Below the pieces are notes generated by a model. The model had not been told where the DNA came from and searched no databases. It saw nothing but the letters and a program-made list of their open reading frames with translations. From Bizionia saleffrena (GTDB taxonomy: Bacteria; Bacteroidota; Bacteroidia; Flavobacteriales; Flavobacteriaceae), in assembly GCF_008086175.1 (NCBI RefSeq), contig NZ_VSKM01000001.1, positions 186,001 to 250,000 of the forward strand: a stretch of 64,000 nucleotides of DNA, written 5' to 3'. A program made the translations under genes and the position numbers. This document shows positions 1 through 64,000 of this stretch, piece by piece. Position 1 is the stretch's first letter. Every line of letters begins with the position of its first letter.

Positions 1-19
1 AAATGTAGTGGTTATATTT

Positions 20-104
20 GCGTGAAGGATTGTAGTGGCATCCTTTTTAATTTTAACAAAAATTAAAAAGATATAACGAAAAGCCTGACCTTTAGGGCAC
101 GCCC
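20..104 (+). repeat. Structured intergenic repeat, copy 1
   Basis: This AT-rich intergenic element has a near match at 41410-41497. Shared blocks in order are TTTGCG, GTAGTGGCATCC (GCAGTGGCATCC in copy 2), a T-rich/A-rich stem, AAGATATAACG, and ACCTTTAGG followed by ACGCCCAAA. The T-rich arm and the A-rich arm (about 42-70) pair perfectly over about 12 bp. A second small hairpin has the form CC-TTTA-GG. Copy 2 keeps the pairing with a different stem sequence, which points to a structured RNA or DNA element. From memory, such elements recur in flavobacterial intergenic regions; they may belong to the Flavo-1 RNA family, but I could not test that. It lies 56 bases before dapD. Confidence 0.7.
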
Positions 105-160
105 AAAGTATTCAAAACGCCTTGCACTCCCCTTTTTACAGATTTACAAAATTATTTATA

Positions 161-976
161 ATGAAAGATTTACAACAAATTATAGAAAATGCTTGGAACG
201 ACCGCGCATTATTAAACGACAAACAAACCACCGATGCGATTAGAAAAGTGGTGCAATTACTAGACGACGGCGCGTTACGTGTCGCGGAACCTACAGATTC
301 TGGGTGGCAGGTTAACAAATGGGTGAAAAAAGCTGTGGTATTGTATTTTCCGATACAGAAAATGGAAACAATGGAGGCTGGAATTTTCGAATATCATGAT
401 AAAATCCCGTTAAAAAGAGGCTATGCCGAAAAAGGCATTCGTGTGGTACCAAACGCGATTGCGAGACACGGCGCCTATATTTCGGCGGGTGTGATTTTAA
501 TGCCGAGTTACGTAAATATTGGTGCGTATGTCGATGAGGGTACGATGGTAGATACGTGGGCCACGGTGGGAAGTTGTGCCCAGATTGGCAAAAATGTTCA
601 CCTTTCGGGCGGTGTTGGTATTGGCGGAGTTTTAGAACCTTTACAAGCGGCGCCGGTAATTATTGAAGATGGTGCTTTTATTGGTTCGCGCTGTATTGTT
701 GTGGAAGGCGTTCGTGTGGAAAAAGAAGCCGTTTTAGGTGCTAATGTAGTCCTAACGATGAGCACAAAAATTATAGATGTTACGGGAGATGAGCCCGTGG
801 AAACGAAAGGCCTTGTGCCGGCACGTTCTGTGGTAATTCCTGGTAGTTATACCAAAAAATTTCCAGCAGGGGAGTTTCAAGTACCTTGTGCTTTAATTAT
901 TGGAAAACGTAAGGAGAGTACAAATAAAAAAACCTCTTTAAATGATGCTTTACGTGAGTATAATGTGGCGGTTTAG
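161..976 (+). CDS. dapD: 2,3,4,5-tetrahydropyridine-2,6-dicarboxylate N-succinyltransferase
   Basis: DapD transfers succinyl from succinyl-CoA to tetrahydrodipicolinate in the succinylase branch of lysine/diaminopimelate synthesis in the cytoplasm. The protein is 271 residues, the usual family length. The N-terminal part is helical. The middle is a left-handed beta-helix of hexapeptide repeats that includes the highly conserved DEGTMVDTWATVGS and LSGGVGIGGVLEP segments. The ATG at 161 (MKDLQQIIENAW) is preferred over the upstream TTG at 122, because the extra 13 residues match no family N-terminus and overlap the intergenic region. It stands alone, 61 bases before the glycosyltransferase run, so it is probably its own transcription unit. 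Confidence 0.97.
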   Translation: MKDLQQIIENAWNDRALLNDKQTTDAIRKVVQLLDDGALRVAEPTDSGWQVNKWVKKAVVLYFPIQKMETMEAGIFEYHDKIPLKRGYAEKGIRVVPNAIARHGAYISAGVILMPSYVNIGAYVDEGTMVDTWATVGSCAQIGKNVHLSGGVGIGGVLEPLQAAPVIIEDGAFIGSRCIVVEGVRVEKEAVLGANVVLTMSTKIIDVTGDEPVETKGLVPARSVVIPGSYTKKFPAGEFQVPCALIIGKRKESTNKKTSLNDALREYNVAV

Positions 977-1037
977 AGATTTTTATAATATTAAATTTAG
1001 TATTTAAATCTTAGTAATGAGATTTTAAATTGGACGT

Positions 1038-2084
1038 ATGAAAATTTTAGTTATACAGCAAAAAATGATTGGCGATGTGCTTACTACAAGTATATTGTTG
1101 GAATCGTTACGTAAAAGATATCCTGCTGCCGAACTGCATTATCTTATTAATTCGCATACTCTGGCCGTTGTAGACAACAACCCCTTTATCGATAAATTTA
1201 TTTTTGTTACACCCAATATCGAAGCGTCTAAAATTGATTTTTATAAATTTTTAAAAACAATTAAAGCTGAAGACTATGATATTACCATTGATGCTTATGG
1301 AAAATTAAGCAGTACTCTTATTTCTTATTTCTCTAAAGCTAAAATGAGGATTGCTTACTATAAAAAATATACTGCGTTTTTACTTACACACCCTATTGAA
1401 AGAATTCAAACACCAAAACACCACAGCAGCTTAGCTCTAGAAAATCGCTTCAGGCTACTAGAACCTTTAAATATAAGTTTTAAGGACATACAACCACAAA
1501 TATATTTAAAACCTGATGAAATTGAAGGAGCAAAAACACTATTAGCGGCATCTGGTATAGATTTGGAAAAGCCTTTATTTATGATCAGTGTTTTGGGCAG
1601 TAATGCTACAAAAACGTATCCTTTTAAATATATGGCTACCCTTTTAAATACGATTGCACATACAGTCGAAAATGCGCAAATACTCTTTAATTATATACCA
1701 AGCCAAAGGGTACAAGCTGAAGCCATTTACAAGAACTGCTTACCTGAAACTAAAGCACATATTTTTTTAGATGTCTATGGCAAAAGTTTAAGAGAATTTT
1801 TAGCAATTACAAGCCTATGTACTACTTTAATAGGCAATGAAGGTGGTGCCAACAATATGGCCAAAGCTTTATCTTTACCAACATTTACCATCTTTTCACC
1901 TTATTTAAATAAGAAGAATTGGTTTGGAGATAATGAAACAAAACAACATATCGCCGTCCACCTTTCTGATTATATAGCCTATGATATTAGTTTAGCAAAA
2001 AAGCAACCGCGAGAGTATTATTTAAAATTTAAACCTAATTTTATATCTGAGAAGCTTATTTCATTTTTAAAAATCAATATCTAA
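1038..2084 (+). CDS. Glycosyltransferase family 9 (heptosyltransferase-like)
   Basis: This is a GT-B glycosyltransferase of the ADP-heptose:LPS heptosyltransferase family (GT9), 348 residues, usual length. The N-terminal Rossmann half starts MKILVIQQKMIGDVL, with the family's IGD(V/A)L donor-domain motif. The C-terminal half carries LGSNATKTYP and IGNEGGANNMAKALSLPT, which replace the usual GNDTGPMHLA-type donor-site motif. Family knowledge suggests transfer of a heptose or similar sugar to an LPS core acceptor at the inner membrane; the actual sugar cannot be read from the sequence. It is the first gene of a three-gene plus-strand operon. Its stop overlaps the next start (TAATG), suggesting translational coupling. 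Confidence 0.85.
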   Translation: MKILVIQQKMIGDVLTTSILLESLRKRYPAAELHYLINSHTLAVVDNNPFIDKFIFVTPNIEASKIDFYKFLKTIKAEDYDITIDAYGKLSSTLISYFSKAKMRIAYYKKYTAFLLTHPIERIQTPKHHSSLALENRFRLLEPLNISFKDIQPQIYLKPDEIEGAKTLLAASGIDLEKPLFMISVLGSNATKTYPFKYMATLLNTIAHTVENAQILFNYIPSQRVQAEAIYKNCLPETKAHIFLDVYGKSLREFLAITSLCTTLIGNEGGANNMAKALSLPTFTIFSPYLNKKNWFGDNETKQHIAVHLSDYIAYDISLAKKQPREYYLKFKPNFISEKLISFLKINI

Positions 2085-3172
2085 TGCATTATAAATTTCT
2101 AATATACATATCGCACAGCTACTCAGTACCTATTGGTTTGCCTTTAGAAAAAGAGATTATAAAAAGAGGTTATAAAGTACAATGGTTTAGCGACATTAAA
2201 GAAGGGCACGTTGCTTTACATAGTAAAGAAAATGTATTAGAAAATATTAAAGACGTAATCGCTTATGAACCACATATTGTTTTAACGGCTACAAACGAGG
2301 TCCCCGATTTTATTAGTGGGATTAAAGTTCAGATTTTTCATGGGTTTCTTACCTATAAAAGACCTGAAAAGAAAAACGGAGATGCGCATTTTAGAATTCG
2401 AGGGTTTTTCGATTTATACTGTACGCAAGGGCCATCGACAACAACAGGTTTTAAACGGCAACAGAAACAAAATCCTTCTTTTGAAGTTATAGAAACGGGC
2501 TGGGCTAAGGTAGATCCTTTGTTTCCGTTGGAAGACGTTAGTACCACTAGTGATTTACCAACTATTTTTATAGCCTCCACCTTTACCCCGCGCTTAAGCT
2601 TGGCTTACAACGCTGCTGTTTTTAACGAAATTAAGAAGTTATCGAGCACTGGGCAATTTAAATTTATGATGGTTTTACACCCAAAACTTCCTGAGGATAT
2701 TAAGCAAAAATGGCATGCGTTAAATAATGAACACTTTCAATATTATGACACGACAGACCTTGTGCCTTTATTTAAAAAAGCGGATATTATGTTTGCTGAT
2801 ACAACCTCGGCAATTCAAGAATTTTTATTACAAAAAAAACCCGTAGTTACTTTTAACCATACGTTTAATCATAATTATTTAATTAATATTAGTGAAGCAT
2901 CTCAAATTAAAGAGAGTTTTAAAACGGCCCTCGCAAAACCTCAAAATTTAATTAAAAATATTGCTACTTTTGTTGCGGAATTGCACCCGTATTACGATGG
3001 AAAATCCTCAGAAAGAATTGTAGATACCACCATAGAATTCCTGCATAAAGACAAAAGCTATTTAAAAAGAAAGCCCTTAAATTTAATTAGAAAATACAAA
3101 ATTAGAAAACGTTTAAACTATTTCACTTTTAAGAGTTATTCTAAACCTTATACTAAAAAGCGTAACCTGTGA
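2084..3172 (+). CDS. CDP-glycerol glycerophosphotransferase-like protein
   Basis: This 362-residue protein resembles CDP-glycerol:poly(glycerophosphate) glycerophosphotransferases and related GT-B enzymes. The C-terminal half shows VLHPKLPED and an ADIMFADTTSAIQEFLLQKKPVV segment; this is the family's ADxxITDYSSxxFEFLLLxKP pattern with the first Tyr-Ser changed to Thr-Thr. The N-terminal half holds an IFHGFLTYKR segment, close to the usual W/HG-x-KR region. The tail is very basic (KRKPLNLIRKYKIRKR), compatible with binding the membrane face. It starts inside the stop of the GT9 gene and its own stop overlaps the next GTG, so the three genes look co-translated. It may add a glycerol-phosphate-like or other phospho-substituent to the LPS core; the substrate is inferred only. 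Confidence 0.65.
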   Translation: MHYKFLIYISHSYSVPIGLPLEKEIIKRGYKVQWFSDIKEGHVALHSKENVLENIKDVIAYEPHIVLTATNEVPDFISGIKVQIFHGFLTYKRPEKKNGDAHFRIRGFFDLYCTQGPSTTTGFKRQQKQNPSFEVIETGWAKVDPLFPLEDVSTTSDLPTIFIASTFTPRLSLAYNAAVFNEIKKLSSTGQFKFMMVLHPKLPEDIKQKWHALNNEHFQYYDTTDLVPLFKKADIMFADTTSAIQEFLLQKKPVVTFNHTFNHNYLINISEASQIKESFKTALAKPQNLIKNIATFVAELHPYYDGKSSERIVDTTIEFLHKDKSYLKRKPLNLIRKYKIRKRLNYFTFKSYSKPYTKKRNL

Positions 3173-3924
3173 TTAAATTAACTGCTATTATACCCACTAA
3201 AAATGAGATCCACAATATTGAGGCGGTCCTTGCTACAGTTGGTTTTGCTGATGAAATTTTAGTAATTGATAGTTATAGCACAGATGGTACTTTTGAAAAA
3301 GCGCAAAGTCTTGCAACAACTGTTTTACAACGTAAATTCGATGCCTATAGTGCACAAAAAAACTATGCTATTTCTCAGGCAAAACACGAATGGATTCTTC
3401 TTGTTGATGCCGATGAGAGGGTCACTCCAGAATTGCAACAGGAAATACTTTCAGTTTTAAGTTTAAATAACATACCTCACGAGGCTTACAATATAAAACG
3501 TATTAATCATTTTATGGGTCAACGCGTGCAGTATAGCGGTTGGCGCAACGATAGTGTGATTAGACTATTTAAAAGAGATTTTTGTAAGTATAATAATAAA
3601 CAAGTACATGAATCTCTACTCGTAAATGGCTCTACAGGCGTATTAAAGCAAAAGTTTTTACATTATTCTTACCGTAGTTTTAATCTTTATATGGAAAAGA
3701 TGAATCACTACGCCACTTTACAAGCTAAAGATTACGATAAAAAAACTGGAAAGCTAACACCCTATCATTTTGTGGTAAAACCCTTTTGGGGATTTTTTAA
3801 ACACTATATTGTTCAAAGTGGTTTTAGGGATGGTTTAGTTGGTTTTACTATTGGTAATGTACAAGCTTATGTTGTATTTATGAGATATGTAAAGCTTTGG
3901 TTATTACGCAAAGGAAGAGATTAA
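3169..3924 (+). CDS. Glycosyltransferase family 2 (WaaE/KdtX-like)
   Basis: This is a GT-A glycosyltransferase of 251 residues. It resembles the WaaE/KdtX group of LPS-core beta-glucosyltransferases: TAIIPTKNEIHNIEAVL at the N-terminus, FADEILVIDSYSTDGT, then the LLVDADERV motif with the metal-binding DxD-type acids near residue 85. RKFDAYSAQKNYAI before it is typical of this subgroup. The C-terminus is basic and hydrophobic. The chosen start is GTG at 3169, overlapping the previous TGA by four bases (GTGA), a common coupling arrangement. A later ATG would remove the conserved first strand. It is the last gene of the plus-strand trio and converges on the kinase gene with one base between stops. 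Confidence 0.88.
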   Translation: MIKLTAIIPTKNEIHNIEAVLATVGFADEILVIDSYSTDGTFEKAQSLATTVLQRKFDAYSAQKNYAISQAKHEWILLVDADERVTPELQQEILSVLSLNNIPHEAYNIKRINHFMGQRVQYSGWRNDSVIRLFKRDFCKYNNKQVHESLLVNGSTGVLKQKFLHYSYRSFNLYMEKMNHYATLQAKDYDKKTGKLTPYHFVVKPFWGFFKHYIVQSGFRDGLVGFTIGNVQAYVVFMRYVKLWLLRKGRD

Positions 3925-3925
3925 A

Positions 3926-4687
3926 TCATTTATTTTTCCAAAACTTTATTTTTTTCTTTAGTCGTCTTCGTCTCTGAAAAGAGTCTTGAAAATCTTGTGT
4001 TTCGTACCACATTAAATTAAAAACTTTCTCATAATCTTCAGTGATTAATTTAGCGTATTCATCACTCATAATTTCAATTATACTTTTATGAATAGTCAGT
4101 TTTGCGAAGTTTTTAATACGCTTTTCGAAGGACATTGTTTCAAAATTCATTCGGTTTAAATCTACCAGGAAGAATTCGTAATCACCGTTATTATACTTAA
4201 TTAGGGTATTGCCTGGAGAATGATCTAAAAAGTTAATGCCTTTTTCATGTAGTTGAAATGTAAAATGTGTGAAAGCCCTAAGTATTGCTTCGTGATTTGG
4301 TATATCTAAATTTTTACACAATTCTCGATAGGTAATATCACAGTCTAATTGTTCACTTATATAATAACTTTTTTCGAAAATTAAATTATTGTTTAATTCA
4401 TAAAAGGCCACAGGTTCTGGTGTGCCAATCCCTAACTCTTTCAACTTATTGGCATATTCAAAAGAACGTTGTGCTTTACTCTTCCTAAAATATTTATATA
4501 CAATTTTATTTATAGCATTGGGTTTTTTAAACGACTTGGCATTTAGTGTTTTGTTGTTTAATTTAAACAGTCGCAAACTATTTCTTTCCTGATCTCCAAA
4601 AGGCGCACCCTCAGTCTCATAATTCAAAATAAAATAATCTATGGCGTCACTATGAGTTTGGTATGTTGGATTTATTACTCTATGCAT
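3926..4687 (-). CDS. Lipopolysaccharide (Kdo/WaaP-type) kinase family protein
   Basis: This 253-residue protein has a compact protein-kinase-like fold of the Kdo kinase/InaA/WaaP group. The catalytic-loop equivalent is FLDHSPGNTLI around residue 155, which keeps the D-x-x-P-x-N arrangement. It is followed by FFLVDLNRMNF, where the Asp replaces the DFG metal-binding Asp. A conserved-looking Lys in NAIKIVYKYFRKSK-type context lies N-terminal. These enzymes phosphorylate Kdo or heptose in the LPS inner core on the cytoplasmic side. The setting among LPS glycosyltransferases agrees. The target sugar is unknown. It is transcribed towards the preceding trio. Confidence 0.8.
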   Translation of the reverse strand: MHRVINPTYQTHSDAIDYFILNYETEGAPFGDQERNSLRLFKLNNKTLNAKSFKKPNAINKIVYKYFRKSKAQRSFEYANKLKELGIGTPEPVAFYELNNNLIFEKSYYISEQLDCDITYRELCKNLDIPNHEAILRAFTHFTFQLHEKGINFLDHSPGNTLIKYNNGDYEFFLVDLNRMNFETMSFEKRIKNFAKLTIHKSIIEIMSDEYAKLITEDYEKVFNLMWYETQDFQDSFQRRRRLKKKIKFWKNK

Positions 4688-4794
4688 TTTTATAATTTCT
4701 AACTGATGTTGCTTGAAGTTGATCTTTCGCTCAATACGGGTTTGATTTAGACTGTAAATTTAGTGTTTATTTAGCGTTCACTCATAAAAAGAGT

Positions 4795-5592
4795 CTATTT
4801 CAAATACTTATCTACCCCGTTATTCGTCCACGTTGATTTTTCGGTAATAGTATGCTGTTCTATTTTATCATTTATTTCCAATTTATTTCTAGATTTTTCA
4901 TTGTGATAAACATGAAACACGATACCGCGATAGCGTAATCTTCTAGCATGTAATCCTATATTATGGTAGCGTAACATTAATTCTGAGTCTTCACGTCCCC
5001 AGCCAGAGATATCTTCGTTATATCCATTTACAGCGATAAAATCGGATTTATAATACGAGGTGTTACACCCTCTAAATTTATTAGAGAAAGCATCACTTTC
5101 TTTATACAAAGCACTTAGTATAGGGATATGTAACGCGCGCGTACGTTTTTTTATACCTTGAGAAAAAGCATTAAATTGCACTTGTTTTTTAGAAAACAGT
5201 GTGCCTAAATACGGTTTTTGAATGTTTACTCGCGAACCGAACAAATAGGTGTTTGGATTCGCAAATTTTAAATGATCTTGTATAAAATTAGGATGCATTA
5301 TACAATCGCCATCCACTTGAATAATATAATCGCCACTGGCCTTTGCAATGGCTTTATTTAAAATTTGTGCTTTGCGAAACCCATTATCCTCTTGCCATTC
5401 GTGATGCAACGGCATAGATAGTTCGCTTTTGAAACGATCGATTATGGCTTTGGTTTGGACTGTAGAACCATCGTCGGCAATAATGATTTCGTTTGGTAAA
5501 ATCGTCTGATTTTTTACACTAAGCAAAACAAGCTCTAGAGCTTCAGGCCAATTATAGGTCGCTATTATTAAGGTATTTGAAATGTATCGCAT
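4795..5592 (-). CDS. Glycosyltransferase family 2 with C-terminal galactosyltransferase-type domain
   Basis: This is a GT-A enzyme of 265 residues. The N-terminal half has TLIIATYNWPEALELVL, the EIIIADDGS nucleotide-binding segment and IIQVDGDCIMH, the DxD-like metal site. The C-terminal half has NGYNEDISGWGREDSEL, the WGxED signature of the galactosyltransferase C-terminal domain (as in GT27/GT7-like fusions) that binds acceptor and carries the catalytic acid. It probably adds a hexose during LPS or capsule assembly. It lies 3 bases downstream of the next gene (5596-6495) on the same strand, so the pair is almost certainly one operon. Confidence 0.88.
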   Translation of the reverse strand: MRYISNTLIIATYNWPEALELVLLSVKNQTILPNEIIIADDGSTVQTKAIIDRFKSELSMPLHHEWQEDNGFRKAQILNKAIAKASGDYIIQVDGDCIMHPNFIQDHLKFANPNTYLFGSRVNIQKPYLGTLFSKKQVQFNAFSQGIKKRTRALHIPILSALYKESDAFSNKFRGCNTSYYKSDFIAVNGYNEDISGWGREDSELMLRYHNIGLHARRLRYRGIVFHVYHNEKSRNKLEINDKIEQHTITEKSTWTNNGVDKYLK

Positions 5593-5595
5593 AAT

Positions 5596-6495
5596 TTAAA
5601 AATAAGATTCGAAAGCTATTTTACTCTTTTTAAAAGGGCCTAAAAACTTAAACCATTGTCCGAAATTTTTCTTTAGCAAAAATGATGTAGAAGGCTGTAA
5701 TTTAGGGTTGCTTTCAATTAAATATTTTATTTCAGTTACATTCTGAGTCGGAAAATAGTCTAAACTCTTCCAAATATGGGGATCTAAATAAAATAGATTT
5801 TTAAGCGTTTTATAATTGTCTTTGTTTGCCTTTTTCCATTTTGGAAAAAACTCTTTATTTACTTGGTGACTGTGGCCCCAATTTTCTAACTTAAACGTTA
5901 ATTCGGCTTCTGTACGCGATAGACACTCGTGCAGCAATACATTATTAGTATAAATTATACGCTCTTTAGTATTTCGCGCACGCTTATAATTAGGGTAATT
6001 TGTAGCCAACATTACTTTTGTTGGGGCATCTACAAATAACAATCCGTCGTCTAAATATTTATATATATTGATTAAAAACCCTGCTATTTGTATGGGGTTT
6101 GCCTTGGGGTTTTCTAAAAAATGATTCTTTGATTTTAAAGTATCTACAAACTGCTTAAAATCGATAAAAACCTCATCGGCATCTACTTGAATAAACCAAT
6201 TGCCTTCGCCCATTTTTAACGATAATAAATGGCGCTCTCGGGTATCGTTTTGTATGGTACTAAGTTCTGGTCTGTAAAAATCATCACGGTAAATTTCGAT
6301 TTTATTATCGACATCCATATCTTCTAACCATTCGTAAAACTCGGGAACGACTGAAAAAGTCGTTCCTTTCCAGGTACGGTATTCGTGATCTATCGCCAAG
6401 TAAATTTTATCCGCTTCATTATACACTGCTGGTATAGACTGCTTTAGTTTGTCGTAATCGTAAGACATTAAAAACCCAACTATAATATTTTTCAT
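5596..6495 (-). CDS. Glycosyltransferase-like protein (GT2-type, DxD)
   Basis: This 299-residue protein begins MKNIIVGFLMSYDYDKLKQSI and has a central WFIQVDADEVFIDF segment, the DADE metal-binding motif of GT-A enzymes. The first nucleotide-binding strand (KIYLAIDHEYRTW) is unusual, with an inserted loop in place of a plain DDGS motif. The C-terminal third has aromatic/His-rich stretches such as HECLSRTEAE and WGHSHQVNKEF that could be acceptor-binding. The function is inferred from fold and context: surface-sugar transfer. It is upstream in a two-gene minus-strand operon with the galactosyltransferase-domain protein and divergent from the gene at 6588. Confidence 0.7.
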   Translation of the reverse strand: MKNIIVGFLMSYDYDKLKQSIPAVYNEADKIYLAIDHEYRTWKGTTFSVVPEFYEWLEDMDVDNKIEIYRDDFYRPELSTIQNDTRERHLLSLKMGEGNWFIQVDADEVFIDFKQFVDTLKSKNHFLENPKANPIQIAGFLINIYKYLDDGLLFVDAPTKVMLATNYPNYKRARNTKERIIYTNNVLLHECLSRTEAELTFKLENWGHSHQVNKEFFPKWKKANKDNYKTLKNLFYLDPHIWKSLDYFPTQNVTEIKYLIESNPKLQPSTSFLLKKNFGQWFKFLGPFKKSKIAFESYF

Positions 6496-6532
6496 AAATT
6501 GATTAACTTAGTGCTTCAAAAATAACAAACAA

Positions 6533-6564
6533 TTGCCGATATACTAAACATTATACTATTTTTG
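6533..6564 (+). promoter_or_regulatory. Bacteroidota-type promoter
   Basis: A TTG at 6533-6535 and a perfect TATTTTTG (TAnnTTTG) at 6557-6564 are separated by 21 bp. This matches the Bacteroidota primary-sigma promoter pattern and predicts a start near 6570, about 18 bases before the ATG at 6588. Confidence 0.55.
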
Positions 6565-6587
6565 ATATTAATTATAAAACCGACTAG

Positions 6588-7553
6588 ATGCCTAAAAAAA
6601 TATGTATTATCAGTTTTGATCATTGGGATTACGATAAACACATCGCTATTGCGCTTAAAAAAAAGGGTATAGATAGTTACCATATTAAAATTGGAAATTA
6701 CAAACACGCCTCGGTCTTTGATAAAATTACAAACGCACTTAGTAAAGTGTTTTTGAATAAAAATTTAAAAAAACTAAGACGACAGGATTTTATAGTGCAC
6801 GAATTAGACCGTTTAGGTTTTCAAGATCAGATACTAGTTATTAATCCAGAAGTAATTGATTTAGAACACCATTTACAAATAAAGAAACGCACGAATAAAT
6901 ATATTGCGTATTTATACGACAGTATGGAAAGGAATCCCATTACACACTTACTAGACGGTATTTTCGACTCTATTTATTCTTTTGATGCCAACGACGTTGC
7001 CCAATATAATTTTCTGCCTATTACTAATTACAATTATCTTACGGAAGTTATAGATACAGCCAATGAAGTTTACGATGCCGTTTATGTAGGCTCCTTAGAT
7101 GATAGAGTGCCAAGGTTGATTGATGTGGCAGCACGGTTTAAAAAAATGGACGTCACTTTTAAGTGTCTGATTTTAGGCAAAAACAGAAAACTCGTGGCAC
7201 TTAAAACAAAAGGGGCTCAATATATTGAATTTAAAGATGACTATATTTCGCAGGAACACTTGATAGAAGAATATAAAAAAGCAAAAGTTATTGTTGATTT
7301 TGTCCGCGAAAACCAAACAGGATTAAGTTTCCGTTTTTTTGAAGCTTTAGCCTTAAAAAAGAAAGTGATTACCAATAATAAAAATGTGCTTAATTATTCG
7401 TTTTACAACCCTAACAATATTTTTGTAATGGACGAAAGTAATACACTCCCAAGTAAAGATTTTTTCGCCAAAAATTACGAAGAACTAAAGCAGCAAACCT
7501 ATAATAAATACACTATCGAGAAGTGGATTGAGAAGGTTTTCAACTTAAAATAA
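6588..7553 (+). CDS. Putative glycosyltransferase, GT-B (CgeB-like)
   Basis: This 321-residue protein starts KKICIISFDHWDYDKHIAIAL. Its C-terminal half is typical of GT4/CgeB-like GT-B enzymes: YDAVYVGSLDDRVPRLIDV starts the second Rossmann domain, and ENQTGLSFRFFEALALKKKVITN corresponds to the donor-binding E-x7-E region. No exact family could be fixed by eye. It probably transfers a sugar in the same surface-glycan pathway. It is a single plus-strand gene between two minus-strand groups, with its own promoter at 6533-6564 and five bases between its stop and that of the next, convergent gene. Confidence 0.65.
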   Translation: MPKKICIISFDHWDYDKHIAIALKKKGIDSYHIKIGNYKHASVFDKITNALSKVFLNKNLKKLRRQDFIVHELDRLGFQDQILVINPEVIDLEHHLQIKKRTNKYIAYLYDSMERNPITHLLDGIFDSIYSFDANDVAQYNFLPITNYNYLTEVIDTANEVYDAVYVGSLDDRVPRLIDVAARFKKMDVTFKCLILGKNRKLVALKTKGAQYIEFKDDYISQEHLIEEYKKAKVIVDFVRENQTGLSFRFFEALALKKKVITNNKNVLNYSFYNPNNIFVMDESNTLPSKDFFAKNYEELKQQTYNKYTIEKWIEKVFNLK

Positions 7554-7558
7554 ATCGC

Positions 7559-8773
7559 TTATTTTATTAAACTCAACACAGTATCTTCAGTGCTTTTTAA
7601 AGAAAAAGGTTCCAGGATATGTTCAGAAAAAGCACTTAAAGTCTCCCAACTTTCTTTATTAGTGTACACTTCAATTATTTTTGCAGCAATTTCTTCTTTG
7701 GTATTGGCAACCATTGTATTATGGTGTTTGCCAAAATTAAATCCTTCGGCTCCAATATCTGTAGTGATTAGCGGTAAACTGTATTCTAAGCTCTGCCCTA
7801 TTTTACCTTTTATTCCGGCTCCATAGCGCAACGGCGCTATAAATAGTCTCGAATTATAAAAATAATCTTCAACCTTGTCTACAAAACCAATAATATTGAA
7901 TTGATCTGAATGCAATGCTTTAATATCTTCGGTAGCATAACTCCCAATAATATCCACTTTTAATTCAGGAAGCGTTTTCCAAACAATCGGCATAATTTTA
8001 TCGTGTAAAAACACAATAGCATCTTGGTTTGGTGTGTGTCTAAAATTACCTATAAATAACAAATTACACCTTTTTTCGAAGGGCTTAAAGTTAGCCGTTT
8101 TTGGTAAATATTGATGAATATTACTCAACACTTTTATTTGCTCTGGTTTGTTATAATGTTTTAAAAGTAAGCTTTTATCGGTATCTGAAATAGCAATAGT
8201 AACATCTGCTTTTTTACTATTACTAGTTTCTAGATTTAAATATTTCTGAGCCTCAATTTTATTATCTTCATTATTATTTAGCTCGTATTCACGCTGTAAT
8301 CTAACATAATGAAAATCGACCATATCGTAAATTAACTTCACTTTCGGGTTTGCGTTTCTAACAATGCTTTGGTATTTCTCAAAAATATGCGGTCTGTGTA
8401 ACCACGCATAATTTAATTTTGGAGCAATTAATTTTATAAAACCTTCAATCGTTAACACCTCATCCTTAAAAATAGCGGGTTGGTATACGTTAACGCCCAT
8501 TTTTTTATAAACTCCAAAATAATCACTTTTATAACGATGCTGCCTGTAATCTGCCAATAAGAAAACACCTATATTATTTTTTAATAAAATTGAAATAATT
8601 TCCTTAAGTCTTCTAGAGCCCGAATCTTTATTAAATTCTGGTATAATTTCATCTATAATTAAAACATTCTTTTTTGAAAAAACCAGCGACTCCTCGTTAA
8701 AAAAAACACCCTCTTTTAAGAGTTTATTTTTTAATTTCACAAGTCTGATTTGTTTTTTAATATTTTTATACAT
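7559..8773 (-). CDS. Glycosyltransferase family 4 (group 1)
   Basis: This is a GT-B enzyme of 404 residues. The N-terminal domain has VLIIDEIIPEFNKDSGSRRL, with the DSGS(L/R)R motif typical of family members often fused to GT2 domains. The C-terminal domain has LLFIGNFRHTPNQDAIVFL and FIAPLRYGAGIKGKIGQSLEY; this is the GxGxKxK…E donor-phosphate and nucleotide-sugar site, and the family retains the Glu. It is about the usual length. It is convergent with the CgeB-like gene and lies downstream of the GT2 gene at 8834-10015 on the same strand (60-base gap). It probably extends LPS/O-antigen or capsule repeat units. Confidence 0.88.
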   Translation of the reverse strand: MYKNIKKQIRLVKLKNKLLKEGVFFNEESLVFSKKNVLIIDEIIPEFNKDSGSRRLKEIISILLKNNIGVFLLADYRQHRYKSDYFGVYKKMGVNVYQPAIFKDEVLTIEGFIKLIAPKLNYAWLHRPHIFEKYQSIVRNANPKVKLIYDMVDFHYVRLQREYELNNNEDNKIEAQKYLNLETSNSKKADVTIAISDTDKSLLLKHYNKPEQIKVLSNIHQYLPKTANFKPFEKRCNLLFIGNFRHTPNQDAIVFLHDKIMPIVWKTLPELKVDIIGSYATEDIKALHSDQFNIIGFVDKVEDYFYNSRLFIAPLRYGAGIKGKIGQSLEYSLPLITTDIGAEGFNFGKHHNTMVANTKEEIAAKIIEVYTNKESWETLSAFSEHILEPFSLKSTEDTVLSLIK

Positions 8774-8833
8774 GGAAATACCTTCGAATTTTGATTGTTT
8801 ATTATTTTAATAGCACGCGCAAAAATAACACGA

Positions 8834-10015
8834 TTATTCAATAAATGATTTTAAATAAAAATAAAATTTATTTATTATGCTTTTTGTTTCAATTCTATCG
8901 AAACCTGGAGCCATAAATGATATAATTTTTAAAAAACTGATAGTTTTGTTCTCTTTAGATACGTAAGGATACACAATTTCGACGCCGTGACGTTGCCATT
9001 TTTTTATGTTTTTTATATTCGCCTTGTCTTTAAGAAGAATAGCAACCTTATGGACTGTACAATCCTTAGCTTTTATTTCCGCTAATAATTTGGGAGTCAA
9101 GGCATCTTCTAGTACTAACACTTTCTCACCTATATAATTCTTATTGAGGTATTTCTGATTCAATCGTGTTTTATCGTATGGTGCTTTATCTAAAACGTTT
9201 TTCCACTTTTTGTAGAAGTTAATTTTATTTTTAGCGACGAGTTGTCGTTTTTTATCAGTGACCTCTTTACCATAGGATATACTTTCAAAATGAATTAATT
9301 TTGCAAAGGGTTGGTAATAAATATCCAATCCATAAGTATGACGTATCTGCATACACAAATCTGTTTCTTCGTAATAAGCAGGTAAAAAGAACTCGTCGAG
9401 CTGTACTAACGTTTTATCTGGAAAGAAACGTTTTATCAGCAAGCAATAGCCAGAACAATAATCAACTTTTTTAAGAAAATGATTTTTAGGATTTTCTAGA
9501 CTGTTCTCTCGACCTATATTATCGACACCGCCATCGGAATAAATGGTAGCTCCTGCTTCTAGTAATACGCCGCTAGGATGAATCCCCATAGCACCGACTC
9601 CCCCAACATTTTTCCGGTTTTCAAAAACCGCTAACATTTCTTCTAATAAATGAGGCTCTACAATAACGTCGTTATTTAATAGCAAAACATAGTCCCCCTG
9701 AGATGCTTTTATACCTTTATTTATATTTTTTAAAAACCCTAGATTCTCTTCATTTGTAATAACTGTAATACCGTCAACCGTATCTAAACGCTCTAAAGTG
9801 TCGTCTGTGCTACAATCGTTAATAACGATAACCTCAACGTCGTTTTGCTCACAATCTTCTTTAATAGAATATAAGCAATTTAACGTATACACTATGTGAT
9901 TATAAACGGGTATAATTATAGAAACCTTGGGTCGGGAAACGCGTTTAAGAGTTAAAGGGTTACTCTCAAAAAACGCTAATGGTTTCGGTTTTATCGTCTT
10001 AATATTTGTATTCAT
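8834..10015 (-). CDS. Glycosyltransferase family 2 with C-terminal Rossmann-like remnant
   Basis: This 393-residue protein has a GT-A domain at about residues 28-275: VSIIIPVYNHIVYTLNCL, VIVINDCSTDDT, YVLLLNNDVIV (metal site) and YYEETDLCMQIR (catalytic-acid region). This pattern is shared by rhamnosyltransferase-like GT2 enzymes. Residues 290-390 (KVLVLEDALTPKLLAEI … GVEIVYPYVSKEN) look like the first strands of a GT4 donor or acceptor domain. That domain sits in one polypeptide with GT2 in larger relatives, and it begins the downstream GT4 gene as a separate copy. The gene may be a truncated or split derivative. It probably forms an operon with the GT4 gene. Confidence 0.85.
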   Translation of the reverse strand: MNTNIKTIKPKPLAFFESNPLTLKRVSRPKVSIIIPVYNHIVYTLNCLYSIKEDCEQNDVEVIVINDCSTDDTLERLDTVDGITVITNEENLGFLKNINKGIKASQGDYVLLLNNDVIVEPHLLEEMLAVFENRKNVGGVGAMGIHPSGVLLEAGATIYSDGGVDNIGRENSLENPKNHFLKKVDYCSGYCLLIKRFFPDKTLVQLDEFFLPAYYEETDLCMQIRHTYGLDIYYQPFAKLIHFESISYGKEVTDKKRQLVAKNKINFYKKWKNVLDKAPYDKTRLNQKYLNKNYIGEKVLVLEDALTPKLLAEIKAKDCTVHKVAILLKDKANIKNIKKWQRHGVEIVYPYVSKENKTISFLKIISFMAPGFDRIETKSIINKFYFYLKSFIE

Positions 10016-10194
10016 AGTCCAAAAATAGCAATTTTATCAGAACCTCTTTTAGAGTATTCTGTTTTAAACGATTTAAAGTGTCATTATTTTAAAAAACTTA
10101 CGTTTATTTCTTGATAACGCCTTTTTTATAGACTTACGAGTGTATATTCTTCAAATTAATTTAATTTAGCTGTTTTAAAATTATAACTTCATCT

Positions 10195-11292
10195 ATGTCC
10201 AATCCTGTAGTGTCTATAATTGTTCCTTGTTATAATGTTAAGGATTTTGTTTCCAAAACATTAGAAAGTGTCCATTCTCAAGATTATAAGAACTGGGAAT
10301 GTCTTATTATAAACGACGGCAGTCAGGATAACACCGCTTCCATTTGTAAGGAATGGGTAGCAAAAGACAGTCGATTTAAATATTTTTATCAAGAGAACCA
10401 AGGCCTTTCGGCAGCGCGAAATAAAGGGCTAGAAAAAGCGTCTGGTAGCTATGTTTATTTTTTAGACTCAGATGATTTAATTCCCGATAATACGCTTAGT
10501 AATTTATTAGCATTAACTAGTGAAGACACAGATATCGTTTATGGGAAATGCGCTATTACAGAAGGACAGAATAAAACAATAAAAGATCACTTATCGCACA
10601 CGCCAAAACCGTTTACAGTATTTAAAAACGACTCTAAAAAACTATTAAGTAAGGCCATTGAAGAACCATTTATTTGTGTTGCTTGGAACCGTTTAATTAA
10701 AAAAACGTTTATCGATTTCCATAATTTAAACTTTAAAAGAGGAATTTATCACGAGGACGAACTGTGGTTTTTCGAAACGTTATTTCATACTAAAGGCATT
10801 ATCTTTAATGATCAAGCGACCTATTTTTATAACGTCGCAAATACGGCTTCTATTACCAATAACTTCAACATAAAAAATTTAGAATCTTATCTTTTTATAA
10901 TTGAGTATCTCTACAAGAACTATTATAAAAACGAAGAGTATAAGACAGATAAAAATATGGTATCTATGTACATTACTTATTTAAAAATGTTAACATTAAG
11001 ACATTGTTACGAAAAACTAGATACTGAAACGAAACAACAAGCGACACCATTAATTAAAGCCACATTTAAAAACTCCTTTACAGCACGTTCTACTCCAATT
11101 TTATCTGAAGGTGAAGAAAAAATGCACTATCATTTTAAACTTGTCGAACTTTTTAGTCCAGAAGAAATATTAGATTATTTAACCTTTTATGGGAGTAAAA
11201 AAATTAAAAATAGACTAAAAAGACGATCGGTTTTAAAGCGCGCCAAATTATTAAACGCCACAGAAAACAGAACTGTTACAAAAGTCGTTTAA
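10195..11292 (+). CDS. Glycosyltransferase family 2
   Basis: This 365-residue GT-A enzyme has VSIIVPCYNVKDFVSKTLESV at residues 5-25, CLIINDGSQDNT for nucleotide binding, and YVYFLDSDDLIPD as the DxD site near residue 95. These are followed by SAARNKGLEKASG, all in the order usual for EpsJ/WcaA-like transferases. The C-terminal 130 residues are helical and basic without a recognised domain. It is a single plus-strand gene. Its stop overlaps the stop of the next, minus-strand gene by four bases. It is divergent from the GT2 gene ending at 10015, with a 179-base intergenic region that should hold both promoters. Donor and acceptor are unknown. Confidence 0.88.
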   Translation: MSNPVVSIIVPCYNVKDFVSKTLESVHSQDYKNWECLIINDGSQDNTASICKEWVAKDSRFKYFYQENQGLSAARNKGLEKASGSYVYFLDSDDLIPDNTLSNLLALTSEDTDIVYGKCAITEGQNKTIKDHLSHTPKPFTVFKNDSKKLLSKAIEEPFICVAWNRLIKKTFIDFHNLNFKRGIYHEDELWFFETLFHTKGIIFNDQATYFYNVANTASITNNFNIKNLESYLFIIEYLYKNYYKNEEYKTDKNMVSMYITYLKMLTLRHCYEKLDTETKQQATPLIKATFKNSFTARSTPILSEGEEKMHYHFKLVELFSPEEILDYLTFYGSKKIKNRLKRRSVLKRAKLLNATENRTVTKVV

Positions 11293-12122
11293 GATTTAGA
11301 AAATAAATGCTTAAAACTGAAAAACGGCTTTTTATTTAGCTTTTTTAATGCCCTTACTTTTTCTTTATATTTTTTATTTAGAGCTGTATTTGCCACTTTA
11401 GGTAAGTCTACATTATCTAATATCGGTTTTATTGTATTTATATCCATTTCCAGTCGCTGCTGCTCACTTGCTGAAGACCATATACCTTTATCGTGTATTC
11501 TATAAACACACATATAATCGTCAAGTTTCATTATTTTTTTATCTTGAACTTGAATAAAAAACAAAGGCCAATCGCCAACTGGCATCAAGTCAAACCATGG
11601 CGACAATTTAAAATCATTGCGCATAACAACAGTTGGAGTGGCTATATAATTATAGTCTGCCAAATCTACCGAAGTTGTTACATTAGGTACCTCTGCCGAT
11701 GCTGTATTTATCTCAAAAGTATCCGTTCCTTGAAAATACTTTTTACTATTATGAAAACATAATGCAAAATCATTATTGGCTTCTAAAAAATCGACTTGCT
11801 TTTGTAGTTTTAAGGGGTCGGTCCAGTAATCATCCCCTTCGCATAACGCGATATATTTACCTTTTGCTTTTGGAAAGACAAAGTTCCTCCACGGTTTTAT
11901 TTTTTTTGAATATTGGTTTTCATCTTGTAAAATGGTCACTATTCTATCGTCCTTGCTAGCGTATTCTTTAATAATATCTGCGGTTCCATCTGTAGATGCA
12001 TCATCATGAATTATAATTTCGATAGGAAAATTAGTTTGTTGAGTCAAGAAACCTTCAATAGTTTCTTTAACATATTTTACATGATTAAACGTGGTACAAC
12101 AAATACTTAATAATGGTCTCAT
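11289..12122 (-). CDS. Glycosyltransferase family 2
   Basis: This 277-residue GT-A transferase has LLSICCTTFNHVKYVKETIEG at the N-terminus, IEIIIHDDASTDGT, and YIALCEGDDYWTDPLKL, with the EGDDYW metal-site motif typical of this subgroup. Later MKLDDYMCVYRIHDKGIWS matches the YRxHxGGxWS acceptor/catalytic region. Length is normal. It is the last gene of a minus-strand trio with the acetyltransferase (1-base gap) and DegT aminotransferase (5-base gap). It may therefore transfer the amino sugar that those two make; this is inferred from order only. Confidence 0.88.
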   Translation of the reverse strand: MRPLLSICCTTFNHVKYVKETIEGFLTQQTNFPIEIIIHDDASTDGTADIIKEYASKDDRIVTILQDENQYSKKIKPWRNFVFPKAKGKYIALCEGDDYWTDPLKLQKQVDFLEANNDFALCFHNSKKYFQGTDTFEINTASAEVPNVTTSVDLADYNYIATPTVVMRNDFKLSPWFDLMPVGDWPLFFIQVQDKKIMKLDDYMCVYRIHDKGIWSSASEQQRLEMDINTIKPILDNVDLPKVANTALNKKYKEKVRALKKLNKKPFFSFKHLFSKS

Positions 12123-12123
12123 T

Positions 12124-12759
12124 TTATTTTTTTATAAGTGGCTTAGCAGGGTTACCAATAAGCACAGTGTTATCGGGAAATGATTTTGTAACGTTAGCTT
12201 TTGCTCCTACAATACAATCGTCCCCCAATATTAATTTTAAGGGAATAACTAACGCATTCATCCCTAAAAGGACACGTTTCCCTAGTTTACAATACGAGCC
12301 AACCATAGATAATGAAGACAAATAACAGCCATTATCCAAGCGCGCGTGATGTGCTACTAAACTATTAAAATCAATGACACAGTCATTACCTAAGGTACAA
12401 TTAGTACTAATCTTAGCGTTTAAATGTATAAAACATCCTTCTCCAATAACCGCCGATGGACTAATAAAAGCATTAGGATGGATTAAATTTGGAGTGTTAG
12501 CTCCTAATAATCTTAACTTCTCCGCAATTTGACATCGCAATTTATTTTCGCCCATAGTTACAGCAAAATTTAAATTACTTATGTCTTCTTTATACACCTC
12601 TTCTGTGCATCCAATAATAGGAACACCTAAAACTAACTCACCTATTCTTTCATTATTATAGTGATACAGTCCCTTGACGTCATAACCACAATCCTCAGCA
12701 AGCTCGATTATAACTTCTGTGTAATTTCCGACGCCTATTAAATAGATAATTGGTTTCAA
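12124..12759 (-). CDS. Sugar O/N-acetyltransferase, PglD/NeuD family
   Basis: This 211-residue protein opens with a Rossmann-like PglD N-terminal fold (IYLIGVGNYTEVIIELAEDCG). A left-handed beta-helix of hexapeptide repeats follows (LIHPNAFISPSAVIGEGCF … VIDFNSLVAHHARLDNG) and ends in IGNPAKPL. The AHHARL segment holds the His expected to act as general base. Family members use acetyl-CoA to acetylate the amino group of UDP- or dTDP-4-amino sugars (PglD, FdtC-like) or sialic acid (NeuD). The next gene upstream is a sugar aminotransferase five bases away, so N-acetylation of its product is the most likely role. Confidence 0.85.
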   Translation of the reverse strand: MKPIIYLIGVGNYTEVIIELAEDCGYDVKGLYHYNNERIGELVLGVPIIGCTEEVYKEDISNLNFAVTMGENKLRCQIAEKLRLLGANTPNLIHPNAFISPSAVIGEGCFIHLNAKISTNCTLGNDCVIDFNSLVAHHARLDNGCYLSSLSMVGSYCKLGKRVLLGMNALVIPLKLILGDDCIVGAKANVTKSFPDNTVLIGNPAKPLIKK

Positions 12760-12764
12760 AATTA

Positions 12765-13844
12765 TTAAATTGTATTAGTAATTATTGATAGTATTAATTT
12801 CACTTCCTCTTCTTTAAGCTCATAATACAAAGGCAAACACAGAATGCGTTTTGAAATAGATTCTGAAACTGGCATTTCTTTATTAGAATGCACGTAGTCT
12901 AATGTATTTAAAGACGGATAAAAATAACGTCTGGGTACAATATCTTTATCTTCTAAGGCCTTCTTCACCTTTAAAAGAGTCCCTTCATCTTTAAAAATAA
13001 CCGGCATATAAGAATAGTTTCGGGTCGCACCTTCTCGAAATCTCACTAATTGAATCCCTTCCAAACCTCTAAATACATTTTCGTAAATCTCCACTAACTG
13101 TTTTCTCTTTTCAATAATTGTTTTCATATACGGCAAAACAGCCAATCCCATTGCTGCTTGTAGCTCTGACGCTTTGGCATTAATACCTAGACCGTGAAAT
13201 TTTTCGCGACCATTGTGTCCGAAATTGTGATGATAAAGAACTTTATCGTATAAAACTTTATCTCTCATAAACATAGCGCCGCCTTCACCAGTATGAAATA
13301 GCTTGGTGGAGTGAAAACTAACCGTACTTACATCGCCATAATTAAAAATTGATTGTCCTTTGTATTGCACATTAAAACAGTGCGCGCCATCGTATATAAC
13401 TTTAAGATTGTGTTTTTTAGCAAGTACTGCAATAGCTTCTATATCGCAAGGATTTCCAAAAACGTGAGTAACTAAAATAGCTTCGGTGTCACTCGTTATT
13501 GCTGCTTCAATTTTCGAACAATCTATAGTTAACGTTTCTTTTTCTATATCCACAAAAACAGGTGTACAGTTCTCCCAAACAATACTAGAAGTTGTTGCCA
13601 CATAACTAAAAGGAGTCGTTATTATTTCCTTGGTTATTCCTAACGCTTTTATCGCTATTTGTAAGGGCAACGTACCATTTGTAGTGACAAAGAAATGTTC
13701 AACTCCCAAAACATCAGACAACTTAGCCTCCAATTCTATTAAAAGCTCTCCCCTATTGGTAATCCATTTATTCCTCCACGCTCTATTTAAAATGAGCGTA
13801 TATTCCTCTATTGGAGGTAAAAAAGTTTGGGTTACATTAATCAT
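12765..13844 (-). CDS. DegT/DnrJ/EryC1/StrS sugar aminotransferase
   Basis: This is a PLP-dependent aminotransferase of 359 residues. The Schiff-base Lys lies in VSTVSFHSTKLFHTGEGG at about residue 182; DGAHCFN carries the Asp that contacts the PLP ring nitrogen. GxNAKASELQAAMG and the C-terminal RRYFYPSL segment are typical of enzymes acting on nucleotide 4-keto (or 3-keto) 6-deoxy sugars with glutamate as amino donor. It is the first gene of the trio with PglD-like and GT2 genes, giving a plausible route keto-sugar, amino sugar, acetamido sugar, transfer. The upstream dehydratase is not in the window. Confidence 0.9.
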   Translation of the reverse strand: MINVTQTFLPPIEEYTLILNRAWRNKWITNRGELLIELEAKLSDVLGVEHFFVTTNGTLPLQIAIKALGITKEIITTPFSYVATTSSIVWENCTPVFVDIEKETLTIDCSKIEAAITSDTEAILVTHVFGNPCDIEAIAVLAKKHNLKVIYDGAHCFNVQYKGQSIFNYGDVSTVSFHSTKLFHTGEGGAMFMRDKVLYDKVLYHHNFGHNGREKFHGLGINAKASELQAAMGLAVLPYMKTIIEKRKQLVEIYENVFRGLEGIQLVRFREGATRNYSYMPVIFKDEGTLLKVKKALEDKDIVPRRYFYPSLNTLDYVHSNKEMPVSESISKRILCLPLYYELKEEEVKLILSIITNTI

Positions 13845-13969
13845 AAATACAAATTAGCAACTATTTTTACTATTTAAACGACAAATTTAAAATTTAAATA
13901 TCAATTACAATTACTTTTAATACTATTGAAACGTGTCGTATTAATAGAAAATTCAAGACCTTTGCAGAG

Positions 13970-14530
13970 ATGAAAGAAGAAATATATAAAGTTTACGAAA
14001 TTTTAAAGTCAGGTGGCATTATTTTATACCCTACAGATACGGTTTGGGGTATTGGTTGCGATGCAACAAATGCCGAAGCGGTAGAGAAAATTTATAAATT
14101 AAAGCAGCGTACCGAAAAAAAAGCGATGATTTGCCTTGTACACAATTATGGGTTGTTAGAAAAACACGTGGATAATGTCCCTAACGTCGCCTACGATATT
14201 TTAGATTTATCGGTAACACCCACCACTGTTATTTACGATAATCCTGCTGGCGTTGCCGAAAATTTAATTGCCGAAGACAACACACTTGCAATTCGCGTAG
14301 TTAAGCACGAGTTTTGCGAAAAATTAATTAGAAAATTGGGTAAACCGTTAGTCTCTACATCGGCTAATATTTCTGGTGATCCTACGCCAAAATCGTTTAA
14401 AGAAATAAGCGAGGTCATTTTAAAAGGTGTGGATTATATTGTAAATTCGCAGAGCGAAACTAAAAACACAAAACCGTCTAGTATTTTTAAACTAAGTACT
14501 AGCGGATCTATAAAAATTATTCGCGAGTAA
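13970..14530 (+). CDS. tsaC: L-threonylcarbamoyladenylate synthase (Sua5/YrdC/YwlC family)
   Basis: This enzyme makes threonylcarbamoyl-AMP from threonine, bicarbonate and ATP, the first step of t6A modification of ANN-decoding tRNAs. The protein is 186 residues and consists of the YrdC domain only, without the Sua5 C-terminal domain. Family motifs are visible: ILYPTDTVWGIGCDA, KQRTEKKAMICLV, LAIRVVKHEFC and PLVSTSANISGDPTP. The ATG at 13970 follows GACCTTTGC at 13957-13965, which resembles a -7 element and would give an almost leaderless mRNA. It abuts the CCA-adding enzyme gene, another tRNA maturation function. Confidence 0.93.
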   Translation: MKEEIYKVYEILKSGGIILYPTDTVWGIGCDATNAEAVEKIYKLKQRTEKKAMICLVHNYGLLEKHVDNVPNVAYDILDLSVTPTTVIYDNPAGVAENLIAEDNTLAIRVVKHEFCEKLIRKLGKPLVSTSANISGDPTPKSFKEISEVILKGVDYIVNSQSETKNTKPSSIFKLSTSGSIKIIRE

Positions 14531-14545
14531 GTGGGCAAGAAAGCG

Positions 14546-15961
14546 ATGAATTACAAAGAAGCATTACAGCATACCATATTTAATACCATATCTAAATCTG
14601 CAGCCGAATTAAATTTAGACAGTTATGTCATTGGAGGTTTTGTTCGTGATTTTTTATTACATCGCGGCGACGCTAAAGACATCGATATTGTTGCTATTGG
14701 CAGCGGTATCGCTCTAGCAAAACAAGTTGCAAAAAATTTGCCTAATAAACCAAAAGTTCAGATTTTTAAAACGTATGGTACAGCAATGTTGCGTTTTCAA
14801 GAGATAGAAATCGAGTTTGTTGGTGCCCGTAAAGAATCGTATACACAAGACAGCAGAAACCCGGTTGTTGAAAACGGATCACTTCAAGACGACCAAGATC
14901 GTCGCGATTTCACAATGAATGCTTTAGCTTTAAACCTCTCTAAAACTCATTTCGGTGATCTTTTAGATCCTTTTAATGGTATTGAAGATCTTGACAATAA
15001 GATTATAAAAACACCTTTAAACCCGGATATAACCTATAGCGATGACCCTTTAAGAATGCTCCGCGCTATTCGTTTTGCTTCGCAATTAGATTTTGAGATT
15101 GAACACGAATCGTTACTAGCTATTACAAGAAACAGCGAACGCATTAAAATTATTACCAACGAACGCATTGTTGTCGAGCTTCATAAAATTATTGAAAGTA
15201 AAACACCTTCCAAAGGCTTTTTACTGTTAGAGAAAACCGGACTTTTAAAACATATCTTACCCGAACTTACGGCTCTAAAGGGTATTGACGAAGTTGACGG
15301 CCAAACCCATAAAGATAACTTTTATCACACCTTGGAGGTTGTAGACAATATAGCGGAACATACCAACGATCTGTGGTTACGCTGGGCGGCTTTATTACAC
15401 GATATAGGAAAAGCACCGACGAAAAAATTTAGCAAAAAAGCAGGGTGGACATTTCACGCACACGAATTTGAAGGCTCTAAAATGATCTATCATTTATTTA
15501 AGCGTTTAAAAATGCCGCTTAATGAAAAAATGAAATTTGTCCAAAAGCTAGTATTTATGAGTTCGCGACCTATTGTTCTTGCTCAGGAGACGGTTACCGA
15601 TTCCGCAGTAAGACGTCTGGTTTTTGATGCTGGCGAATTTGTCGATGATTTAATGACGCTTTGTGAGGCCGATATCACGACAAAAAATCCTAAAAAATTT
15701 AATAAATACCATAACAACTTTAAAATTGTTAGAGAGAAAATAGTTGAAGTAGAAGAACGCGACCAAGTGCGTAATTTTCAGCCGCCAGTTACCGGTGAAG
15801 AAATAATGAAAACCTTCAACTTAAAACCTTCTCGCGAAATAGGTGTTATTAAAGAGGCCATTAAAGAAGCTATTATAGAAGGAGATATCCCAAACGAACA
15901 CGATGCAGCCTTCAATATAATGCTTAAAGTAGGAGAAAAACTGGGGTTAAAACAGATTTAA
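14546..15961 (+). CDS. CCA tRNA nucleotidyltransferase with HD domain
   Basis: This enzyme adds or repairs the 3'-CCA of tRNAs. The head domain shows YVIGGFVRDFLLH (GGxVRD), KDIDIVAIGSG (the DxD metal site) and QDRRDFTMNALA. An HD phosphohydrolase domain follows, with DGQTHKDNFYHTLEV and WAALLHDIGKAP. Total length is 471 residues from the ATG at 14546, typical for the bacterial class II enzyme. A GTG at 14531 directly after the previous stop would add five residues (MGKKA); MNYKEALQHTIF is the more likely start. It is co-directional with tsaC and with the ctaA gene two bases on. Confidence 0.93.
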   Translation: MNYKEALQHTIFNTISKSAAELNLDSYVIGGFVRDFLLHRGDAKDIDIVAIGSGIALAKQVAKNLPNKPKVQIFKTYGTAMLRFQEIEIEFVGARKESYTQDSRNPVVENGSLQDDQDRRDFTMNALALNLSKTHFGDLLDPFNGIEDLDNKIIKTPLNPDITYSDDPLRMLRAIRFASQLDFEIEHESLLAITRNSERIKIITNERIVVELHKIIESKTPSKGFLLLEKTGLLKHILPELTALKGIDEVDGQTHKDNFYHTLEVVDNIAEHTNDLWLRWAALLHDIGKAPTKKFSKKAGWTFHAHEFEGSKMIYHLFKRLKMPLNEKMKFVQKLVFMSSRPIVLAQETVTDSAVRRLVFDAGEFVDDLMTLCEADITTKNPKKFNKYHNNFKIVREKIVEVEERDQVRNFQPPVTGEEIMKTFNLKPSREIGVIKEAIKEAIIEGDIPNEHDAAFNIMLKVGEKLGLKQI

Positions 15962-15962
15962 A

Positions 15963-16997
15963 ATGCATAAAAATTTTAGAACGTTAGTAAAAACAGCATT
16001 AATTTTAGTCTATGTTGTAATTATCGCAGGGGCTGTTGTGCGCATGACGGGGTCTGGAATGGGCTGTCCCGATTGGCCAAAATGTTTTGGATACTACATT
16101 CCGCCTACCGAAGCTTCAGAATTAGAATTTAAACCTAATTTCGAATACAAAAAAGGCATTGTTATTATTAAAGATGAAGCCCTTTTGGTCGCTAAAACCA
16201 AATTCAGTTCTGGCAATGCTTTAAACTCTAGTAATTGGGAAGCGTACACAAAACACGATTATGCCGTTTACAACCCCGTGCACACTTGGGTGGAATATAT
16301 CAACCGTTTGTCGGGCGCATTGTCTGGAATTCCTATTTTAATTTTTACAGTTATGTCCTTTTGGTTTTGGCGAAAAAATAGTTGGATCCCCATACTTTCA
16401 GTCTTAATTCTATTTAGCATGGGTTTCCAAGCTTGGCTAGGCAAAACAGTTGTAGATTCTAATTTATCACCCTACAAAATAACCATTCATATGGTAATGG
16501 CGCTCGTTATTGTGGCCCTTATTTTATATTTAATCTACATAACCAAAACCAATAAAAGACCGTTTAAATACAATGCTTTCTTTTATAAGCTACTCGTGTT
16601 TTCATCGGTATTAACACTTATTCAAATAGTTTTAGGAACGCAAGTAAGACAGTTTGTCGACGAGCAAATTAAAGCACTAGGTTATGGCACAAATGCCTTG
16701 TGGCTTAACGATGCTCCTATAACCTTTTACATTCACCGTTCGTTTTCTATTCTAGTCCTTGCTGTTAATTTCTTTTTACTGTATTTAAATAGAAAGCACC
16801 ACTTAAAACACAACAAACTAAATGGGGTTATTGTGCTTTTAATTCTAGAAACAATAACGGGTATTGCGATGGCTAATTTCAATTTTCCGTTTGGCAGTCA
16901 ATCGCTTCACATTGTATTAGCAAGTATTCTATTCGGTTTTCAGTTCTACCTGATATTAGAGGCGTCAAAACCTAAAAACAAAATTGAAACTTTGTAA
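15963..16997 (+). CDS. ctaA: Haem A synthase (Cox15/CtaA)
   Basis: This inner-membrane enzyme oxidises the C8 methyl of haem O to give haem A for aa3-type oxidase. It is 344 residues with about eight hydrophobic helices. The signature GAVVRMTGSGMGCPDWPKC occurs just after the first helix (residues 19-37), followed by a Bacteroidota-typical extracytoplasmic loop (PPTEASELEF). Conserved haem-ligand histidines lie in VEYINRLSGA-adjacent, IHMVMALV, IHRSFSIL and SLHIVLAS contexts. It is two bases downstream of the CCA-enzyme gene. The cytochrome oxidase genes themselves are not nearby. Confidence 0.93.
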   Translation: MHKNFRTLVKTALILVYVVIIAGAVVRMTGSGMGCPDWPKCFGYYIPPTEASELEFKPNFEYKKGIVIIKDEALLVAKTKFSSGNALNSSNWEAYTKHDYAVYNPVHTWVEYINRLSGALSGIPILIFTVMSFWFWRKNSWIPILSVLILFSMGFQAWLGKTVVDSNLSPYKITIHMVMALVIVALILYLIYITKTNKRPFKYNAFFYKLLVFSSVLTLIQIVLGTQVRQFVDEQIKALGYGTNALWLNDAPITFYIHRSFSILVLAVNFFLLYLNRKHHLKHNKLNGVIVLLILETITGIAMANFNFPFGSQSLHIVLASILFGFQFYLILEASKPKNKIETL

Positions 16998-17002
16998 CTT
17001 TG
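16995..17002 (+). promoter_or_regulatory. Candidate -7 promoter element
   Basis: TAACTTTG, followed by CA, fits the Bacteroidota TAnnTTTG -7 element and lies 17 bases before the ATG of the acidic protein gene. It overlaps the stop of ctaA. No clear -33 TTG is seen at the right distance. Confidence 0.4.
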
Positions 17003-17019
17003 CACCTTAATTAAAGATT

Positions 17020-17550
17020 ATGATTTATAGATTTAGAGTCATCTTAGATAACGATACGAAAGAGGATATTTTTCGCGATTTAGAAATACGTGAAACAGAC
17101 ACTTTAGAAGATTTACACAATATTATTACACAATCGTTTGGATTTGATGGTACAGAAATGGCGTCCTTTTACTTAAGTGATGAGCAATGGAACCAAGGTG
17201 AAGAAATATCGCTTTTTGATATGAGTGAGGGTGGCAGTGACGTCCGATTAATGAATGAAACCAACCTTTCGGATACTATACACGAAGAACAAACAAAATT
17301 AATTTATGTGTACGACTTTTTTAGTTTGTGGACGTTTTTTGTGGAGTTAGCTGAAATTGCTGAAGAAACTGAAGGTGTAGATTACCCTAATTTAATGTTC
17401 GTTAAAGGGCAAGTACCAGATGAAGCACCTGATAAAGTGTTTGAAGCTGAAAACTTAGATGAAGATGAAGACGATGTTTTCGATGAATTTGACGACGATT
17501 TCGATGTTAATGATTACGATAATCTAAATTTCGACGAAAACTGGAATTAG
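17020..17550 (+). CDS. pRiA4b ORF-3-like family protein with acidic tail
   Basis: This 176-residue protein is related to the plasmid pRiA4b ORF-3-like family. MIYRFRVILDNDTKEDIFRDLEI is followed by ETDTLEDLHNIITQSFGFDG, a domain found as a passenger in some transposons and as a free-standing protein in Bacteroidota. The last about 35 residues are almost all Asp/Glu (DEDEDDVFDEFDDDFDV), giving a very acidic, probably disordered tail. The biochemical role is not known to me. It has its own -7-like element and ends in a strong hairpin terminator at 17591-17640, so it is probably a single transcription unit. No mobile element is present around it. Confidence 0.75.
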   Translation: MIYRFRVILDNDTKEDIFRDLEIRETDTLEDLHNIITQSFGFDGTEMASFYLSDEQWNQGEEISLFDMSEGGSDVRLMNETNLSDTIHEEQTKLIYVYDFFSLWTFFVELAEIAEETEGVDYPNLMFVKGQVPDEAPDKVFEAENLDEDEDDVFDEFDDDFDVNDYDNLNFDENWN

Positions 17551-17590
17551 TCTAACACATTACACTATATTTAAAGTCTTTAAAAGACTG

Positions 17591-17640
17591 AAAAGCTAAA
17601 ATAAAGGAGCACATTGTTTTTTTTATTTTAGCTTTTTTTA
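17591..17640 (+). terminator. Rho-independent terminator
   Basis: A 15-bp arm, AAAAGCTAAAATAAA, pairs with TTTATTTTAGCTTTT across a roughly 16-base loop and runs into TTT. It closes the transcript of the acidic pRiA4b-like gene. Confidence 0.75.
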
Positions 17641-17771
17641 TGGCCAATTGTTAGCAATAAAAAGTCTAGAAAGAGTACTTTATAAAAATATAAAATCTAT
17701 TTTATTAGAAAACGATGTAACAAAAGGCTTATAGTATCGTCTTATTTTTAACGCACCAAAAACCAATTATC

Positions 17772-18674
17772 TTGAGCACTATTCTTACCATTAATAATCT
17801 AACTAAAAAATACGGACTACTTACCGCCGTAAAGAACTTATCGTTTACCATTGAAAAAGGTAATGTCTATGGCATTTTAGGACCTAACGGAAGCGGGAAA
17901 TCGACCACCTTAGGTATTGCTTTAAATGTAGTCAATAAAACCAGTGGGGATTTTAAATGGTTCGACGGTAAAGTTACCACGCATAACGCTCTTAAGAAAG
18001 TAGGTGCTATTATAGAAAGGCCAAATTTTTACCCGTACATGACGGCATACAAGAATCTAGAACTGGTTTGTAAGATAAAAGGTATCGATACTTCTAAAAT
18101 TTTAGAAAAGTTAGAGTTAGTCGATTTAATAGAACGAAAAGACAGTAAGTTTCAAACCTTCTCTCTGGGAATGAAACAACGTTTAGCCATAGCATCTGCG
18201 CTTCTTAACGATCCCGAAATTTTAATTTTAGACGAGCCCACAAATGGCTTAGATCCGCAAGGCATTCATAAAATAAGAGCCTTAATACAGCAAATTGCAA
18301 GTAACGGCACCACTATTCTATTAGCGTCTCATTTGTTAGATGAAGTCGAAAAAGTATGCACACACGTTGTCGTACTTAGAAAAGGTGAAAAATTATATTC
18401 TGGACGTGTAGACGAAATGATTTCTAGCCACGGTTTTTTCGAACTTAAGAGCGAAGACAGCGCTAAGCTTATCACATTTTTAGAAGCCCACCCTTCTATT
18501 AACAAAACAGTAAAGAAAGACGATATGGTTACTGCCTTTTTAAAAGAACCTCTGTCTGCTTCAGAATTTAATAAGCAGCTTTTTAATTCTGGTATCTTCC
18601 TCTCGCATTTGATTATGAGAAAAGAAAGTTTAGAAGAACAATTCTTAAAACTAACCGACAACCCTTCCGCTTAA
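17772..18674 (+). CDS. ABC transporter ATP-binding protein
   Basis: This 300-residue ATPase is of the CcmA/NatA/bacitracin-exporter type. Walker A is GPNGSGKST (residues 37-45), the signature is FSLGMKQRLA, Walker B is ILILDEPTNGLDPQG, and the switch His is in LLASHLLDE. A C-terminal extension of about 80 residues follows. The start is TTG: no in-frame ATG or GTG exists between the upstream stop near 17718 and this codon, and MSTILTINNLTKKYG matches the normal family N-terminus. With the permease gene 43 bases downstream it forms a two-gene exporter; substrate unknown. Confidence 0.9.
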   Translation: MSTILTINNLTKKYGLLTAVKNLSFTIEKGNVYGILGPNGSGKSTTLGIALNVVNKTSGDFKWFDGKVTTHNALKKVGAIIERPNFYPYMTAYKNLELVCKIKGIDTSKILEKLELVDLIERKDSKFQTFSLGMKQRLAIASALLNDPEILILDEPTNGLDPQGIHKIRALIQQIASNGTTILLASHLLDEVEKVCTHVVVLRKGEKLYSGRVDEMISSHGFFELKSEDSAKLITFLEAHPSINKTVKKDDMVTAFLKEPLSASEFNKQLFNSGIFLSHLIMRKESLEEQFLKLTDNPSA

Positions 18675-18717
18675 AACTAAAAAACCTTCTGAACAGGCTT
18701 CAGTAAAACTCTCATAT

Positions 18718-19551
18718 ATGTTACGACTTTTAAATATAGAATTTATAAAATTATGGAATAATAGAGCGAGCAAAGTACTTATCCTTGCCTATTTTATTCT
18801 TTTATCATGTATTGCGCTTATCTCAGCTATAAAATTTGATTTCGGCTTTTTTAGATTTCATTTAGCAGAACAAGGCATTTTCAATTTTCCGTTTATCTGG
18901 CATTTTAACACCTATGTTGCTGCGGCCTTAAAATTCTTTTTAGCCATAGTTATTGTAAGTATGATGGCCAACGAATACAGCAATAAAACTATAAAACAGA
19001 ACTTAATAGACGGTTTAAGTAAAAAGGAGTTTATTCTTTCAAAATTTTTAACTGTTGCCGCTTTTGCGCTTATTTCTACAATTTTCGTCTTTATTATCTC
19101 TTTAATTTTGGGTTATATTTTTTCTAGCTTTACAGAAGCCAGTATTGTATTTAGCGATTTAGATTATTTATTCGCCTTTTTTATTAAGCTATTAGGCTTC
19201 TTTTCTTTCTGTTTGTTCTTGGGGATTTTAATAAAACGTTCTGCGTTCGCTTTAGGCTTTTTGTTTGTGTGGTATATGGTAGAAGGTCTAGCAAGAATCG
19301 TTTTAAACTTATGGGATAAAACTACAGAATACGCCGATACTATTACGCAATTCTTCCCCTTACAATCCATGTCTAATTTAATTAAACAGCCCTTTTCAAG
19401 ATTAGGAGCGGTTAAAGAAATGGCTAATCAAGTTGGAGAGCAATTCGATTTCGACTATGCCGTACATTGGTACGATATCGTTATTGTACTATTTTGGACC
19501 ACCTTCTTTATTGTGTTTTCTTATAAACTATTGCAAAAAAGAGATTTATAA
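18718..19551 (+). CDS. ABC-2 type transporter permease
   Basis: This 277-residue integral membrane protein has six predicted hydrophobic segments, at about residues 18-38, 70-88, 112-138, 155-175, 180-200 and 250-270. The first cytoplasmic stretch, MLRLLNIEFIKLWNNRASKVL, and MMANEYSNKTIKQNLIDGLSKKEFILSK between helices 2 and 3 are typical of ABC-2 permeases paired with NosF/BcrA-like ATPases. It follows its ATPase gene and completes the exporter. Substrate cannot be inferred. Confidence 0.88.
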   Translation: MLRLLNIEFIKLWNNRASKVLILAYFILLSCIALISAIKFDFGFFRFHLAEQGIFNFPFIWHFNTYVAAALKFFLAIVIVSMMANEYSNKTIKQNLIDGLSKKEFILSKFLTVAAFALISTIFVFIISLILGYIFSSFTEASIVFSDLDYLFAFFIKLLGFFSFCLFLGILIKRSAFALGFLFVWYMVEGLARIVLNLWDKTTEYADTITQFFPLQSMSNLIKQPFSRLGAVKEMANQVGEQFDFDYAVHWYDIVIVLFWTTFFIVFSYKLLQKRDL

Positions 19552-19628
19552 TACTGTTAATTGGCAAGCATCTTAAATAACTGCCCCTTTTTAATAATAG
19601 TACAGTTAATGTTTTATTTTTAAAATGA

Positions 19629-19636
19629 TACCTTTG
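19629..19636 (+). promoter_or_regulatory. Candidate -7 promoter element for T9SS cargo genes
   Basis: TACCTTTG fits TAnnTTTG exactly and lies 24 bases before the first T9SS cargo ATG. The -33 side has only a weak GTTAA near 19605. It could drive the tandem genes at 19660 and 23003. Confidence 0.4.
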
Positions 19637-19659
19637 ATAGGTATTGTTATATTATAAAA

Positions 19660-22600
19660 ATGAAAAGAAATTTTTTACTATTATTTTTGTTGAGTTTTGT
19701 ATTTACTTACGGACAAAACGAAGCGTCTAACTGGTATTTTGGAGATAATGCTGGAATAAATTTTGATATAAACACAAGTACCATTACCGCTTTAAGTGAT
19801 GGGCAGTTAGCGACCGTTGAAGGCTGTACAACCATATCTAATGGTAATGGCGATTTAGTTTTATACACAGATGGAACAACGGTTTACAACGCCGCTCACA
19901 ACACAATGACGAACGGCATAGGTCTTTTTGGGGATGCTTCAAGTTCGCAGTCGGCGATTATTGTACCTAAACCAGGTGATCCTGATATTTACTATATTTT
20001 TACGGTGGGCTCTAACCAAAATCTTACAGGTTTAAATTATTCTGTTGTTGATATGACCGCCGACAATGGCAATGGTGCAGTCACTGATAAAAACATAAAC
20101 TTATTAGCTGCCTGTTCCGAAAAAATTTCAGCAGTTTTAAAAGATTGTGTTACCGGAAATATTTGGGTTATCGCCTTCTCTAGCAGTAGCGGGTATAACA
20201 CAACGGGAATGAATACCTTTCACGCTTACGAAGTCTCCAATACAGGCGTAAATAGTACAGCGATTACCTCTAGTTTGAACGTTAACGTAAATGATGCGCG
20301 TGGCAGTTTAAAGTTCTCGCCAGACGGCAACCGATTAGCTTGCGCAAATGTTAAAGACGGTTTATTTATTGCTGATTTTGATAAACAATCGGGACTTGTC
20401 TCTAACCGTCAGAACCTTCAAATAAATACTCAAAATAGTAACAAACCGTATGGTGTAGAATTTTCCCCAAATAGTCAATTACTGTACGTAACCTCTTCTA
20501 ACGATTTTTTTCAAAGTCCATCGGAAAACAACATTCCCAGTAATCACAAATCATCTCTTATTCAATACAATTTAGCAATTAATAATATTTCTGCAAGCCA
20601 AGTCGTTCTTGACGATCGCACACTGTATCGCGGTGGTTTACAATTAGGTCCAGATGGAAAAATTTATCGTGCTTTAAGCTCTACCTACGACGTCGGGCTT
20701 CCTTTTTTAGGCGTCATAGACGCGCCAAACATTTTAGGAGTAGATAGTAATTACTTACACAATGCCGTAAGTTTAAATGGTAGAAATGCCCGCCAAGGTT
20801 TACCTCCATTTATCACCTCTTTTTTTAGTCAGACTATCGATATTATTCAAAATAATGTTAATACTGTAAGTCTACCATTATGCGATGGAGACACTTACAT
20901 ATTAACAGCCGACAATGTGCCAGGTGCAACGTACAGCTGGACTAAAGATGGTAATGCCATTCCGCCAACAAACCCCGCTACACCTTACGAATTAGAGATT
21001 ACCGACAACGGCACCTACGAAGTGGTTATCGACTTACAAAACGGAAACTGTAATACGTTGGAAGGTCTTGCAATTGTAACTTACTACGGTATTCCCACTG
21101 CTAATCCACCCAACACCATTTCAATTTGTGATGTCGATAATGATAATTCTGAAGCTTTCAATTTAACCCTTTTAAATCCGGAGATTCTATTAACACAAGA
21201 TCCAACAGCCTTCAGTGTAAAATATTTTAACACGCAAATTGATGCTGATGCCAATGAGAATGAACTTCTAGGTGACTACACCGTAATAACACCAATTGAA
21301 ACTTTAGTCGCTCGAGTAGAAAATAATGAAAACCCTAAGTGTTACCAAACGACAGCGGTTACTATAACAATGACAACTACCCCAACGCTCTCAAGTTTAG
21401 TCGATTTTAATAATTGTGATACCGATGCTAACCCTACAGACGGCTTTTCTGAAACCGACCTAAGTAATTTTAATGCTACTATTTTAAGCGATCAAAATAC
21501 TTCCGATTATACAGTGTCTTACCACAGCTCACAAACAGATGCCGTCAACAATACAAACGCATTAGCTAATAATTACACAAACCAAACAGCATTTACAGAA
21601 ACTATTTTTGTTCGAGTTGAAAATATAAATAATATAGTGTGCTTTGTAACGGGTTCATTTGTGCTGAATATAAACCCAATTCCCGATGTTGTAGCGAGTA
21701 GCTTATTTCAGTGTGATGAAGATGGCATAAACGATGGAATTACCACTTTTAATTTAACTGAAGCGGATAATACAATTCTAAACAACCAAACAGACACTAT
21801 TGCAGTTTCGTATTTTTTAACCAGCGATAATGCGCAAAACAATGCAAATCCTTTAAGTGCTGATGCCTATAATAATATTGAAAATCCGCAAACACTTTTT
21901 GTGCGCGCATCAAACACAGAAACAGACTGTGTTAATTTCACTACCTTAACAATTGAAGTTAGTACGACACAAATTAGTGATTATGTTGCCGACCCAGTGT
22001 GCGACACTTTAGATTCGGAAGACGGTATCCACATATTCGACCTCAGCACGTTTACAGATGCTATTCTAACTGGACTACCTCAAGATTTAACTATAAATTA
22101 TTACGAAAGTTATACGGATGCTTTATTAGAAGTTAATCCTATTATTGAAACGGGCGCCTCAAATTCTAGTTACGAAAACACCGTACCCTACTCACAAACC
22201 ATTTATGTACGCGTAGAAAATGATAATGCATGTTATGGAATTAGTGACGTGTTATTAACTATAACCCCATTACCACAATTAGCGAACAATGAATCGTTAT
22301 TGTATTGTCTTAACGATTTCCCTGAAACAGTAACCATAAATGGCGGCGTTATAAATGCCAACCCAAATAACTTTTTATATGAATGGTCTACAGGCGAAAC
22401 CACTCAAAACATTGATATAAATGAAATAGGAACCTACACGGTAACCGTTACTAACCCGAACACAAACTGCTCGAAAACACGAACAATTGAAATAGAACCC
22501 TCAAACATTGCAACTATAAATGCCGTAGAGATTACAGATAATAGTATTCGTAATAATACAGTAACCGTGCTCACTTCTGGTGAAGGCGATTATGTTTACG

Positions 22601-23001
22601 CGCTAGTTAATGAAGCGGGAGAAACGACTTCTTTCCAAGAAAGTAATACCTTTACACAAGTGTCTCCAGGCATTTATTCGGTAATCGTTACAGATGTAAA
22701 AAATAATTGTGGTAGTATTGATCAAACTATTTCGGTCGTTGGTTTCCCGCTTTATTTTACACCTAATGGCGATGGTGTAAATGATACGTGGCAAGTCTAT
22801 GGTATTAACTCACAATTTCAATCAAGATCTGATATAAAAATATTCGATCGTTTCGGGAAATTTATTACTCAAATAAAACCGTCAAGCCGGGGTTGGGATG
22901 GTACTTATAATGGCAAACCGATGCCGACAAGTGATTATTGGTTTTTTATCACTTTAGAAGACGGTCGTAGTTACAAGAGTCATTTTACATTAAAAAGATA
23001 A
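19660..23001 (+). CDS. T9SS type B sorting-domain surface protein (beta-propeller, Cys/Asp repeats)
   Basis: This is a secreted protein of 1113 residues with a signal peptide (MKRNFLLLFLLSFVFTYGQ). Residues about 22-395 form a propeller-like domain shared with the next gene (NWYFGDNAGINFD, SQSAIIVPKPG, LKFSPDGNRLA). Residues about 485-870 hold four copies of a roughly 90-residue unit starting with a Cys-Asp-rich motif (CDVDNDNSEAFNL, CDEDGINDGITTFNL, CDTLDSEDGIHIFDL) and ending TxFVRVEN. The C-terminal 86 residues (FTPNGDGVNDTWQ … GWDGTYNGKPMP … DYWF) are a gliding-motility-associated type B sorting domain that directs export through the type IX system. Probably a surface adhesin; ligand unknown. 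It is one base upstream of its paralogue. Confidence 0.93.
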   Translation: MKRNFLLLFLLSFVFTYGQNEASNWYFGDNAGINFDINTSTITALSDGQLATVEGCTTISNGNGDLVLYTDGTTVYNAAHNTMTNGIGLFGDASSSQSAIIVPKPGDPDIYYIFTVGSNQNLTGLNYSVVDMTADNGNGAVTDKNINLLAACSEKISAVLKDCVTGNIWVIAFSSSSGYNTTGMNTFHAYEVSNTGVNSTAITSSLNVNVNDARGSLKFSPDGNRLACANVKDGLFIADFDKQSGLVSNRQNLQINTQNSNKPYGVEFSPNSQLLYVTSSNDFFQSPSENNIPSNHKSSLIQYNLAINNISASQVVLDDRTLYRGGLQLGPDGKIYRALSSTYDVGLPFLGVIDAPNILGVDSNYLHNAVSLNGRNARQGLPPFITSFFSQTIDIIQNNVNTVSLPLCDGDTYILTADNVPGATYSWTKDGNAIPPTNPATPYELEITDNGTYEVVIDLQNGNCNTLEGLAIVTYYGIPTANPPNTISICDVDNDNSEAFNLTLLNPEILLTQDPTAFSVKYFNTQIDADANENELLGDYTVITPIETLVARVENNENPKCYQTTAVTITMTTTPTLSSLVDFNNCDTDANPTDGFSETDLSNFNATILSDQNTSDYTVSYHSSQTDAVNNTNALANNYTNQTAFTETIFVRVENINNIVCFVTGSFVLNINPIPDVVASSLFQCDEDGINDGITTFNLTEADNTILNNQTDTIAVSYFLTSDNAQNNANPLSADAYNNIENPQTLFVRASNTETDCVNFTTLTIEVSTTQISDYVADPVCDTLDSEDGIHIFDLSTFTDAILTGLPQDLTINYYESYTDALLEVNPIIETGASNSSYENTVPYSQTIYVRVENDNACYGISDVLLTITPLPQLANNESLLYCLNDFPETVTINGGVINANPNNFLYEWSTGETTQNIDINEIGTYTVTVTNPNTNCSKTRTIEIEPSNIATINAVEITDNSIRNNTVTVLTSGEGDYVYALVNEAGETTSFQESNTFTQVSPGIYSVIVTDVKNNCGSIDQTISVVGFPLYFTPNGDGVNDTWQVYGINSQFQSRSDIKIFDRFGKFITQIKPSSRGWDGTYNGKPMPTSDYWFFITLEDGRSYKSHFTLKR
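21100..22270 (+). repeat. Four in-frame Cys/Asp-rich protein repeats
   Basis: Four units of about 280 bp inside the first T9SS cargo gene each encode C-D-x-D-x(0-3)-D/E-G/A-x-x-x-F-x-L, then a SYxxxxxDA segment and a (I/L)(F/Y)VRVEN segment. The units are divergent in DNA, so they are old duplications kept as protein repeats. Confidence 0.7.
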
Positions 23002-23002
23002 T

Positions 23003-25396
23003 ATGAAACACTTTATTTACAGCTTTTTTTTAGCTCTTATTTTGAGTCTAACCAGTGCAAATCTTAGCGCTCAAAATGAAAGTGCTTTTTGGTTTTTCGG
23101 TCAAGGTGCAGGCTTGAATTTTAATACGGGATATCCCGTTCCTGAGTTAAATGGAGAATTAAACACCGAGGAAGGCTGTGCTACCATATCTTCAAAATTG
23201 GGCGAATTATTATTTTATACCGATGGTGTTACTGTTTGGAATAAGAATCATCAAGTAATGAATAATGGAACGGGATTAACCGGAGATGCCTCTAGTACGC
23301 AATCGGCTATTATTATTCCAAAACCAAATAGCGCTTCTATTTATTATATTTTCACCGTAGATGGGCGAGCAGGATCGGATGGCTTGCGTTTTTCGGAAGT
23401 TGATATGACGCTTGATAACGACTTAGGCGCTATAACCTCTACTAAAAATGTAATGTTAATTAGCTCGTCTACAGAAAAAATAACAGCCGTTGAAAGTGCC
23501 GATGGCGAAAGCGTTTGGGTAATTGGTCATAAATGGAACAGTAATGAATTTGTGTCCTATTTAGTAGGTGCTACTGGCGTAAATACAACACCAATAATTA
23601 GTGCGATAGGGTCTTTCCATCAAGGTGTTTTAAACAATAGTATTGGCTATTTAAAGGCGTCTCCCAATAAAGAAAAAATAGCTTCTGTAAAATCTTATAC
23701 TAATGGTATTGTAGAAATTTTCGACTTTAATCCAACCACTGGAGTCTTAACAAATCCTTTAATTATTGATAATTTCACCTCTGACGATTTAGGGCCTTAC
23801 GGTTGCGAATTTTCTCCAGATAGTAGAATACTGTATGTCACCGAAATTATAAGAGATGGTGATAATTTCTCGAAGATCCACCAATATGATCTTACCGCAG
23901 GCAGTGCACTACAAATCATTGATTCTGATACAATTATTATTGAAGAAGAGGGGCTTTTAGGCGCTGTACAACAAGCCATAGACGGAAAAATATATGTTGC
24001 CAAATCAGGTTCTAATAGTATTGGCGTTATTAATTCACCGAATATTTTGGGCTTAGAGTGTAATTATAGTCCTGAAAGCGTTAATCTAGGACAAAACAAC
24101 ATTTCGTCTTTAGGATTACCGCCTTTTATTCAATCCTATTTCTTTGCAACCAATGTATTTAATAACACTTGTTTTGGAGATACCACACAATTTAGTATCG
24201 ATACGGCATCTACTATTACTAGTATTTCTTGGGATTTCGGCGACCCAGCTTCAGGCGTAAATAATTTCTCAAACAGTATGAATCCTAGCCACGTTTTTAC
24301 CGCTCCAGGTAATTACAACGTTACTATTACTTTTGAAGTTGAAGGTGAAACACAAATTTTATACCGGATGTTAAGCATTGATAACGAACCTCCCGTTTTA
24401 GACTTACCGCCTTTAGTAATTTGTAATCCTGACGATTCTAGCACTACGAGTTTTAATTTAATTAATGCTATTCCTACAAGTATTCAGAATAATCCTGATC
24501 TCAATTTTAGTTTTTTCACCACCGAAAACGATGCGATAACGACTACGAATCCTATCTTAAATCCTTTAACGTTTACAACGACTAGTAATACTACTATTTT
24601 TGTAAAATTAGATACGGCGAACGGAAACGGATGTTATAGCATTAATGAACTCGACATTCTACTTTTAGACCGTCCCGATATTGAAGAGTTTGAAGCAGTA
24701 TTCTTTTGCGATAACGGCAATACCTCTGTTATTTTGGATGTTGGAAATTTACCGCTGCCAATGAGTAATTATTCTTTTATATGGTCTGTTGCGGGAGAAA
24801 CAAGCTCACAAATCACTGTCGATATGGCCGGAACTTATACTGTAACAATTACCCAAAACGCGTCCATAACCACTGAAAATCCTGACGGGTGCTCGGCAAT
24901 AAGAACCGTTGTTGTAAGCGCTTCTAGCTTAGCCACAATAAATGCCGTAGAAACGACAGGAACTAATGCCCTTATTATTATATCGGGATTGGGTGATTAT
25001 GAATTTTCTTTAGACAACCCCAATGGGGGCTATCAAAACTCTAATTATTTTTCGAACATAAGTCCTGGAATTCATACGGTTTACGTTCGCGATAAAAATA
25101 ATTGTGGTCGCGCAGAAATTTCGTTTTCCATTATAGATTTCCCGCCTTACTTTACACCTAATGGAGATGGCGTTAACGATTTCTGGCAAGTCTATGGTGT
25201 TTCTGCTACCGAAGAGCCCAATACCGTTATTCATATTTTTAACCGTTTCGGGAAATTTATTACCGAAATAAAACCGTCAAGTCGCGGTTGGGATGGTACT
25301 TACAACGGGAAACCGATGCCAACAAGTGATTATTGGTTTTTTGTAACTTTAGAAGACGGACGCCGTTTTAAAAATCATTTCACTTTGAAACGTTAA
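23003..25396 (+). CDS. T9SS type B sorting-domain surface protein (beta-propeller, PKD)
   Basis: This 797-residue secreted protein is a paralogue of the preceding gene. It has a signal peptide (about 1-24, ending in NLSAQ), then a propeller-like domain at about 25-380 (FWFFGQGAGLNFN, STQSAIIIPKP). A PKD-like domain at about 395-460 carries ISWDFGDPASG and HVFTAPGNYNVTITF. One Cys/Asp repeat follows (VICNPDDSSTTSFNL), and a type B sorting domain fills about 710-797. The last 50 residues are almost identical to those of the upstream protein although the rest has diverged. It is one base downstream of that gene, so the two are very likely co-transcribed. Exported by T9SS; probable adhesin or matrix protein. 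Confidence 0.93.
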   Translation: MKHFIYSFFLALILSLTSANLSAQNESAFWFFGQGAGLNFNTGYPVPELNGELNTEEGCATISSKLGELLFYTDGVTVWNKNHQVMNNGTGLTGDASSTQSAIIIPKPNSASIYYIFTVDGRAGSDGLRFSEVDMTLDNDLGAITSTKNVMLISSSTEKITAVESADGESVWVIGHKWNSNEFVSYLVGATGVNTTPIISAIGSFHQGVLNNSIGYLKASPNKEKIASVKSYTNGIVEIFDFNPTTGVLTNPLIIDNFTSDDLGPYGCEFSPDSRILYVTEIIRDGDNFSKIHQYDLTAGSALQIIDSDTIIIEEEGLLGAVQQAIDGKIYVAKSGSNSIGVINSPNILGLECNYSPESVNLGQNNISSLGLPPFIQSYFFATNVFNNTCFGDTTQFSIDTASTITSISWDFGDPASGVNNFSNSMNPSHVFTAPGNYNVTITFEVEGETQILYRMLSIDNEPPVLDLPPLVICNPDDSSTTSFNLINAIPTSIQNNPDLNFSFFTTENDAITTTNPILNPLTFTTTSNTTIFVKLDTANGNGCYSINELDILLLDRPDIEEFEAVFFCDNGNTSVILDVGNLPLPMSNYSFIWSVAGETSSQITVDMAGTYTVTITQNASITTENPDGCSAIRTVVVSASSLATINAVETTGTNALIIISGLGDYEFSLDNPNGGYQNSNYFSNISPGIHTVYVRDKNNCGRAEISFSIIDFPPYFTPNGDGVNDFWQVYGVSATEEPNTVIHIFNRFGKFITEIKPSSRGWDGTYNGKPMPTSDYWFFVTLEDGRRFKNHFTLKR

Positions 25397-25442
25397 CAAT
25401 ACAGAAAAATAAATTGTACTTTTAGGGAAGACTTTTACCAAA

Positions 25443-27278
25443 ATGTTACGAACCGTTTGCTTCTTTATACTGTTATTAGGCGTTAATAATGAAATGTTTA
25501 GCCAAGACATCTCGTTATTTCAGCAATTTAACGGGCGTTACGATTACACAGCTATTGGCAACACTTTAAATCCTGCCGAAAATAATATTGTACAAGATTT
25601 CTGCGAGATACTTCCGGCCTCCCAAGCCGATTTATACCTGGACACCAACTGCTCTATTATTGCGGCTTATTTATATTGGGCAGGTTCTGGAACTGGTGAT
25701 TTAGAGGTGAGTTTTAACGGCTCCTCAATCACCGCCGACAACGCGTATATTACAGACTATTTAGATTCTAATTACGGTACTCTTAATTATTTTTCCTGTA
25801 TGGCCGATGTTACCGATCAAATTCTGGCTGCTGGAAATACGTCGTACACGTTTTCAGATTTAGACATTGCCAATTCCCTAGCCAGCAATCCTGGCTATTG
25901 CGAAAACCGGACTAATTTTGCTGGTTGGAGTCTCTATGTCGTTTATGAGAACCCCGCACTACCTTTAAATCAAATTAATTTATTTCAAGGTCTCGAAATT
26001 ATAAATCGGAATGTACAGGAAAAAGTAATTCTCTTAGAAAACGTAAACGTTTTAGATAATGAAAATGCAAAAATAGGATTCCTAGCTTGGGAAGGCGATA
26101 ATGCGTTAAATTATGGCGAAAGCTTATCTATTAATGGCAATATTATTGCTAATCCGCCGTTAAACGCTGCCGATAATGCTTTTAATGGCACCAATTCCTT
26201 TACCAATTCAAACACCTTTTATAATGGCGATTTAGATGTCTATAACATTGAAAATAATATAGCTATTGGCGATACCTCGGTTTCCATAAAACTAACGACT
26301 GGCGGATTAGACGCTAATGGTTTTTTTCAAGCGGATTTAATTCTACTAAATAACATTATTACCGTTTTAAATAGTCAGTTGCCAGATGCCACAATTACTA
26401 TTGATGCCTATTATATAAACTGTGGAAACCGCACTCTAGAAATTGACTACACCGTTTACAACCTAAATAGCACTGATATTTTACCAACAAACACGCCCAT
26501 TGCTTTTTATGCGAATAATACACTTATTGACACTTCATCGACACTAAATACCATCGCGATTGGTGCTTCGGAAACGCATAGTATTAACATTCAAATTCCC
26601 AGTACTATTCCAGACAACTTTACCTTAACAATTGTGGTAGACGATAACGGAAGCAGTACTGGAAACGTTGTCGAAATCATTGAAATCAATAACACAACAA
26701 CTCAGGAGATAACTCTTATTCCGTTACCTGAAATAAAACCCCTTCAGCCCTTAATGGCGTGTGATATTTCAAACAATACCGCTGTGTTCGATATTACAGC
26801 CATTCAAAATCAAATTAATGAGTCGTATTTCAATTTTTATTATTTCACTTCTATTGAAGATTTACAGGCTCACACCAACGTGATCACTTTACCAAATTAC
26901 TATCAGTCGTTAACAACACCACAAACCCTTTATTTGAAAGCGGAAACTGAAACCTGTTTCGATATCTATACTTTCAACGTACTCACAGAAAACTGTCCGC
27001 CATTTATACCTGAAGGCTTTTCGCCAAACAATGATGGTATTAACGATCATTTTAATATTGCAGGCCTTTACACCATTTTCGAAAAACACGAACTTTTGAT
27101 TTATAACCGCTGGGGGACGTTAATTTTTATAGGAAACAATGACTTAAAATGGTATGGAATTTCCAATCGAGGTTTCAATAAAGGATACCTCGTACCTACG
27201 GGAACTTACTTTTACGTCTTACATTTAAATGATGCCAACTATAAATCTATGACGGGTTGGGTCTACTTAAACTACTAA
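25443..27278 (+). CDS. T9SS type B sorting-domain protein with CARDB-like domain
   Basis: This secreted protein has 611 residues and a signal peptide ending MFSQ. The N-terminal ~290 residues form a beta-rich domain (AYLYWAGSGTGDLEVSFNG, NFAGWSLYVVYENP) frequent in gliding-associated proteins. Residues about 300-440 look like a CARDB-type Ig fold (ITIDAYYINCGNRTLEIDYTV). One Cys/Asp repeat (PLMACDISNNTAVFDI) comes next, then a sorting domain (EGFSPNNDGINDHFNI … YNRWGTLIF … PTGTYFYVLHL). This C-terminus follows the more usual F-S-P-N-x-D-G form and differs from the GWDGTYNGK type of its neighbours. It lies 46 bases after the previous gene. Confidence 0.9.
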   Translation: MLRTVCFFILLLGVNNEMFSQDISLFQQFNGRYDYTAIGNTLNPAENNIVQDFCEILPASQADLYLDTNCSIIAAYLYWAGSGTGDLEVSFNGSSITADNAYITDYLDSNYGTLNYFSCMADVTDQILAAGNTSYTFSDLDIANSLASNPGYCENRTNFAGWSLYVVYENPALPLNQINLFQGLEIINRNVQEKVILLENVNVLDNENAKIGFLAWEGDNALNYGESLSINGNIIANPPLNAADNAFNGTNSFTNSNTFYNGDLDVYNIENNIAIGDTSVSIKLTTGGLDANGFFQADLILLNNIITVLNSQLPDATITIDAYYINCGNRTLEIDYTVYNLNSTDILPTNTPIAFYANNTLIDTSSTLNTIAIGASETHSINIQIPSTIPDNFTLTIVVDDNGSSTGNVVEIIEINNTTTQEITLIPLPEIKPLQPLMACDISNNTAVFDITAIQNQINESYFNFYYFTSIEDLQAHTNVITLPNYYQSLTTPQTLYLKAETETCFDIYTFNVLTENCPPFIPEGFSPNNDGINDHFNIAGLYTIFEKHELLIYNRWGTLIFIGNNDLKWYGISNRGFNKGYLVPTGTYFYVLHLNDANYKSMTGWVYLNY

Positions 27279-27302
27279 TTATAATGTATTTCATCTAATT
27301 TA

Positions 27303-27333
27303 TTGGTAATTAAACTATAAAACGGTAAATTCG
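27303..27333 (+). promoter_or_regulatory. Candidate Bacteroidota promoter
   Basis: TTG at 27303-27305 and TAAATTCG at 27326-27333 with a 20-bp spacer approximate the TTG-N19-TAnnTTTG pattern (one mismatch in the -7 element). It lies 61 bases before the ATG of the 1603-residue cargo gene. Confidence 0.4.
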
Positions 27334-27394
27334 CACCGTTAGTCGGTTAATATTTAATCGATTTAATACTAACTTAACACAATGCCCCTTACTT

Positions 27395-30300
27395 ATGTTA
27401 AGAAAACTTACTTACTTCACCAGTCTTTTTATTTGTTTTATAACGCATCTAAATGCCCAACAGATAGCCGTAGATAATTCTTTATCTGCGCAACAACTTA
27501 TTGAAACTAATTTAGCAGAAGGCTGCGTGCAAATTTCGAATGTAACCTCCTCTGTAAATGGTAGTATAAACGGTTTTGCTAGTTTTGGTTATTTTGAACA
27601 AGAAGCCTCAAATTTCCCCTTCCAAAACGGTATTGTTTTATCCACTGGAAATGTAAGCTCGGCTGGTGGTGTTAGTAATACTAGCCCTTTAAATGAAGGT
27701 GAATCTGATTGGTTAACAGATCCCGATTTGGAAACGGCCTTAGGCATTTCGAATACATTAAATGCAACTTCCATAGAATTCGATTTTATCTCTGCTTCAA
27801 GTGCCATTCAGTTTAATTATATTTTGGCTTCCGAAGAATATTTCAGAGAATATCCGTGTATGTATTCTGATGGTTTTGCTTTTTTAATTAAAGAAGTAGG
27901 CACCACTAGCCCGTATCAAAACATCGCAGTAATACCTGGTACAAGTACTCCTGTTAACACCAATACCATTCACGATGACATTGTAGGATTTTGCCCTGCG
28001 GAGAATGAACAGTATTTTGAAGGTTATAATATTGGTGATACTAATTTTAATGGCCGTACAACGGTACTGTCGGCAACCGCAAACATTACACCAAATACAC
28101 AGTACCACATTAAGCTTGTTATTGCCGACCAAAACGATAGAAATTTTGATTCGGCAGTCTTTATAGAAGGCAATAGTTTTACAGATAGTATCGATTTAGG
28201 TGCTGATATTTTAAGCTGCAGTGCTTCAGCCATTTTAAATGCGGAAACTAATAATCCGCAAGCGGTGTATTCGTGGTATGAGGACGGTGTACTTTTATCC
28301 AATGAAACGACTAGTACTTTAGCGGTAAATACCTCAGCCAGCTATATGGTAGAAATCACGGTTCCATTTAGTAACGCAACCTGTAATTTTAACGATACAA
28401 TTCAAGTGACTTTAAACACGGTGCAAGCGGGCCCAGAAATTAGTGATTTTGAATTGTGTGACGACAACAGTAATGATGGCTCAGAAGTCTTCGAGTTAAC
28501 CACTAAAGACAACGAGATGCTTGCGGGTTTACCGAATGCTAATTATACGATTTCGTATCATAATTCGCTTCAAGACGCCGAAAGCGGCAGTAATTCTGTG
28601 AGTACTATAACAAATGCAACAAACCCAGAAACGGTATTTATTAGAGCGGTCGACACCTCTAGCGGATGTGTTTATATTTCTACAGTAAATCTTATCGTAA
28701 ATAGCTTGCCAATTATAACAGAACCGGACAATTTGGATGTCTGTAATAACGGTAGCGGAGACGTTTATCTAACCGATAATGACACGACAATTACAAATAA
28801 CAATGCGCAATTAAGTGTTACATACCATTATACCCAAAACGATGCCACCACGGGAAGCAATGCTATTGCTTCGCCCTACACACCACAAAATACTACCGAA
28901 ACATTATTTATTCGTGTAGTGAATGTAAACTCTGGTTGTACCGCATTTACAACTATAACTTTAGAACTGCTAGAGAGCCCAAGTGTAAATAACGGCACCC
29001 AACAAATTAGCGCTTGCGAACTTGATGATGATGGTTTTGAGTCCTTCGATTTAACGTCTGTTTTAGAGGCCATTATTACCGATACCACAAACACAATAAT
29101 AACGTATCACATTACTATTGAAGATGCTAATAGCGGTGAAAACCCCATAGTTAATCCGTCGGATTTCACTAATACCATACCAAACGTTCAAACCGTTTAC
29201 GTTAGAATTCAAAACGATTCTAACTCTTGTTACGAAATTGTGGCTATAGAATTACATACCAATATTTTAGAAACGGGTACGAATATTCGAGATTTCAGCA
29301 CGTGTGATGAAGCTCCCGATGATGGGGCTGCTCCTTTTGATTTAGTGTCAATTACAGATGTTATTGCCAACGGACTCCCAGATATTACCATTACTTTTTA
29401 CGAAACTCAAGAGGATTTAGATAACAACACAAATCCTATAGATAGCTCAGTGTCTTACACGGTACTGACTTCTCAAACGTTATTTATCGCTATCGAAAAC
29501 CCAGATTGTTTTCACTATGCAAACATTGAGCTTTTTGTAAATCCGTCGGTACACATAATAAACACAGACACATTAACCTTTTGCGATACAGATAACGATG
29601 CGCTAACAGCAATAGATTTAGATAGTTTTAACGGCATTCTTAGCGAAGGGATTGCAATGCCATCCGTACGTTATTTTAATTCTGAAACAGATGCCGAAAC
29701 AGATGTAAATGCTTTACCATCAATTTTTAATAACACGCAGAACCCAACGCAATTGTTTGTTCGTGTTACCAATGACACAACAGGTTGCTACGCTATACAA
29801 CCTGTAACTATTAACGTGCTTCCGGCACCAGCTACTAATGCTATTTCGGATATTATTATTTGTGATGACGATCAAGACGGGCTTTCGACGGTTAATTTAG
29901 AAAATTTAAACACTTCTATTTCCACGGATGATGACATAGAAATAAGTTATTTCCCTACAATAAACGATGCGAATAGTAGCGAGAACGAAATTACAAACAC
30001 GCTAAACTACCAAGCGCAAACAACGACTATTTATGCAAAAGTAAGTTACACTGCGACAGGATGTTTTGCACTAGTTCCGATTACTTTTATTGTAAATACG
30101 TTACCAGAATTTATTCCTATTACTAATTTTAGACAGTGTGAAAGTGATGGTAACCAAATTGCAGATTTTTTGTTCTCTGAAAAAGACAACGAAATTTTAA
30201 ACGGACAACAAGGTAAAGAAGTGTTGTATTTTGAAACTGAAAACAACGCCATAAACAACGTTAACCCTATTGATAAAACGGTACTCTATAACAACACGTC

Positions 30301-32206
30301 GCAAACGCAAACAATATACGTTCGCGTGGAAAACACAACAGATACTTCGTGTTTTGGAGTATCGTCTTTTACTATTGAGGTCGGTTCTATTCCGGTGTAT
30401 AATGCACCTATAAATGTGTTTTTATGCGACGATATTTCTAACGATGCCGTGGCAGAATTTTCGCTGACCGATATTGCAGCGCAAATCGCTTTAAATTCAC
30501 CTGAAACTTTAGATATCACTTTTCATTTAACACAAGCAAACGCCGAAAACCAAGAGAACGCTTTACCAGAAAATATCACCAATACTGTAAATCCGCAAGA
30601 GCTTTTTGTCAGTATCGATAATAGCACGTATTGCAAAGGCATAGCGTCCTTTACTTTAAATGTTGTACAATCGCCAGAAATAAATCCAGCACCCGATATG
30701 CAAGTTTGTGATACAAATAGCGATGGTAGTGTTAGTTTTGATTTAACGGTTGCTGAAGTTGAAGTACTTCAAATACGTCAAGATAATAGTGTCATCACCT
30801 ATTATGAAAACGCAACAGATTTAGAAAATAATGCGAATCCTATCACCGACCCTACAAATTACAGTAATACGTCAAATCCGCAAACGGTTTATATAGAAGT
30901 TACTAATACCGTATCTAATTGTGCAGTGTCAGTGCCTATTGCATTGATAGTTAATCTACCTCCAACTATTGCAACACTTCCGCTTATTGAAGAGTGTGAA
31001 AACACCGATAATACTTTCGATTTGAACGCTATGATTCCTGAATTAATAGGTAACCAAGAGAATGTAGCCGTTTCTTTTTATACCTCTCAAGAAGATGCCG
31101 ATCTAGAAACCAATCCGTTAAGTACATTTTATATATACCCCACAAACTACGAAACCATTTATGTTCGTGCCGAGTTTATTGCAACGCAATGTGTGTCTTT
31201 TAACAATTTTAGCTTTAGAGTTAATCCATTACCAATAGCGAGTTTCGTTCCTGATTTAGAAGCTTGTGATGATGATTATGATGCCCTTTTAATATTCGAT
31301 TTATCGCAACAAACACCTCTAGTTTTAGGGAGTTTAAATACTAACGACTATACCGTATCTTATTTTGAAACAGAAGACAACGCCGAAAGCAATACAAATG
31401 CTATTAGTAGTACTTTGTACCCCGCATCACACAATCAATCCATTTATATTCGCTTAGAAAACAATTCGACGCACTGTTTTACTACCACTCGTTTTACCAC
31501 GATTATTCACCCGAAACCTATTGTCGATATTACCGATCAAGTTATTTGTTTAGATAATTTACCACTTACCGTTACTGCAGAAACGGGGTATTCAACAGAT
31601 ACTTATTTATGGTCTACTGGAGAAATTACTCCTAATATTATTATTGAAAATATTGGTAGCTATTGGGTAACTGTAACGACAGATTTTGGTTGTATTACAA
31701 CAGCACCTTTTAATGTTCTAGAATCTGAAAGTGCCGAAATAACCTTCACCGAAACGATCGATTTTAGTAACCCAAACAACATTACGGTTAGTATCTCTGG
31801 AATAGGAAATTATCTGTATCAATTAGATGAGCAAAACCCTCAAGAGGCTAACGTTTTCACCAACGTCGCTTTAGGACCGCATACCATTACCGTTATCGAT
31901 TTATACGGTTGCAACTCGACCACAAAAGATGTTGTCATTATTGATGCGCCGCAATTTGTTACCCCAAATGGTGACGGGTATTTTGATACGTGGCACATTA
32001 CAGGTGTCAGTCAGTTGCCAGGAACAGTAGTCACTATTTTTAATCGTTACGGTAAATTATTAAAAATACTTAAACACAATTCGAGAGGTTGGGATGGTAA
32101 TTACAACGGTAATGCGATGCCAGCAACCGATTATTGGTATCTCGCAAAAGTGGTAAAAGGCGCTATCTCGTTTGAAGTGAAAGGCCATTTTGCCTTACGC
32201 CGATAA
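27395..32206 (+). CDS. Large T9SS type B adhesin-like protein (choice-of-anchor L, 11 repeats)
   Basis: This 1603-residue secreted protein has a signal peptide ending LNAQ. Residues about 25-265 match the choice-of-anchor L type domain (ASNFPFQNGIVLSTGNVSSAGG, FNYILASEEYFREYPC, DGFAFLI). A short Ig-like segment follows. Eleven tandem ~93-residue units fill about 345-1375, each opening with CD-x-x-x-x-D-G-x-x-x-F-x-L and closing with IYVR-V-x-N-x-x-x-x-C. The C-terminal ~90 residues (FVTPNGDGYFDTWHI … NRYGKLLKILK … RGWDGNYNG) are a type B sorting domain. It is probably a long, stalk-like surface adhesin secreted by T9SS. It is the last intact gene of the four-gene cargo cluster. Confidence 0.93.
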   Translation: MLRKLTYFTSLFICFITHLNAQQIAVDNSLSAQQLIETNLAEGCVQISNVTSSVNGSINGFASFGYFEQEASNFPFQNGIVLSTGNVSSAGGVSNTSPLNEGESDWLTDPDLETALGISNTLNATSIEFDFISASSAIQFNYILASEEYFREYPCMYSDGFAFLIKEVGTTSPYQNIAVIPGTSTPVNTNTIHDDIVGFCPAENEQYFEGYNIGDTNFNGRTTVLSATANITPNTQYHIKLVIADQNDRNFDSAVFIEGNSFTDSIDLGADILSCSASAILNAETNNPQAVYSWYEDGVLLSNETTSTLAVNTSASYMVEITVPFSNATCNFNDTIQVTLNTVQAGPEISDFELCDDNSNDGSEVFELTTKDNEMLAGLPNANYTISYHNSLQDAESGSNSVSTITNATNPETVFIRAVDTSSGCVYISTVNLIVNSLPIITEPDNLDVCNNGSGDVYLTDNDTTITNNNAQLSVTYHYTQNDATTGSNAIASPYTPQNTTETLFIRVVNVNSGCTAFTTITLELLESPSVNNGTQQISACELDDDGFESFDLTSVLEAIITDTTNTIITYHITIEDANSGENPIVNPSDFTNTIPNVQTVYVRIQNDSNSCYEIVAIELHTNILETGTNIRDFSTCDEAPDDGAAPFDLVSITDVIANGLPDITITFYETQEDLDNNTNPIDSSVSYTVLTSQTLFIAIENPDCFHYANIELFVNPSVHIINTDTLTFCDTDNDALTAIDLDSFNGILSEGIAMPSVRYFNSETDAETDVNALPSIFNNTQNPTQLFVRVTNDTTGCYAIQPVTINVLPAPATNAISDIIICDDDQDGLSTVNLENLNTSISTDDDIEISYFPTINDANSSENEITNTLNYQAQTTTIYAKVSYTATGCFALVPITFIVNTLPEFIPITNFRQCESDGNQIADFLFSEKDNEILNGQQGKEVLYFETENNAINNVNPIDKTVLYNNTSQTQTIYVRVENTTDTSCFGVSSFTIEVGSIPVYNAPINVFLCDDISNDAVAEFSLTDIAAQIALNSPETLDITFHLTQANAENQENALPENITNTVNPQELFVSIDNSTYCKGIASFTLNVVQSPEINPAPDMQVCDTNSDGSVSFDLTVAEVEVLQIRQDNSVITYYENATDLENNANPITDPTNYSNTSNPQTVYIEVTNTVSNCAVSVPIALIVNLPPTIATLPLIEECENTDNTFDLNAMIPELIGNQENVAVSFYTSQEDADLETNPLSTFYIYPTNYETIYVRAEFIATQCVSFNNFSFRVNPLPIASFVPDLEACDDDYDALLIFDLSQQTPLVLGSLNTNDYTVSYFETEDNAESNTNAISSTLYPASHNQSIYIRLENNSTHCFTTTRFTTIIHPKPIVDITDQVICLDNLPLTVTAETGYSTDTYLWSTGEITPNIIIENIGSYWVTVTTDFGCITTAPFNVLESESAEITFTETIDFSNPNNITVSISGIGNYLYQLDEQNPQEANVFTNVALGPHTITVIDLYGCNSTTKDVVIIDAPQFVTPNGDGYFDTWHITGVSQLPGTVVTIFNRYGKLLKILKHNSRGWDGNYNGNAMPATDYWYLAKVVKGAISFEVKGHFALRR
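28420..31515 (+). repeat. Eleven tandem Cys/Asp-rich repeats (coding)
   Basis: Eleven units of about 280 bp were counted by eye within the 1603-residue cargo gene. Examples of unit starts are CDDNSNDGSEVFEL, CDTDNDALTAIDL, CDDDQDGLSTVNL and CDTNSDGSVSFDL. Acidic spacing resembles calcium-binding loops, and each unit has a paired downstream Cys. DNA identity between units is low. Confidence 0.75.
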
Positions 32207-32277
32207 CATAACGCTTTAACAGATCTTTTTTAATAACTATTAAGGAGTTACTTATCTTTGTATACTAATTGCTAAAG

Positions 32278-33007
32278 ATGAAAAAGCTCCTTATTATAAT
32301 TCCTGACAGTATTAACCACTTCGGTAAAATCTCAGACTATTACAGCTAATAAACCAATAGACACCCAGCAACACTGTATTAAAAACGTACTATTTGTAAA
32401 CAATTACTTTACAAATGTTAAAGTAACCAATACTGCAGTCCGAAATTTTAATGGCACGTACAGAAGCTTAGGTCATTTAGAGGATACGATGCCTTCCTTT
32501 TTGTTTAAAAACAGAAGTGCTTTAAACACGGGTAAACTTTATAATGTACAAAACCCGATTAAAGCTTTAAGCGATGACACTGCGCCTAGTTGGGGAGGTG
32601 AAATTGATTTAGAAAACAACCTACAAGAACCGAAGACCACGGTTATAGATAGAGACTTTAACCAACAAACAATTAAAACACCAACAACCACGGCACCTAA
32701 CGAAACATATTTTAATAATTGGAGTTATGCAGACGCACAGCATCACCTCTACAGTTCTCCTATTTTTTTAGGACCTGGCAGTTCTGAGTTGAACTCTAAT
32801 TTCGATTGTGATAAAATGCTTACTACCAGAAATCCTTTAGGAAGCAATACCGAAAGTAATACTAATATAAAAATTCTTATTTTTATACGTTATGGCAAAC
32901 TTCTTGCACAGCCAAACCTAATTAAAGATTGGCACGGCATATTAGAAGGTTTGTCGCCACCAAACAACAATTATGGACACATTGCAACACCTCCAAATGC
33001 GACGTAA
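32278..33007 (+). pseudogene. Frameshifted, decayed T9SS cargo gene
   Basis: An ATG at 32278 opens MKKLLIII and then runs to a stop at 32349. The next frame, open from 32300, continues FLTVLTTSVKSQTITANKPI, exactly the rest of a signal peptide, and stays open to 33007. One missing base near 32298-32302 explains the break. The C-terminal end (IRYGKLLAQPNLIKDWHGIL, then SPPNNNYGH) is a corrupted version of the neighbours' NRYGKLL…GWDGNYNG…PATDYW sorting domain; the conserved TPNGDG stretch is lost. It is most likely a decaying paralogue of the cluster. The 282 bases before the first intact ATG at 32489 therefore hold the broken 5' part. A sequencing error at the frameshift is possible but would not explain the C-terminus. 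Confidence 0.75.
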
Positions 33008-33048
33008 TATCGCGGATACATTTCACTAGTGAGATAGACTAAAAAATT

Positions 33049-35052
33049 ATGAAATTTAAAATACAATCTGAATTTAGTCCCACGGGCGATCAGCCTTCAG
33101 CAATTAAACAACTTGCCGAGGGTCTAAATACAAATGAGAAATACCAAACATTATTAGGCGTTACCGGCTCTGGTAAAACATTTACCGTAGCCAATGTTAT
33201 TGAAGAGGTGCAAAAACCGACCTTAGTGTTGGCTCATAACAAAACATTAGCAGCCCAATTGTATTCTGAGTTTAAGCAGTTTTTTCCCAATAATGCGGTT
33301 GAATATTTTGTGTCGTATTACGACTATTATCAACCAGAAGCTTACATCCCTTCTTCAGGTGTTTACATCGAAAAAGATCTTTCGATAAATGAAGAAATAG
33401 AAAAAATGCGTTTAAGCACAACGTCGTCTCTATTATCAGGACGTCGCGATGTTATTGTCATTGCTTCTGTATCGTGTTTATATGGTATAGGAAATCCCGT
33501 GGAATTTCAAAAAAACGTGGTCACTTTAGAACGCGATCAAGAGATTTCCCGCACCGAATTATTACACAAATTAGTACAGAGTTTATACTCTAGAACCGAA
33601 GCCGATTTTAAACATGGTAACTTTAGAATTAAAGGCGATACCGTAGATGTTTTCCCGAGTTATGCCGATGATGCTTTTCGTATTCACTTTTTTGGAGACG
33701 AAATTGAAGAAATTGAACAGTTTAATGTGCAGACCAATGAAGTTATCGACACCTACGACAGACTAACTATTTATCCTGCCAATATGTTTGTAACCTCTCC
33801 AGACGTGTTACAAAATGCCATAAAAAGTATTCAAGACGATTTGATGAAACAACACGATTACTTTATTGAGATTGGCAAACATCTTGAAGCGAAACGCTTA
33901 AAAGAACGAACCGAATTCGATTTAGAAATGATTCGGGAATTAGGGTATTGCTCTGGTATTGAAAACTATTCACGCTATTTAGATGGTCGTGAACCCGGAA
34001 CACGCCCCTTCTGTTTATTAGACTATTTCCCAGACGATTTTTTAATGGTGGTCGACGAAAGTCACGTTACCATTTCGCAAGTACACGCCATGTACGGTGG
34101 CGACAGAAGTCGTAAAGAAAATTTAGTCGATTACGGATTCCGGTTGCCGGCAGCGATGGATAATAGGCCATTAAAATTTGAAGAGTTTGAAGCGCTTCAA
34201 AATCAAGTCATTTATGTGAGTGCGACGCCGGCAGATTACGAGTTACAAAAAACAGACGGTGTGTATGTCGAGCAATTAATAAGACCGACAGGACTTTTAG
34301 ATCCTATAATAGAAGTCCGCCCCAGTCTGAATCAAATTGATGATTTAATTGAAGAAATTCAGATTCGTGTAGAAAAAGACCAACGTACTTTAATTACAAC
34401 GTTAACGAAACGTATGGCCGAAGAATTGACTAAATATCTCTCGCGAATTGACATAAGAGTTCGTTATATACACAGTGATGTAGACACTTTAGAGCGTGTA
34501 GAAATTATGCAAGATTTACGTAAAGGTATCTTTGATGTGTTAGTTGGTGTAAACTTATTGCGTGAAGGTTTAGATTTACCTGAAGTGTCCTTAGTTGCTA
34601 TTCTAGATGCCGATAAAGAGGGTTTTTTACGTTCGGCAAGATCATTGACGCAAACCGTAGGAAGAGCCGCCAGACATCTTGAAGGAAAAGCGATTCTGTA
34701 TGCGGATAAAATAACGAAAAGTATGCAAAAAACGATGGACGAAACGGAATACCGCAGAGCGAAACAAATTGCATATAATACCAAACACAACATACAACCC
34801 ACAGCACTTAATAAAAGTCTTAATAGTGCGCTTTCTAAAAACTCGGTAAGTACGTATAGCTACCAACTGGAAGCGTTAAAGGCTGCAGAACCAGAAAATG
34901 AATACTTATCTAAACCAGAATTGGAAGATAAAATTAGACAAAAAAGGAAAATAATGGAGCAAGCCGCTAAAGCTTTAGATTTTATTATTGCGGCACAATT
35001 ACGAGATGAAATTAAAGTGTATCAAGGAAAATTAGAGAAACTTAAAGTTTAA
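33049..35052 (+). CDS. uvrB: Excinuclease ABC subunit B
   Basis: UvrB verifies damage and loads UvrC in nucleotide excision repair. It is 667 residues, full length. Walker A is LLGVTGSGKTFTVANV at about residue 36. The damage-probing beta-hairpin is YYDYYQPEAYIPSSGVYIEKD. DESH (VVDESHVTI), helicase motifs V and VI (LREGLDLPEVSLVAILDADKEGF, QTVGRAARH) and a C-terminal UVR motif (AAKALDFIIAAQLRDEIK) are all present. It is a single plus-strand gene whose stop overlaps the stop of a small minus-strand gene by four bases. Confidence 0.98.
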   Translation: MKFKIQSEFSPTGDQPSAIKQLAEGLNTNEKYQTLLGVTGSGKTFTVANVIEEVQKPTLVLAHNKTLAAQLYSEFKQFFPNNAVEYFVSYYDYYQPEAYIPSSGVYIEKDLSINEEIEKMRLSTTSSLLSGRRDVIVIASVSCLYGIGNPVEFQKNVVTLERDQEISRTELLHKLVQSLYSRTEADFKHGNFRIKGDTVDVFPSYADDAFRIHFFGDEIEEIEQFNVQTNEVIDTYDRLTIYPANMFVTSPDVLQNAIKSIQDDLMKQHDYFIEIGKHLEAKRLKERTEFDLEMIRELGYCSGIENYSRYLDGREPGTRPFCLLDYFPDDFLMVVDESHVTISQVHAMYGGDRSRKENLVDYGFRLPAAMDNRPLKFEEFEALQNQVIYVSATPADYELQKTDGVYVEQLIRPTGLLDPIIEVRPSLNQIDDLIEEIQIRVEKDQRTLITTLTKRMAEELTKYLSRIDIRVRYIHSDVDTLERVEIMQDLRKGIFDVLVGVNLLREGLDLPEVSLVAILDADKEGFLRSARSLTQTVGRAARHLEGKAILYADKITKSMQKTMDETEYRRAKQIAYNTKHNIQPTALNKSLNSALSKNSVSTYSYQLEALKAAEPENEYLSKPELEDKIRQKRKIMEQAAKALDFIIAAQLRDEIKVYQGKLEKLKV

Positions 35053-35444
35053 TTATATTGCACTTTTGCAGCATCTATTAAGACTTCTTTAGGCACTCTT
35101 CTATTCGGAAAACTTTCTATAAGATACAATACTTTAGTTACCAATTCGTGACTGAGGCACATTTTTAAGCCGAATGTAAATAGTTTTTCTAATTCTCTTT
35201 GGGAATATTCGATAGGTAATAAAGATACCAAATTGTAAAAATGAAGAATTCTATTGTTAAAATTGGTTGTTTCTGTTCTATAGATAGCATTTGTGATAGC
35301 ATAGTCAAAATCTTCTTGCGACACTTTTAAAAATTGGGCAATATCAAGTATAAACTCAAAGTCTATACTTTCTATAATCTTATCAGACTTTATGAAAGCC
35401 ATAATATCAGACAGCAAACATATTTTCTCTATTCTATTAGACAT
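35049..35444 (-). CDS. Small conserved helical protein (possible TerB-like)
   Basis: This 131-residue, mostly helical protein has no signal peptide or membrane segment. Sequence features such as KICLLSDIMAFIKSDKIIESIDFEFILDIAQFL recall tellurite-resistance TerB-like all-helical domains, where a short acidic helix pair is followed by an EF-hand-like turn. This is a weak resemblance seen by eye only. It converges on uvrB with a four-base overlap of the stop codons. The ATG at 35444 is the first in frame. Function unknown. Confidence 0.6.
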   Translation of the reverse strand: MSNRIEKICLLSDIMAFIKSDKIIESIDFEFILDIAQFLKVSQEDFDYAITNAIYRTETTNFNNRILHFYNLVSLLPIEYSQRELEKLFTFGLKMCLSHELVTKVLYLIESFPNRRVPKEVLIDAAKVQYN

Positions 35445-35615
35445 ATTATCACCTATTTAACAAGTGAGTAAAGTTAGAATAAAACAAAAATATATAATCG
35501 TTGAAACAATGTAACTTGTCGAAAAATATGTAGATTTACACCGTATTTTAAATACTTTTTATCGGTTTTACTTATTAAAAAGCTTAAAAACAACTCATTA
35601 TCAAATAGTTAACCA

Positions 35616-35930
35616 ATGACAAATAACGATATTTTTAAAAAATTAAGAGTTGCTCATCAATTAAGAGACGACGATATTATTAAAATTTTAGAGCTTGTAG
35701 ACTTTAGGCTTTCTAAAAGTGAGTTAGGCGCTTTTTTTAGACGCGAAGACCACCCAAATTATATGGAATGTGGCGATCAAGTATTAAGAAATTTCTTAAA
35801 TGGTTTAGTCATTCATCTTCGTGGCCCTATGCCTCCAAAAAACAAAGCAAAAACGTCTACTACAGATAACAAGAAAAGTAAACCGAAGGTAAAACCAGAC
35901 ATTACATCACAAAAAAAGAGCAACCTTTAA
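35616..35930 (+). CDS. DUF1456 (YehS-like) family protein, single repeat
   Basis: This 104-residue cytoplasmic protein carries one DUF1456 unit: NNDIFKKLRVAHQLRDDDII, FRLSKSELGAFFRREDHPNY, then ECGDQVLRNFLNGL. Enterobacterial YehS has two such units in about 156 residues, and this protein matches best the second of them from memory. The unit is followed by a 35-residue Lys-rich tail (PPKNKAKTSTTDNKKSKPKV) likely to be disordered or to bind nucleic acid. Function is not established. The stop codon lies inside the first arm of a terminator hairpin. Confidence 0.8.
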   Translation: MTNNDIFKKLRVAHQLRDDDIIKILELVDFRLSKSELGAFFRREDHPNYMECGDQVLRNFLNGLVIHLRGPMPPKNKAKTSTTDNKKSKPKVKPDITSQKKSNL

Positions 35931-35947
35931 AAGTTGCTCTTTTTTTG
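35911..35947. terminator. Bidirectional hairpin terminator
   Basis: AAAGAGCAACTTTT-type stem (AGAGCAAC with GTTGCTCT) is flanked by A7 and T7. It ends the DUF1456 transcript and, on the other strand, serves sucC (stop at 35983). Confidence 0.85.
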
Positions 35948-35982
35948 TGTAACTATTTGTTACACTCTATATTTTTAAAGTA

Positions 35983-37176
35983 CTATGCTAAAACAGCTTG
36001 AACCTTATCTGCAGCTTCTTGAAACTCTGTTGCACTCATAACATCTAATCCAGAATTATCAATTAATTCTTTTGCTATATCTGCATTTGTTCCTTGTAAA
36101 CGTACAATAATTGGCACATTCATAGCGTCTCCCATATTCTTGTAAGCCTCTACAATACCTTGAGCAACACGGTCACAACGTACAATACCTCCAAAAATAT
36201 TAACTAAGATTGCTTTGACGCCTTTATCTTTTAATATAATTCTAAAAGCAGCTTCTACACGAGCAGCATCAGCAGTTCCACCAACATCTAAAAAGTTTGC
36301 TGGCTCACCACCTGCTTGCTTAATTAAATCCATAGTCGCCATTGCTAAACCAGCACCATTTACCATACAACCAACGTTTCCTTCAAGGTCTACATAGTTT
36401 AATCCTAGTTCTCCTGCTTCCACCTCGATAGCACTTTCTTCACGTAAATCTCTTAACGCTGCTAAATCTTTATGTCTGTATAATGCATTATCATCTAAAG
36501 ATACTTTAGCATCTACAGCCATTATTTTGTCATCACTAGTTCTTAAAACGGGATTGATTTCAAATAAAGAAGAATCAGACTCTACATAAGCTTTATATAA
36601 AGAAGTAACAAATTTTGTCATTTCTTTAAAAGCCATTCCGCTTAAACCTAAGTTAAAAGCGATACGACGTGCTTGAAAAGCTAAAATACCTGTTGAAGGA
36701 TCTATTTCTTCAGTAAAAATTAATTCTGGAGTTTCTTCAGCGACTGTTTCAATGTCCATTCCACCTTCAGTAGAATACATAATCATATTACGACCTGTAC
36801 CACGATTTAATAAAACAGACATGTAATATTCTTTTGGTTCGTTAGCCCCAGGATAATAAACATCTTCAGCAACTAAAACTTGGTGCACACGCTTCCCTTC
36901 AGCCGAAGTTTGAGGTGTTACCAAATCCATTCCTATAATTTGTCCTGCTATTTCTTTAACTTGGTCTAAGCTTTTTGCTAACTTAACTCCACCACCTTTT
37001 CCGCGTCCTCCTGCGTGAACTTGTGCTTTTATAACGTGCCAGCTTGTTCCTGTATCTTCAGTTAATTTTTTTGCAGCAGCTACAGCTTCGTCTGCATTTT
37101 GGGCAACAATACCACGTTGAATACGTACGCCAAAGCTGCTTAATAGTTCTTTCCCTTGATATTCGTGTAAATTCAT
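35983..37176 (-). CDS. sucC: Succinate-CoA ligase (ADP-forming) subunit beta
   Basis: This is the beta subunit of the TCA-cycle succinyl-CoA synthetase, 397 residues. The N-terminal ATP-grasp domain begins MNLHEYQGKELLSSFGVRIQRG. KAQVHAGGRGKGGGVKLA binds nucleotide. The C-terminal ligase domain has GCMVNGAGLAMATMDLIKQAGGEPANFLDVGG and VNIFGGIVRCD, the CoA-ligase power helix region. The alpha subunit (sucD) is not adjacent, which is common in Bacteroidota. Upstream 37177-37431 holds only leader sequence, so it is probably monocistronic. Confidence 0.97.
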   Translation of the reverse strand: MNLHEYQGKELLSSFGVRIQRGIVAQNADEAVAAAKKLTEDTGTSWHVIKAQVHAGGRGKGGGVKLAKSLDQVKEIAGQIIGMDLVTPQTSAEGKRVHQVLVAEDVYYPGANEPKEYYMSVLLNRGTGRNMIMYSTEGGMDIETVAEETPELIFTEEIDPSTGILAFQARRIAFNLGLSGMAFKEMTKFVTSLYKAYVESDSSLFEINPVLRTSDDKIMAVDAKVSLDDNALYRHKDLAALRDLREESAIEVEAGELGLNYVDLEGNVGCMVNGAGLAMATMDLIKQAGGEPANFLDVGGTADAARVEAAFRIILKDKGVKAILVNIFGGIVRCDRVAQGIVEAYKNMGDAMNVPIIVRLQGTNADIAKELIDNSGLDVMSATEFQEAADKVQAVLA

Positions 37177-37431
37177 CTTTTAAGAATAAAAAAATTAGTT
37201 TTTCTTCGTTATAATATGGTGAAGAGTTTTAATGTCACAAAAGTAATTAACCTTAAGCTTTTTACCAATATTTTTTAGAGTTGTTTATGCACAGCGTCGC
37301 ATTTTAAATAAAATGCTCACTTTATATCGCAAATGAAGATGACTATTTCTCAATTTCTATTTTCTACAACTTGAAGCGCTTGCTTTTTATAACCAAATGA
37401 GGGTTTCATATAGTCTATAATTCGGCATTTA

Positions 37432-37941
37432 TTATGAGTACGCCCCCGAAGAATAGGTCAACTCGTTACTACGAGTGTAGACTTCGAAAACAATACCAAA
37501 AGGACCTTCGACATAACACATTTTATACGGTTTCTCGTTGGGATAATACGACCTTATAGGCATACGTTGTTTACCTCCATAAGAGACAATTTTATCTATT
37601 AACGTTTCTATATTTGGATCTTGAATGCAGAAATGAAAAAGACCTGTGTTAAAAGGATTAAATTCTGGAGCCTCTTTTACCCCATTTGGAAACGAGAATA
37701 ATTCTATACCTATCCCATCGGAAGTTGATAAATGAGCAATTTCAAATCCCTCCCAATCCTCTCCAAAAACATCAATACACATTTGCCCAATGGCAGTATC
37801 GCTCTCTTTTTTCACTTTTGAAGGTTCCATAATAACATACCACCCCATAACTTCAGAATAGAAGGAAACGGCTTTTTTAATATCGGGAACGGTAATACCA
37901 ATATGCGAAAATGATTTTGGATAATTTTTAGTTGTCGTCAT
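37432..37941 (-). CDS. VOC family protein (glyoxalase/dioxygenase fold)
   Basis: This 169-residue vicinal-oxygen-chelate protein has SFSHIGITVPDIKKAVSFYSEVMGW as the first beta-alpha-beta module with a metal-ligand His (HIGI). FHFCIQDPNIETLIDKI begins the second module with another His, and IVFEVYTR ends with the usual Glu ligand. A metal-dependent lyase, isomerase or dioxygenase is possible; the substrate is unknown. The start is placed at the ATG of MTTTKNYPKSFSH rather than nine codons upstream. It is divergent from an HxlR-type regulator with 120 bases between starts, so that regulator probably controls it. Confidence 0.85.
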   Translation of the reverse strand: MTTTKNYPKSFSHIGITVPDIKKAVSFYSEVMGWYVIMEPSKVKKESDTAIGQMCIDVFGEDWEGFEIAHLSTSDGIGIELFSFPNGVKEAPEFNPFNTGLFHFCIQDPNIETLIDKIVSYGGKQRMPIRSYYPNEKPYKMCYVEGPFGIVFEVYTRSNELTYSSGAYS

Positions 37942-38061
37942 AATTATGTTATTAATACTGCAAAACAAAACTATATTTGTCTAAAATACAACAACTTACC
38001 TAAAAGCACTATAGTTACCAAAGAGAGTAAATAGAATAATATCAAGTAGTTATACACTAAA

Positions 38062-38373
38062 ATGAATCAAAATAATCCTTGTCCGCTTCACTACACAATG
38101 AATTTAATAGGTACAAAATGGAAACCTCTGGTTTTATTCCATTTATTAGAGGGTGCCGCTCGCTCTGGAGTGCTGCAAAAGAGAGTCTCCGGAATTTCTA
38201 ATAAAATGTTTACGCAAACAGTACGAGAATTAGAAAAAGATGGTCTCATTTATAGAGAGGTTTTTCCTGTTGTTCCTCCAAAAGTAGAATATAAACTGAG
38301 TGAGCGCGGACAATCGTTAGAGCTCATTTTGCGACATTTGGACCACTGGGGATTACAAGACTCTGATAATTAA
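38062..38373 (+). CDS. HxlR-family transcriptional regulator
   Basis: This 103-residue winged-helix protein shows the family hallmarks: CPLHYTMNLIGTKWKPLVLFHLLEG at the N-terminus, a Cys at position 6 as often used for thiol/electrophile sensing, SGISNKMFTQTVRELEKDGL as the recognition helix, and YKLSERGQSL in the wing. It is divergent from the VOC gene; regulators of this type usually control such a neighbour in response to aldehydes or quinones. Length is normal. Confidence 0.92.
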   Translation: MNQNNPCPLHYTMNLIGTKWKPLVLFHLLEGAARSGVLQKRVSGISNKMFTQTVRELEKDGLIYREVFPVVPPKVEYKLSERGQSLELILRHLDHWGLQDSDN

Positions 38374-38514
38374 TGGTGTAAAAAGCACATTCTTCGCATT
38401 TAATTTTATAGATTAGTAGATTAAATATTTTAATTTCACAATACTATATATATCTCTTAATAAAAAACAATAGAATATTATATTCTGATAGCAATAAACG
38501 GTCTCCCTTAGCCA

Positions 38515-40035
38515 ATGAAAGATTTTTATAAAAAACTATTGTCCATAGATGATGGTTTAAATACTCCGGATGACACCACAACTTTTTTAAATGCGATTCA
38601 AGAGTCCATCACTATAGGCGCTTGGGAAGTAGATTTAGAAACGATGCGTATATATTGGAGTCCGATGACAAAACAGATCCACGAAGTAGACCCCGATTAT
38701 GTCCCAAAGTTTGATGCCACTCGAGATTTCTACACCTCCTTTAAGGATAGAGATTTATTAGATGATCTCTTTAAAACAGCCGTCAGCACTGGAAAAAAAT
38801 ACGACATAGAATATCAATTAACAACTGCTAAAAATAATTGTAAATGGGTACGCTCTATAGGCTATCCTGTTTTTAAAGAGGGAATTTGTATTAAAGTTAT
38901 GGGTATATTCCAAGACATAACTGCTAAAGCAAATATCTTTCATGAGACCATTCAAAAAGAAAAAGAAATAAGGACTATATTAACGCATTCTCCTAACGGA
39001 ATGGCTGTAGTCGGGTTACATGGTGGTTTTTTATCCGTAAATAAAAGCCTTTGCGATTTTTTAGGCTATTCGGAAAAAGAACTTCTAAGTATTGAATGTA
39101 AAACAATAACGCATCCTAAAGATTACGATAAAACTGAAACACAGATTTCAAAATTGCTGGATGGGCGTTTTTCTAACTTCCAATTAGAAAAAAGGTATAT
39201 TCATAAAAGTGGTAAAAAGATTCACGGTCTTTTATCGACCTCGCTTTTAAGAGATGAGAATAATGTGCCGTTATATTTTATTAAAAGCGTTATAAATATT
39301 GGCCCAATGAGAAAGGCTAATAAAACGGTAGAGAAATTACTTAAAACCACAGAAGATCAAAATTTAAGACTTTTAAATTTCGCTCATATTGTTTCTCATA
39401 ATTTACGATCGCACACTGGAAATTTATCAATGCTTTTAGAATTATTACAAGAAGACATCCCCTCAGCAACCAATAATGAGTATTTCCCACTTATTCAGCA
39501 GGCCGTAAAGAACTTGGCAGACACCGTAGGGAATTTAAACGAAATTTCGATAGTAAACAGTAAAAAAGACACCGGTTTAGAGTCTTTAAATCTTCTTGAC
39601 TTTACCAATAAAGCGATAAACAGTTCGATAGCTAAAATTATAGAAACCAACACAGAGATAAATCTTAATATTAATAGTTCTATAATTGTCTTAGCTTTAC
39701 CTGCTTATTTAGACAGCATTTTATTAAACATAATTACGAATGCTATTAAGTACCGAAGAGAAAATATTGCCCCTAAAATAACCATTTCAGCCAGTATGGA
39801 AGGAAAATATATTAAACTAGATATTTCTGATAATGGTTTAGGCATAAATTTAGATTTACATAGACATAAAATGTTTGGTCTGTATAAGACATTTCATAAA
39901 CATAAAGATTCTAGAGGCTTAGGTTTATTTATTACAAAAAACCAAATTGACGCCATTGGAGGAAAAATTGACGTTATAAGCGAAGTTAATAAGGGCTCAA
40001 CATTCACTGTATATTTTAAATATGAAAACAATTAA
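38515..40035 (+). CDS. PAS-domain sensor histidine kinase
   Basis: This soluble kinase of 506 residues has no transmembrane segment. Two PAS domains lie at about 25-135 and 145-265 (AVVGLHGGFLSVNKSLCDFLGYSEKEL). The dimerisation/phosphoacceptor helix has FAHIVSHNLRSHTGNLSMLL with the phosphorylated His near residue 294. The ATPase domain has NIITNAIKYR (N box), ISDNGLGINL (G1) and RGLGLFITKNQIDAIGG (G2). The 3' end overlaps the response-regulator gene by 14 bases, so the two form a coupled two-component pair. The signal is intracellular and unknown. Confidence 0.92.
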   Translation: MKDFYKKLLSIDDGLNTPDDTTTFLNAIQESITIGAWEVDLETMRIYWSPMTKQIHEVDPDYVPKFDATRDFYTSFKDRDLLDDLFKTAVSTGKKYDIEYQLTTAKNNCKWVRSIGYPVFKEGICIKVMGIFQDITAKANIFHETIQKEKEIRTILTHSPNGMAVVGLHGGFLSVNKSLCDFLGYSEKELLSIECKTITHPKDYDKTETQISKLLDGRFSNFQLEKRYIHKSGKKIHGLLSTSLLRDENNVPLYFIKSVINIGPMRKANKTVEKLLKTTEDQNLRLLNFAHIVSHNLRSHTGNLSMLLELLQEDIPSATNNEYFPLIQQAVKNLADTVGNLNEISIVNSKKDTGLESLNLLDFTNKAINSSIAKIIETNTEINLNINSSIIVLALPAYLDSILLNIITNAIKYRRENIAPKITISASMEGKYIKLDISDNGLGINLDLHRHKMFGLYKTFHKHKDSRGLGLFITKNQIDAIGGKIDVISEVNKGSTFTVYFKYENN

Positions 40036-40426
40036 TTTAATTTGTATCATAGACGACGATCCAATATTTATTTTTACCGCAAAAAAAGTATTGAGGTTAT
40101 CTGATTTTGGTGGGGACTTTTTAGTCTTTAACAATGGTGAAGATGCTTTCAATCATCTTAAACCACTTTATATAGACGATACGGAAGTGCCGGATCTCAT
40201 CTTTTTAGATCTTAATATGCCTATAATGGACGGTTGGCAATTTCTAGATGAATTTATAAAACTAAAATTAAGTAAAGTGGTAACCTTATATATTGTAAGT
40301 TCTTCAATAGATCCGGTAGATATCGAAAAAGCTAAAGAATATGAAAAGATTAGTGGTTTTATTATAAAACCTATTGATAAAGCGTCATTGAGAAAAATAA
40401 CTAAAAAATTTATATTGAAAAAATAA
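40022..40426 (+). CDS. Single-domain response regulator
   Basis: This is a receiver domain only, 134 residues, without an output domain. LICIIDDDPIFIF supplies the acidic pocket, DLIFLDLNMPIMDGWQFL carries the phosphoacceptor Asp near residue 61, YIVSSSID the switch Ser, and GFIIKPI the conserved Lys. It overlaps the kinase gene. It probably acts as a phosphorelay shuttle or binds a partner directly; the target is unknown. Confidence 0.93.
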   Translation: MKTINLICIIDDDPIFIFTAKKVLRLSDFGGDFLVFNNGEDAFNHLKPLYIDDTEVPDLIFLDLNMPIMDGWQFLDEFIKLKLSKVVTLYIVSSSIDPVDIEKAKEYEKISGFIIKPIDKASLRKITKKFILKK

Positions 40427-40826
40427 ATCTCAACTATTTATTAATTGCCAAAAAATGTAAGTCCGTTTTGGTACTTGTTTGGCTCTTCGCAATAAAACAG
40501 ACTCCCCAATTACCCTATAAACATGTCTTAAATCTATGTTTTTGGTTCACACATTCTTCATTTAAACTCTTTATTCACCACCTCTCTAGTTTAAGGAACG
40601 ATAGCTGAGACTGATCTTACAGTGAAGAGTTCTCACTCTAAAACCGCGTGCTAGTATAACCAAATATTAATAGTACACATTAGTTTACCATGTAGAGCTA
40701 TTACTTACAATCGTGTATAAAAGCAATAGAAACAATCCCAATATCACCTTAAAACTCACCGCGCTTCGGCACCATTTTGTACAATAAAACCTCCTATATT
40801 TTATACATTATAGTAGAACAGCTAAT
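40427..40826. other. 400-base intergenic stretch, no gene seen
   Basis: There is no open frame of useful size, no convincing terminator and no repeat. An imperfect palindrome, AGTGAAGAGTTCTCACT, lies near 40620-40636. It separates the convergent response-regulator and DinB-like genes. Confidence 0.4.
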
Positions 40827-41396
40827 TTATTTTTTTACTGTTCCTGTAAAATGATTAACCCTTGCGCTAATAGGATTTTTGGTAACACGACGAAAAGTAG
40901 CTAATTGTCCGCAATGCCAAACAGCATCTGCTATGGGGCCATTAATGGCATTCCAAAACTCATATTGATGATCTTCAAAAATGATTTTATACTGAGAAAT
41001 ATCCTCACTTTCTTTAAGGATATCGGAAGCTTTTTTTAGGTTATGCAGGGTTTCACTTCTTAAAACCTGATATGATAGTGAGTCCGTTTCGATTTTAGAC
41101 TGTGGTTCTTGCATTGTGGCGTTTAAAAGAACACGACTTAAATCGAAAATATGTGCTATGGTTTTAAGCGCCGTCCTTGACACGTCTGACGGTTTATAGT
41201 CTAAATCGATTGTATTTAAATCTTTAGAAGCCCAATAAAACCTAAAACCCAATGCATCCACTTGTCGTGCCGCGACTGTTCCTGCTGTAAATGATTTTGC
41301 AGCTTCGGGTAATTGGAAATACGGTAATTCGTTGTCGCTTTCTTGAGAAAAGGCTACTGTTGAAAGGAGTATTGAAAGCAGCGTTATTATTTTCAT
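40827..41396 (-). CDS. Secreted DinB-like protein
   Basis: This 189-residue protein has a clear signal peptide (MKIITLLSILLSTVAFSQ). The mature part is an all-helical DinB-type four-helix bundle with candidate metal-ligand His residues in LKTIAHIFDLSRVL and DAVWHCGQLATFRR. DinB/YfiT-like proteins are often metal-dependent thiol-S-transferases, but a periplasmic role for this one is unknown. The ATG at 41396 is chosen because the signal peptide starts there; the longer frame runs through the structured repeat. Last gene before a 400-base gap. Confidence 0.75.
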   Translation of the reverse strand: MKIITLLSILLSTVAFSQESDNELPYFQLPEAAKSFTAGTVAARQVDALGFRFYWASKDLNTIDLDYKPSDVSRTALKTIAHIFDLSRVLLNATMQEPQSKIETDSLSYQVLRSETLHNLKKASDILKESEDISQYKIIFEDHQYEFWNAINGPIADAVWHCGQLATFRRVTKNPISARVNHFTGTVKK

Positions 41397-41409
41397 TGTT
41401 TGTTTATTT

Positions 41410-41497
41410 GCGTTAGCGGTTGCAGTGGCATCCTTTTTTTGCTTTAGCAAATGGCAAAAAAAGATATAACGTAAAACGAGACCTTTAGGTAACGCCC
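41410..41497 (+). repeat. Structured intergenic repeat, copy 2
   Basis: This is the counterpart of the element at 20-104, in the same plus orientation and here opposite to both flanking genes. It shares GCAGTGGCATCC, AAAGATATAACG and ACCTTTAGGT…AACGCCCAAA. The central stem is CTTTTTTTGC pairing with GCAAAAAAAG (10 bp) around a TTTAGCAAATG loop. The stem differs in sequence from copy 1 but keeps full pairing. The second hairpin is ACC-TTTA-GGT. Confidence 0.7.
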
Positions 41498-41547
41498 AAA
41501 ACCAACTTAGGTTTAGCATTATGCACATCGCTATTCTATTTTTAGCC

Positions 41548-42450
41548 TTATTTTTTGTTTTTCGCGCTGTCTTGTTCGTGGTTTAACTCGTTTTTATAAG
41601 CATCGATATTGGCTTTCGTTTTCGCGTCTAATTCCGGTTCTTCAATATCGGTGTAGGTTTTTAAGGTGTCGTATAGAATTTTGGCTACGATATAACGTGC
41701 CGTTTTTTTATTATCTGCGGGAATTATAAACCAAGGTGCGTTGGGTTTAGATGTATTATTTATAGCTTTTTCGTAGCACGTCATGTAACTATCCCATAGT
41801 TTGCGTTCCTCTAAATCGCCCGAAGAGAATTTCCAGTTTTTTTCTTTTTTATTTAAGCGGCGTAACAAGCGATTTTTCTGCTCGTTTTTCGAAATATTTA
41901 AAAAGAATTTAAAGATGATTGTGCCGTTGGCTGCTATATGCTTTTCGAAATTATTAATTTGCTCGAAACGCTGAGACCAAAATGCTGGCGTAATATCTTC
42001 CAAATTATTAACGTCTGGTAGCTGTTCGCCCAGCAAATACTCAGGGTGTACGCGGGTTACAAGTACATTTTCGTAATGGGTGCGGTTATGCACTCCAAAT
42101 TTACCTCGCGCCGGCAACGCAATGTAATGACGCCACAAATAATCATGATCGCGCTCTAAACTGGTGGGCACTTTAAAACTATGCACCACGACACCACGCA
42201 CGTTAAAATCTTTAAATACCTCGCGAATTAAACTGTCTTTTCCTGCCGTGTCCATACCTTGTAAACACACTAAAACGGCATATTTATCGTGAGCATAAAG
42301 CGTGTCTTGCAATTTGCCTAGCTTTTTACGAACGTCTTTTAATTCTTTTTTTAAGATAGCGTCATTGGCTTCCATATCGATAGCCGTTAAACGATTTTTG
42401 AGATCGATAGTCTCTGTGATTTTAAAGTCGGAAATCGAGATGTTTTTCAT
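41548..42450 (-). CDS. PPK2 family polyphosphate kinase
   Basis: This 300-residue polyphosphate:nucleotide phosphotransferase has Walker A CLQGMDTAGKDSLIREVF and the DxxWRxH lid segment DYLWRHYIALPARGKFGVHNRTHYENVL. Walker B-like Asp and the NLEDITPAFWSQRF helix are typical of the PPK2 polyP-AMP/ADP phosphotransferase type. It uses polyphosphate to phosphorylate nucleoside mono- or diphosphates, or the reverse. It is 12 bases downstream of an NtrC-like regulator and probably the last gene of the long minus-strand operon that starts at 47752. Confidence 0.9.
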   Translation of the reverse strand: MKNISISDFKITETIDLKNRLTAIDMEANDAILKKELKDVRKKLGKLQDTLYAHDKYAVLVCLQGMDTAGKDSLIREVFKDFNVRGVVVHSFKVPTSLERDHDYLWRHYIALPARGKFGVHNRTHYENVLVTRVHPEYLLGEQLPDVNNLEDITPAFWSQRFEQINNFEKHIAANGTIIFKFFLNISKNEQKNRLLRRLNKKEKNWKFSSGDLEERKLWDSYMTCYEKAINNTSKPNAPWFIIPADNKKTARYIVAKILYDTLKTYTDIEEPELDAKTKANIDAYKNELNHEQDSAKNKK

Positions 42451-42462
42451 AGTAATAGAATC

Positions 42463-43626
42463 TTATTTTGAAGCAAACAATTTAACGTCTTGCTCGCTAA
42501 CTTCTTTACCACCAAGAATAATTAAGCGCTCTACCACATTGCGAAGTTCTCTAATATTTCCTGTCCAATCGTATTCTTGCAGCAACTGTATTGCTTTTGG
42601 TGAAAACGTTTTTATGGCTGTACCTTGCTCGCTAGATATTTTTGAAGCAAAGTGTGTAATTAGTAATGGAATATCGTCGCGTCTCTCGTTTAAAGCGGGC
42701 ACTTTAATTAAAATCACTGCTAAACGGTGGTATAAATCCTCTCTAAAAGTTCCTTTTGCTATTTCGGCTTTTAGATCCTTATTGGTTGCTGCAATAATAC
42801 GAACATCAACTTTTATGTCTTTGTCACTACCCACCCGTTGTATTTTGCTTTCTTGTAATGCACGCAATACTTTAGCTTGCGCCGATAAGCTCATATCACC
42901 GATTTCATCTAAGAAAATAGACCCGCCGTTTGCGGCTTCGAATTTTCCAGCGCGCTCTTTTATAGCGCTGGTAAAGGCTCCTTTTACGTGCCCAAATAAT
43001 TCGCTTTCTATTAATTCGCTAGGTATTGCGGCGCAGTTTACCTCAATCATATTACCTTTAGCCCGGTCGCTTTTTTCGTGTAACCAATGCGCAACGATCT
43101 CTTTTCCTGTTCCGTTAGGCCCAGTAATTAATACGCGGGCATCTGTAGGAGCTACTTTATCTATAATTTGTTTTATTTGCGCAATGACATCGCTGTCACC
43201 AATCATTTCATATTTTTTGCTCACCTTCTTTTTTAGAATTTTATTCTCTTTTACAAGTTCTTTTTTATCTAAGGCGTGGCGCACGGTGTTTAATAAACGG
43301 TTTAAATCTGGCGGTTTCGAGATATAATCGAAAGCACCCAAACGCATTGTATTTACGGCAGTATCTAAATCGCCGTGTCCCGATATCATAACAATAGGGA
43401 TTTCTGGTTTTATCTTTTTAATCGCCTCCAAGACTTCGACACCATCCATTTTTGGCATTTTAATATCGCAAAGCACGAGGTCGAAATCTTCTCTCTTTAT
43501 TTTTTCTATTCCCACAAGTCCATCTTCGGCTTCTTCTAATTGGTATTTATCATTTTCTTCGGAAAGAATTTTTACCAAAACGCGCCTTATAGCTGCTTCG
43601 TCTTCTATTACTAATATTTTAGACAT
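42463..43626 (-). CDS. NtrC-type sigma-54 regulator lacking a DNA-binding domain
   Basis: This 387-residue protein has a receiver domain at 1-120 (ILVIEDEAAIRRVL, phosphoacceptor Asp in LVLCDIKMPKMDG) and an AAA+ domain at about 140-365. GPNGTGKE is Walker A, GGSIFLDEIGDM is Walker B, and GHVKGAFTSA is the sigma-54 contact loop, with Ser replacing the usual Gly of GAFTGA. It ends at about position 387 without a Fis-type HTH, so it may act without specific DNA binding. Its start overlaps the stop of the upstream barrel gene (TAATG). Its own target could include sigma-54 sites elsewhere. Confidence 0.9.
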   Translation of the reverse strand: MSKILVIEDEAAIRRVLVKILSEENDKYQLEEAEDGLVGIEKIKREDFDLVLCDIKMPKMDGVEVLEAIKKIKPEIPIVMISGHGDLDTAVNTMRLGAFDYISKPPDLNRLLNTVRHALDKKELVKENKILKKKVSKKYEMIGDSDVIAQIKQIIDKVAPTDARVLITGPNGTGKEIVAHWLHEKSDRAKGNMIEVNCAAIPSELIESELFGHVKGAFTSAIKERAGKFEAANGGSIFLDEIGDMSLSAQAKVLRALQESKIQRVGSDKDIKVDVRIIAATNKDLKAEIAKGTFREDLYHRLAVILIKVPALNERRDDIPLLITHFASKISSEQGTAIKTFSPKAIQLLQEYDWTGNIRELRNVVERLIILGGKEVSEQDVKLFASK

Positions 43627-44525
43627 TATATTTTTAGTTTAATTCCAGTTCGTAAATAAAGCGCATTATCATTATCTAAATTATAGACATCCTCCCGGTC
43701 TTTATCTCGTAATCTGTTATTCATTTTTAAAGAATACCCTGCATAGGCATACCATACTATATGATCTGTAAAACAATGCTCGTAACCCAACCCTGCAACA
43801 ATAATAGACAGGGATACGCTTTCGGCTACTTTGCCATCAATTAACAAAGCCTCTTGTGCATTCGCAAAATAACCGTCGATACTGGCATAGGTTTGAATAA
43901 TATTTTTCTCGTTAAAAAAGTATTTTACGTTTGTTTTAGGAACACCCAAGTTGTACGACCAGTTGTCGTTTACACGCCTAAAATAGCTAACAAAGGGCAA
44001 TGGTAGGGGAATTCCCGTTGTACTGTTGTAGGTTAACCCAATTATTAATCGATAGGGCTTATTTAACGATTCATCATCTCTACGATCGGCAATCGCATAA
44101 ACACCACCATTTAAAAATAAGTCGTTCGCTGTTATTTCATGCCGTAACGTAGAGGCTATTCTCGGTGTTATTTTAGCGCCCAAACGCCATTGTTCTGAAA
44201 CTTTAAATGTATATGCCAGACTAAAATCTATAATGTGTAAGCGTTTAAAGTTTGACGTATCAAACGGATATTTATCCTCCAAATCTAAAGCAATACGACT
44301 GTACTCTCCTCCAATAACTAAATAAGTGTCTTCTTTTAATTTAATAGGATAATTGATTAAACCCCGAAAACGGTTGAAACTGTCTTCAGATTTTGACTTT
44401 GGAAGATAGGTATACTCTAATCGCGCCAAATCGGTTAATTGTGCATGGGCAAACTGAAGAGCGAAAAACGCCAAAAAAACAAACGGATATTTAAGTAAAG
44501 AATTACTTTTTATAGGTTTTAGCAT
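43626..44525 (-). CDS. DUF6268-type outer-membrane beta-barrel protein
   Basis: This 299-residue protein has a signal peptide (about 1-28, ending FAHAQ). The remainder is alternating beta-strands with aromatic girdles (LIGLTYNSTTGIPLPLPFVSYF, WYAYAGYSLKMNN, ALYLRTGIKLKI). It ends in a basic strand typical of an outer-membrane barrel. From memory it resembles DUF6268 proteins. Function is unknown. It is co-translated with the NtrC-like regulator, suggesting envelope-linked control. Confidence 0.75.
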   Translation of the reverse strand: MLKPIKSNSLLKYPFVFLAFFALQFAHAQLTDLARLEYTYLPKSKSEDSFNRFRGLINYPIKLKEDTYLVIGGEYSRIALDLEDKYPFDTSNFKRLHIIDFSLAYTFKVSEQWRLGAKITPRIASTLRHEITANDLFLNGGVYAIADRRDDESLNKPYRLIIGLTYNSTTGIPLPLPFVSYFRRVNDNWSYNLGVPKTNVKYFFNEKNIIQTYASIDGYFANAQEALLIDGKVAESVSLSIIVAGLGYEHCFTDHIVWYAYAGYSLKMNNRLRDKDREDVYNLDNDNALYLRTGIKLKI

Positions 44526-44550
44526 ATGCTTATTTAATTGTTAAAGTTAT

Positions 44551-45504
44551 TTATTCTGTTTTATTGGTATCAGATTCTGAAACGTTCATTCTAAATTTAA
44601 TATTCTGATCTGGTTTTTGAATAATATGAATATCGCGTTGTGGGTAAGCAATATTAATATTATTTTCTCTAAACAATCTATTGATCTCAAAGCGAATATC
44701 ACTTTTTGGTATTCTAGCATTAAAACTGTCTTCTAACGTAAACGCTACTCTAAAATTAAGCGTACTCTCTCCAAACTCAATAAATGTAACTTTTGGGGGT
44801 GGTGATTTAAATACTAAATCTATAGATTCTGCTGCTTGCATTAGTAATTTTTCTACCAGTTGGATATCGCTGTTAAAACCAACGCCAACATCTACCCACT
44901 CTCTGGTGTTTGTCCCATTTTGAGTCCAGTTATACAAACTGTTTGTTAAATATAAATGATTGGGTATAATAAGCACTTTATTATCGAATGTCACCGCTCT
45001 AGTTGTTCGCAGTTTTATTTCTTCTACACGCCCTACTTTACCTTCTAACTCAATAATATCTCCTACGTGCACCGATTGATCAATTAGTATAAACACACCC
45101 GAAATAAAGTCTTGAAAAAGGGTTTGTAACGCTAGTCCAACACCTATTAAAAGTCCCGCTGAAGCAGCAATAATTGCCGTAACATTAACGCCTATTCCTG
45201 ATAATGCTATTATTAAAACGATTACATAAATAAACCATCTTGTAAATGAAAATACAGTATTAAATTTAGCTTTATCTTCTTTAGGCAACCGTTGTGATAA
45301 TAATCGTTTAAAGACTGCTAAAATAAAACTGGTTAGAATTAAAATAACAACAACTACCAATAACAATCCTACCGTTAATGTAATAGTATTATCGTCACTT
45401 TGTAACAGCTTTATTTCTAGAAGATTAATAAATTGTTCCCAAAAAGAACTACCGGTTATCGCGTCTTCAATCCTATCTAAGTTTTCAGCTACTTTATCTT
45501 GCAT
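44551..45504 (-). CDS. Mechanosensitive ion channel (MscS family)
   Basis: This 317-residue small-conductance mechanosensitive channel protein has three or four N-terminal hydrophobic segments (about 37-60, 85-105, 108-130) including the pore-lining AASAGLLIGVGLALQTLFQDFISG. The beta domain follows, with SVHVGDIIELEGKVGRVEEIKLRTT and VLIIPNHLYLTNSLYNW, both family hallmarks. It opens under hypo-osmotic shock in the inner membrane. It is one base from the ABC permease gene upstream and 25 bases from the barrel gene downstream. Confidence 0.93.
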   Translation of the reverse strand: MQDKVAENLDRIEDAITGSSFWEQFINLLEIKLLQSDDNTITLTVGLLLVVVVILILTSFILAVFKRLLSQRLPKEDKAKFNTVFSFTRWFIYVIVLIIALSGIGVNVTAIIAASAGLLIGVGLALQTLFQDFISGVFILIDQSVHVGDIIELEGKVGRVEEIKLRTTRAVTFDNKVLIIPNHLYLTNSLYNWTQNGTNTREWVDVGVGFNSDIQLVEKLLMQAAESIDLVFKSPPPKVTFIEFGESTLNFRVAFTLEDSFNARIPKSDIRFEINRLFRENNINIAYPQRDIHIIQKPDQNIKFRMNVSESDTNKTE

Positions 45505-45505
45505 A

Positions 45506-46819
45506 TTAGTATTTCATCCATTTTAATAATTCGCGATAACTAGGTTTCTTTCCATACATTAAAATACCAACCCTATAAATTTTCGCTGCAAACCATACCG
45601 TTACTATAAAAGTAGTGATTAAAATAATTAAAGAGACAACTTGTTGCCAAATTGGCACTCCAAACGGAATACGCATTAACATAACAACGGGCGACGTAAA
45701 TGGTATAAACGAGAATAATGTTGAAATAGTACCGTGTGGGTCTTCGATTACAGTGAAAAACCCAACATAAACAGATAGAATTAAAGGCATTAAAATAGGA
45801 AACATAAACTGTTGTGTATCGGTTTCGCTATCCACAGCAGCCCCAATAGCAGCGTACAGCGAACTATACAGTAAATAGCCACTAATAAAGAACAGAAAAA
45901 AAGCAATAATTAAGTTCACTAATGGTAGACGTTGAATGGCTGCTAGCCCCAATTCAACCTGCGTATTTATATCTGAATCTGATAGCGATTGTTGAAGCAA
46001 TTGTTGCTGTGGTGTTTGTAATTGCGACAAATCAATATCGAAAATAAGTGTGACCAACGTAAATAGCACACCGCCTAAAATAATCCAAATAGCAAATTGA
46101 GTGACCCCCGCTAAGGAAGTACCTATAATTTTACCCAGCATTAATTGTATTGGTTTTACCGATGAAATAATAACTTCGATAATACGACTTGTTTTCTCTT
46201 CTATAACCGAACGCATAATCATATTACCATAAATAATGATGAACATAAACAGTAAATACCCCGAGGCACCACCAAATATAAGTTTGAAAAAACTATCTAA
46301 TTTTGATGTTCTTTCGCCATCAAAATTTTCCTGTTTAATCGTTATATCGATAGTTGATGATTTTATTAATGAAATATCAACTTCTTTTGCTATTAAATTT
46401 AAATCTGTTAATCGCCTTTCGATTTTCATTTCTAAATCTGAAATCACCGAAATAGAAGCAGATTCTTCCGAATAAAACGCGATACCTTTCGTTATATTTT
46501 CGGGCGTATCGAAAGCAGAAATATGTAACAAACCATAATCTTCTTGTTCTTTAACAACTACTTTAGCAGCGTCCAAAGACATATTATTAATAATATTATA
46601 TTTGGTAAACTCTGAATCTTCAAACACATCGTACACCAATCCAGACGTATCTAATACAGAAATATGGCGAACTTTATCGTTATTTATTTGTGATAAATAC
46701 GCTACTAAAGTCACCAAAGCAATCATAATAATAGGACTTAAAACGGTCATTATTATAAACGATTTATTTCTAACCTTAGTAAGATATTCACGTTTAATTA
46801 TAAGTGGTAAATGATTCAT
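45506..46819 (-). CDS. ABC transporter permease (NatB-like)
   Basis: This 437-residue permease of the ABC-2 family begins with an N-terminal helix (FIIMTVLSPIIMIALVTLVAY), then a periplasmic domain of about 150 residues (RHISVLDTSGLVYDVFEDSEF). Five C-terminal helices follow, with the typical VIEEKTSRIIEVIISSVKPIQLMLGKIIG coupling region. It resembles NatB/YhaP-type exporters. It pairs with the ATPase gene six bases upstream. Substrate unknown. Confidence 0.88.
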   Translation of the reverse strand: MNHLPLIIKREYLTKVRNKSFIIMTVLSPIIMIALVTLVAYLSQINNDKVRHISVLDTSGLVYDVFEDSEFTKYNIINNMSLDAAKVVVKEQEDYGLLHISAFDTPENITKGIAFYSEESASISVISDLEMKIERRLTDLNLIAKEVDISLIKSSTIDITIKQENFDGERTSKLDSFFKLIFGGASGYLLFMFIIIYGNMIMRSVIEEKTSRIIEVIISSVKPIQLMLGKIIGTSLAGVTQFAIWIILGGVLFTLVTLIFDIDLSQLQTPQQQLLQQSLSDSDINTQVELGLAAIQRLPLVNLIIAFFLFFISGYLLYSSLYAAIGAAVDSETDTQQFMFPILMPLILSVYVGFFTVIEDPHGTISTLFSFIPFTSPVVMLMRIPFGVPIWQQVVSLIILITTFIVTVWFAAKIYRVGILMYGKKPSYRELLKWMKY

Positions 46820-46825
46820 AAGGTG

Positions 46826-47752
46826 TTAGTTACTTTTTACGGTTTTAATAAATATGTCATTCACACTAGGGATAACCTCAACGAAATGCGAAACGTCGCC
46901 TTTACCTGTTAAATAACTTAACAATTCGTTCGACGATCCGTTTTGAGACAGTTTAATATTTAATTTTAATTCGTTACCAAGTGTTCTAAATTCGGCGGGA
47001 CTAACAATAAATCTCTCTGAAAGACTTTTTCGTACTTGCTCAGGATTATCGGTATTTAACCCCACCTCAAAGGTGTTGGTTTTATATTGTTTTTTTATAT
47101 CGATTAAATTGCCATCTAAAATTTTATTAGATTGATGTAGTAATGCAATATGATCGCAAAGCTCTTCAACAGATTCCATTCTGTGGGTCGAAAAAATAAC
47201 AGTGGCGCCTTCATTTTTAAGTCTTAAAATCTCATCCTTAATAATATTTGCGTTAATAGGATCGAAACCTGAAAAAGGCTCATCGAAAATTAACAACTTT
47301 GGCTCGTGTAGTACGGTAACCACAAATTGTATTTTTTGTGCCATTCCTTTAGATAGCTCTTGGATTTTTTTATTCCACCAATCCCCTATTTCCAAACGCT
47401 CAAACCATTCGTGAAGTTTCTTTTTGGCTTCGGCCTTTGGCATTCCTTTAAGCTGTGCTAAATACATCGCTTGTTCACCAACTTTCATCGTTTTATACAA
47501 CCCGCGTTCTTCGGGTAAATAGCCAATATCTTTAATATGTGCATTTTTTAAAGGTTCACCATCCAATAAAACGTGACCAGTATCTGGCATTGTTATTTGA
47601 TTGATAACTCTAAGCAGCGTCGTTTTCCCAGCACCGTTTGGACCTAAAAGTCCAAAAACACTACCTTTAGGTACCGCTATAGACACATTATTGAGAACAG
47701 TATGCTCCCCAAACGATTTGGACACTGAATGCACCTCTAATAAATTGTTCAT
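46826..47752 (-). CDS. ABC transporter ATP-binding protein (NatA-like)
   Basis: This 308-residue ATPase has Walker A GPNGAGKTTL, signature ELSKGMAQKIQF, Walker B LLIFDEPFSGFDPIN, and the switch His in IFSTHRMESVEE. A regulatory C-terminal extension of about 85 residues follows. It is the first gene of a six-gene minus-strand run (ATPase, permease, MscS, barrel, NtrC-like, PPK2) with very short gaps, which suggests one operon. Confidence 0.92.
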   Translation of the reverse strand: MNNLLEVHSVSKSFGEHTVLNNVSIAVPKGSVFGLLGPNGAGKTTLLRVINQITMPDTGHVLLDGEPLKNAHIKDIGYLPEERGLYKTMKVGEQAMYLAQLKGMPKAEAKKKLHEWFERLEIGDWWNKKIQELSKGMAQKIQFVVTVLHEPKLLIFDEPFSGFDPINANIIKDEILRLKNEGATVIFSTHRMESVEELCDHIALLHQSNKILDGNLIDIKKQYKTNTFEVGLNTDNPEQVRKSLSERFIVSPAEFRTLGNELKLNIKLSQNGSSNELLSYLTGKGDVSHFVEVIPSVNDIFIKTVKSN

Positions 47753-47920
47753 ATAATTATATTTCTATGATTTTCACATTGTAAATATAAAAAAAAGGAA
47801 TGATTGCTGTTTAGCTGTATAGCGTATTTTAATGTGTTCTATTAAAATAGTTGAAAATTATAAAATAGTTACAAGTAATACGTTCTTAATATCAATTTAG
47901 AAAACGACCTAAAAACAAAA

Positions 47921-47944
47921 CCCACCCTTAAAAATAAGGATGGG
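47921..47944 (-). terminator. Hairpin followed by T-rich run
   Basis: Read on the minus strand, CCCATCCTTA and TAAGGGTGGG pair with one wobble, followed by TTTTGTTTTT. It lies beyond the dnaJ terminator, so it could end a separate small transcript or act as a second terminator. Confidence 0.5.
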
Positions 47945-48059
47945 AAAAAATTGCTATGAAAAAGAAAAAATATTACTGGCGCAATACCAGCAATATACCA
48001 AATATACTATTTTTTACTATATTAATCTTTAAAGTGGCTAATAACTTCCTTAAAAACAA

Positions 48060-48088
48060 AAAAACCCTGAAAAACAGGGTTTTTTTTA
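48060..48088 (-). terminator. dnaJ terminator
   Basis: Stem AAACCCTG / CAGGGTTT around a four-base loop is flanked by long A and T tracts in both directions. It lies 39 bases beyond the dnaJ stop. Confidence 0.8.
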
Positions 48089-48126
48089 TATACCATAAAA
48101 AATAATTTCTTAACTTAATTTCTTAA

Positions 48127-49248
48127 TTAAGAAAACATATCCTTTACTTTCTCAAAAAATGATTTGTCTGAGTTTTCCGGTTTAGGTTCGAAATGCTCAT
48201 CATCTTTCATACTTTCGAAAAATTCTTTTTGTGTATTATTTAATGTTTTAGGCGTCCAAACATTTACATGAACTAGTAAATCTCCTGTACCATAACCGTT
48301 AATACTTGGTATTCCTTTTCCGCGTAAGCGTAAAATTTTACCAGATTGCATTCCGGCTTCAATTTTAATACGCACTTTACCGTTTACAGTATCAATTTCT
48401 TTAGAATTTCCTAAAACCGCATCTGGTATGCTCACATATAAATCGTAATGTAAGTTATCACCTTCACGCTGTAAGGTGGCGTGCTCTGCTTCTTCAATCG
48501 CTACTAACAAATCTCCCGAAACACCGTTACCTGGGGCCTCGTTACCTTTACCAGACACTTTAAGCTGCATCCCTTCGACAACACCTGCTGGAATTTTCAC
48601 AGGAATCGTTTCTTCTTTTATTTTAAAACCTTGTGCATCGGCATCGTCGGGTTTTTTGTCGATAATTTGTCCTGCTCCACCACATGATGTACACGTACTT
48701 GCCGTCTGCATACGGCCTAAAATAGTGTTGGTAACACGCATCACTTGGCCAGCGCCATTACATGTAGAACAGGTTTTATATGTTGTACCTGCGGCTTGAA
48801 CTTTACGTTTTACTTTTATTTTTCTCTCTACACCATTAGCAATTTCTTCTAAGGTAAGTTTTAAGCGCACACGAAGGTTACTCCCTTTAACACGTCGTTG
48901 GCCGCCACCGCCTCCAAAACCGCCGCCGCCGCTAAAGCCGCCACCGAAAATATCACCAAATTGGCTAAATATGTCATCCATATCCATACCACCGCCACGA
49001 CCGCCGCCAAAACCGCCGCTACCATCGAATGCTTGGTGACCAAATTGGTCGTAACGCGCTTTTTTATCTGCGTTACTTAAAACTTCATAAGCTTCAGCTG
49101 CATCTTTAAACTTACTTTCGGCTTCTGTATCATCAGGATTTTTATCTGGATGAAACTCTATCGCTTTTTTTCGATATGCCTTTTTAACTTCAGCTGCTGT
49201 AGCACCTTTCTGTATGCCTAGTATTTCGTAATAGTCTCTCTTTGCCAT
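48127..49248 (-). CDS. dnaJ: Chaperone protein DnaJ
   Basis: This 373-residue J-domain co-chaperone of DnaK has RDYYEILGIQKGA and the HPD tripeptide (AIEFHPDKNPDD) in the first 70 residues. A Gly-Phe-rich linker with long GGG runs follows. The zinc region has only two CxxCxGxG motifs (CSTCNGAGQ, CTSCGGAGQ) instead of four. The C-terminal substrate-binding domain ends in a linker. It lies nine bases after grpE in the same operon, transcribed from the sigma-54-like promoter at 49828-49842. Confidence 0.95.
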   Translation of the reverse strand: MAKRDYYEILGIQKGATAAEVKKAYRKKAIEFHPDKNPDDTEAESKFKDAAEAYEVLSNADKKARYDQFGHQAFDGSGGFGGGRGGGMDMDDIFSQFGDIFGGGFSGGGGFGGGGGQRRVKGSNLRVRLKLTLEEIANGVERKIKVKRKVQAAGTTYKTCSTCNGAGQVMRVTNTILGRMQTASTCTSCGGAGQIIDKKPDDADAQGFKIKEETIPVKIPAGVVEGMQLKVSGKGNEAPGNGVSGDLLVAIEEAEHATLQREGDNLHYDLYVSIPDAVLGNSKEIDTVNGKVRIKIEAGMQSGKILRLRGKGIPSINGYGTGDLLVHVNVWTPKTLNNTQKEFFESMKDDEHFEPKPENSDKSFFEKVKDMFS

Positions 49249-49257
49249 CGTTTTGTT

Positions 49258-49794
49258 TTATTGGCCTGTCACCACCTTTGGGAAACGAATTATTTTGTCT
49301 CCTAATTTATATCCTTTCTCTAAAACGTCCATAATTTTCCCCTTAAGCTTATCGCTTGGTGCTGCCACCTGCGTGATCGCCTGGTGCACATCGGCATCAA
49401 AATTATCTCCAGATTTAACCTCAACTACAGCTAAGCCTTTTTGTTCTAAAGTGTTTTTTAATTTTTTACTAATCAATTCCACTCCTTTTAAAAGGTCTTT
49501 TTCTTTAGTCTTAGACATTTCCAGATATGCACGGTCAAAATCATCAAGAACAGGAAGTAGTGACAGTATTACATCTTCACTTGCTGTTTTAAACAACTCT
49601 ACACGCTCTTTCGACGTTCTTCGTTTGTAATTTTCAAATTCTGCAAAAAGACGTAAAAATTTATCTTTTTCTTGATTTAATTCTTCGGTAAGCTTTTCTT
49701 CTATAGAAAGCGCTTCGTTTTCAATAACTTCAGCCGTATTCTCATCCATTGGATGCTCTACCGCTTCTTCGTTTTTATCTATGTCTTCACTCAT
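49258..49794 (-). CDS. grpE: Nucleotide exchange factor GrpE
   Basis: This DnaK nucleotide-exchange factor has 178 residues from the ATG at 49794 (MSEDIDKNEEAVEHP); the upstream GTG/TTG codons would add a basic stretch unlike the family. An acidic disordered N-terminus is followed by a long coiled coil (LTEELNQEKDKFLRLFAEFENYKRRTSKER). The beta domain has FDADVHQAITQV, the conserved D-x-x-x-H-x-A block. It is the first gene of the grpE-dnaJ operon, with a short leader of about 22 bases predicted. Confidence 0.95.
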   Translation of the reverse strand: MSEDIDKNEEAVEHPMDENTAEVIENEALSIEEKLTEELNQEKDKFLRLFAEFENYKRRTSKERVELFKTASEDVILSLLPVLDDFDRAYLEMSKTKEKDLLKGVELISKKLKNTLEQKGLAVVEVKSGDNFDADVHQAITQVAAPSDKLKGKIMDVLEKGYKLGDKIIRFPKVVTGQ

Positions 49795-49827
49795 ATTTGT
49801 ATCCTTTTTAAACACAATGTACTTGTG

Positions 49828-49842
49828 GCAAAAGTGCTGCCA
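49828..49842 (-). promoter_or_regulatory. Sigma-54-type promoter for grpE-dnaJ
   Basis: Read on the minus strand this is TGGCAGCACTTTTGC, a TGGCA-N6-TTGC element with the GG and GC ten bases apart exactly as in -24/-12 promoters. The predicted start is about 20 bases before the grpE ATG. The site is near-palindromic, so the plus strand also reads TGGCA-N6-CTGC towards the YceI gene. A direct repeat, ATGTCA-TA-ATGTCA, lies just upstream at about 49854-49867. Confidence 0.6.
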
Positions 49843-49954
49843 TTCTTATAAAAATGTCATAATGTCACTTTTTAACTTTAAGATTTATTTTGTAAAACTA
49901 ATAGTCTTATTAATTATATTTGAACTCACTAATCATTTAATACAAATTAAAATT

Positions 49955-50623
49955 ATGAAGAAAAATTTTTTAAATATTTTCGCCGTTGTTGCTATTGGCT
50001 TAGCTGTTGTTGGATGTAAAGAAGGGAAAGAAGCTAACACAACAGAACCTGAAGCTGCCGCAGTAACTGAAGTAACGGCTCAAAAATATAAAGTGCTTAC
50101 AGACGATTCTACTATCGAGTGGAAAGGATTTAAGCCTACAGGAACGCATTACGGAACTATTAAATTAGAGAAAGGTATGCTTAACCTGGAAGATAATGTA
50201 ATCCAAAGTGGTAGTTTTTTAATCGATATGACGTCTATTACAGTTAACGATTTAGAAGGTGACGATAAAGCAGATCTTGAAGGCCATTTAAAAGGAAGTA
50301 TGGAAGGTAAAGAAGACCATTTCTTTAATGTTGAAAATTTCCCTACCGGTGCTTTTGAAGTTACAGGCACATCGACTGATGCCGATGGCAAAATGATGTT
50401 ATCTGGAAACTTAGCTTTAAAAGGAAATAAAAATAATATTACTATTCCTGTAAGTTTTACTACAAGCGGTGACGATTTAACTTTAACAAGTGAAGCCTTT
50501 ACTATTGATAGAACAAAATGGTCTGTAAATTATAGTTCTAAATCTGTATTTGAAGATCTTGGAGATAAATTTATTAATGACGAAATTGAATTAAAAATCA
50601 TTATTAAAGCAACAAAAGCGTAA
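49955..50623 (+). CDS. YceI-family lipoprotein
   Basis: This 222-residue protein has a lipoprotein signal (MKKNFLNIFAVVAIGLAVVGC, Cys at 21). The YceI domain of about 165 residues follows (DDSTIEWKGFKPTGTHYGTI, FFNVENFPTGAFEVTG, FTIDRTKWSVNYSSK). YceI folds as a lipocalin-like barrel that binds isoprenoid or polyprenyl ligands in the periplasm. The ATG at 49955 is used because it begins the lipoprotein signal; longer forms read through the divergent promoter. It is single, with a terminator at 50646-50685. Confidence 0.93.
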   Translation: MKKNFLNIFAVVAIGLAVVGCKEGKEANTTEPEAAAVTEVTAQKYKVLTDDSTIEWKGFKPTGTHYGTIKLEKGMLNLEDNVIQSGSFLIDMTSITVNDLEGDDKADLEGHLKGSMEGKEDHFFNVENFPTGAFEVTGTSTDADGKMMLSGNLALKGNKNNITIPVSFTTSGDDLTLTSEAFTIDRTKWSVNYSSKSVFEDLGDKFINDEIELKIIIKATKA

Positions 50624-50645
50624 TACTTTATTGTTAATACCAACC

Positions 50646-50685
50646 AAAAAAAAGCCATTCTTAATTTAAGAATGGCTTTTTTTTT
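50646..50685. terminator. Bidirectional hairpin terminator
   Basis: AAAAAAAGCCATTCTTAA pairs with TTAAGAATGGCTTTTTTT. It lies between the convergent YceI gene and the TIGR01777 epimerase gene and can serve both. Confidence 0.85.
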
Positions 50686-50707
50686 ATACCGTCGCTATTA
50701 CTTTTAT

Positions 50708-51610
50708 CTAGATCAGTTCATTTAACGCCGCACTCAAATTGTGGTACTTGAAATGAAATCCTTTATTCTCGATTTTCTTAGAACACACACGCTGACTTTC
50801 GAACAGCAGAATATGCATTTCGCCTAACACTAATTTCATTACAAATTTTGGAATGTTTGGTAAAAACAATGGCACATCCAATTGGTTTGCGATTGCTTTT
50901 GTGATTTCGGCATTGGTTTTTGAATTTGGAGCAACACCATTATACACCCCTTCTAATTTATGCTCTGTAATATAAATAAATAGGCGCGCTAAATCCTGAA
51001 TATGAATCCACGAATTCCATTGTTCGCCCGAGCCCATATTTGCGCCAAGTCCGTATTTTATTGGTTTTTTCAATTCTGGAAAAGCACCTCCGTCGTTAGA
51101 CAGAACTAGTCCAATTCGTACTTTAGACACGGTAATGCCCAAAGAAGAAAAATTATCGACTGCATTTTCCCATAGGGAAACGACCTTACCTAAAAAAGAA
51201 GTGCTTACTTGCTCCTCTTCTTCCGTGTAATAATTCGTTAAAGAATCGGGGTATATACCAATTGCGCTCGCCGAAACTATATGTTTAATAGAATGCGCAT
51301 TATTGGCTAATGCTTTATGTAATAATGCCGTTGTTTTAACACGGCTATCTATAATATTTTTTTTTTGTTCGGTAGTCCATCGTTCAGAAATGCTGGCACC
51401 CACTAAATGAATAATGGTGTCCACATCCTTTAAACAATCAACGTCAATTTCTTCAGTTTCAGGATTCCATAAATAACCGCGATAGTTATCATCTTTAGAT
51501 ATTTTGGAAGTACTCGTCGTTAAATAACTCACTAATAAATCCTTATCATGACATTGTTTAACGATTTCACTTCCTATTAATCCAGTAGCTCCAGTAATTA
51601 GTACGCGCAT
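50708..51610 (-). CDS. TIGR01777 family epimerase-like oxidoreductase
   Basis: This 300-residue extended SDR protein begins MRVLITGATGLIGSEIVKQC (GxxGxxG). It has TIIHLVGASISERWTTEQKKNI, typical of this family, and SASAIGIYPDS where the catalytic Tyr would be. A C-terminal DUF1731-like tail follows (MHILLFESQRVCSKKIENKGF). The exact reaction is unknown in this family (YfcH, plant-type homologues). It is 76 bases downstream of mnmD and may be in the same transcript. Confidence 0.88.
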   Translation of the reverse strand: MRVLITGATGLIGSEIVKQCHDKDLLVSYLTTSTSKISKDDNYRGYLWNPETEEIDVDCLKDVDTIIHLVGASISERWTTEQKKNIIDSRVKTTALLHKALANNAHSIKHIVSASAIGIYPDSLTNYYTEEEEQVSTSFLGKVVSLWENAVDNFSSLGITVSKVRIGLVLSNDGGAFPELKKPIKYGLGANMGSGEQWNSWIHIQDLARLFIYITEHKLEGVYNGVAPNSKTNAEITKAIANQLDVPLFLPNIPKFVMKLVLGEMHILLFESQRVCSKKIENKGFHFKYHNLSAALNELI

Positions 51611-51686
51611 TTCTTTTTTTATTTAAAGTACAAAATATCGCACCATCATTCTTTATGTTTAAGTTAGGTTTAACATATTGCTATCA

Positions 51687-52370
51687 CTACTCTTTATGCG
51701 CTCTAAGCATATGTCGTTTTCCAGGTGGACCTTCAAGTTTTTCTACAGTAAAACCAGCACTTATCATAGCACGTCTTGCGTGTCCTTGTACACAATACGT
51801 TACCAAAACGCCATTTGTTTTCAAGGCGGTGTACATAGTTTTAAAAACGGCTTCGGTCCATAATTCTGGTTGTACTCTGGGTCCAAAAGCATCAAAATAA
51901 ATAACATCGAATTCTGCTATAGCATCAATCTCTAGAAAACTCTTTTTTTGTTTTTTAAGCTGAAAGACTTCACAAATTGTTTCAAAAGTCTCCCAAGGTA
52001 CCGAATGTATTGTATTAAACAGTTCTGATGTATTGTCTGAAGCGACCTCTGAATAATTAAGCGACTGAAGCTCTTCAGCCGTAATGGGGTAGGCTTCTAC
52101 TCCAACATATTTAATCGCTAACTGATGCTTTTCGGCATATAACAAGGTTAAAAAAGCATTCAACCCAGTACCAAATCCTATTTCTAAAATCGATACGTTT
52201 GGAATGCTTCCTTGATGTTTATCAGAAGATAAAAACCCTATTAATCCTTTGTCGAGATACACATAATTAGCCTCTTGTATGGCGCCGTGTTTAGAATGGT
52301 ACTGCTCATTCCATTCTGGAATATGAATAGTTTTAGAACCATCATCGGTGGTTATTATTTGGCGTTTCAA
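51687..52370 (-). CDS. mnmD: tRNA (5-methylaminomethyl-2-thiouridine) methyltransferase MnmD
   Basis: This 227-residue SAM-dependent methyltransferase makes the final methylation in mnm5s2U34 of tRNA. It corresponds to the N-terminal (DUF752/MnmC2) half of enterobacterial MnmC, here without the FAD oxidoreductase half. VSILEIGFGTGLNAFLTLLYA is the SAM motif I, FDVIYFDAFGPRVQPELW matches the conserved D-x-F-x-P region, and LVTYCVQGHARRAM the C-terminal YxA/G-xG-xxRR motif. One base separates it from the upstream lipoprotein gene. Confidence 0.92.
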   Translation of the reverse strand: MKRQIITTDDGSKTIHIPEWNEQYHSKHGAIQEANYVYLDKGLIGFLSSDKHQGSIPNVSILEIGFGTGLNAFLTLLYAEKHQLAIKYVGVEAYPITAEELQSLNYSEVASDNTSELFNTIHSVPWETFETICEVFQLKKQKKSFLEIDAIAEFDVIYFDAFGPRVQPELWTEAVFKTMYTALKTNGVLVTYCVQGHARRAMISAGFTVEKLEGPPGKRHMLRAHKE

Positions 52371-52371
52371 A

Positions 52372-52905
52372 TTACTTTTTTAAAAGTACGCCGTCAGCTT
52401 CAAAAGAATAGGTGCGTTTTGGCTCTGTAATTGCGGCGATAGCTTCTGGAGATTCTCCTGCATCCTCTGCATAATGACGTTGTTCCTCTACAGACACTTC
52501 TTTAACATACGCTTTTCCGTTAATAATCACTTCTTTTCCCTTACTGTCTTTTGGCATAAAGAAAGCGTAATCTTTAAATTTAACCATTGCTTGTTCTTCA
52601 TCTCCTAAATCTAATTTCATCCAGCATCCTTTTGCCTGACAAACTTCGTCTATTTTAGCAATAATTTTAGAGTCGATGCTATCACCAATTTTCATTCCTT
52701 TATAATGTTCTGCCATAGAAGATGCAGCAATAGCATCGTCTGCTACAATTTCTTTACCGAAAGATTCGTAATCACCTTTCGTCACATTTTCTGGAATTAC
52801 CATTTCGGTTACGGTCTCTACAACCGCTGCATCTGTAGCTTTGTTTTCCTCTTTACAAGAGACTAAGGCAATAGCTAAAACTGGAATAAGTAAATAGTTT
52901 TTCAT
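52372..52905 (-). CDS. DUF4920 lipoprotein
   Basis: This 177-residue lipoprotein has its signal and lipobox in MKNYLLIPVLAIALVSC (Cys at 17). The DUF4920 domain follows, with KIDEVCQAKGCWMKLDLG and VKFKDYAFFMPKDSKGK. It is common in flavobacteria but of unknown function; the conserved CxxxxCWM pair could bind a metal. The start is set at MKNYLLI, which begins the signal. It is divergent from ilvE and immediately upstream of mnmD. Confidence 0.88.
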   Translation of the reverse strand: MKNYLLIPVLAIALVSCKEENKATDAAVVETVTEMVIPENVTKGDYESFGKEIVADDAIAASSMAEHYKGMKIGDSIDSKIIAKIDEVCQAKGCWMKLDLGDEEQAMVKFKDYAFFMPKDSKGKEVIINGKAYVKEVSVEEQRHYAEDAGESPEAIAAITEPKRTYSFEADGVLLKK

Positions 52906-53018
52906 ATTAATTATATTGAATTGTGTTTTATTTAACACGTGTAAATATACTATTTTAAGTGTAAAATCCCTTTTTATACGCCTTAATTCTGTATTTTCGC
53001 AGCTGAAAATAATGAATC

Positions 53019-54086
53019 ATGAACACAGAAAAAAAACATAATTTAGAAATAACTAAAGCTAAAGAGTCTAAAATTGATAGCGTAGATTTTAATAATTTAT
53101 CGTTTGGACGCTCTTTTACCGATCATATGTTCTCTTGTGACTTTAAAGATGGTAAATGGCAAGTAGGAAAAGTAATACCTTATAGTCCATTAACACTTGA
53201 CCCCTCTGCAAGAGTTTTTCATTACGGCCAAGCGGTTTTTGAAGGAATGAAAGCCTTTAAAGATCAAGATAACCAAGTTTGGTTATTTAGACCGGAAGAC
53301 AACTTTAATCGTATTAATATTTCGGCTGCGCGTTTAGCTATGCCCGAATTTCCAAAAGAAGTTTTTTTTGAGGGTTTAACAGAACTTTTAAAACTAGACG
53401 ACGCTTGGATTAAAAACACAAAAGGAAGTGCTATGTACATAAGACCTTTTGTTATTGCTACCGAGCCTGCTATTTCTGCATCGCCAGCAAGCGAATATAA
53501 GTTTATGATTATTATGTCGCCCGCTCAAGCCTATTATGCTGGAGAAGTTCGCGTACTTATTGCAACGGAATATAGCCGTGCTACAGATGGCGGTGTTGGT
53601 TTTGCTAAAGCTGCCGGTAATTACGCTGCACAGTTTTACCCAACGAGCTTAGCGCATAAAGAAGGTTACCAACAAATTATTTGGACAGATTCTAGCGCTC
53701 ACGAATTTTTAGAGGAAGCCGGAACAATGAATATATTCTTTAGAATAAACGACACCCTAATTACGGCACCAACTAGTGATAGAATTTTAGATGGTATTAC
53801 TAGAAAAAGTGTGATTCAGTTAGCTAAAGATAATAATATAGACGTTGAAATTAGACCTATTAAAGTTGAAGAAATTAACGACGCTGCTCAAAACGGAAGT
53901 TTAAAAGAAATTTTTGGTTCTGGTACTGCGGCAGTTATAAACCCTATATTAGGATTTAAGCATAAAGAGTTTAAACACGAATTACCAAAACAAGACGCTC
54001 CTTACTCTGCTTTCTTTAAAGAGAAATTAAATGCCATACAATATAATTTGGCAGAAGATCCACACGGATGGAGATATAAAATATAA
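53019..54086 (+). CDS. ilvE: Branched-chain amino acid aminotransferase
   Basis: This is a class IV PLP aminotransferase of 355 residues. FHYGQAVFEGMKAFKDQD contains the substrate-recognition loop, VGFAKAAGNYAAQFYPTSLAHKEG has the PLP Lys, and HEFLEEAGTMNIFF is the Glu-x-Gly segment typical of IlvE. The C-terminus is HGWRYKI. It is a fold-type IV enzyme of the eukaryote-like/BCAT2 subgroup. A TATTTTCG element at 52992-52999 resembles a -7 box. A terminator follows directly. Confidence 0.96.
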   Translation: MNTEKKHNLEITKAKESKIDSVDFNNLSFGRSFTDHMFSCDFKDGKWQVGKVIPYSPLTLDPSARVFHYGQAVFEGMKAFKDQDNQVWLFRPEDNFNRINISAARLAMPEFPKEVFFEGLTELLKLDDAWIKNTKGSAMYIRPFVIATEPAISASPASEYKFMIIMSPAQAYYAGEVRVLIATEYSRATDGGVGFAKAAGNYAAQFYPTSLAHKEGYQQIIWTDSSAHEFLEEAGTMNIFFRINDTLITAPTSDRILDGITRKSVIQLAKDNNIDVEIRPIKVEEINDAAQNGSLKEIFGSGTAAVINPILGFKHKEFKHELPKQDAPYSAFFKEKLNAIQYNLAEDPHGWRYKI

Positions 54087-54087
54087 T

Positions 54088-54127
54088 TAAAAAAGGGAAT
54101 AATTTTTAAATTATTCCCTTTTTTTTA
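54088..54127. terminator. Hairpin terminator
   Basis: AAAAAGGGAATAATTT pairs with AAATTATTCCCTTTTT. It terminates ilvE and may serve the convergent MazG-like gene ending at 54178. Confidence 0.85.
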
Positions 54128-54177
54128 TGTAATCTTCTCGCTAACATTGTAGGAGACAATCTGCATTATTCTTAGCA

Positions 54178-54567
54178 TTATTTAAGATCTAAAATCTTAG
54201 CAATATTAGGTTTAAAGTAGTCGGGGCCTTTAAGTACTTTACCATCTTCTCGATAGATAGGCTCACCATTTTTTCCTAATTTACTCATATTACTGCGTTG
54301 TATCTCATTAAACACGTCTTCAATTTTATATTGCATTCCGTGTTCTATAATGGTACCACATAAAATATAAAGCATATCGCCCAAGGCATCGGCAACCTCA
54401 ACGATATCGTTATTATTGGCGGCTTCTAAATACTCTTCATTTTCTTCTTGCATTAAATTAAATCGCAACGTATTTTTTGCCTCACCTAAATTGGCTATTG
54501 GTGTCTCGCGATGTCCAATTTTAAAGGCGGTATGAAAATCGGTTACTGCTTTTATTTTATTTTTCAT
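54178..54567 (-). CDS. MazG/PRA-PH-like nucleoside triphosphate pyrophosphohydrolase
   Basis: This 129-residue all-alpha NTP pyrophosphohydrolase has the metal-binding acids in EENEEYLEAANNND and EVADALGDMLYILCG, the E-x2-E…E-x2-D motif of this superfamily. The segment SNMSKLGKNGEPIYREDGKVLKGPDYFKP resembles dUTPase/phage-type members that hydrolyse non-canonical or excess dNTPs. Substrate unknown. Divergent from a tiny membrane protein gene. Confidence 0.87.
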   Translation of the reverse strand: MKNKIKAVTDFHTAFKIGHRETPIANLGEAKNTLRFNLMQEENEEYLEAANNNDIVEVADALGDMLYILCGTIIEHGMQYKIEDVFNEIQRSNMSKLGKNGEPIYREDGKVLKGPDYFKPNIAKILDLK

Positions 54568-54621
54568 AGTTAAAAAAGTAAATTAAGATTGTAATGGTTA
54601 TTTTTGCATAAAAATAAGAAT

Positions 54622-54807
54622 ATGTTTAGTAGAGGACAATTAGTTTTTGGTGTTTTATTTGCAATCGTGTTTATCTGCGCAATTATTTACACTTACAGAA
54701 AAGACTTTAAGTTACACAGACAACACTATAAAGGCACACTATGGGTACTACTCGCATTTATAGGTTTTATTAGTTTTATTGCGGGCATAAAATTTATATT
54801 TACTTAG
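54622..54807 (+). CDS. Small membrane protein
   Basis: This 61-residue protein has two hydrophobic helices (about 5-25 and 40-60) joined by a basic loop (YTYRKDFKLHRQHYKG). A TTG at 54604 could add six residues; the ATG at 54622 is preferred. The family appears in flavobacteria but no function is known to me. It is a single gene divergent from the MazG-like gene. Confidence 0.65.
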   Translation: MFSRGQLVFGVLFAIVFICAIIYTYRKDFKLHRQHYKGTLWVLLAFIGFISFIAGIKFIFT

Positions 54808-54905
54808 TAGTTACTTTATAACTCTACTAATACTCTTATCATTTTTAAAACACTGAAAATACTTATTTAATTTTAGTAAATTTGATAACTAACTCACACC
54901 AAATT

Positions 54906-55952
54906 ATGAAAGCTTTCAAATACATTTTCTTTCTATTACTTATTGCTATAATAGCTCTTTCTATTTACATTGCTGTACAACCAAATTCCTATAACGTTTC
55001 GCGTACCCGCACAATTAATGCACCAGCTGCAGTAATTTATGATAATGTTATCGATTTTAAAAACTGGGAATCTTGGTCGTCGTGGGCTGAAAAAGAGGAA
55101 AGCTTAAAAATTATGTTACCAGAAAACACAAACGGTGTTGGCGGCTCTTATTCTTGGGAAGGTGATGATGGTATTGGAACAATGCGAACAATTGCAGCAT
55201 CTCCATATACCTCTATTACACAAGAAATGGAACTTGATGAAGATTACCCAAAATCAAATGTCTCTTGGACATTTGCTCCAAATGCTGAGGGCACAACTGA
55301 TGTTACTTGGGCTATCTCTGGCGATAACCTTCCATTTATGTTTAAAGCTTACACAGCGTTCTCTGGATCTATGGACGAACAAATTGGCTCAGACTACGAA
55401 CGAAGTTTAGAAAAATTAGACAGTATTGTGGTTACAGCAATGAAAAAATACAGTGTTACAACCGACAGTGAAACAACATCACACAGTGGTGGTTACTACC
55501 TCTATAATACAACCTCTACTAAATTAAGTGACTACGTTTCTAAAATGCAGGAGATGTTACCCACAGTAATGGCTTATGCTAAAACAAACAATATTACAAT
55601 GGCTGGTGCCCCTTTTATTTTATATCACAAAAGAGATGTAGAGAACAATGCCGTTATGTTTTCGTCTGCAGTACCAACTACGGCAAAAGTAATTACTACG
55701 GAAACCGATATATTAACCGGACAACTTATTCCATTCACCGCTGTAAAAACGACCTTAAAAGGTGACTATAGCAATTTAAAAGCGGCTTGGGATAGTACGT
55801 TTAAATTTATTGAAGCTAACGGATTAAAACCCGATGAAAACGGCCCAATGTTAGAATCGTATTTAAACAACCCCCTGAATACTCCTAACCCAGCAAATTT
55901 AGTTACCGAAATTTATATTGCTGTTAAAGAACAGGAACAAGAAATCGAATAA
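54906..55952 (+). CDS. SRPBCC domain protein with GyrI-like C-terminus
   Basis: This 348-residue protein has an N-terminal membrane anchor (MKAFKYIFFLLLIAIIALSIYIAV). An SRPBCC/polyketide-cyclase-type domain at about 30-175 follows (TRTINAPAAVIYDNVIDFKNWESWSSW). The C-terminal GyrI-like effector-binding domain at about 195-345 has MAGAPFILYH and NPANLVTEIYIAV. The ATG at 54906 begins the anchor. It may bind a hydrophobic ligand at the envelope; the role is unknown. A terminator follows at 55975. Confidence 0.85.
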   Translation: MKAFKYIFFLLLIAIIALSIYIAVQPNSYNVSRTRTINAPAAVIYDNVIDFKNWESWSSWAEKEESLKIMLPENTNGVGGSYSWEGDDGIGTMRTIAASPYTSITQEMELDEDYPKSNVSWTFAPNAEGTTDVTWAISGDNLPFMFKAYTAFSGSMDEQIGSDYERSLEKLDSIVVTAMKKYSVTTDSETTSHSGGYYLYNTTSTKLSDYVSKMQEMLPTVMAYAKTNNITMAGAPFILYHKRDVENNAVMFSSAVPTTAKVITTETDILTGQLIPFTAVKTTLKGDYSNLKAAWDSTFKFIEANGLKPDENGPMLESYLNNPLNTPNPANLVTEIYIAVKEQEQEIE

Positions 55953-55974
55953 TATACAATAGAAAATATAGGTG

Positions 55975-56010
55975 TAAAAAAGCAGTTCTTTAATGAGAAC
56001 TGCTTTTTTT
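55975..56010 (+). terminator. Hairpin terminator
   Basis: AAAAAGCAGTTCTT pairs with GAGAACTGCTTTTTTT. It follows the SRPBCC/GyrI gene by 23 bases. Confidence 0.85.
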
Positions 56011-56164
56011 ATAATTCTATTTTAAAAAACAGCTGCTCACAATTTAATTTAAGGTATTCAATCATTTAAAAACTTAGAAGGATTCTACCCGATTTTACGA
56101 CCAGATTAAAAAAAATTAAATACTATTGTAGTGTTATAGGGTAATCTTAGAAGAATTATAGCGT

Positions 56165-56533
56165 ATGAAAAACTTAATACTTGTTTTTATTGGAGGTGGT
56201 TTTGGCAGCGTTTTACGTTATACCATTGGGAAGCATCTAAACAATCAGTCCACAGGAATTCCTTATGGTACCTTTGCTGCTAATATTATTGGAAGCTTAA
56301 TTATTGGTATTATTCTAGGCTTGGCGGCTAAAAATGTATTATCAGAAAACCAAATAGTACTTTTAGCAACGGGTTTTTGTGGCGGCTTGACCACCTTTTC
56401 TACTTTTGCTTACGAAAATCATGTGTTTTTAAAATCTGGAGACTTTACCAGTTTTGCTCTATACACCATTGCGAGTTTTATTATTGGTTTCTTAGCCGTT
56501 TTTGGCGGCGTATTTATAGCTAAAAGCTTCTAA
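56165..56533 (+). CDS. crcB: Fluoride efflux channel CrcB/Fluc
   Basis: This 122-residue four-helix protein exports fluoride as a dual-topology dimer. GGGFGSVLRYTIGKHLNN, GTFAANIIGSLIIG (the conserved Asn of the pore) and GFCGGLTTFSTFAYE (the Phe-box/TM3 break Na+ site) are intact. The stop overlaps the stop of the convergent DUF1684 gene. No fluoride riboswitch of the classic form was recognised in the 150 bases upstream. Confidence 0.94.
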   Translation: MKNLILVFIGGGFGSVLRYTIGKHLNNQSTGIPYGTFAANIIGSLIIGIILGLAAKNVLSENQIVLLATGFCGGLTTFSTFAYENHVFLKSGDFTSFALYTIASFIIGFLAVFGGVFIAKSF

Positions 56534-57135
56534 TGTTTTTTGTATTTTTTTACTCCAGCTTCAACAATGGTTTCTAAATAGTTTATACTAGGCACTAACG
56601 GACAAGAGTACGTTTCGTTATAAGCGCAATAGGGATTGTAGGCCGAATTGAAATCGATAATTAGTGTATCGCTATCCGGTATTTCTAAATCAATGTAACG
56701 TCCGGCGCCGTACGTCGCCTCGCCATTAGTTTCATCTAAAAACGGAAGCAATAAGTAATTTTCAAAACCTTCGGTCGTCATTAATACTTTATCTTGATAC
56801 ACGTTAAGTTGGTAGGTGCTATCCTTCAGTTTAAAAGTTAACACGCCGTAAACACGACTTTTAGTCAAGCGGTCGGTAGTGGTTTTCATGTTAAAAAATT
56901 CTGAATCTGGTGTTCGTTTTACTGTTGCCGAAACCACAAAATCGTTATCATAGGTATAAAAGTCTAAACTTCTAAACGTCTTTCTATCCTTTGCTTTTAA
57001 AGGCGATGTTGTTGCATCTTTAAATTCGGAATTTATCTTTTTCTGAAACGGTGTGTCGCCCATAACAGGTGTTTTATTTTGCGAACAACTTAAGACAAAG
57101 ACAACTATAACGATAAGGACACTCAGGTTTTTCAT
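56530..57135 (-). CDS. DUF1684 lipoprotein
   Basis: This 201-residue protein has a lipoprotein signal (MKNLSVLIVIVVFVLSC, Cys at 17). The DUF1684 domain includes YGAGRYIDLEIPDSDTLIIDFN and the strongly conserved NPYCAYNETYSCPLVPSIN, the N-P-Y-C…Y-x-C-P cluster. Function unknown; widespread in Bacteroidota. The ATG at 57135 starts the signal, in preference to the GTG at 57156. Confidence 0.9.
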   Translation of the reverse strand: MKNLSVLIVIVVFVLSCSQNKTPVMGDTPFQKKINSEFKDATTSPLKAKDRKTFRSLDFYTYDNDFVVSATVKRTPDSEFFNMKTTTDRLTKSRVYGVLTFKLKDSTYQLNVYQDKVLMTTEGFENYLLLPFLDETNGEATYGAGRYIDLEIPDSDTLIIDFNSAYNPYCAYNETYSCPLVPSINYLETIVEAGVKKYKKH

Positions 57136-57315
57136 TTGGATTTTTTTTCGATTCACAAATACAATATAAACTTTTTTTGCTTAGTTTTACTTCTTCAAAA
57201 GTACAAATATAATGCGATTAGAATTTAGGAATTATAAGCAGATTACCACTTGTATAAATACAACGCGGACTACTTATGTGCACTGATGCTTTTAAACGTT
57301 TAAAAAATACATTTT

Positions 57316-57344
57316 AAAAAGTCCAGCACCATTGTTGGACTTTC
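57316..57344 (+). other. Leader hairpin upstream of MFS gene
   Basis: AAAGTCCA pairs with TGGACTTT across a ten-base loop, 46 bases before the MFS start. The T-tract after it is weak (CTTATTTCT), so it may be an attenuator or the end of a short upstream transcript. Confidence 0.4.
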
Positions 57345-57389
57345 TTATTTCTAAAACTTAAGCGAATGCTTTGGTAAACACACGTAACA

Positions 57390-58619
57390 ATGAAAATTTA
57401 CAACCTTATTGTACATAAGATCTGGAACCCTTATTTGGACACCTTTAACGGACTGTCTAAAGAAGTATGGTGGCTTGCTCTCATTACACTTGTAAATAGA
57501 GCTGGTACAATGGTTATTCCGTTTCTCTCTATTTACTTAACGGAAGAGTTGCATTTCAGTTTTAAAGATGTAGGAAGCATTCTTTCTGCATTTGGTTTAG
57601 GTTCGGTAGTAGGTTCTTGGCTTGGCGGTAAATTAACTGATAAAATTGGCTATTACAAAATAATGGTTTTTAGCCTTTTAACTTCTGGTTTTATGTTTAT
57701 TGGTCTGCAATATCTTAATACGCTTACTTCTATTTGCATTGGTATCTTTTTATTAATGGTCGTTGCCGATATGTTTAGACCGGCTATGTTTGTGGCGTTA
57801 AGCGCTTACAGTAAACCTGAAAACAAAACACGAAGTGTAACCCTTATTAGATTAGCAATAAACTTGGGCTTTTCGGCAGGACCAGCAATAGGCGGCTTAA
57901 TTATTACCACAATAAGTTATGGTGGTTTGTTCTGGATTGACGGTATCTCTTGTATTTTAGCCTCGCTACTATTAGTACGTGTATTGCATCCTAAAAAAAC
58001 AACAGTACAAGACCAAATCACGGTACGCAATCCCATATCTGTTTATAAAGATTTCCCATTTCTAATTTTCTTTGTTGCTATGGTATTATTTGGCGTTATC
58101 TTTCTTCAATATTTCTCTACGATGCCTATCTATTACAGAAGAGAGCACGCCCTTAGTGAATTCGAAATTGGATTATTAATGGGCTTTAATGGTTTCTTTA
58201 TTTTTCTATTCGAAATGCCTTTAATTGCCTGGTTAGATAAAACAAAATTTAAAAAAGCAACGCTTATATTGTTTGGCGCCCTATTAACCGCAAGCAGCTT
58301 TATTATTCTGATTATGACAAATTGGGTAGGTATATTAATTGTCGGGATGCTATTAATGACGATTGGCGAAATGATTGCTTTTCCGTTTTCTAACGCTTTT
58401 GCTTTGCAACGTGCTAAAAAAGGAAACCAAGGGGAATATATGGCGATGTACTCTATAGCTTTTTCATTTTCGCACATTTTTGGTCATAATGCAGGATTAC
58501 GACTGGTAGATGGCGTTGGCTTTAATAATACCTGGTTGGTGATGACTGGTTTAGGAGCGTTGTGCGTATTGCTACTGATATTTTTGAATAATTATATGAA
58601 GAAAACTAGCGACCTATAA
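57390..58619 (+). CDS. MFS transporter
   Basis: This 409-residue major-facilitator permease has twelve predicted helices. FGLGSVVGSWLGGKLTDKIGYYK is motif A between helices 2 and 3, and RLAINLGFSAGPAIGG the helix-5 motif C-like stretch found in drug antiporters. A probable exporter of small molecules; substrate not inferable. It is a single gene with a hairpin in its leader at 57316-57344. Confidence 0.9.
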   Translation: MKIYNLIVHKIWNPYLDTFNGLSKEVWWLALITLVNRAGTMVIPFLSIYLTEELHFSFKDVGSILSAFGLGSVVGSWLGGKLTDKIGYYKIMVFSLLTSGFMFIGLQYLNTLTSICIGIFLLMVVADMFRPAMFVALSAYSKPENKTRSVTLIRLAINLGFSAGPAIGGLIITTISYGGLFWIDGISCILASLLLVRVLHPKKTTVQDQITVRNPISVYKDFPFLIFFVAMVLFGVIFLQYFSTMPIYYRREHALSEFEIGLLMGFNGFFIFLFEMPLIAWLDKTKFKKATLILFGALLTASSFIILIMTNWVGILIVGMLLMTIGEMIAFPFSNAFALQRAKKGNQGEYMAMYSIAFSFSHIFGHNAGLRLVDGVGFNNTWLVMTGLGALCVLLLIFLNNYMKKTSDL

Positions 58620-58725
58620 TCCTTTACTTTAGACTAGAGTGCTTAATACAAACACGCTAAGCTGAAGCTTTAAAAACGAGCCTTCTTAAGGTTTACGAAA
58701 GCAGGTGTTGCAGAATATATTTGTG

Positions 58726-59172
58726 TTAATAGCCTGCTTTTTTTATGGTATTATTTTTAACCACGTGCGACAAAACAATTTGGGTTTTGGTCTCACCATA
58801 ACTAATAAGTTGGTCGATAAATAACTCTAAATGCTTTTGGTTTTTTAAAACAACCTCCATTACAAAGTTTTCATTTCCGGTAATGCGGTAGCAGTTTACA
58901 ACCTCCTCGTACGTTTTAACCTTCTCTAAAAAAGGCTTCAATTTCCCCATAAAGGCGCGTAAAGTAATTAATGCTTTAAGTTGGTAGCCTGCCTCAAATG
59001 ACGAGATTGTTGCATTGTAGCTTTCTATAACCCCTAAGTCTTGCATTTTCTTAATACGCTCCGAGACCGCAGGAGAACTCACCCCTACGCGTCGTCCAAT
59101 TTCGGCATTGGAGAGCCTAGCATTTTCCTGTAAACAGTTTAAAATCTTCCAGTTAAGGGAATCGATGCTCAT
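58726..59172 (-). CDS. Lrp/AsnC family transcriptional regulator
   Basis: This 148-residue regulator has an N-terminal HTH (IDSLNWKILNCLQENARLSNAEIGRRVGVSSPAVSERIKKM) and the RAM/AsnC effector domain (ALITLRAFMGKLKPFLEKV, CYRITGNENFVMEVVL). It senses amino acids. It is divergent from the four-helix protein gene; the 119-base space between them would be its autoregulatory region. Confidence 0.94.
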   Translation of the reverse strand: MSIDSLNWKILNCLQENARLSNAEIGRRVGVSSPAVSERIKKMQDLGVIESYNATISSFEAGYQLKALITLRAFMGKLKPFLEKVKTYEEVVNCYRITGNENFVMEVVLKNQKHLELFIDQLISYGETKTQIVLSHVVKNNTIKKAGY

Positions 59173-59291
59173 ATTAAAGAATATTAGTATAATTTAGTTA
59201 AATATTAAAGCAAATATAGTGTTTTGCTTTAATATAAAAAGTATTTTCCGCTTACTTGTGCCTATTTTTGAGTAAAATTGATATACGAATT

Positions 59292-59687
59292 ATGTCTACT
59301 ATAATGCCTACTTACCTTTCTGAATTGCCTGTTTACAAAAAGGCATTAGAAATTTTTGTCTTATCAAGAAGTATTTCGTCGTATTTAAATCAAGATTTAT
59401 CGTACTTAAAAGCAGATGGGTCTGAAGACGAGCACATTTATTTTAGCGGTGATATTGTACAGCAGTCGGTATCTTTGGCTCCCGAAATTATTAATGTAGA
59501 ATTAGAATTGTGTGCCTTAAAAAAGCAAAAACACATTGCCTCTTTAGAGCGCATTACAAATGCATTGTATAGAAATTGTAAGCGTTTAGAAACATCTAAA
59601 AGTAATGGAAAGGACTATTTACCAATTTTAAGAAAAGAACTACGAAAGTTTAAAGCTATAAAGAACCACTGGATGTTAACGCTTTAA
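59292..59687 (+). CDS. Four-helix-bundle-type protein
   Basis: This 131-residue helical protein has LPVYKKALEIFVLSRSISSYL at the start, resembling the first helix of four-helix-bundle (23S rRNA intervening-sequence-like) proteins. It lacks their usual length and second-half motifs. The ATG at 59292 is preferred over an upstream TTG. Its stop overlaps the sigZ stop by four bases (convergent). Role unknown. Confidence 0.65.
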   Translation: MSTIMPTYLSELPVYKKALEIFVLSRSISSYLNQDLSYLKADGSEDEHIYFSGDIVQQSVSLAPEIINVELELCALKKQKHIASLERITNALYRNCKRLETSKSNGKDYLPILRKELRKFKAIKNHWMLTL

Positions 59688-60229
59688 TGCGCACAGACCT
59701 TACAATCTGCTTTTTCTTGTAGTTCGCCTACTAGGTACCCTTCATCATTAAGTTTAAACCCGCAGCAATCCATAAACCCTTTAGCAATGAGTGTTCTTGC
59801 GCGCTGTATTTGCGACTTTACCGTTGGCAATGGCAATTGTAGCTGTGTTGCTATATCGGCTTGCTTCATCCCTTTTATATCTGCTAAGAATAACGGTGTT
59901 CGGTATTTTTTAGGCAGATTTTTTATAATGCCGCGTAAGCAGTCTTTTTCGGTATGCTCATTATCTTCATTATTTTCTGCTAGAAACTCATTATCCGCGA
60001 TATCGATTGTTAACTTGTTTTGTCTAAAATAATCGTAAACCGTATATCTGGCAATCGAGAACACCCACGATTTTAGCTTGCTTTCATCATTTAAACTCTC
60101 GCGTTTGGTGTGTACTTTTATAAAAGTGTCTTGGAGCAAATCATCGGTTACGGCTTCATCCTTCACTTTACTTTGTATAAAGTGTTTAATGGCTTCTGCA
60201 TATAATTTCCAAATGGCTTTTGTGGTCAT
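59684..60229 (-). CDS. sigZ: SigZ-type ECF RNA polymerase sigma factor
   Basis: This 181-residue sigma-70-family factor has a region 2 (VTDDLLQDTFIKVHTKRESL … WVFSIARYTVYDYFR) and region 4 (LPKKYRTPLFLADIKGMKQADIATQLQLPLPTVKSQIQRAR). After region 4 comes the SigZ-specific tail with DCCGFKLNDEGYLVGELQEKADCKVC, four cysteines arranged as CC…C-x-x-C that could bind metal or form disulphides. No anti-sigma gene is adjacent. A 33-residue Cys-rich ORF and a terminator-like hairpin lie directly upstream on the same strand. Confidence 0.92.
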   Translation of the reverse strand: MTTKAIWKLYAEAIKHFIQSKVKDEAVTDDLLQDTFIKVHTKRESLNDESKLKSWVFSIARYTVYDYFRQNKLTIDIADNEFLAENNEDNEHTEKDCLRGIIKNLPKKYRTPLFLADIKGMKQADIATQLQLPLPTVKSQIQRARTLIAKGFMDCCGFKLNDEGYLVGELQEKADCKVCAH

Positions 60230-60240
60230 AAATCAGGACT

Positions 60241-60285
60241 AAAAACAGCGTTTACTTTAGCATAAAGCTACTAAAATAAACGCTG
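60241..60285 (-). terminator. Terminator-like hairpin before sigZ
   Basis: On the minus strand CAGCGTTTATTTTAG pairs with CTAAAGTAAACGCTG (one mismatch, ten-base loop) and is followed by TTTTT. It lies between the Cys-rich ORF (stop at 60309) and sigZ, ending 11 bases before the sigZ ATG. It could be an attenuator or a terminator for the short upstream transcript. Confidence 0.65.
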
Positions 60286-60308
60286 AAGTGCATCATTTTA
60301 AATATAAC

Positions 60309-60410
60309 TTAACAGTTGCAATTTGCACACGTACAATTCTCGCAAGTACAGTTCGCACAATTTCCTTCTTTACAATTGGTACAGTTACACGTACATTCGG
60401 TAGTTTTCAT
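60309..60410 (-). CDS. 33-residue Cys-rich peptide (metallothionein-like or leader peptide)
   Basis: This tiny ORF encodes 33 residues starting MKTTEC. Cysteines are at positions 6, 8, 10, 13, 18, 21, 23, 26, 28, 31 and 33: 11 of 33 residues, mostly in NC and TC pairs. The only interruption is KEG at 14-16. Synonymous codons vary freely (TGT/TGC, AAC/AAT, ACC/ACT/ACG), which suggests selection on the peptide rather than a simple DNA repeat. It is the first short gene upstream of sigZ (79 bases) and follows the AGCS symporter stop by 79 bases. It resembles small metallothioneins in composition only. It may bind thiophilic metals, or be a Cys-codon leader peptide. Confidence 0.6.
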   Translation of the reverse strand: MKTTECTCNCTNCKEGNCANCTCENCTCANCNC

Positions 60411-60489
60411 GGGTATAAAATTTTAAGTTCATATAATAGACGTTGATATCTTTAAAAAGATGCCTTTTTATAGCATTATTTTTTCAGCA

Positions 60490-62034
60490 CTAAAATTTCG
60501 CTCCGATAACCTTCTTATACCGTATAAGCTCTTCTTTCACTTTATTACGCAGAATAAACAAACCAATCATGTTAGGAATTAGCATAGCAAATATCATCGC
60601 ATCAGCAAAATTAATAACTGCTGAAAGGCTCACTGCTGAACCGATTACGGTACACACACAGAATAAAATTTTATAAGTGTACTCTGTTTTCTTTCCTCTT
60701 CCGAATAGGAAGCTCCATGACTGATACCCATAATACGACCATGTAATCATAGATGAAAACGCAAATAACACAACAGCAACAGCCAAAACATAGGGGAACC
60801 AAGAGACTCCACTTTCTAATGCCGATGCGGTTAAGAGTACACCTTGTTCGAAATTAATCTCCATTCCTGTGGTTACTTGCCCTGTAATAATTAAAACTAA
60901 AGCAGTCATAGTACACACCACAACCGTATCTATAAACGGTTCTAAAAGGGCAACTAAACCTTCACTTGCTGGATAATTTGTTTTTACGGCACTATGCGCG
61001 ATCGAGGAACTACCAATACCCGCTTCGTTGCTAATTGCTGCACGCCTAAATCCTTGAATAATAACCCCCACTAAACCACCTGCCATACTTGAAGGGTTAA
61101 AAGCACCATCCCAAATTGCTAAGAACGCATTAGGGATTTTGGTATAATTAAGAACTAAAATAGTAATAATGGCAAGTAGATAAACAAGCACCATTAGCGG
61201 TACTAATTTATCGGTAACATTGGCAATTTTTTTAATACCGCCTAAGATAACAATACCCACAAAAAAGGACATAATTAAACCAAACACCCAAGCATTACCG
61301 TGTAGAACACTGTTTTCTCCTCCGGTAACATACTCCACGAGTTTGTAGGCTTGATTAACTTGAAACATATTACCGCCACCAAAAGAGCCGCCAATACACA
61401 TAAACGCAAAAATAACAGCTAATACTTTCCCAAGCTTAGCGAAACCTTTCTCTTTGAGTCCGTTTTTTAAGTACGACATTGGACCGCCATATATTGTACC
61501 GTCTGCAGCGACTTCTCGATATTTTACACCGAGCGTACATTCTACAAATTTCGAAGACATCCCGAAGAGACCAGCAATAATCATCCAGAACGTTGCTCCT
61601 GGCCCACCTATGGTTAACGCAATTGCCACACCGGCGATATTACCTAAACCTACCGTAGCAGAAATAGCAGCAGTTAAGGCTTGAAAATGAGTAACTTCAC
61701 CATTATTTTTATCTTTAGGAGACTTTGCAGTGTTGCTGCTATTATTTTCGGGAGATTTGAGTTCTTTGTCTTTGGAAGACACCTCGTCTATAGCATCGTA
61801 TTTACCTTTTACTACATTAATAGCGGTCCGGAATCCTTTTATGTTAACAAACTTAAAGAACACCGTAAAATAAAGCGCTCCCAAAATAAGGATAATTACT
61901 GCCCACGGCACACTAACACCGTCGGTAATAGGAATTTCGTAAAAAACAGCATCTACAAACCATTGGGTTGCATTGCCAAAATAGTAGTTTATAGTATCGT
62001 CTAGAGAATTCTGCATTACTAAAAGTGGCTGCAT
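60490..62034 (-). CDS. Alanine/glycine:cation symporter (AGCS family)
   Basis: This 514-residue Na+-coupled amino-acid permease has about ten or eleven helices. The family signature GGPGATFWMIIAGLFGMSSKFVECTLGVKYRE lies around residue 145-175. AISNEAGIGSSSIAHSAV and VEYVTGGENSVLHG are typical. A Lys/Ser-rich insert near residues 85-110 (SSKDKELKSPENNSSNTAKSPKDKNNG) is unusual in length. It is transcribed from the promoter at 62048-62077 and may read into the Cys-peptide and sigZ. Confidence 0.93.
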   Translation of the reverse strand: MQPLLVMQNSLDDTINYYFGNATQWFVDAVFYEIPITDGVSVPWAVIILILGALYFTVFFKFVNIKGFRTAINVVKGKYDAIDEVSSKDKELKSPENNSSNTAKSPKDKNNGEVTHFQALTAAISATVGLGNIAGVAIALTIGGPGATFWMIIAGLFGMSSKFVECTLGVKYREVAADGTIYGGPMSYLKNGLKEKGFAKLGKVLAVIFAFMCIGGSFGGGNMFQVNQAYKLVEYVTGGENSVLHGNAWVFGLIMSFFVGIVILGGIKKIANVTDKLVPLMVLVYLLAIITILVLNYTKIPNAFLAIWDGAFNPSSMAGGLVGVIIQGFRRAAISNEAGIGSSSIAHSAVKTNYPASEGLVALLEPFIDTVVVCTMTALVLIITGQVTTGMEINFEQGVLLTASALESGVSWFPYVLAVAVVLFAFSSMITWSYYGYQSWSFLFGRGKKTEYTYKILFCVCTVIGSAVSLSAVINFADAMIFAMLIPNMIGLFILRNKVKEELIRYKKVIGAKF

Positions 62035-62047
62035 TCGTTTTTTTTAC

Positions 62048-62077
62048 CAAATTGAGATAAACCATCGCAAGCAGCAA
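62048..62077 (-). promoter_or_regulatory. Promoter of the AGCS symporter gene
   Basis: On the minus strand TTG (62077-62075) and TCAATTTG (62055-62048) are separated by exactly 19 bp, matching the Bacteroidota pattern with one mismatch. The predicted start is about seven bases before the ATG at 62034. Confidence 0.5.
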
Positions 62078-62133
62078 GGTTAACCAATGTTTAAATTTAG
62101 GTTAACGCTACTTAAGCATATGGTTAAGTAGCG
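62078..62133. promoter_or_regulatory. 22-bp-spaced GGTTAA array plus palindrome
   Basis: GGTTAA occurs at 62078-62083, 62100-62105 and 62122-62127, exactly 22 bp apart (two helical turns), directly upstream of the AGCS -33 element. The first is part of GGTTAACC, a perfect palindrome. A 10-bp inverted repeat, CGCTACTTAA / TTAAGTAGCG, spans 62106-62133 and includes the stop codon of the LuxR-type gene. It looks like an operator array. Confidence 0.5.
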
Positions 62134-63242
62134 GGGTTTTGGTCTAAATTAATGCGAAGATTTTGTACTAAGGCGTAGGTAATTAGCTGCTCCTTACCTG
62201 CATTCCCACTAATATTTAATATTTTTTTAACTTGATAAATATGGGTTTGAAATCCGTCGACACTAATGTTCATTATTTCTGCTATTTCACCATACGATTT
62301 TGTGGTGCCGTAGTGTGCTAAGTACGCTAAAACTTCTTTTTGGCGTTCGGATAATACTGTTTTTTGAGCTTCACGTAGGCCTGTAATTTCCTTTTTTATC
62401 GTTTTTATGGTATCTAAATGACTTTCGCTTGCTATTTCAAAGTGTTCTAACTTAGAATACAGTGCTTTATTTTCGGCAGTTAACCTATTAACCTGACTTT
62501 CTTGTTGTTCATTTTCAGATAAAAATTTCCAACTATATAATAAGATCGAGAATAGAAATATGAATAAAAACTTAAACGAAATAGCAGTAATGGTCCCCAT
62601 TAAAGACCAAAATTCCTGATCGACGATAGCAACAACACGGTCTTGTGGAATAATGCGTTGCAAAACCGCAATCATTATAAGTGTAAACAAGGCAAACGTT
62701 GGCAAATACATAAACTGCATTTGTCTGCTTTTAAAAGCTTTATTTAATTCAAAGAATAACGATAATGCTACAAACACCGAAATAGGGATATCGATTAGCC
62801 AAATAAAATTATTACTAATGGCACTATTGCTATATGATGCGGCCACAAACACAAAGGCAATCATTCCTAGAACTGCACAATATAATCCTACAAATTCTCG
62901 GGTTGAAAAACGTTGCACCACCCTAACAATTAAACTCCGTTTTGAGTCGTGTTCTATAGATTGTAAAGACAACAAGATAAATAGGGAATTCGCTAACGAA
63001 ATAATCACCCCTAAATATATAAGGATTTTGTTTGACGTTTCCCAATTAAATAAGGTAATACACAACACGTTTATAAACGCACCCAATCCCCAAAAAAGGA
63101 TGGCTAACCCAAACCATTTTATACCTTCAATCTCTTCCTTATCCGTTCCACGACGCAATTCTTTTATAAAAATACGCTGAATAATGACAGCGGAAATTAA
63201 ACACACGATAGCGGTAACGTTATTTTCTATAAGGGGTAACAT
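62124..63242 (-). CDS. Membrane-tethered LuxR-type regulator (seven-helix sensor)
   Basis: This 372-residue protein has about seven hydrophobic helices in residues 5-245 (examples: NVTAIVCLISAVIIQRI, WFGLAILFWGLGAFINVLCI, FLFIFLFSILLYSWKFL). A coiled coil follows at about 247-295 (ESQVNRLTAENKALYSKLEHFE). The LuxR-type HTH at about 298-360 has VLSERQKEVLAYLAHY and KSYGEIAEIMNISVDGFQTHIYQVKKIL. No response-regulator domain is present. It is probably a one-component membrane sensor. It is 89 bases upstream of the AGCS gene on the same strand. Confidence 0.85.
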   Translation of the reverse strand: MLPLIENNVTAIVCLISAVIIQRIFIKELRRGTDKEEIEGIKWFGLAILFWGLGAFINVLCITLFNWETSNKILIYLGVIISLANSLFILLSLQSIEHDSKRSLIVRVVQRFSTREFVGLYCAVLGMIAFVFVAASYSNSAISNNFIWLIDIPISVFVALSLFFELNKAFKSRQMQFMYLPTFALFTLIMIAVLQRIIPQDRVVAIVDQEFWSLMGTITAISFKFLFIFLFSILLYSWKFLSENEQQESQVNRLTAENKALYSKLEHFEIASESHLDTIKTIKKEITGLREAQKTVLSERQKEVLAYLAHYGTTKSYGEIAEIMNISVDGFQTHIYQVKKILNISGNAGKEQLITYALVQNLRINLDQNPAT

Positions 63243-63595
63243 AACTATTGTTTTAAGCCGATAAAGATACTGCTAATTTTGGTGTCGCTTATACAATTAC
63301 CTCTTGCTATTAAAGTATCCGCTATATTGGCACATTTTTTTATTTTAAGTTAATTTTAAGAATAACCCACCTCCTTTCTTTTTAAATCAGGAAATATAAA
63401 GCCACCATTAACGCCTTATAAGTCTCTTACTATCAATCTAAAAACGCACTTTCCCTATTACTATTTAAAACAAACATTTTAATCATGCTGCGCTGGCGTT
63501 GTAAATATTTAACGCTATTTATGGATAACAGTACATAAGTGTGTTGCTAAAGTGTTTTATAATCTTTAAATTGCTTTGAATTAAAATCAAAAATT
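63243..63595. other. 353-base intergenic region before outer-membrane barrel gene
   Basis: No gene is visible. It should hold promoters of the two divergent genes. TTG at 63543-63545 and TAAATTGC at 63567-63574 (21-bp spacer) are a weak promoter candidate for the barrel gene. A TTGGCAC followed by TTTTTTTA near 63328 resembles the -24 half of a sigma-54 site but lacks the -12 GC. Confidence 0.4.
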
Positions 63596-64000
63596 ATGAA
63601 ACAAAAAATAGTACTTTTAGCAGTGTTATTTATGAGCACAATGTCTTATGCTCAATTTGAAATATCTGCTAGTACAGGTTACGCAATGGGTAGTGCGGGT
63701 ATGAAATTAGGCGAAACGGTTACAGCCTCTGAAAGAGAAAACTCTTATGGCAGTTACGGTGAGGGCGCTAATGTTCAAATAAGGGGGACTTACTTTTTCA
63801 ACGATTCATTTGGGGCAGATATCGCTCTGGGGTATCTTCATGGTACGGACCAAACTATTTCTGAAGTGAATGTACCAGGTCAACAGGTAGATGCAGTTGC
63901 TAGAGCACGTGCTTTTGGAGCATCAGCTTCTATAGTTTACAAATTTACAAATAATCTTTACGGTCGTTTTGGAGCGTTAATTAAAGTTGGGGGTAAAACT
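63596..64000 (+). CDS. Outer-membrane beta-barrel protein (partial, runs off window)
   Basis: 135 codons are visible and the frame is open at the window end. A signal peptide (MKQKIVLLAVLFMSTMSYAQ) is followed by alternating beta-strand sequence (FEISASTGYAMGSAGMKLGE, IRGTYFFNDSFGADIALGY, ASIVYKFTNNLYGRFGALIK) as in OmpW/OmpX-like small barrels. Function unknown. The ATG at 63596 follows a long AT-rich leader. Confidence 0.8.
   Translation, partial: MKQKIVLLAVLFMSTMSYAQFEISASTGYAMGSAGMKLGETVTASERENSYGSYGEGANVQIRGTYFFNDSFGADIALGYLHGTDQTISEVNVPGQQVDAVARARAFGASASIVYKFTNNLYGRFGALIKVGGKT

Follow-up and report, generated by a model that had tools for sequence, protein, structure and literature searches.

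Within the window, by which we mean the whole stretch of DNA analysed (64,000 nt), a small peptide gene is located 79 bp upstream of a sigma factor gene on the same strand, and a sodium:alanine symporter gene lies upstream of the peptide gene. The features of the locus, in the order of transcription, are the following:

60437-60463, minus strand: conserved ECF-type promoter, consisting of GCATCTTTTT (60454-60463), N11 and CGTCTA (60437-60442), 53 nt upstream of the ATG of the peptide gene
60309-60410, minus strand: gene of a 33-aa Cys-rich, metallothionein-like peptide
60239-60285, minus strand: terminator-like element between peptide gene and sigZ, a stable hairpin (60246-60285) with the T-tract TTTTTAG (60239-60245)
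59684-60229, minus strand: gene of a SigZ-like ECF sigma factor comprising sigma2, a linker, sigma4 with Cys97 at its start, and the C-terminal residues Cys155-Cys156...Cys176-x2-Cys179
59939-59941, minus strand: codon of Cys97, which lies between sigma2 and the sigma4 core and never varies among the peptide-linked SigZ-like factors
59693-59767, minus strand: segment encoding the C-terminal Cys extension (residues 155-179), whose Cys residues show little or no variation in either of the peptide-linked clades

On the plus strand, 59256-59687 encodes a hypothetical protein that matches no Pfam family. Next to the peptide locus of genome G084 (locus L074) and, judged by eye, of G113 (L264), a similar protein is encoded, which indicates a conserved chromosomal site.

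The peptide gene and its conservation

Translation of the peptide ORF from ATG to TAA yields MKTTECTCNCTNCKEGNCANCTCENCTCANCNC, 33 aa with 11 Cys, exactly as given in the preliminary description. The Cys residues follow the pattern CxCxCx2Cx4Cx2CxCx2CxCx2CxC and are encoded by a mixture of TGT and TGC; Asn and Thr codons vary as well, so that the synonymous variation reported there was found again. In the 64-kb window, no other ATG ORF of at least 20 aa reaches 20% Cys, and an ORF of at least 25 aa with at least 28% Cys was absent from all 150 first-order Markov randomisations.

In a first search for relatives, the peptide was found in only five genomes, the window's own among them, and these were the five best sigZ matches. 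All five peptides comprise 33 aa with identical 11 Cys; for genome G004, an alternative ATG further upstream would lengthen the peptide by 4 residues. A survey of 397 Flavobacteriaceae genomes revealed a wide occurrence. The group of SigZ factors termed type A comprises 52 genomes with matches at E 3.1e-42 or better, the next match being at 1e-34. Reading of all 52 loci located the peptide gene directly upstream of type-A sigZ on the same strand in 51 genomes (gap 3-249 bp). The sigZ of the remaining genome, G212 (L253), is interrupted by two stop codons, and its peptide gene is frameshifted. In G113 (L264), sigZ is gone from the locus, the peptide lacks three Cys and the promoter has decayed. 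A named collection provided 23 further loci with an identical layout, among them Gelidibacter, Tenacibaculum, Polaribacter, Winogradskyella, Lutibacter, Leptobacterium, Oceanihabitans and MAGs; three of them come from genomes also present in the survey, leaving 71 distinct loci from 74.

The 11-Cys spacing is identical in all 74 peptides upstream of sigZ. Since the named-collection peptides were retrieved by their Cys pattern, independent evidence for this spacing comes only from the 51 survey genomes. Position-by-position comparison of the peptide columns in Python revealed only TGT or TGC at each Cys position in the 71 distinct loci, and the residues between the Cys (T, N, E, G) are conserved, too. 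The median pairwise NG86 dN/dS of these loci is 0.09, bearing out the selection on the peptide presumed earlier, and the observations named beforehand as speaking against it, i.e. lacking conservation upstream of sigZ and frameshifts or stop codons in homologues, were not made in the 51 intact of 52 genomes. The dN/dS value and the synonymous Cys codons across homologues, together with the uniqueness in the window and the randomisations, exclude a chance ORF. The 33-residue ORF is a real, strongly conserved gene, which marine flavobacteria retain in one operon with the sigma factor gene.

The peptide shows the features of the metallothionein class (<10 kDa, Cys in CxC/CxxC, few or no aromatic residues), with 33 aa, 33% Cys and no aromatic residue. 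No metallothionein model in Pfam or NCBIfam matched it even at E 10, so it does not belong to PF02069, and neither library contains any family matching it. Searches of the PDB and of plasmid records returned no match to the peptide, and in Rfam no score came near the threshold.

The SigZ-like factor, its relatives and the promoter

The product of the downstream gene contains sigma2 and sigma4 only (PF04542 and PF08281, both above cut-off) and is thereby an ECF sigma factor. Its best-scoring family over nearly the full length is the Bacillus subtilis-type SigZ, yet the scores remain under both curated cut-offs (TIGR02959, 159 vs 168.65 bits; PRK09637, 173.7 vs 212 bits), so that SigZ-like is the safer name. 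Thus, of the earlier characterisation as a SigZ ending in a Cys cluster, the CC...CxxC end holds, and the SigZ identity is to be read as SigZ-like. The C-terminus after sigma4 reads CC-x19-C-x2-C. An AlphaFold2 model (mean pLDDT 90, pTM 0.51) predicts two helical domains with a low-confidence linker between them; Cys155-Cys156 lies at the end of the last long helix, and a small hairpin separates it from Cys176 and Cys179. In the PDB, the factor matches ECF cores only, with alignments reaching residue 154 at most, and the Cys extension is therefore additional to the solved ECF structures. No anti-sigma gene adjoins the SigZ-like gene. From the comparative data we conclude that the peptide and the SigZ-like factor probably form an autoregulated, anti-sigma-free metal-response module, in which a metallothionein-like buffer is placed under a metal-responsive sigma factor.

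A second SigZ-like clade (type B; L007, L279-L286, L288, L292, L294-L301, L305, L306, L323, L328) shares about 27-37% identity with the factor of the window. At 22 Flavobacteriaceae loci its genes are preceded by that of a different peptide, about 37 aa long and containing about 14 Cys, e.g. MNNCKCTNCDCTKCNCGNCLESNCPCSKCDCDKCDCC, and two loci from other families of the phylum also carry a 14-Cys peptide. Both peptide-linked clades have Cys between sigma2 and sigma4 at position 97 and the C-terminal CC...CxxC in common: the linker Cys, the C-terminal CC and the following C are invariant, and the last Cys is present in 99% and 92%, respectively. Among the unlinked relatives, the linker Cys is found in only 47% and the last Cys in <40%. 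In the sigma tree the clades are separated with mixed support only and type A is not cleanly monophyletic; therefore, we make no claim on the branching order.

Several SigZ-like genes without a peptide gene are located beside metal(loid)-resistance genes (L287, L290, L309, L291, L308). Three precede an arsenite methyltransferase gene (arsM; matches above the curated cut-off), and others precede genes of ArsI/CadI metalloenzymes (one match above, one just below the cut-off). In plasmid records, where the best SigZ relatives are about 30% identical, inspection of the neighbourhoods yielded one informative case, an Arenibacter plasmid on which the SigZ-like gene precedes genes of an ArsE-like thioredoxin and an efflux permease (matches below cut-off). 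The arsenic and cadmium genes point to a role of the wider SigZ-like group in metal(loid) stress. The thioredoxin-like protein and permease of Arenibacter would also suit a module sensing thiol or redox stress, such as disulfide stress or reactive electrophiles, rather than metals, with the peptide as thiol buffer or scavenger, and sensors built from Cys only are able to respond to oxidation. We consider this unlikely, as repeated CxC/CxxC motifs without aromatic or hydrophobic residues are typical of metal-thiolate clusters and the remaining neighbours of the unlinked relatives are the arsenic and cadmium resistance genes.

Alignment of the regions upstream of the peptide gene revealed the motif GCATCTTTTT-N11-CGTCT(A) with an invariant 11-nt spacer at all type-A sigZ loci examined. 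A strict regular expression matches it in 66 of the 71 distinct loci, the other five differing by one or two changes. A CGT-type -10 box is typical of ECF factors, unlike the TAnnTTTG box of the flavobacterial primary sigma factor (PMC9723704). The exact form occurs at 39 sites in the 397 genomes, 33 of them at the peptide gene and six within long antisense open frames of other genes; outside coding sequence it is found only before the peptide gene. A reversed-pattern control gave two sites in the same genomes. Within the genome that contains the window, the next-best site already has three mismatches. As all other exact sites are intracoding and the own genome holds a single site, we reject a wider SigZ regulon; the regulon is probably very small, perhaps limited to the own operon.

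Most type-B loci have the promoter GTATCYTTTT-N11-RGTCT, related to but distinct from that of type A. Of all the evidence in this analysis, this switch of promoter type between the sigma clades speaks most strongly for each factor reading its own operon. About 20 further loci have kept the peptide while having neither the ECF promoter nor a sigma gene in their flanks, many of them in small MAGs so that the absence of sigZ holds for the flanks and not for whole genomes. Instead, many of these loci show a TAnnTTT(A/G) box, a type of box common in AT-rich DNA. No consistent neighbour was seen by eye in the peptide-only loci read; in G084 (L074), where sigZ is missing, the peptide is flanked by two of the same downstream neighbours.

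The co-conservation of promoter and factor suggests that the SigZ-like factor reads the GCATCTTTTT-N11-CGTCT promoter. As the link is of this kind and flavobacteria hold several ECF factors with CGT-type -10 boxes (PMC9723704), the promoter of a metallothionein-like peptide could also be read by another ECF factor, with co-transcription as the only link to sigZ. However, the two SigZ clades come with different promoter types, loci that lack sigZ also lack the promoter, and in G113 and G212, whose sigZ is absent or decayed, peptide and promoter are decayed as well, all of which renders control by another factor very improbable.

The hairpin and the leader-peptide alternative

The hairpin between peptide gene and sigZ has a median folding z of -5.2 over 68 loci, compared with 0.08 for a control stretch of sigZ coding sequence; its sequence varies between loci while the structure persists. 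A simple terminator finder gave weak results (46 of 71 loci vs 21 in shuffles), hence the folding z-scores were used. At least five T within the next 9 nt follow the hairpin in only about half of the loci, which makes termination at this site uncertain.

Polycysteine leader peptides of mycobacteria act as Cys attenuators, and Canestrari et al. reportedly described in 2020 such Cys-codon attenuators of operons. The locus studied here resembles these leaders in having a short Cys-rich ORF upstream of a regulated gene and a hairpin downstream of the ORF, and the Cys-rich leader peptide had been the second suggestion of the preliminary description. Scarcity of charged tRNA-Cys under oxidative or metal stress would then slow ribosomes at the Cys codons of the ORF and relieve the hairpin terminator, so that sigZ is transcribed and the peptide product is irrelevant. 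The stable hairpin in nearly all loci fits such an attenuator. Neither of the hallmarks looked for was found, though, i.e. a peptide occurring only upstream of the regulated gene and an antiterminator/terminator at fixed distance. The peptide is kept at the sigZ-less loci described above, the residues between the Cys are conserved at the sigZ-linked loci, and the distance from the stop codon of the peptide gene to the hairpin is not conserved (0 to 72 nt, quartiles 7-23.5). Also, the hairpin is retained in the minimum-energy fold in 98% of loci when the ORF is included, so that no competing antiterminator is visible. The peptide-only loci and the unfixed geometry disfavour attenuation, which we regard as highly unlikely, and the peptide itself is most likely functional.

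The proposed module compared with known systems

In the metal-response module favoured here, the SigZ-like factor would carry its own sensor, formed by the linker Cys and the C-terminal CC...CxxC. A thiol-binding metal (Cu, Zn, Cd or a metalloid) would occupy these cysteines and thereby activate the factor, which in its metal-loaded form would direct RNA polymerase to the promoter upstream of the peptide gene. The peptide, produced in quantity, may then capture the metal in vivo as an 11-thiolate cluster and thus switch the loop off. The hairpin after the peptide gene would curb read-through into sigZ, and such partial termination could yield the peptide in excess over the sigma factor. On comparative grounds the case for the module is strong. 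The earlier proposal, in which SigZ cooperates with a metallothionein-like buffer or sensor, is well supported by the Cys spacing, the purifying selection, the operon linkage, the ECF-type promoter covarying with the clade, the co-decay in two genomes and the metal(loid)-resistance genes beside related factors.

Bacterial metallothioneins (SmtA/BmtA, Pseudomonas MTs, PF02069) are likewise very small, Cys-rich, of cytosolic type and likely to form a metal-thiolate cluster. They often use His and hydrophobic residues (PMC10612145), whereas the peptide described here has 11 Cys within 33 aa, no His or aromatic residue and no profile match. The regulation known for them runs through other means than a neighbouring sigma factor, e.g. 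through the ArsR/SmtB-family repressor AzuR (PMC8790569). Animal and fungal metallothionein domains, i.e. the 11-Cys alpha domain and the small CxC copper thioneins, share Cys as the only ligands and CxC/CxxC repeats with the peptide, and the alpha cluster Zn4Cys11 likewise has 11 Cys (PMC10243857). Homology to solved structures is not detectable, however, and the resemblance is one of composition and spacing only.

For the sigma factor, a precedent of an on-board metal-sensing Cys domain is given by CorE and CorE2 of Myxococcus xanthus (ECF44/ECF238), which are metal-dependent and have a C-terminal Cys domain, Cys between sigma2 and sigma4 and no anti-sigma gene (PMC8999054). The SigZ-like factor shares the C-terminal Cys-rich extension, but this is shorter; its linker contains a single invariant Cys97 (type A) or CC (type B) in place of the CXC motif, and it is paired with a metallothionein-like peptide. 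By analogy, the pair may work like a metallothionein and a CorE-type sigma factor combined, but the peptide matches no metallothionein profile, and the sigma factor lacks the CXC linker and scores below the SigZ cut-offs.

Since two clades share the layout although their peptides differ, the pairing of a sensor sigma factor with a thiol buffer appears to be favoured by selection. Tentatively, these loci might represent a hitherto undescribed class of modules: a sigma factor equipped with its own Cys metal sensor would control essentially no operon but its own, the main product of which would be a metallothionein, and such modules would occur in two clades or more, each with a peptide of its own and a promoter type to match; direct metal exchange between peptide and sigma factor may make the peptide the off-switch. 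A literature search yielded no paper joining SigZ and metallothionein, which is not proof of novelty as subscription papers are poorly covered. If the proposal is true, a widespread metallothionein-like family of Bacteroidota has been missed by standard profile libraries, SigZ-like factors of unknown function obtain a testable regulon, possibly of one operon, and the locus represents a minimal metal-homeostasis circuit consisting of a sensor sigma factor, one promoter and one buffer peptide.

Further Cys-rich ORFs were seen at other loci. L313 contains a 59-aa ORF with CC clusters upstream of another SigZ-like gene, and L307 a 45-aa ORF downstream of another one. In L146, a Cytophagales MAG without sigZ in the available DNA, a related 11-Cys peptide ORF (about 7430-7570, reverse strand) adjoins an apparent superoxide dismutase gene.
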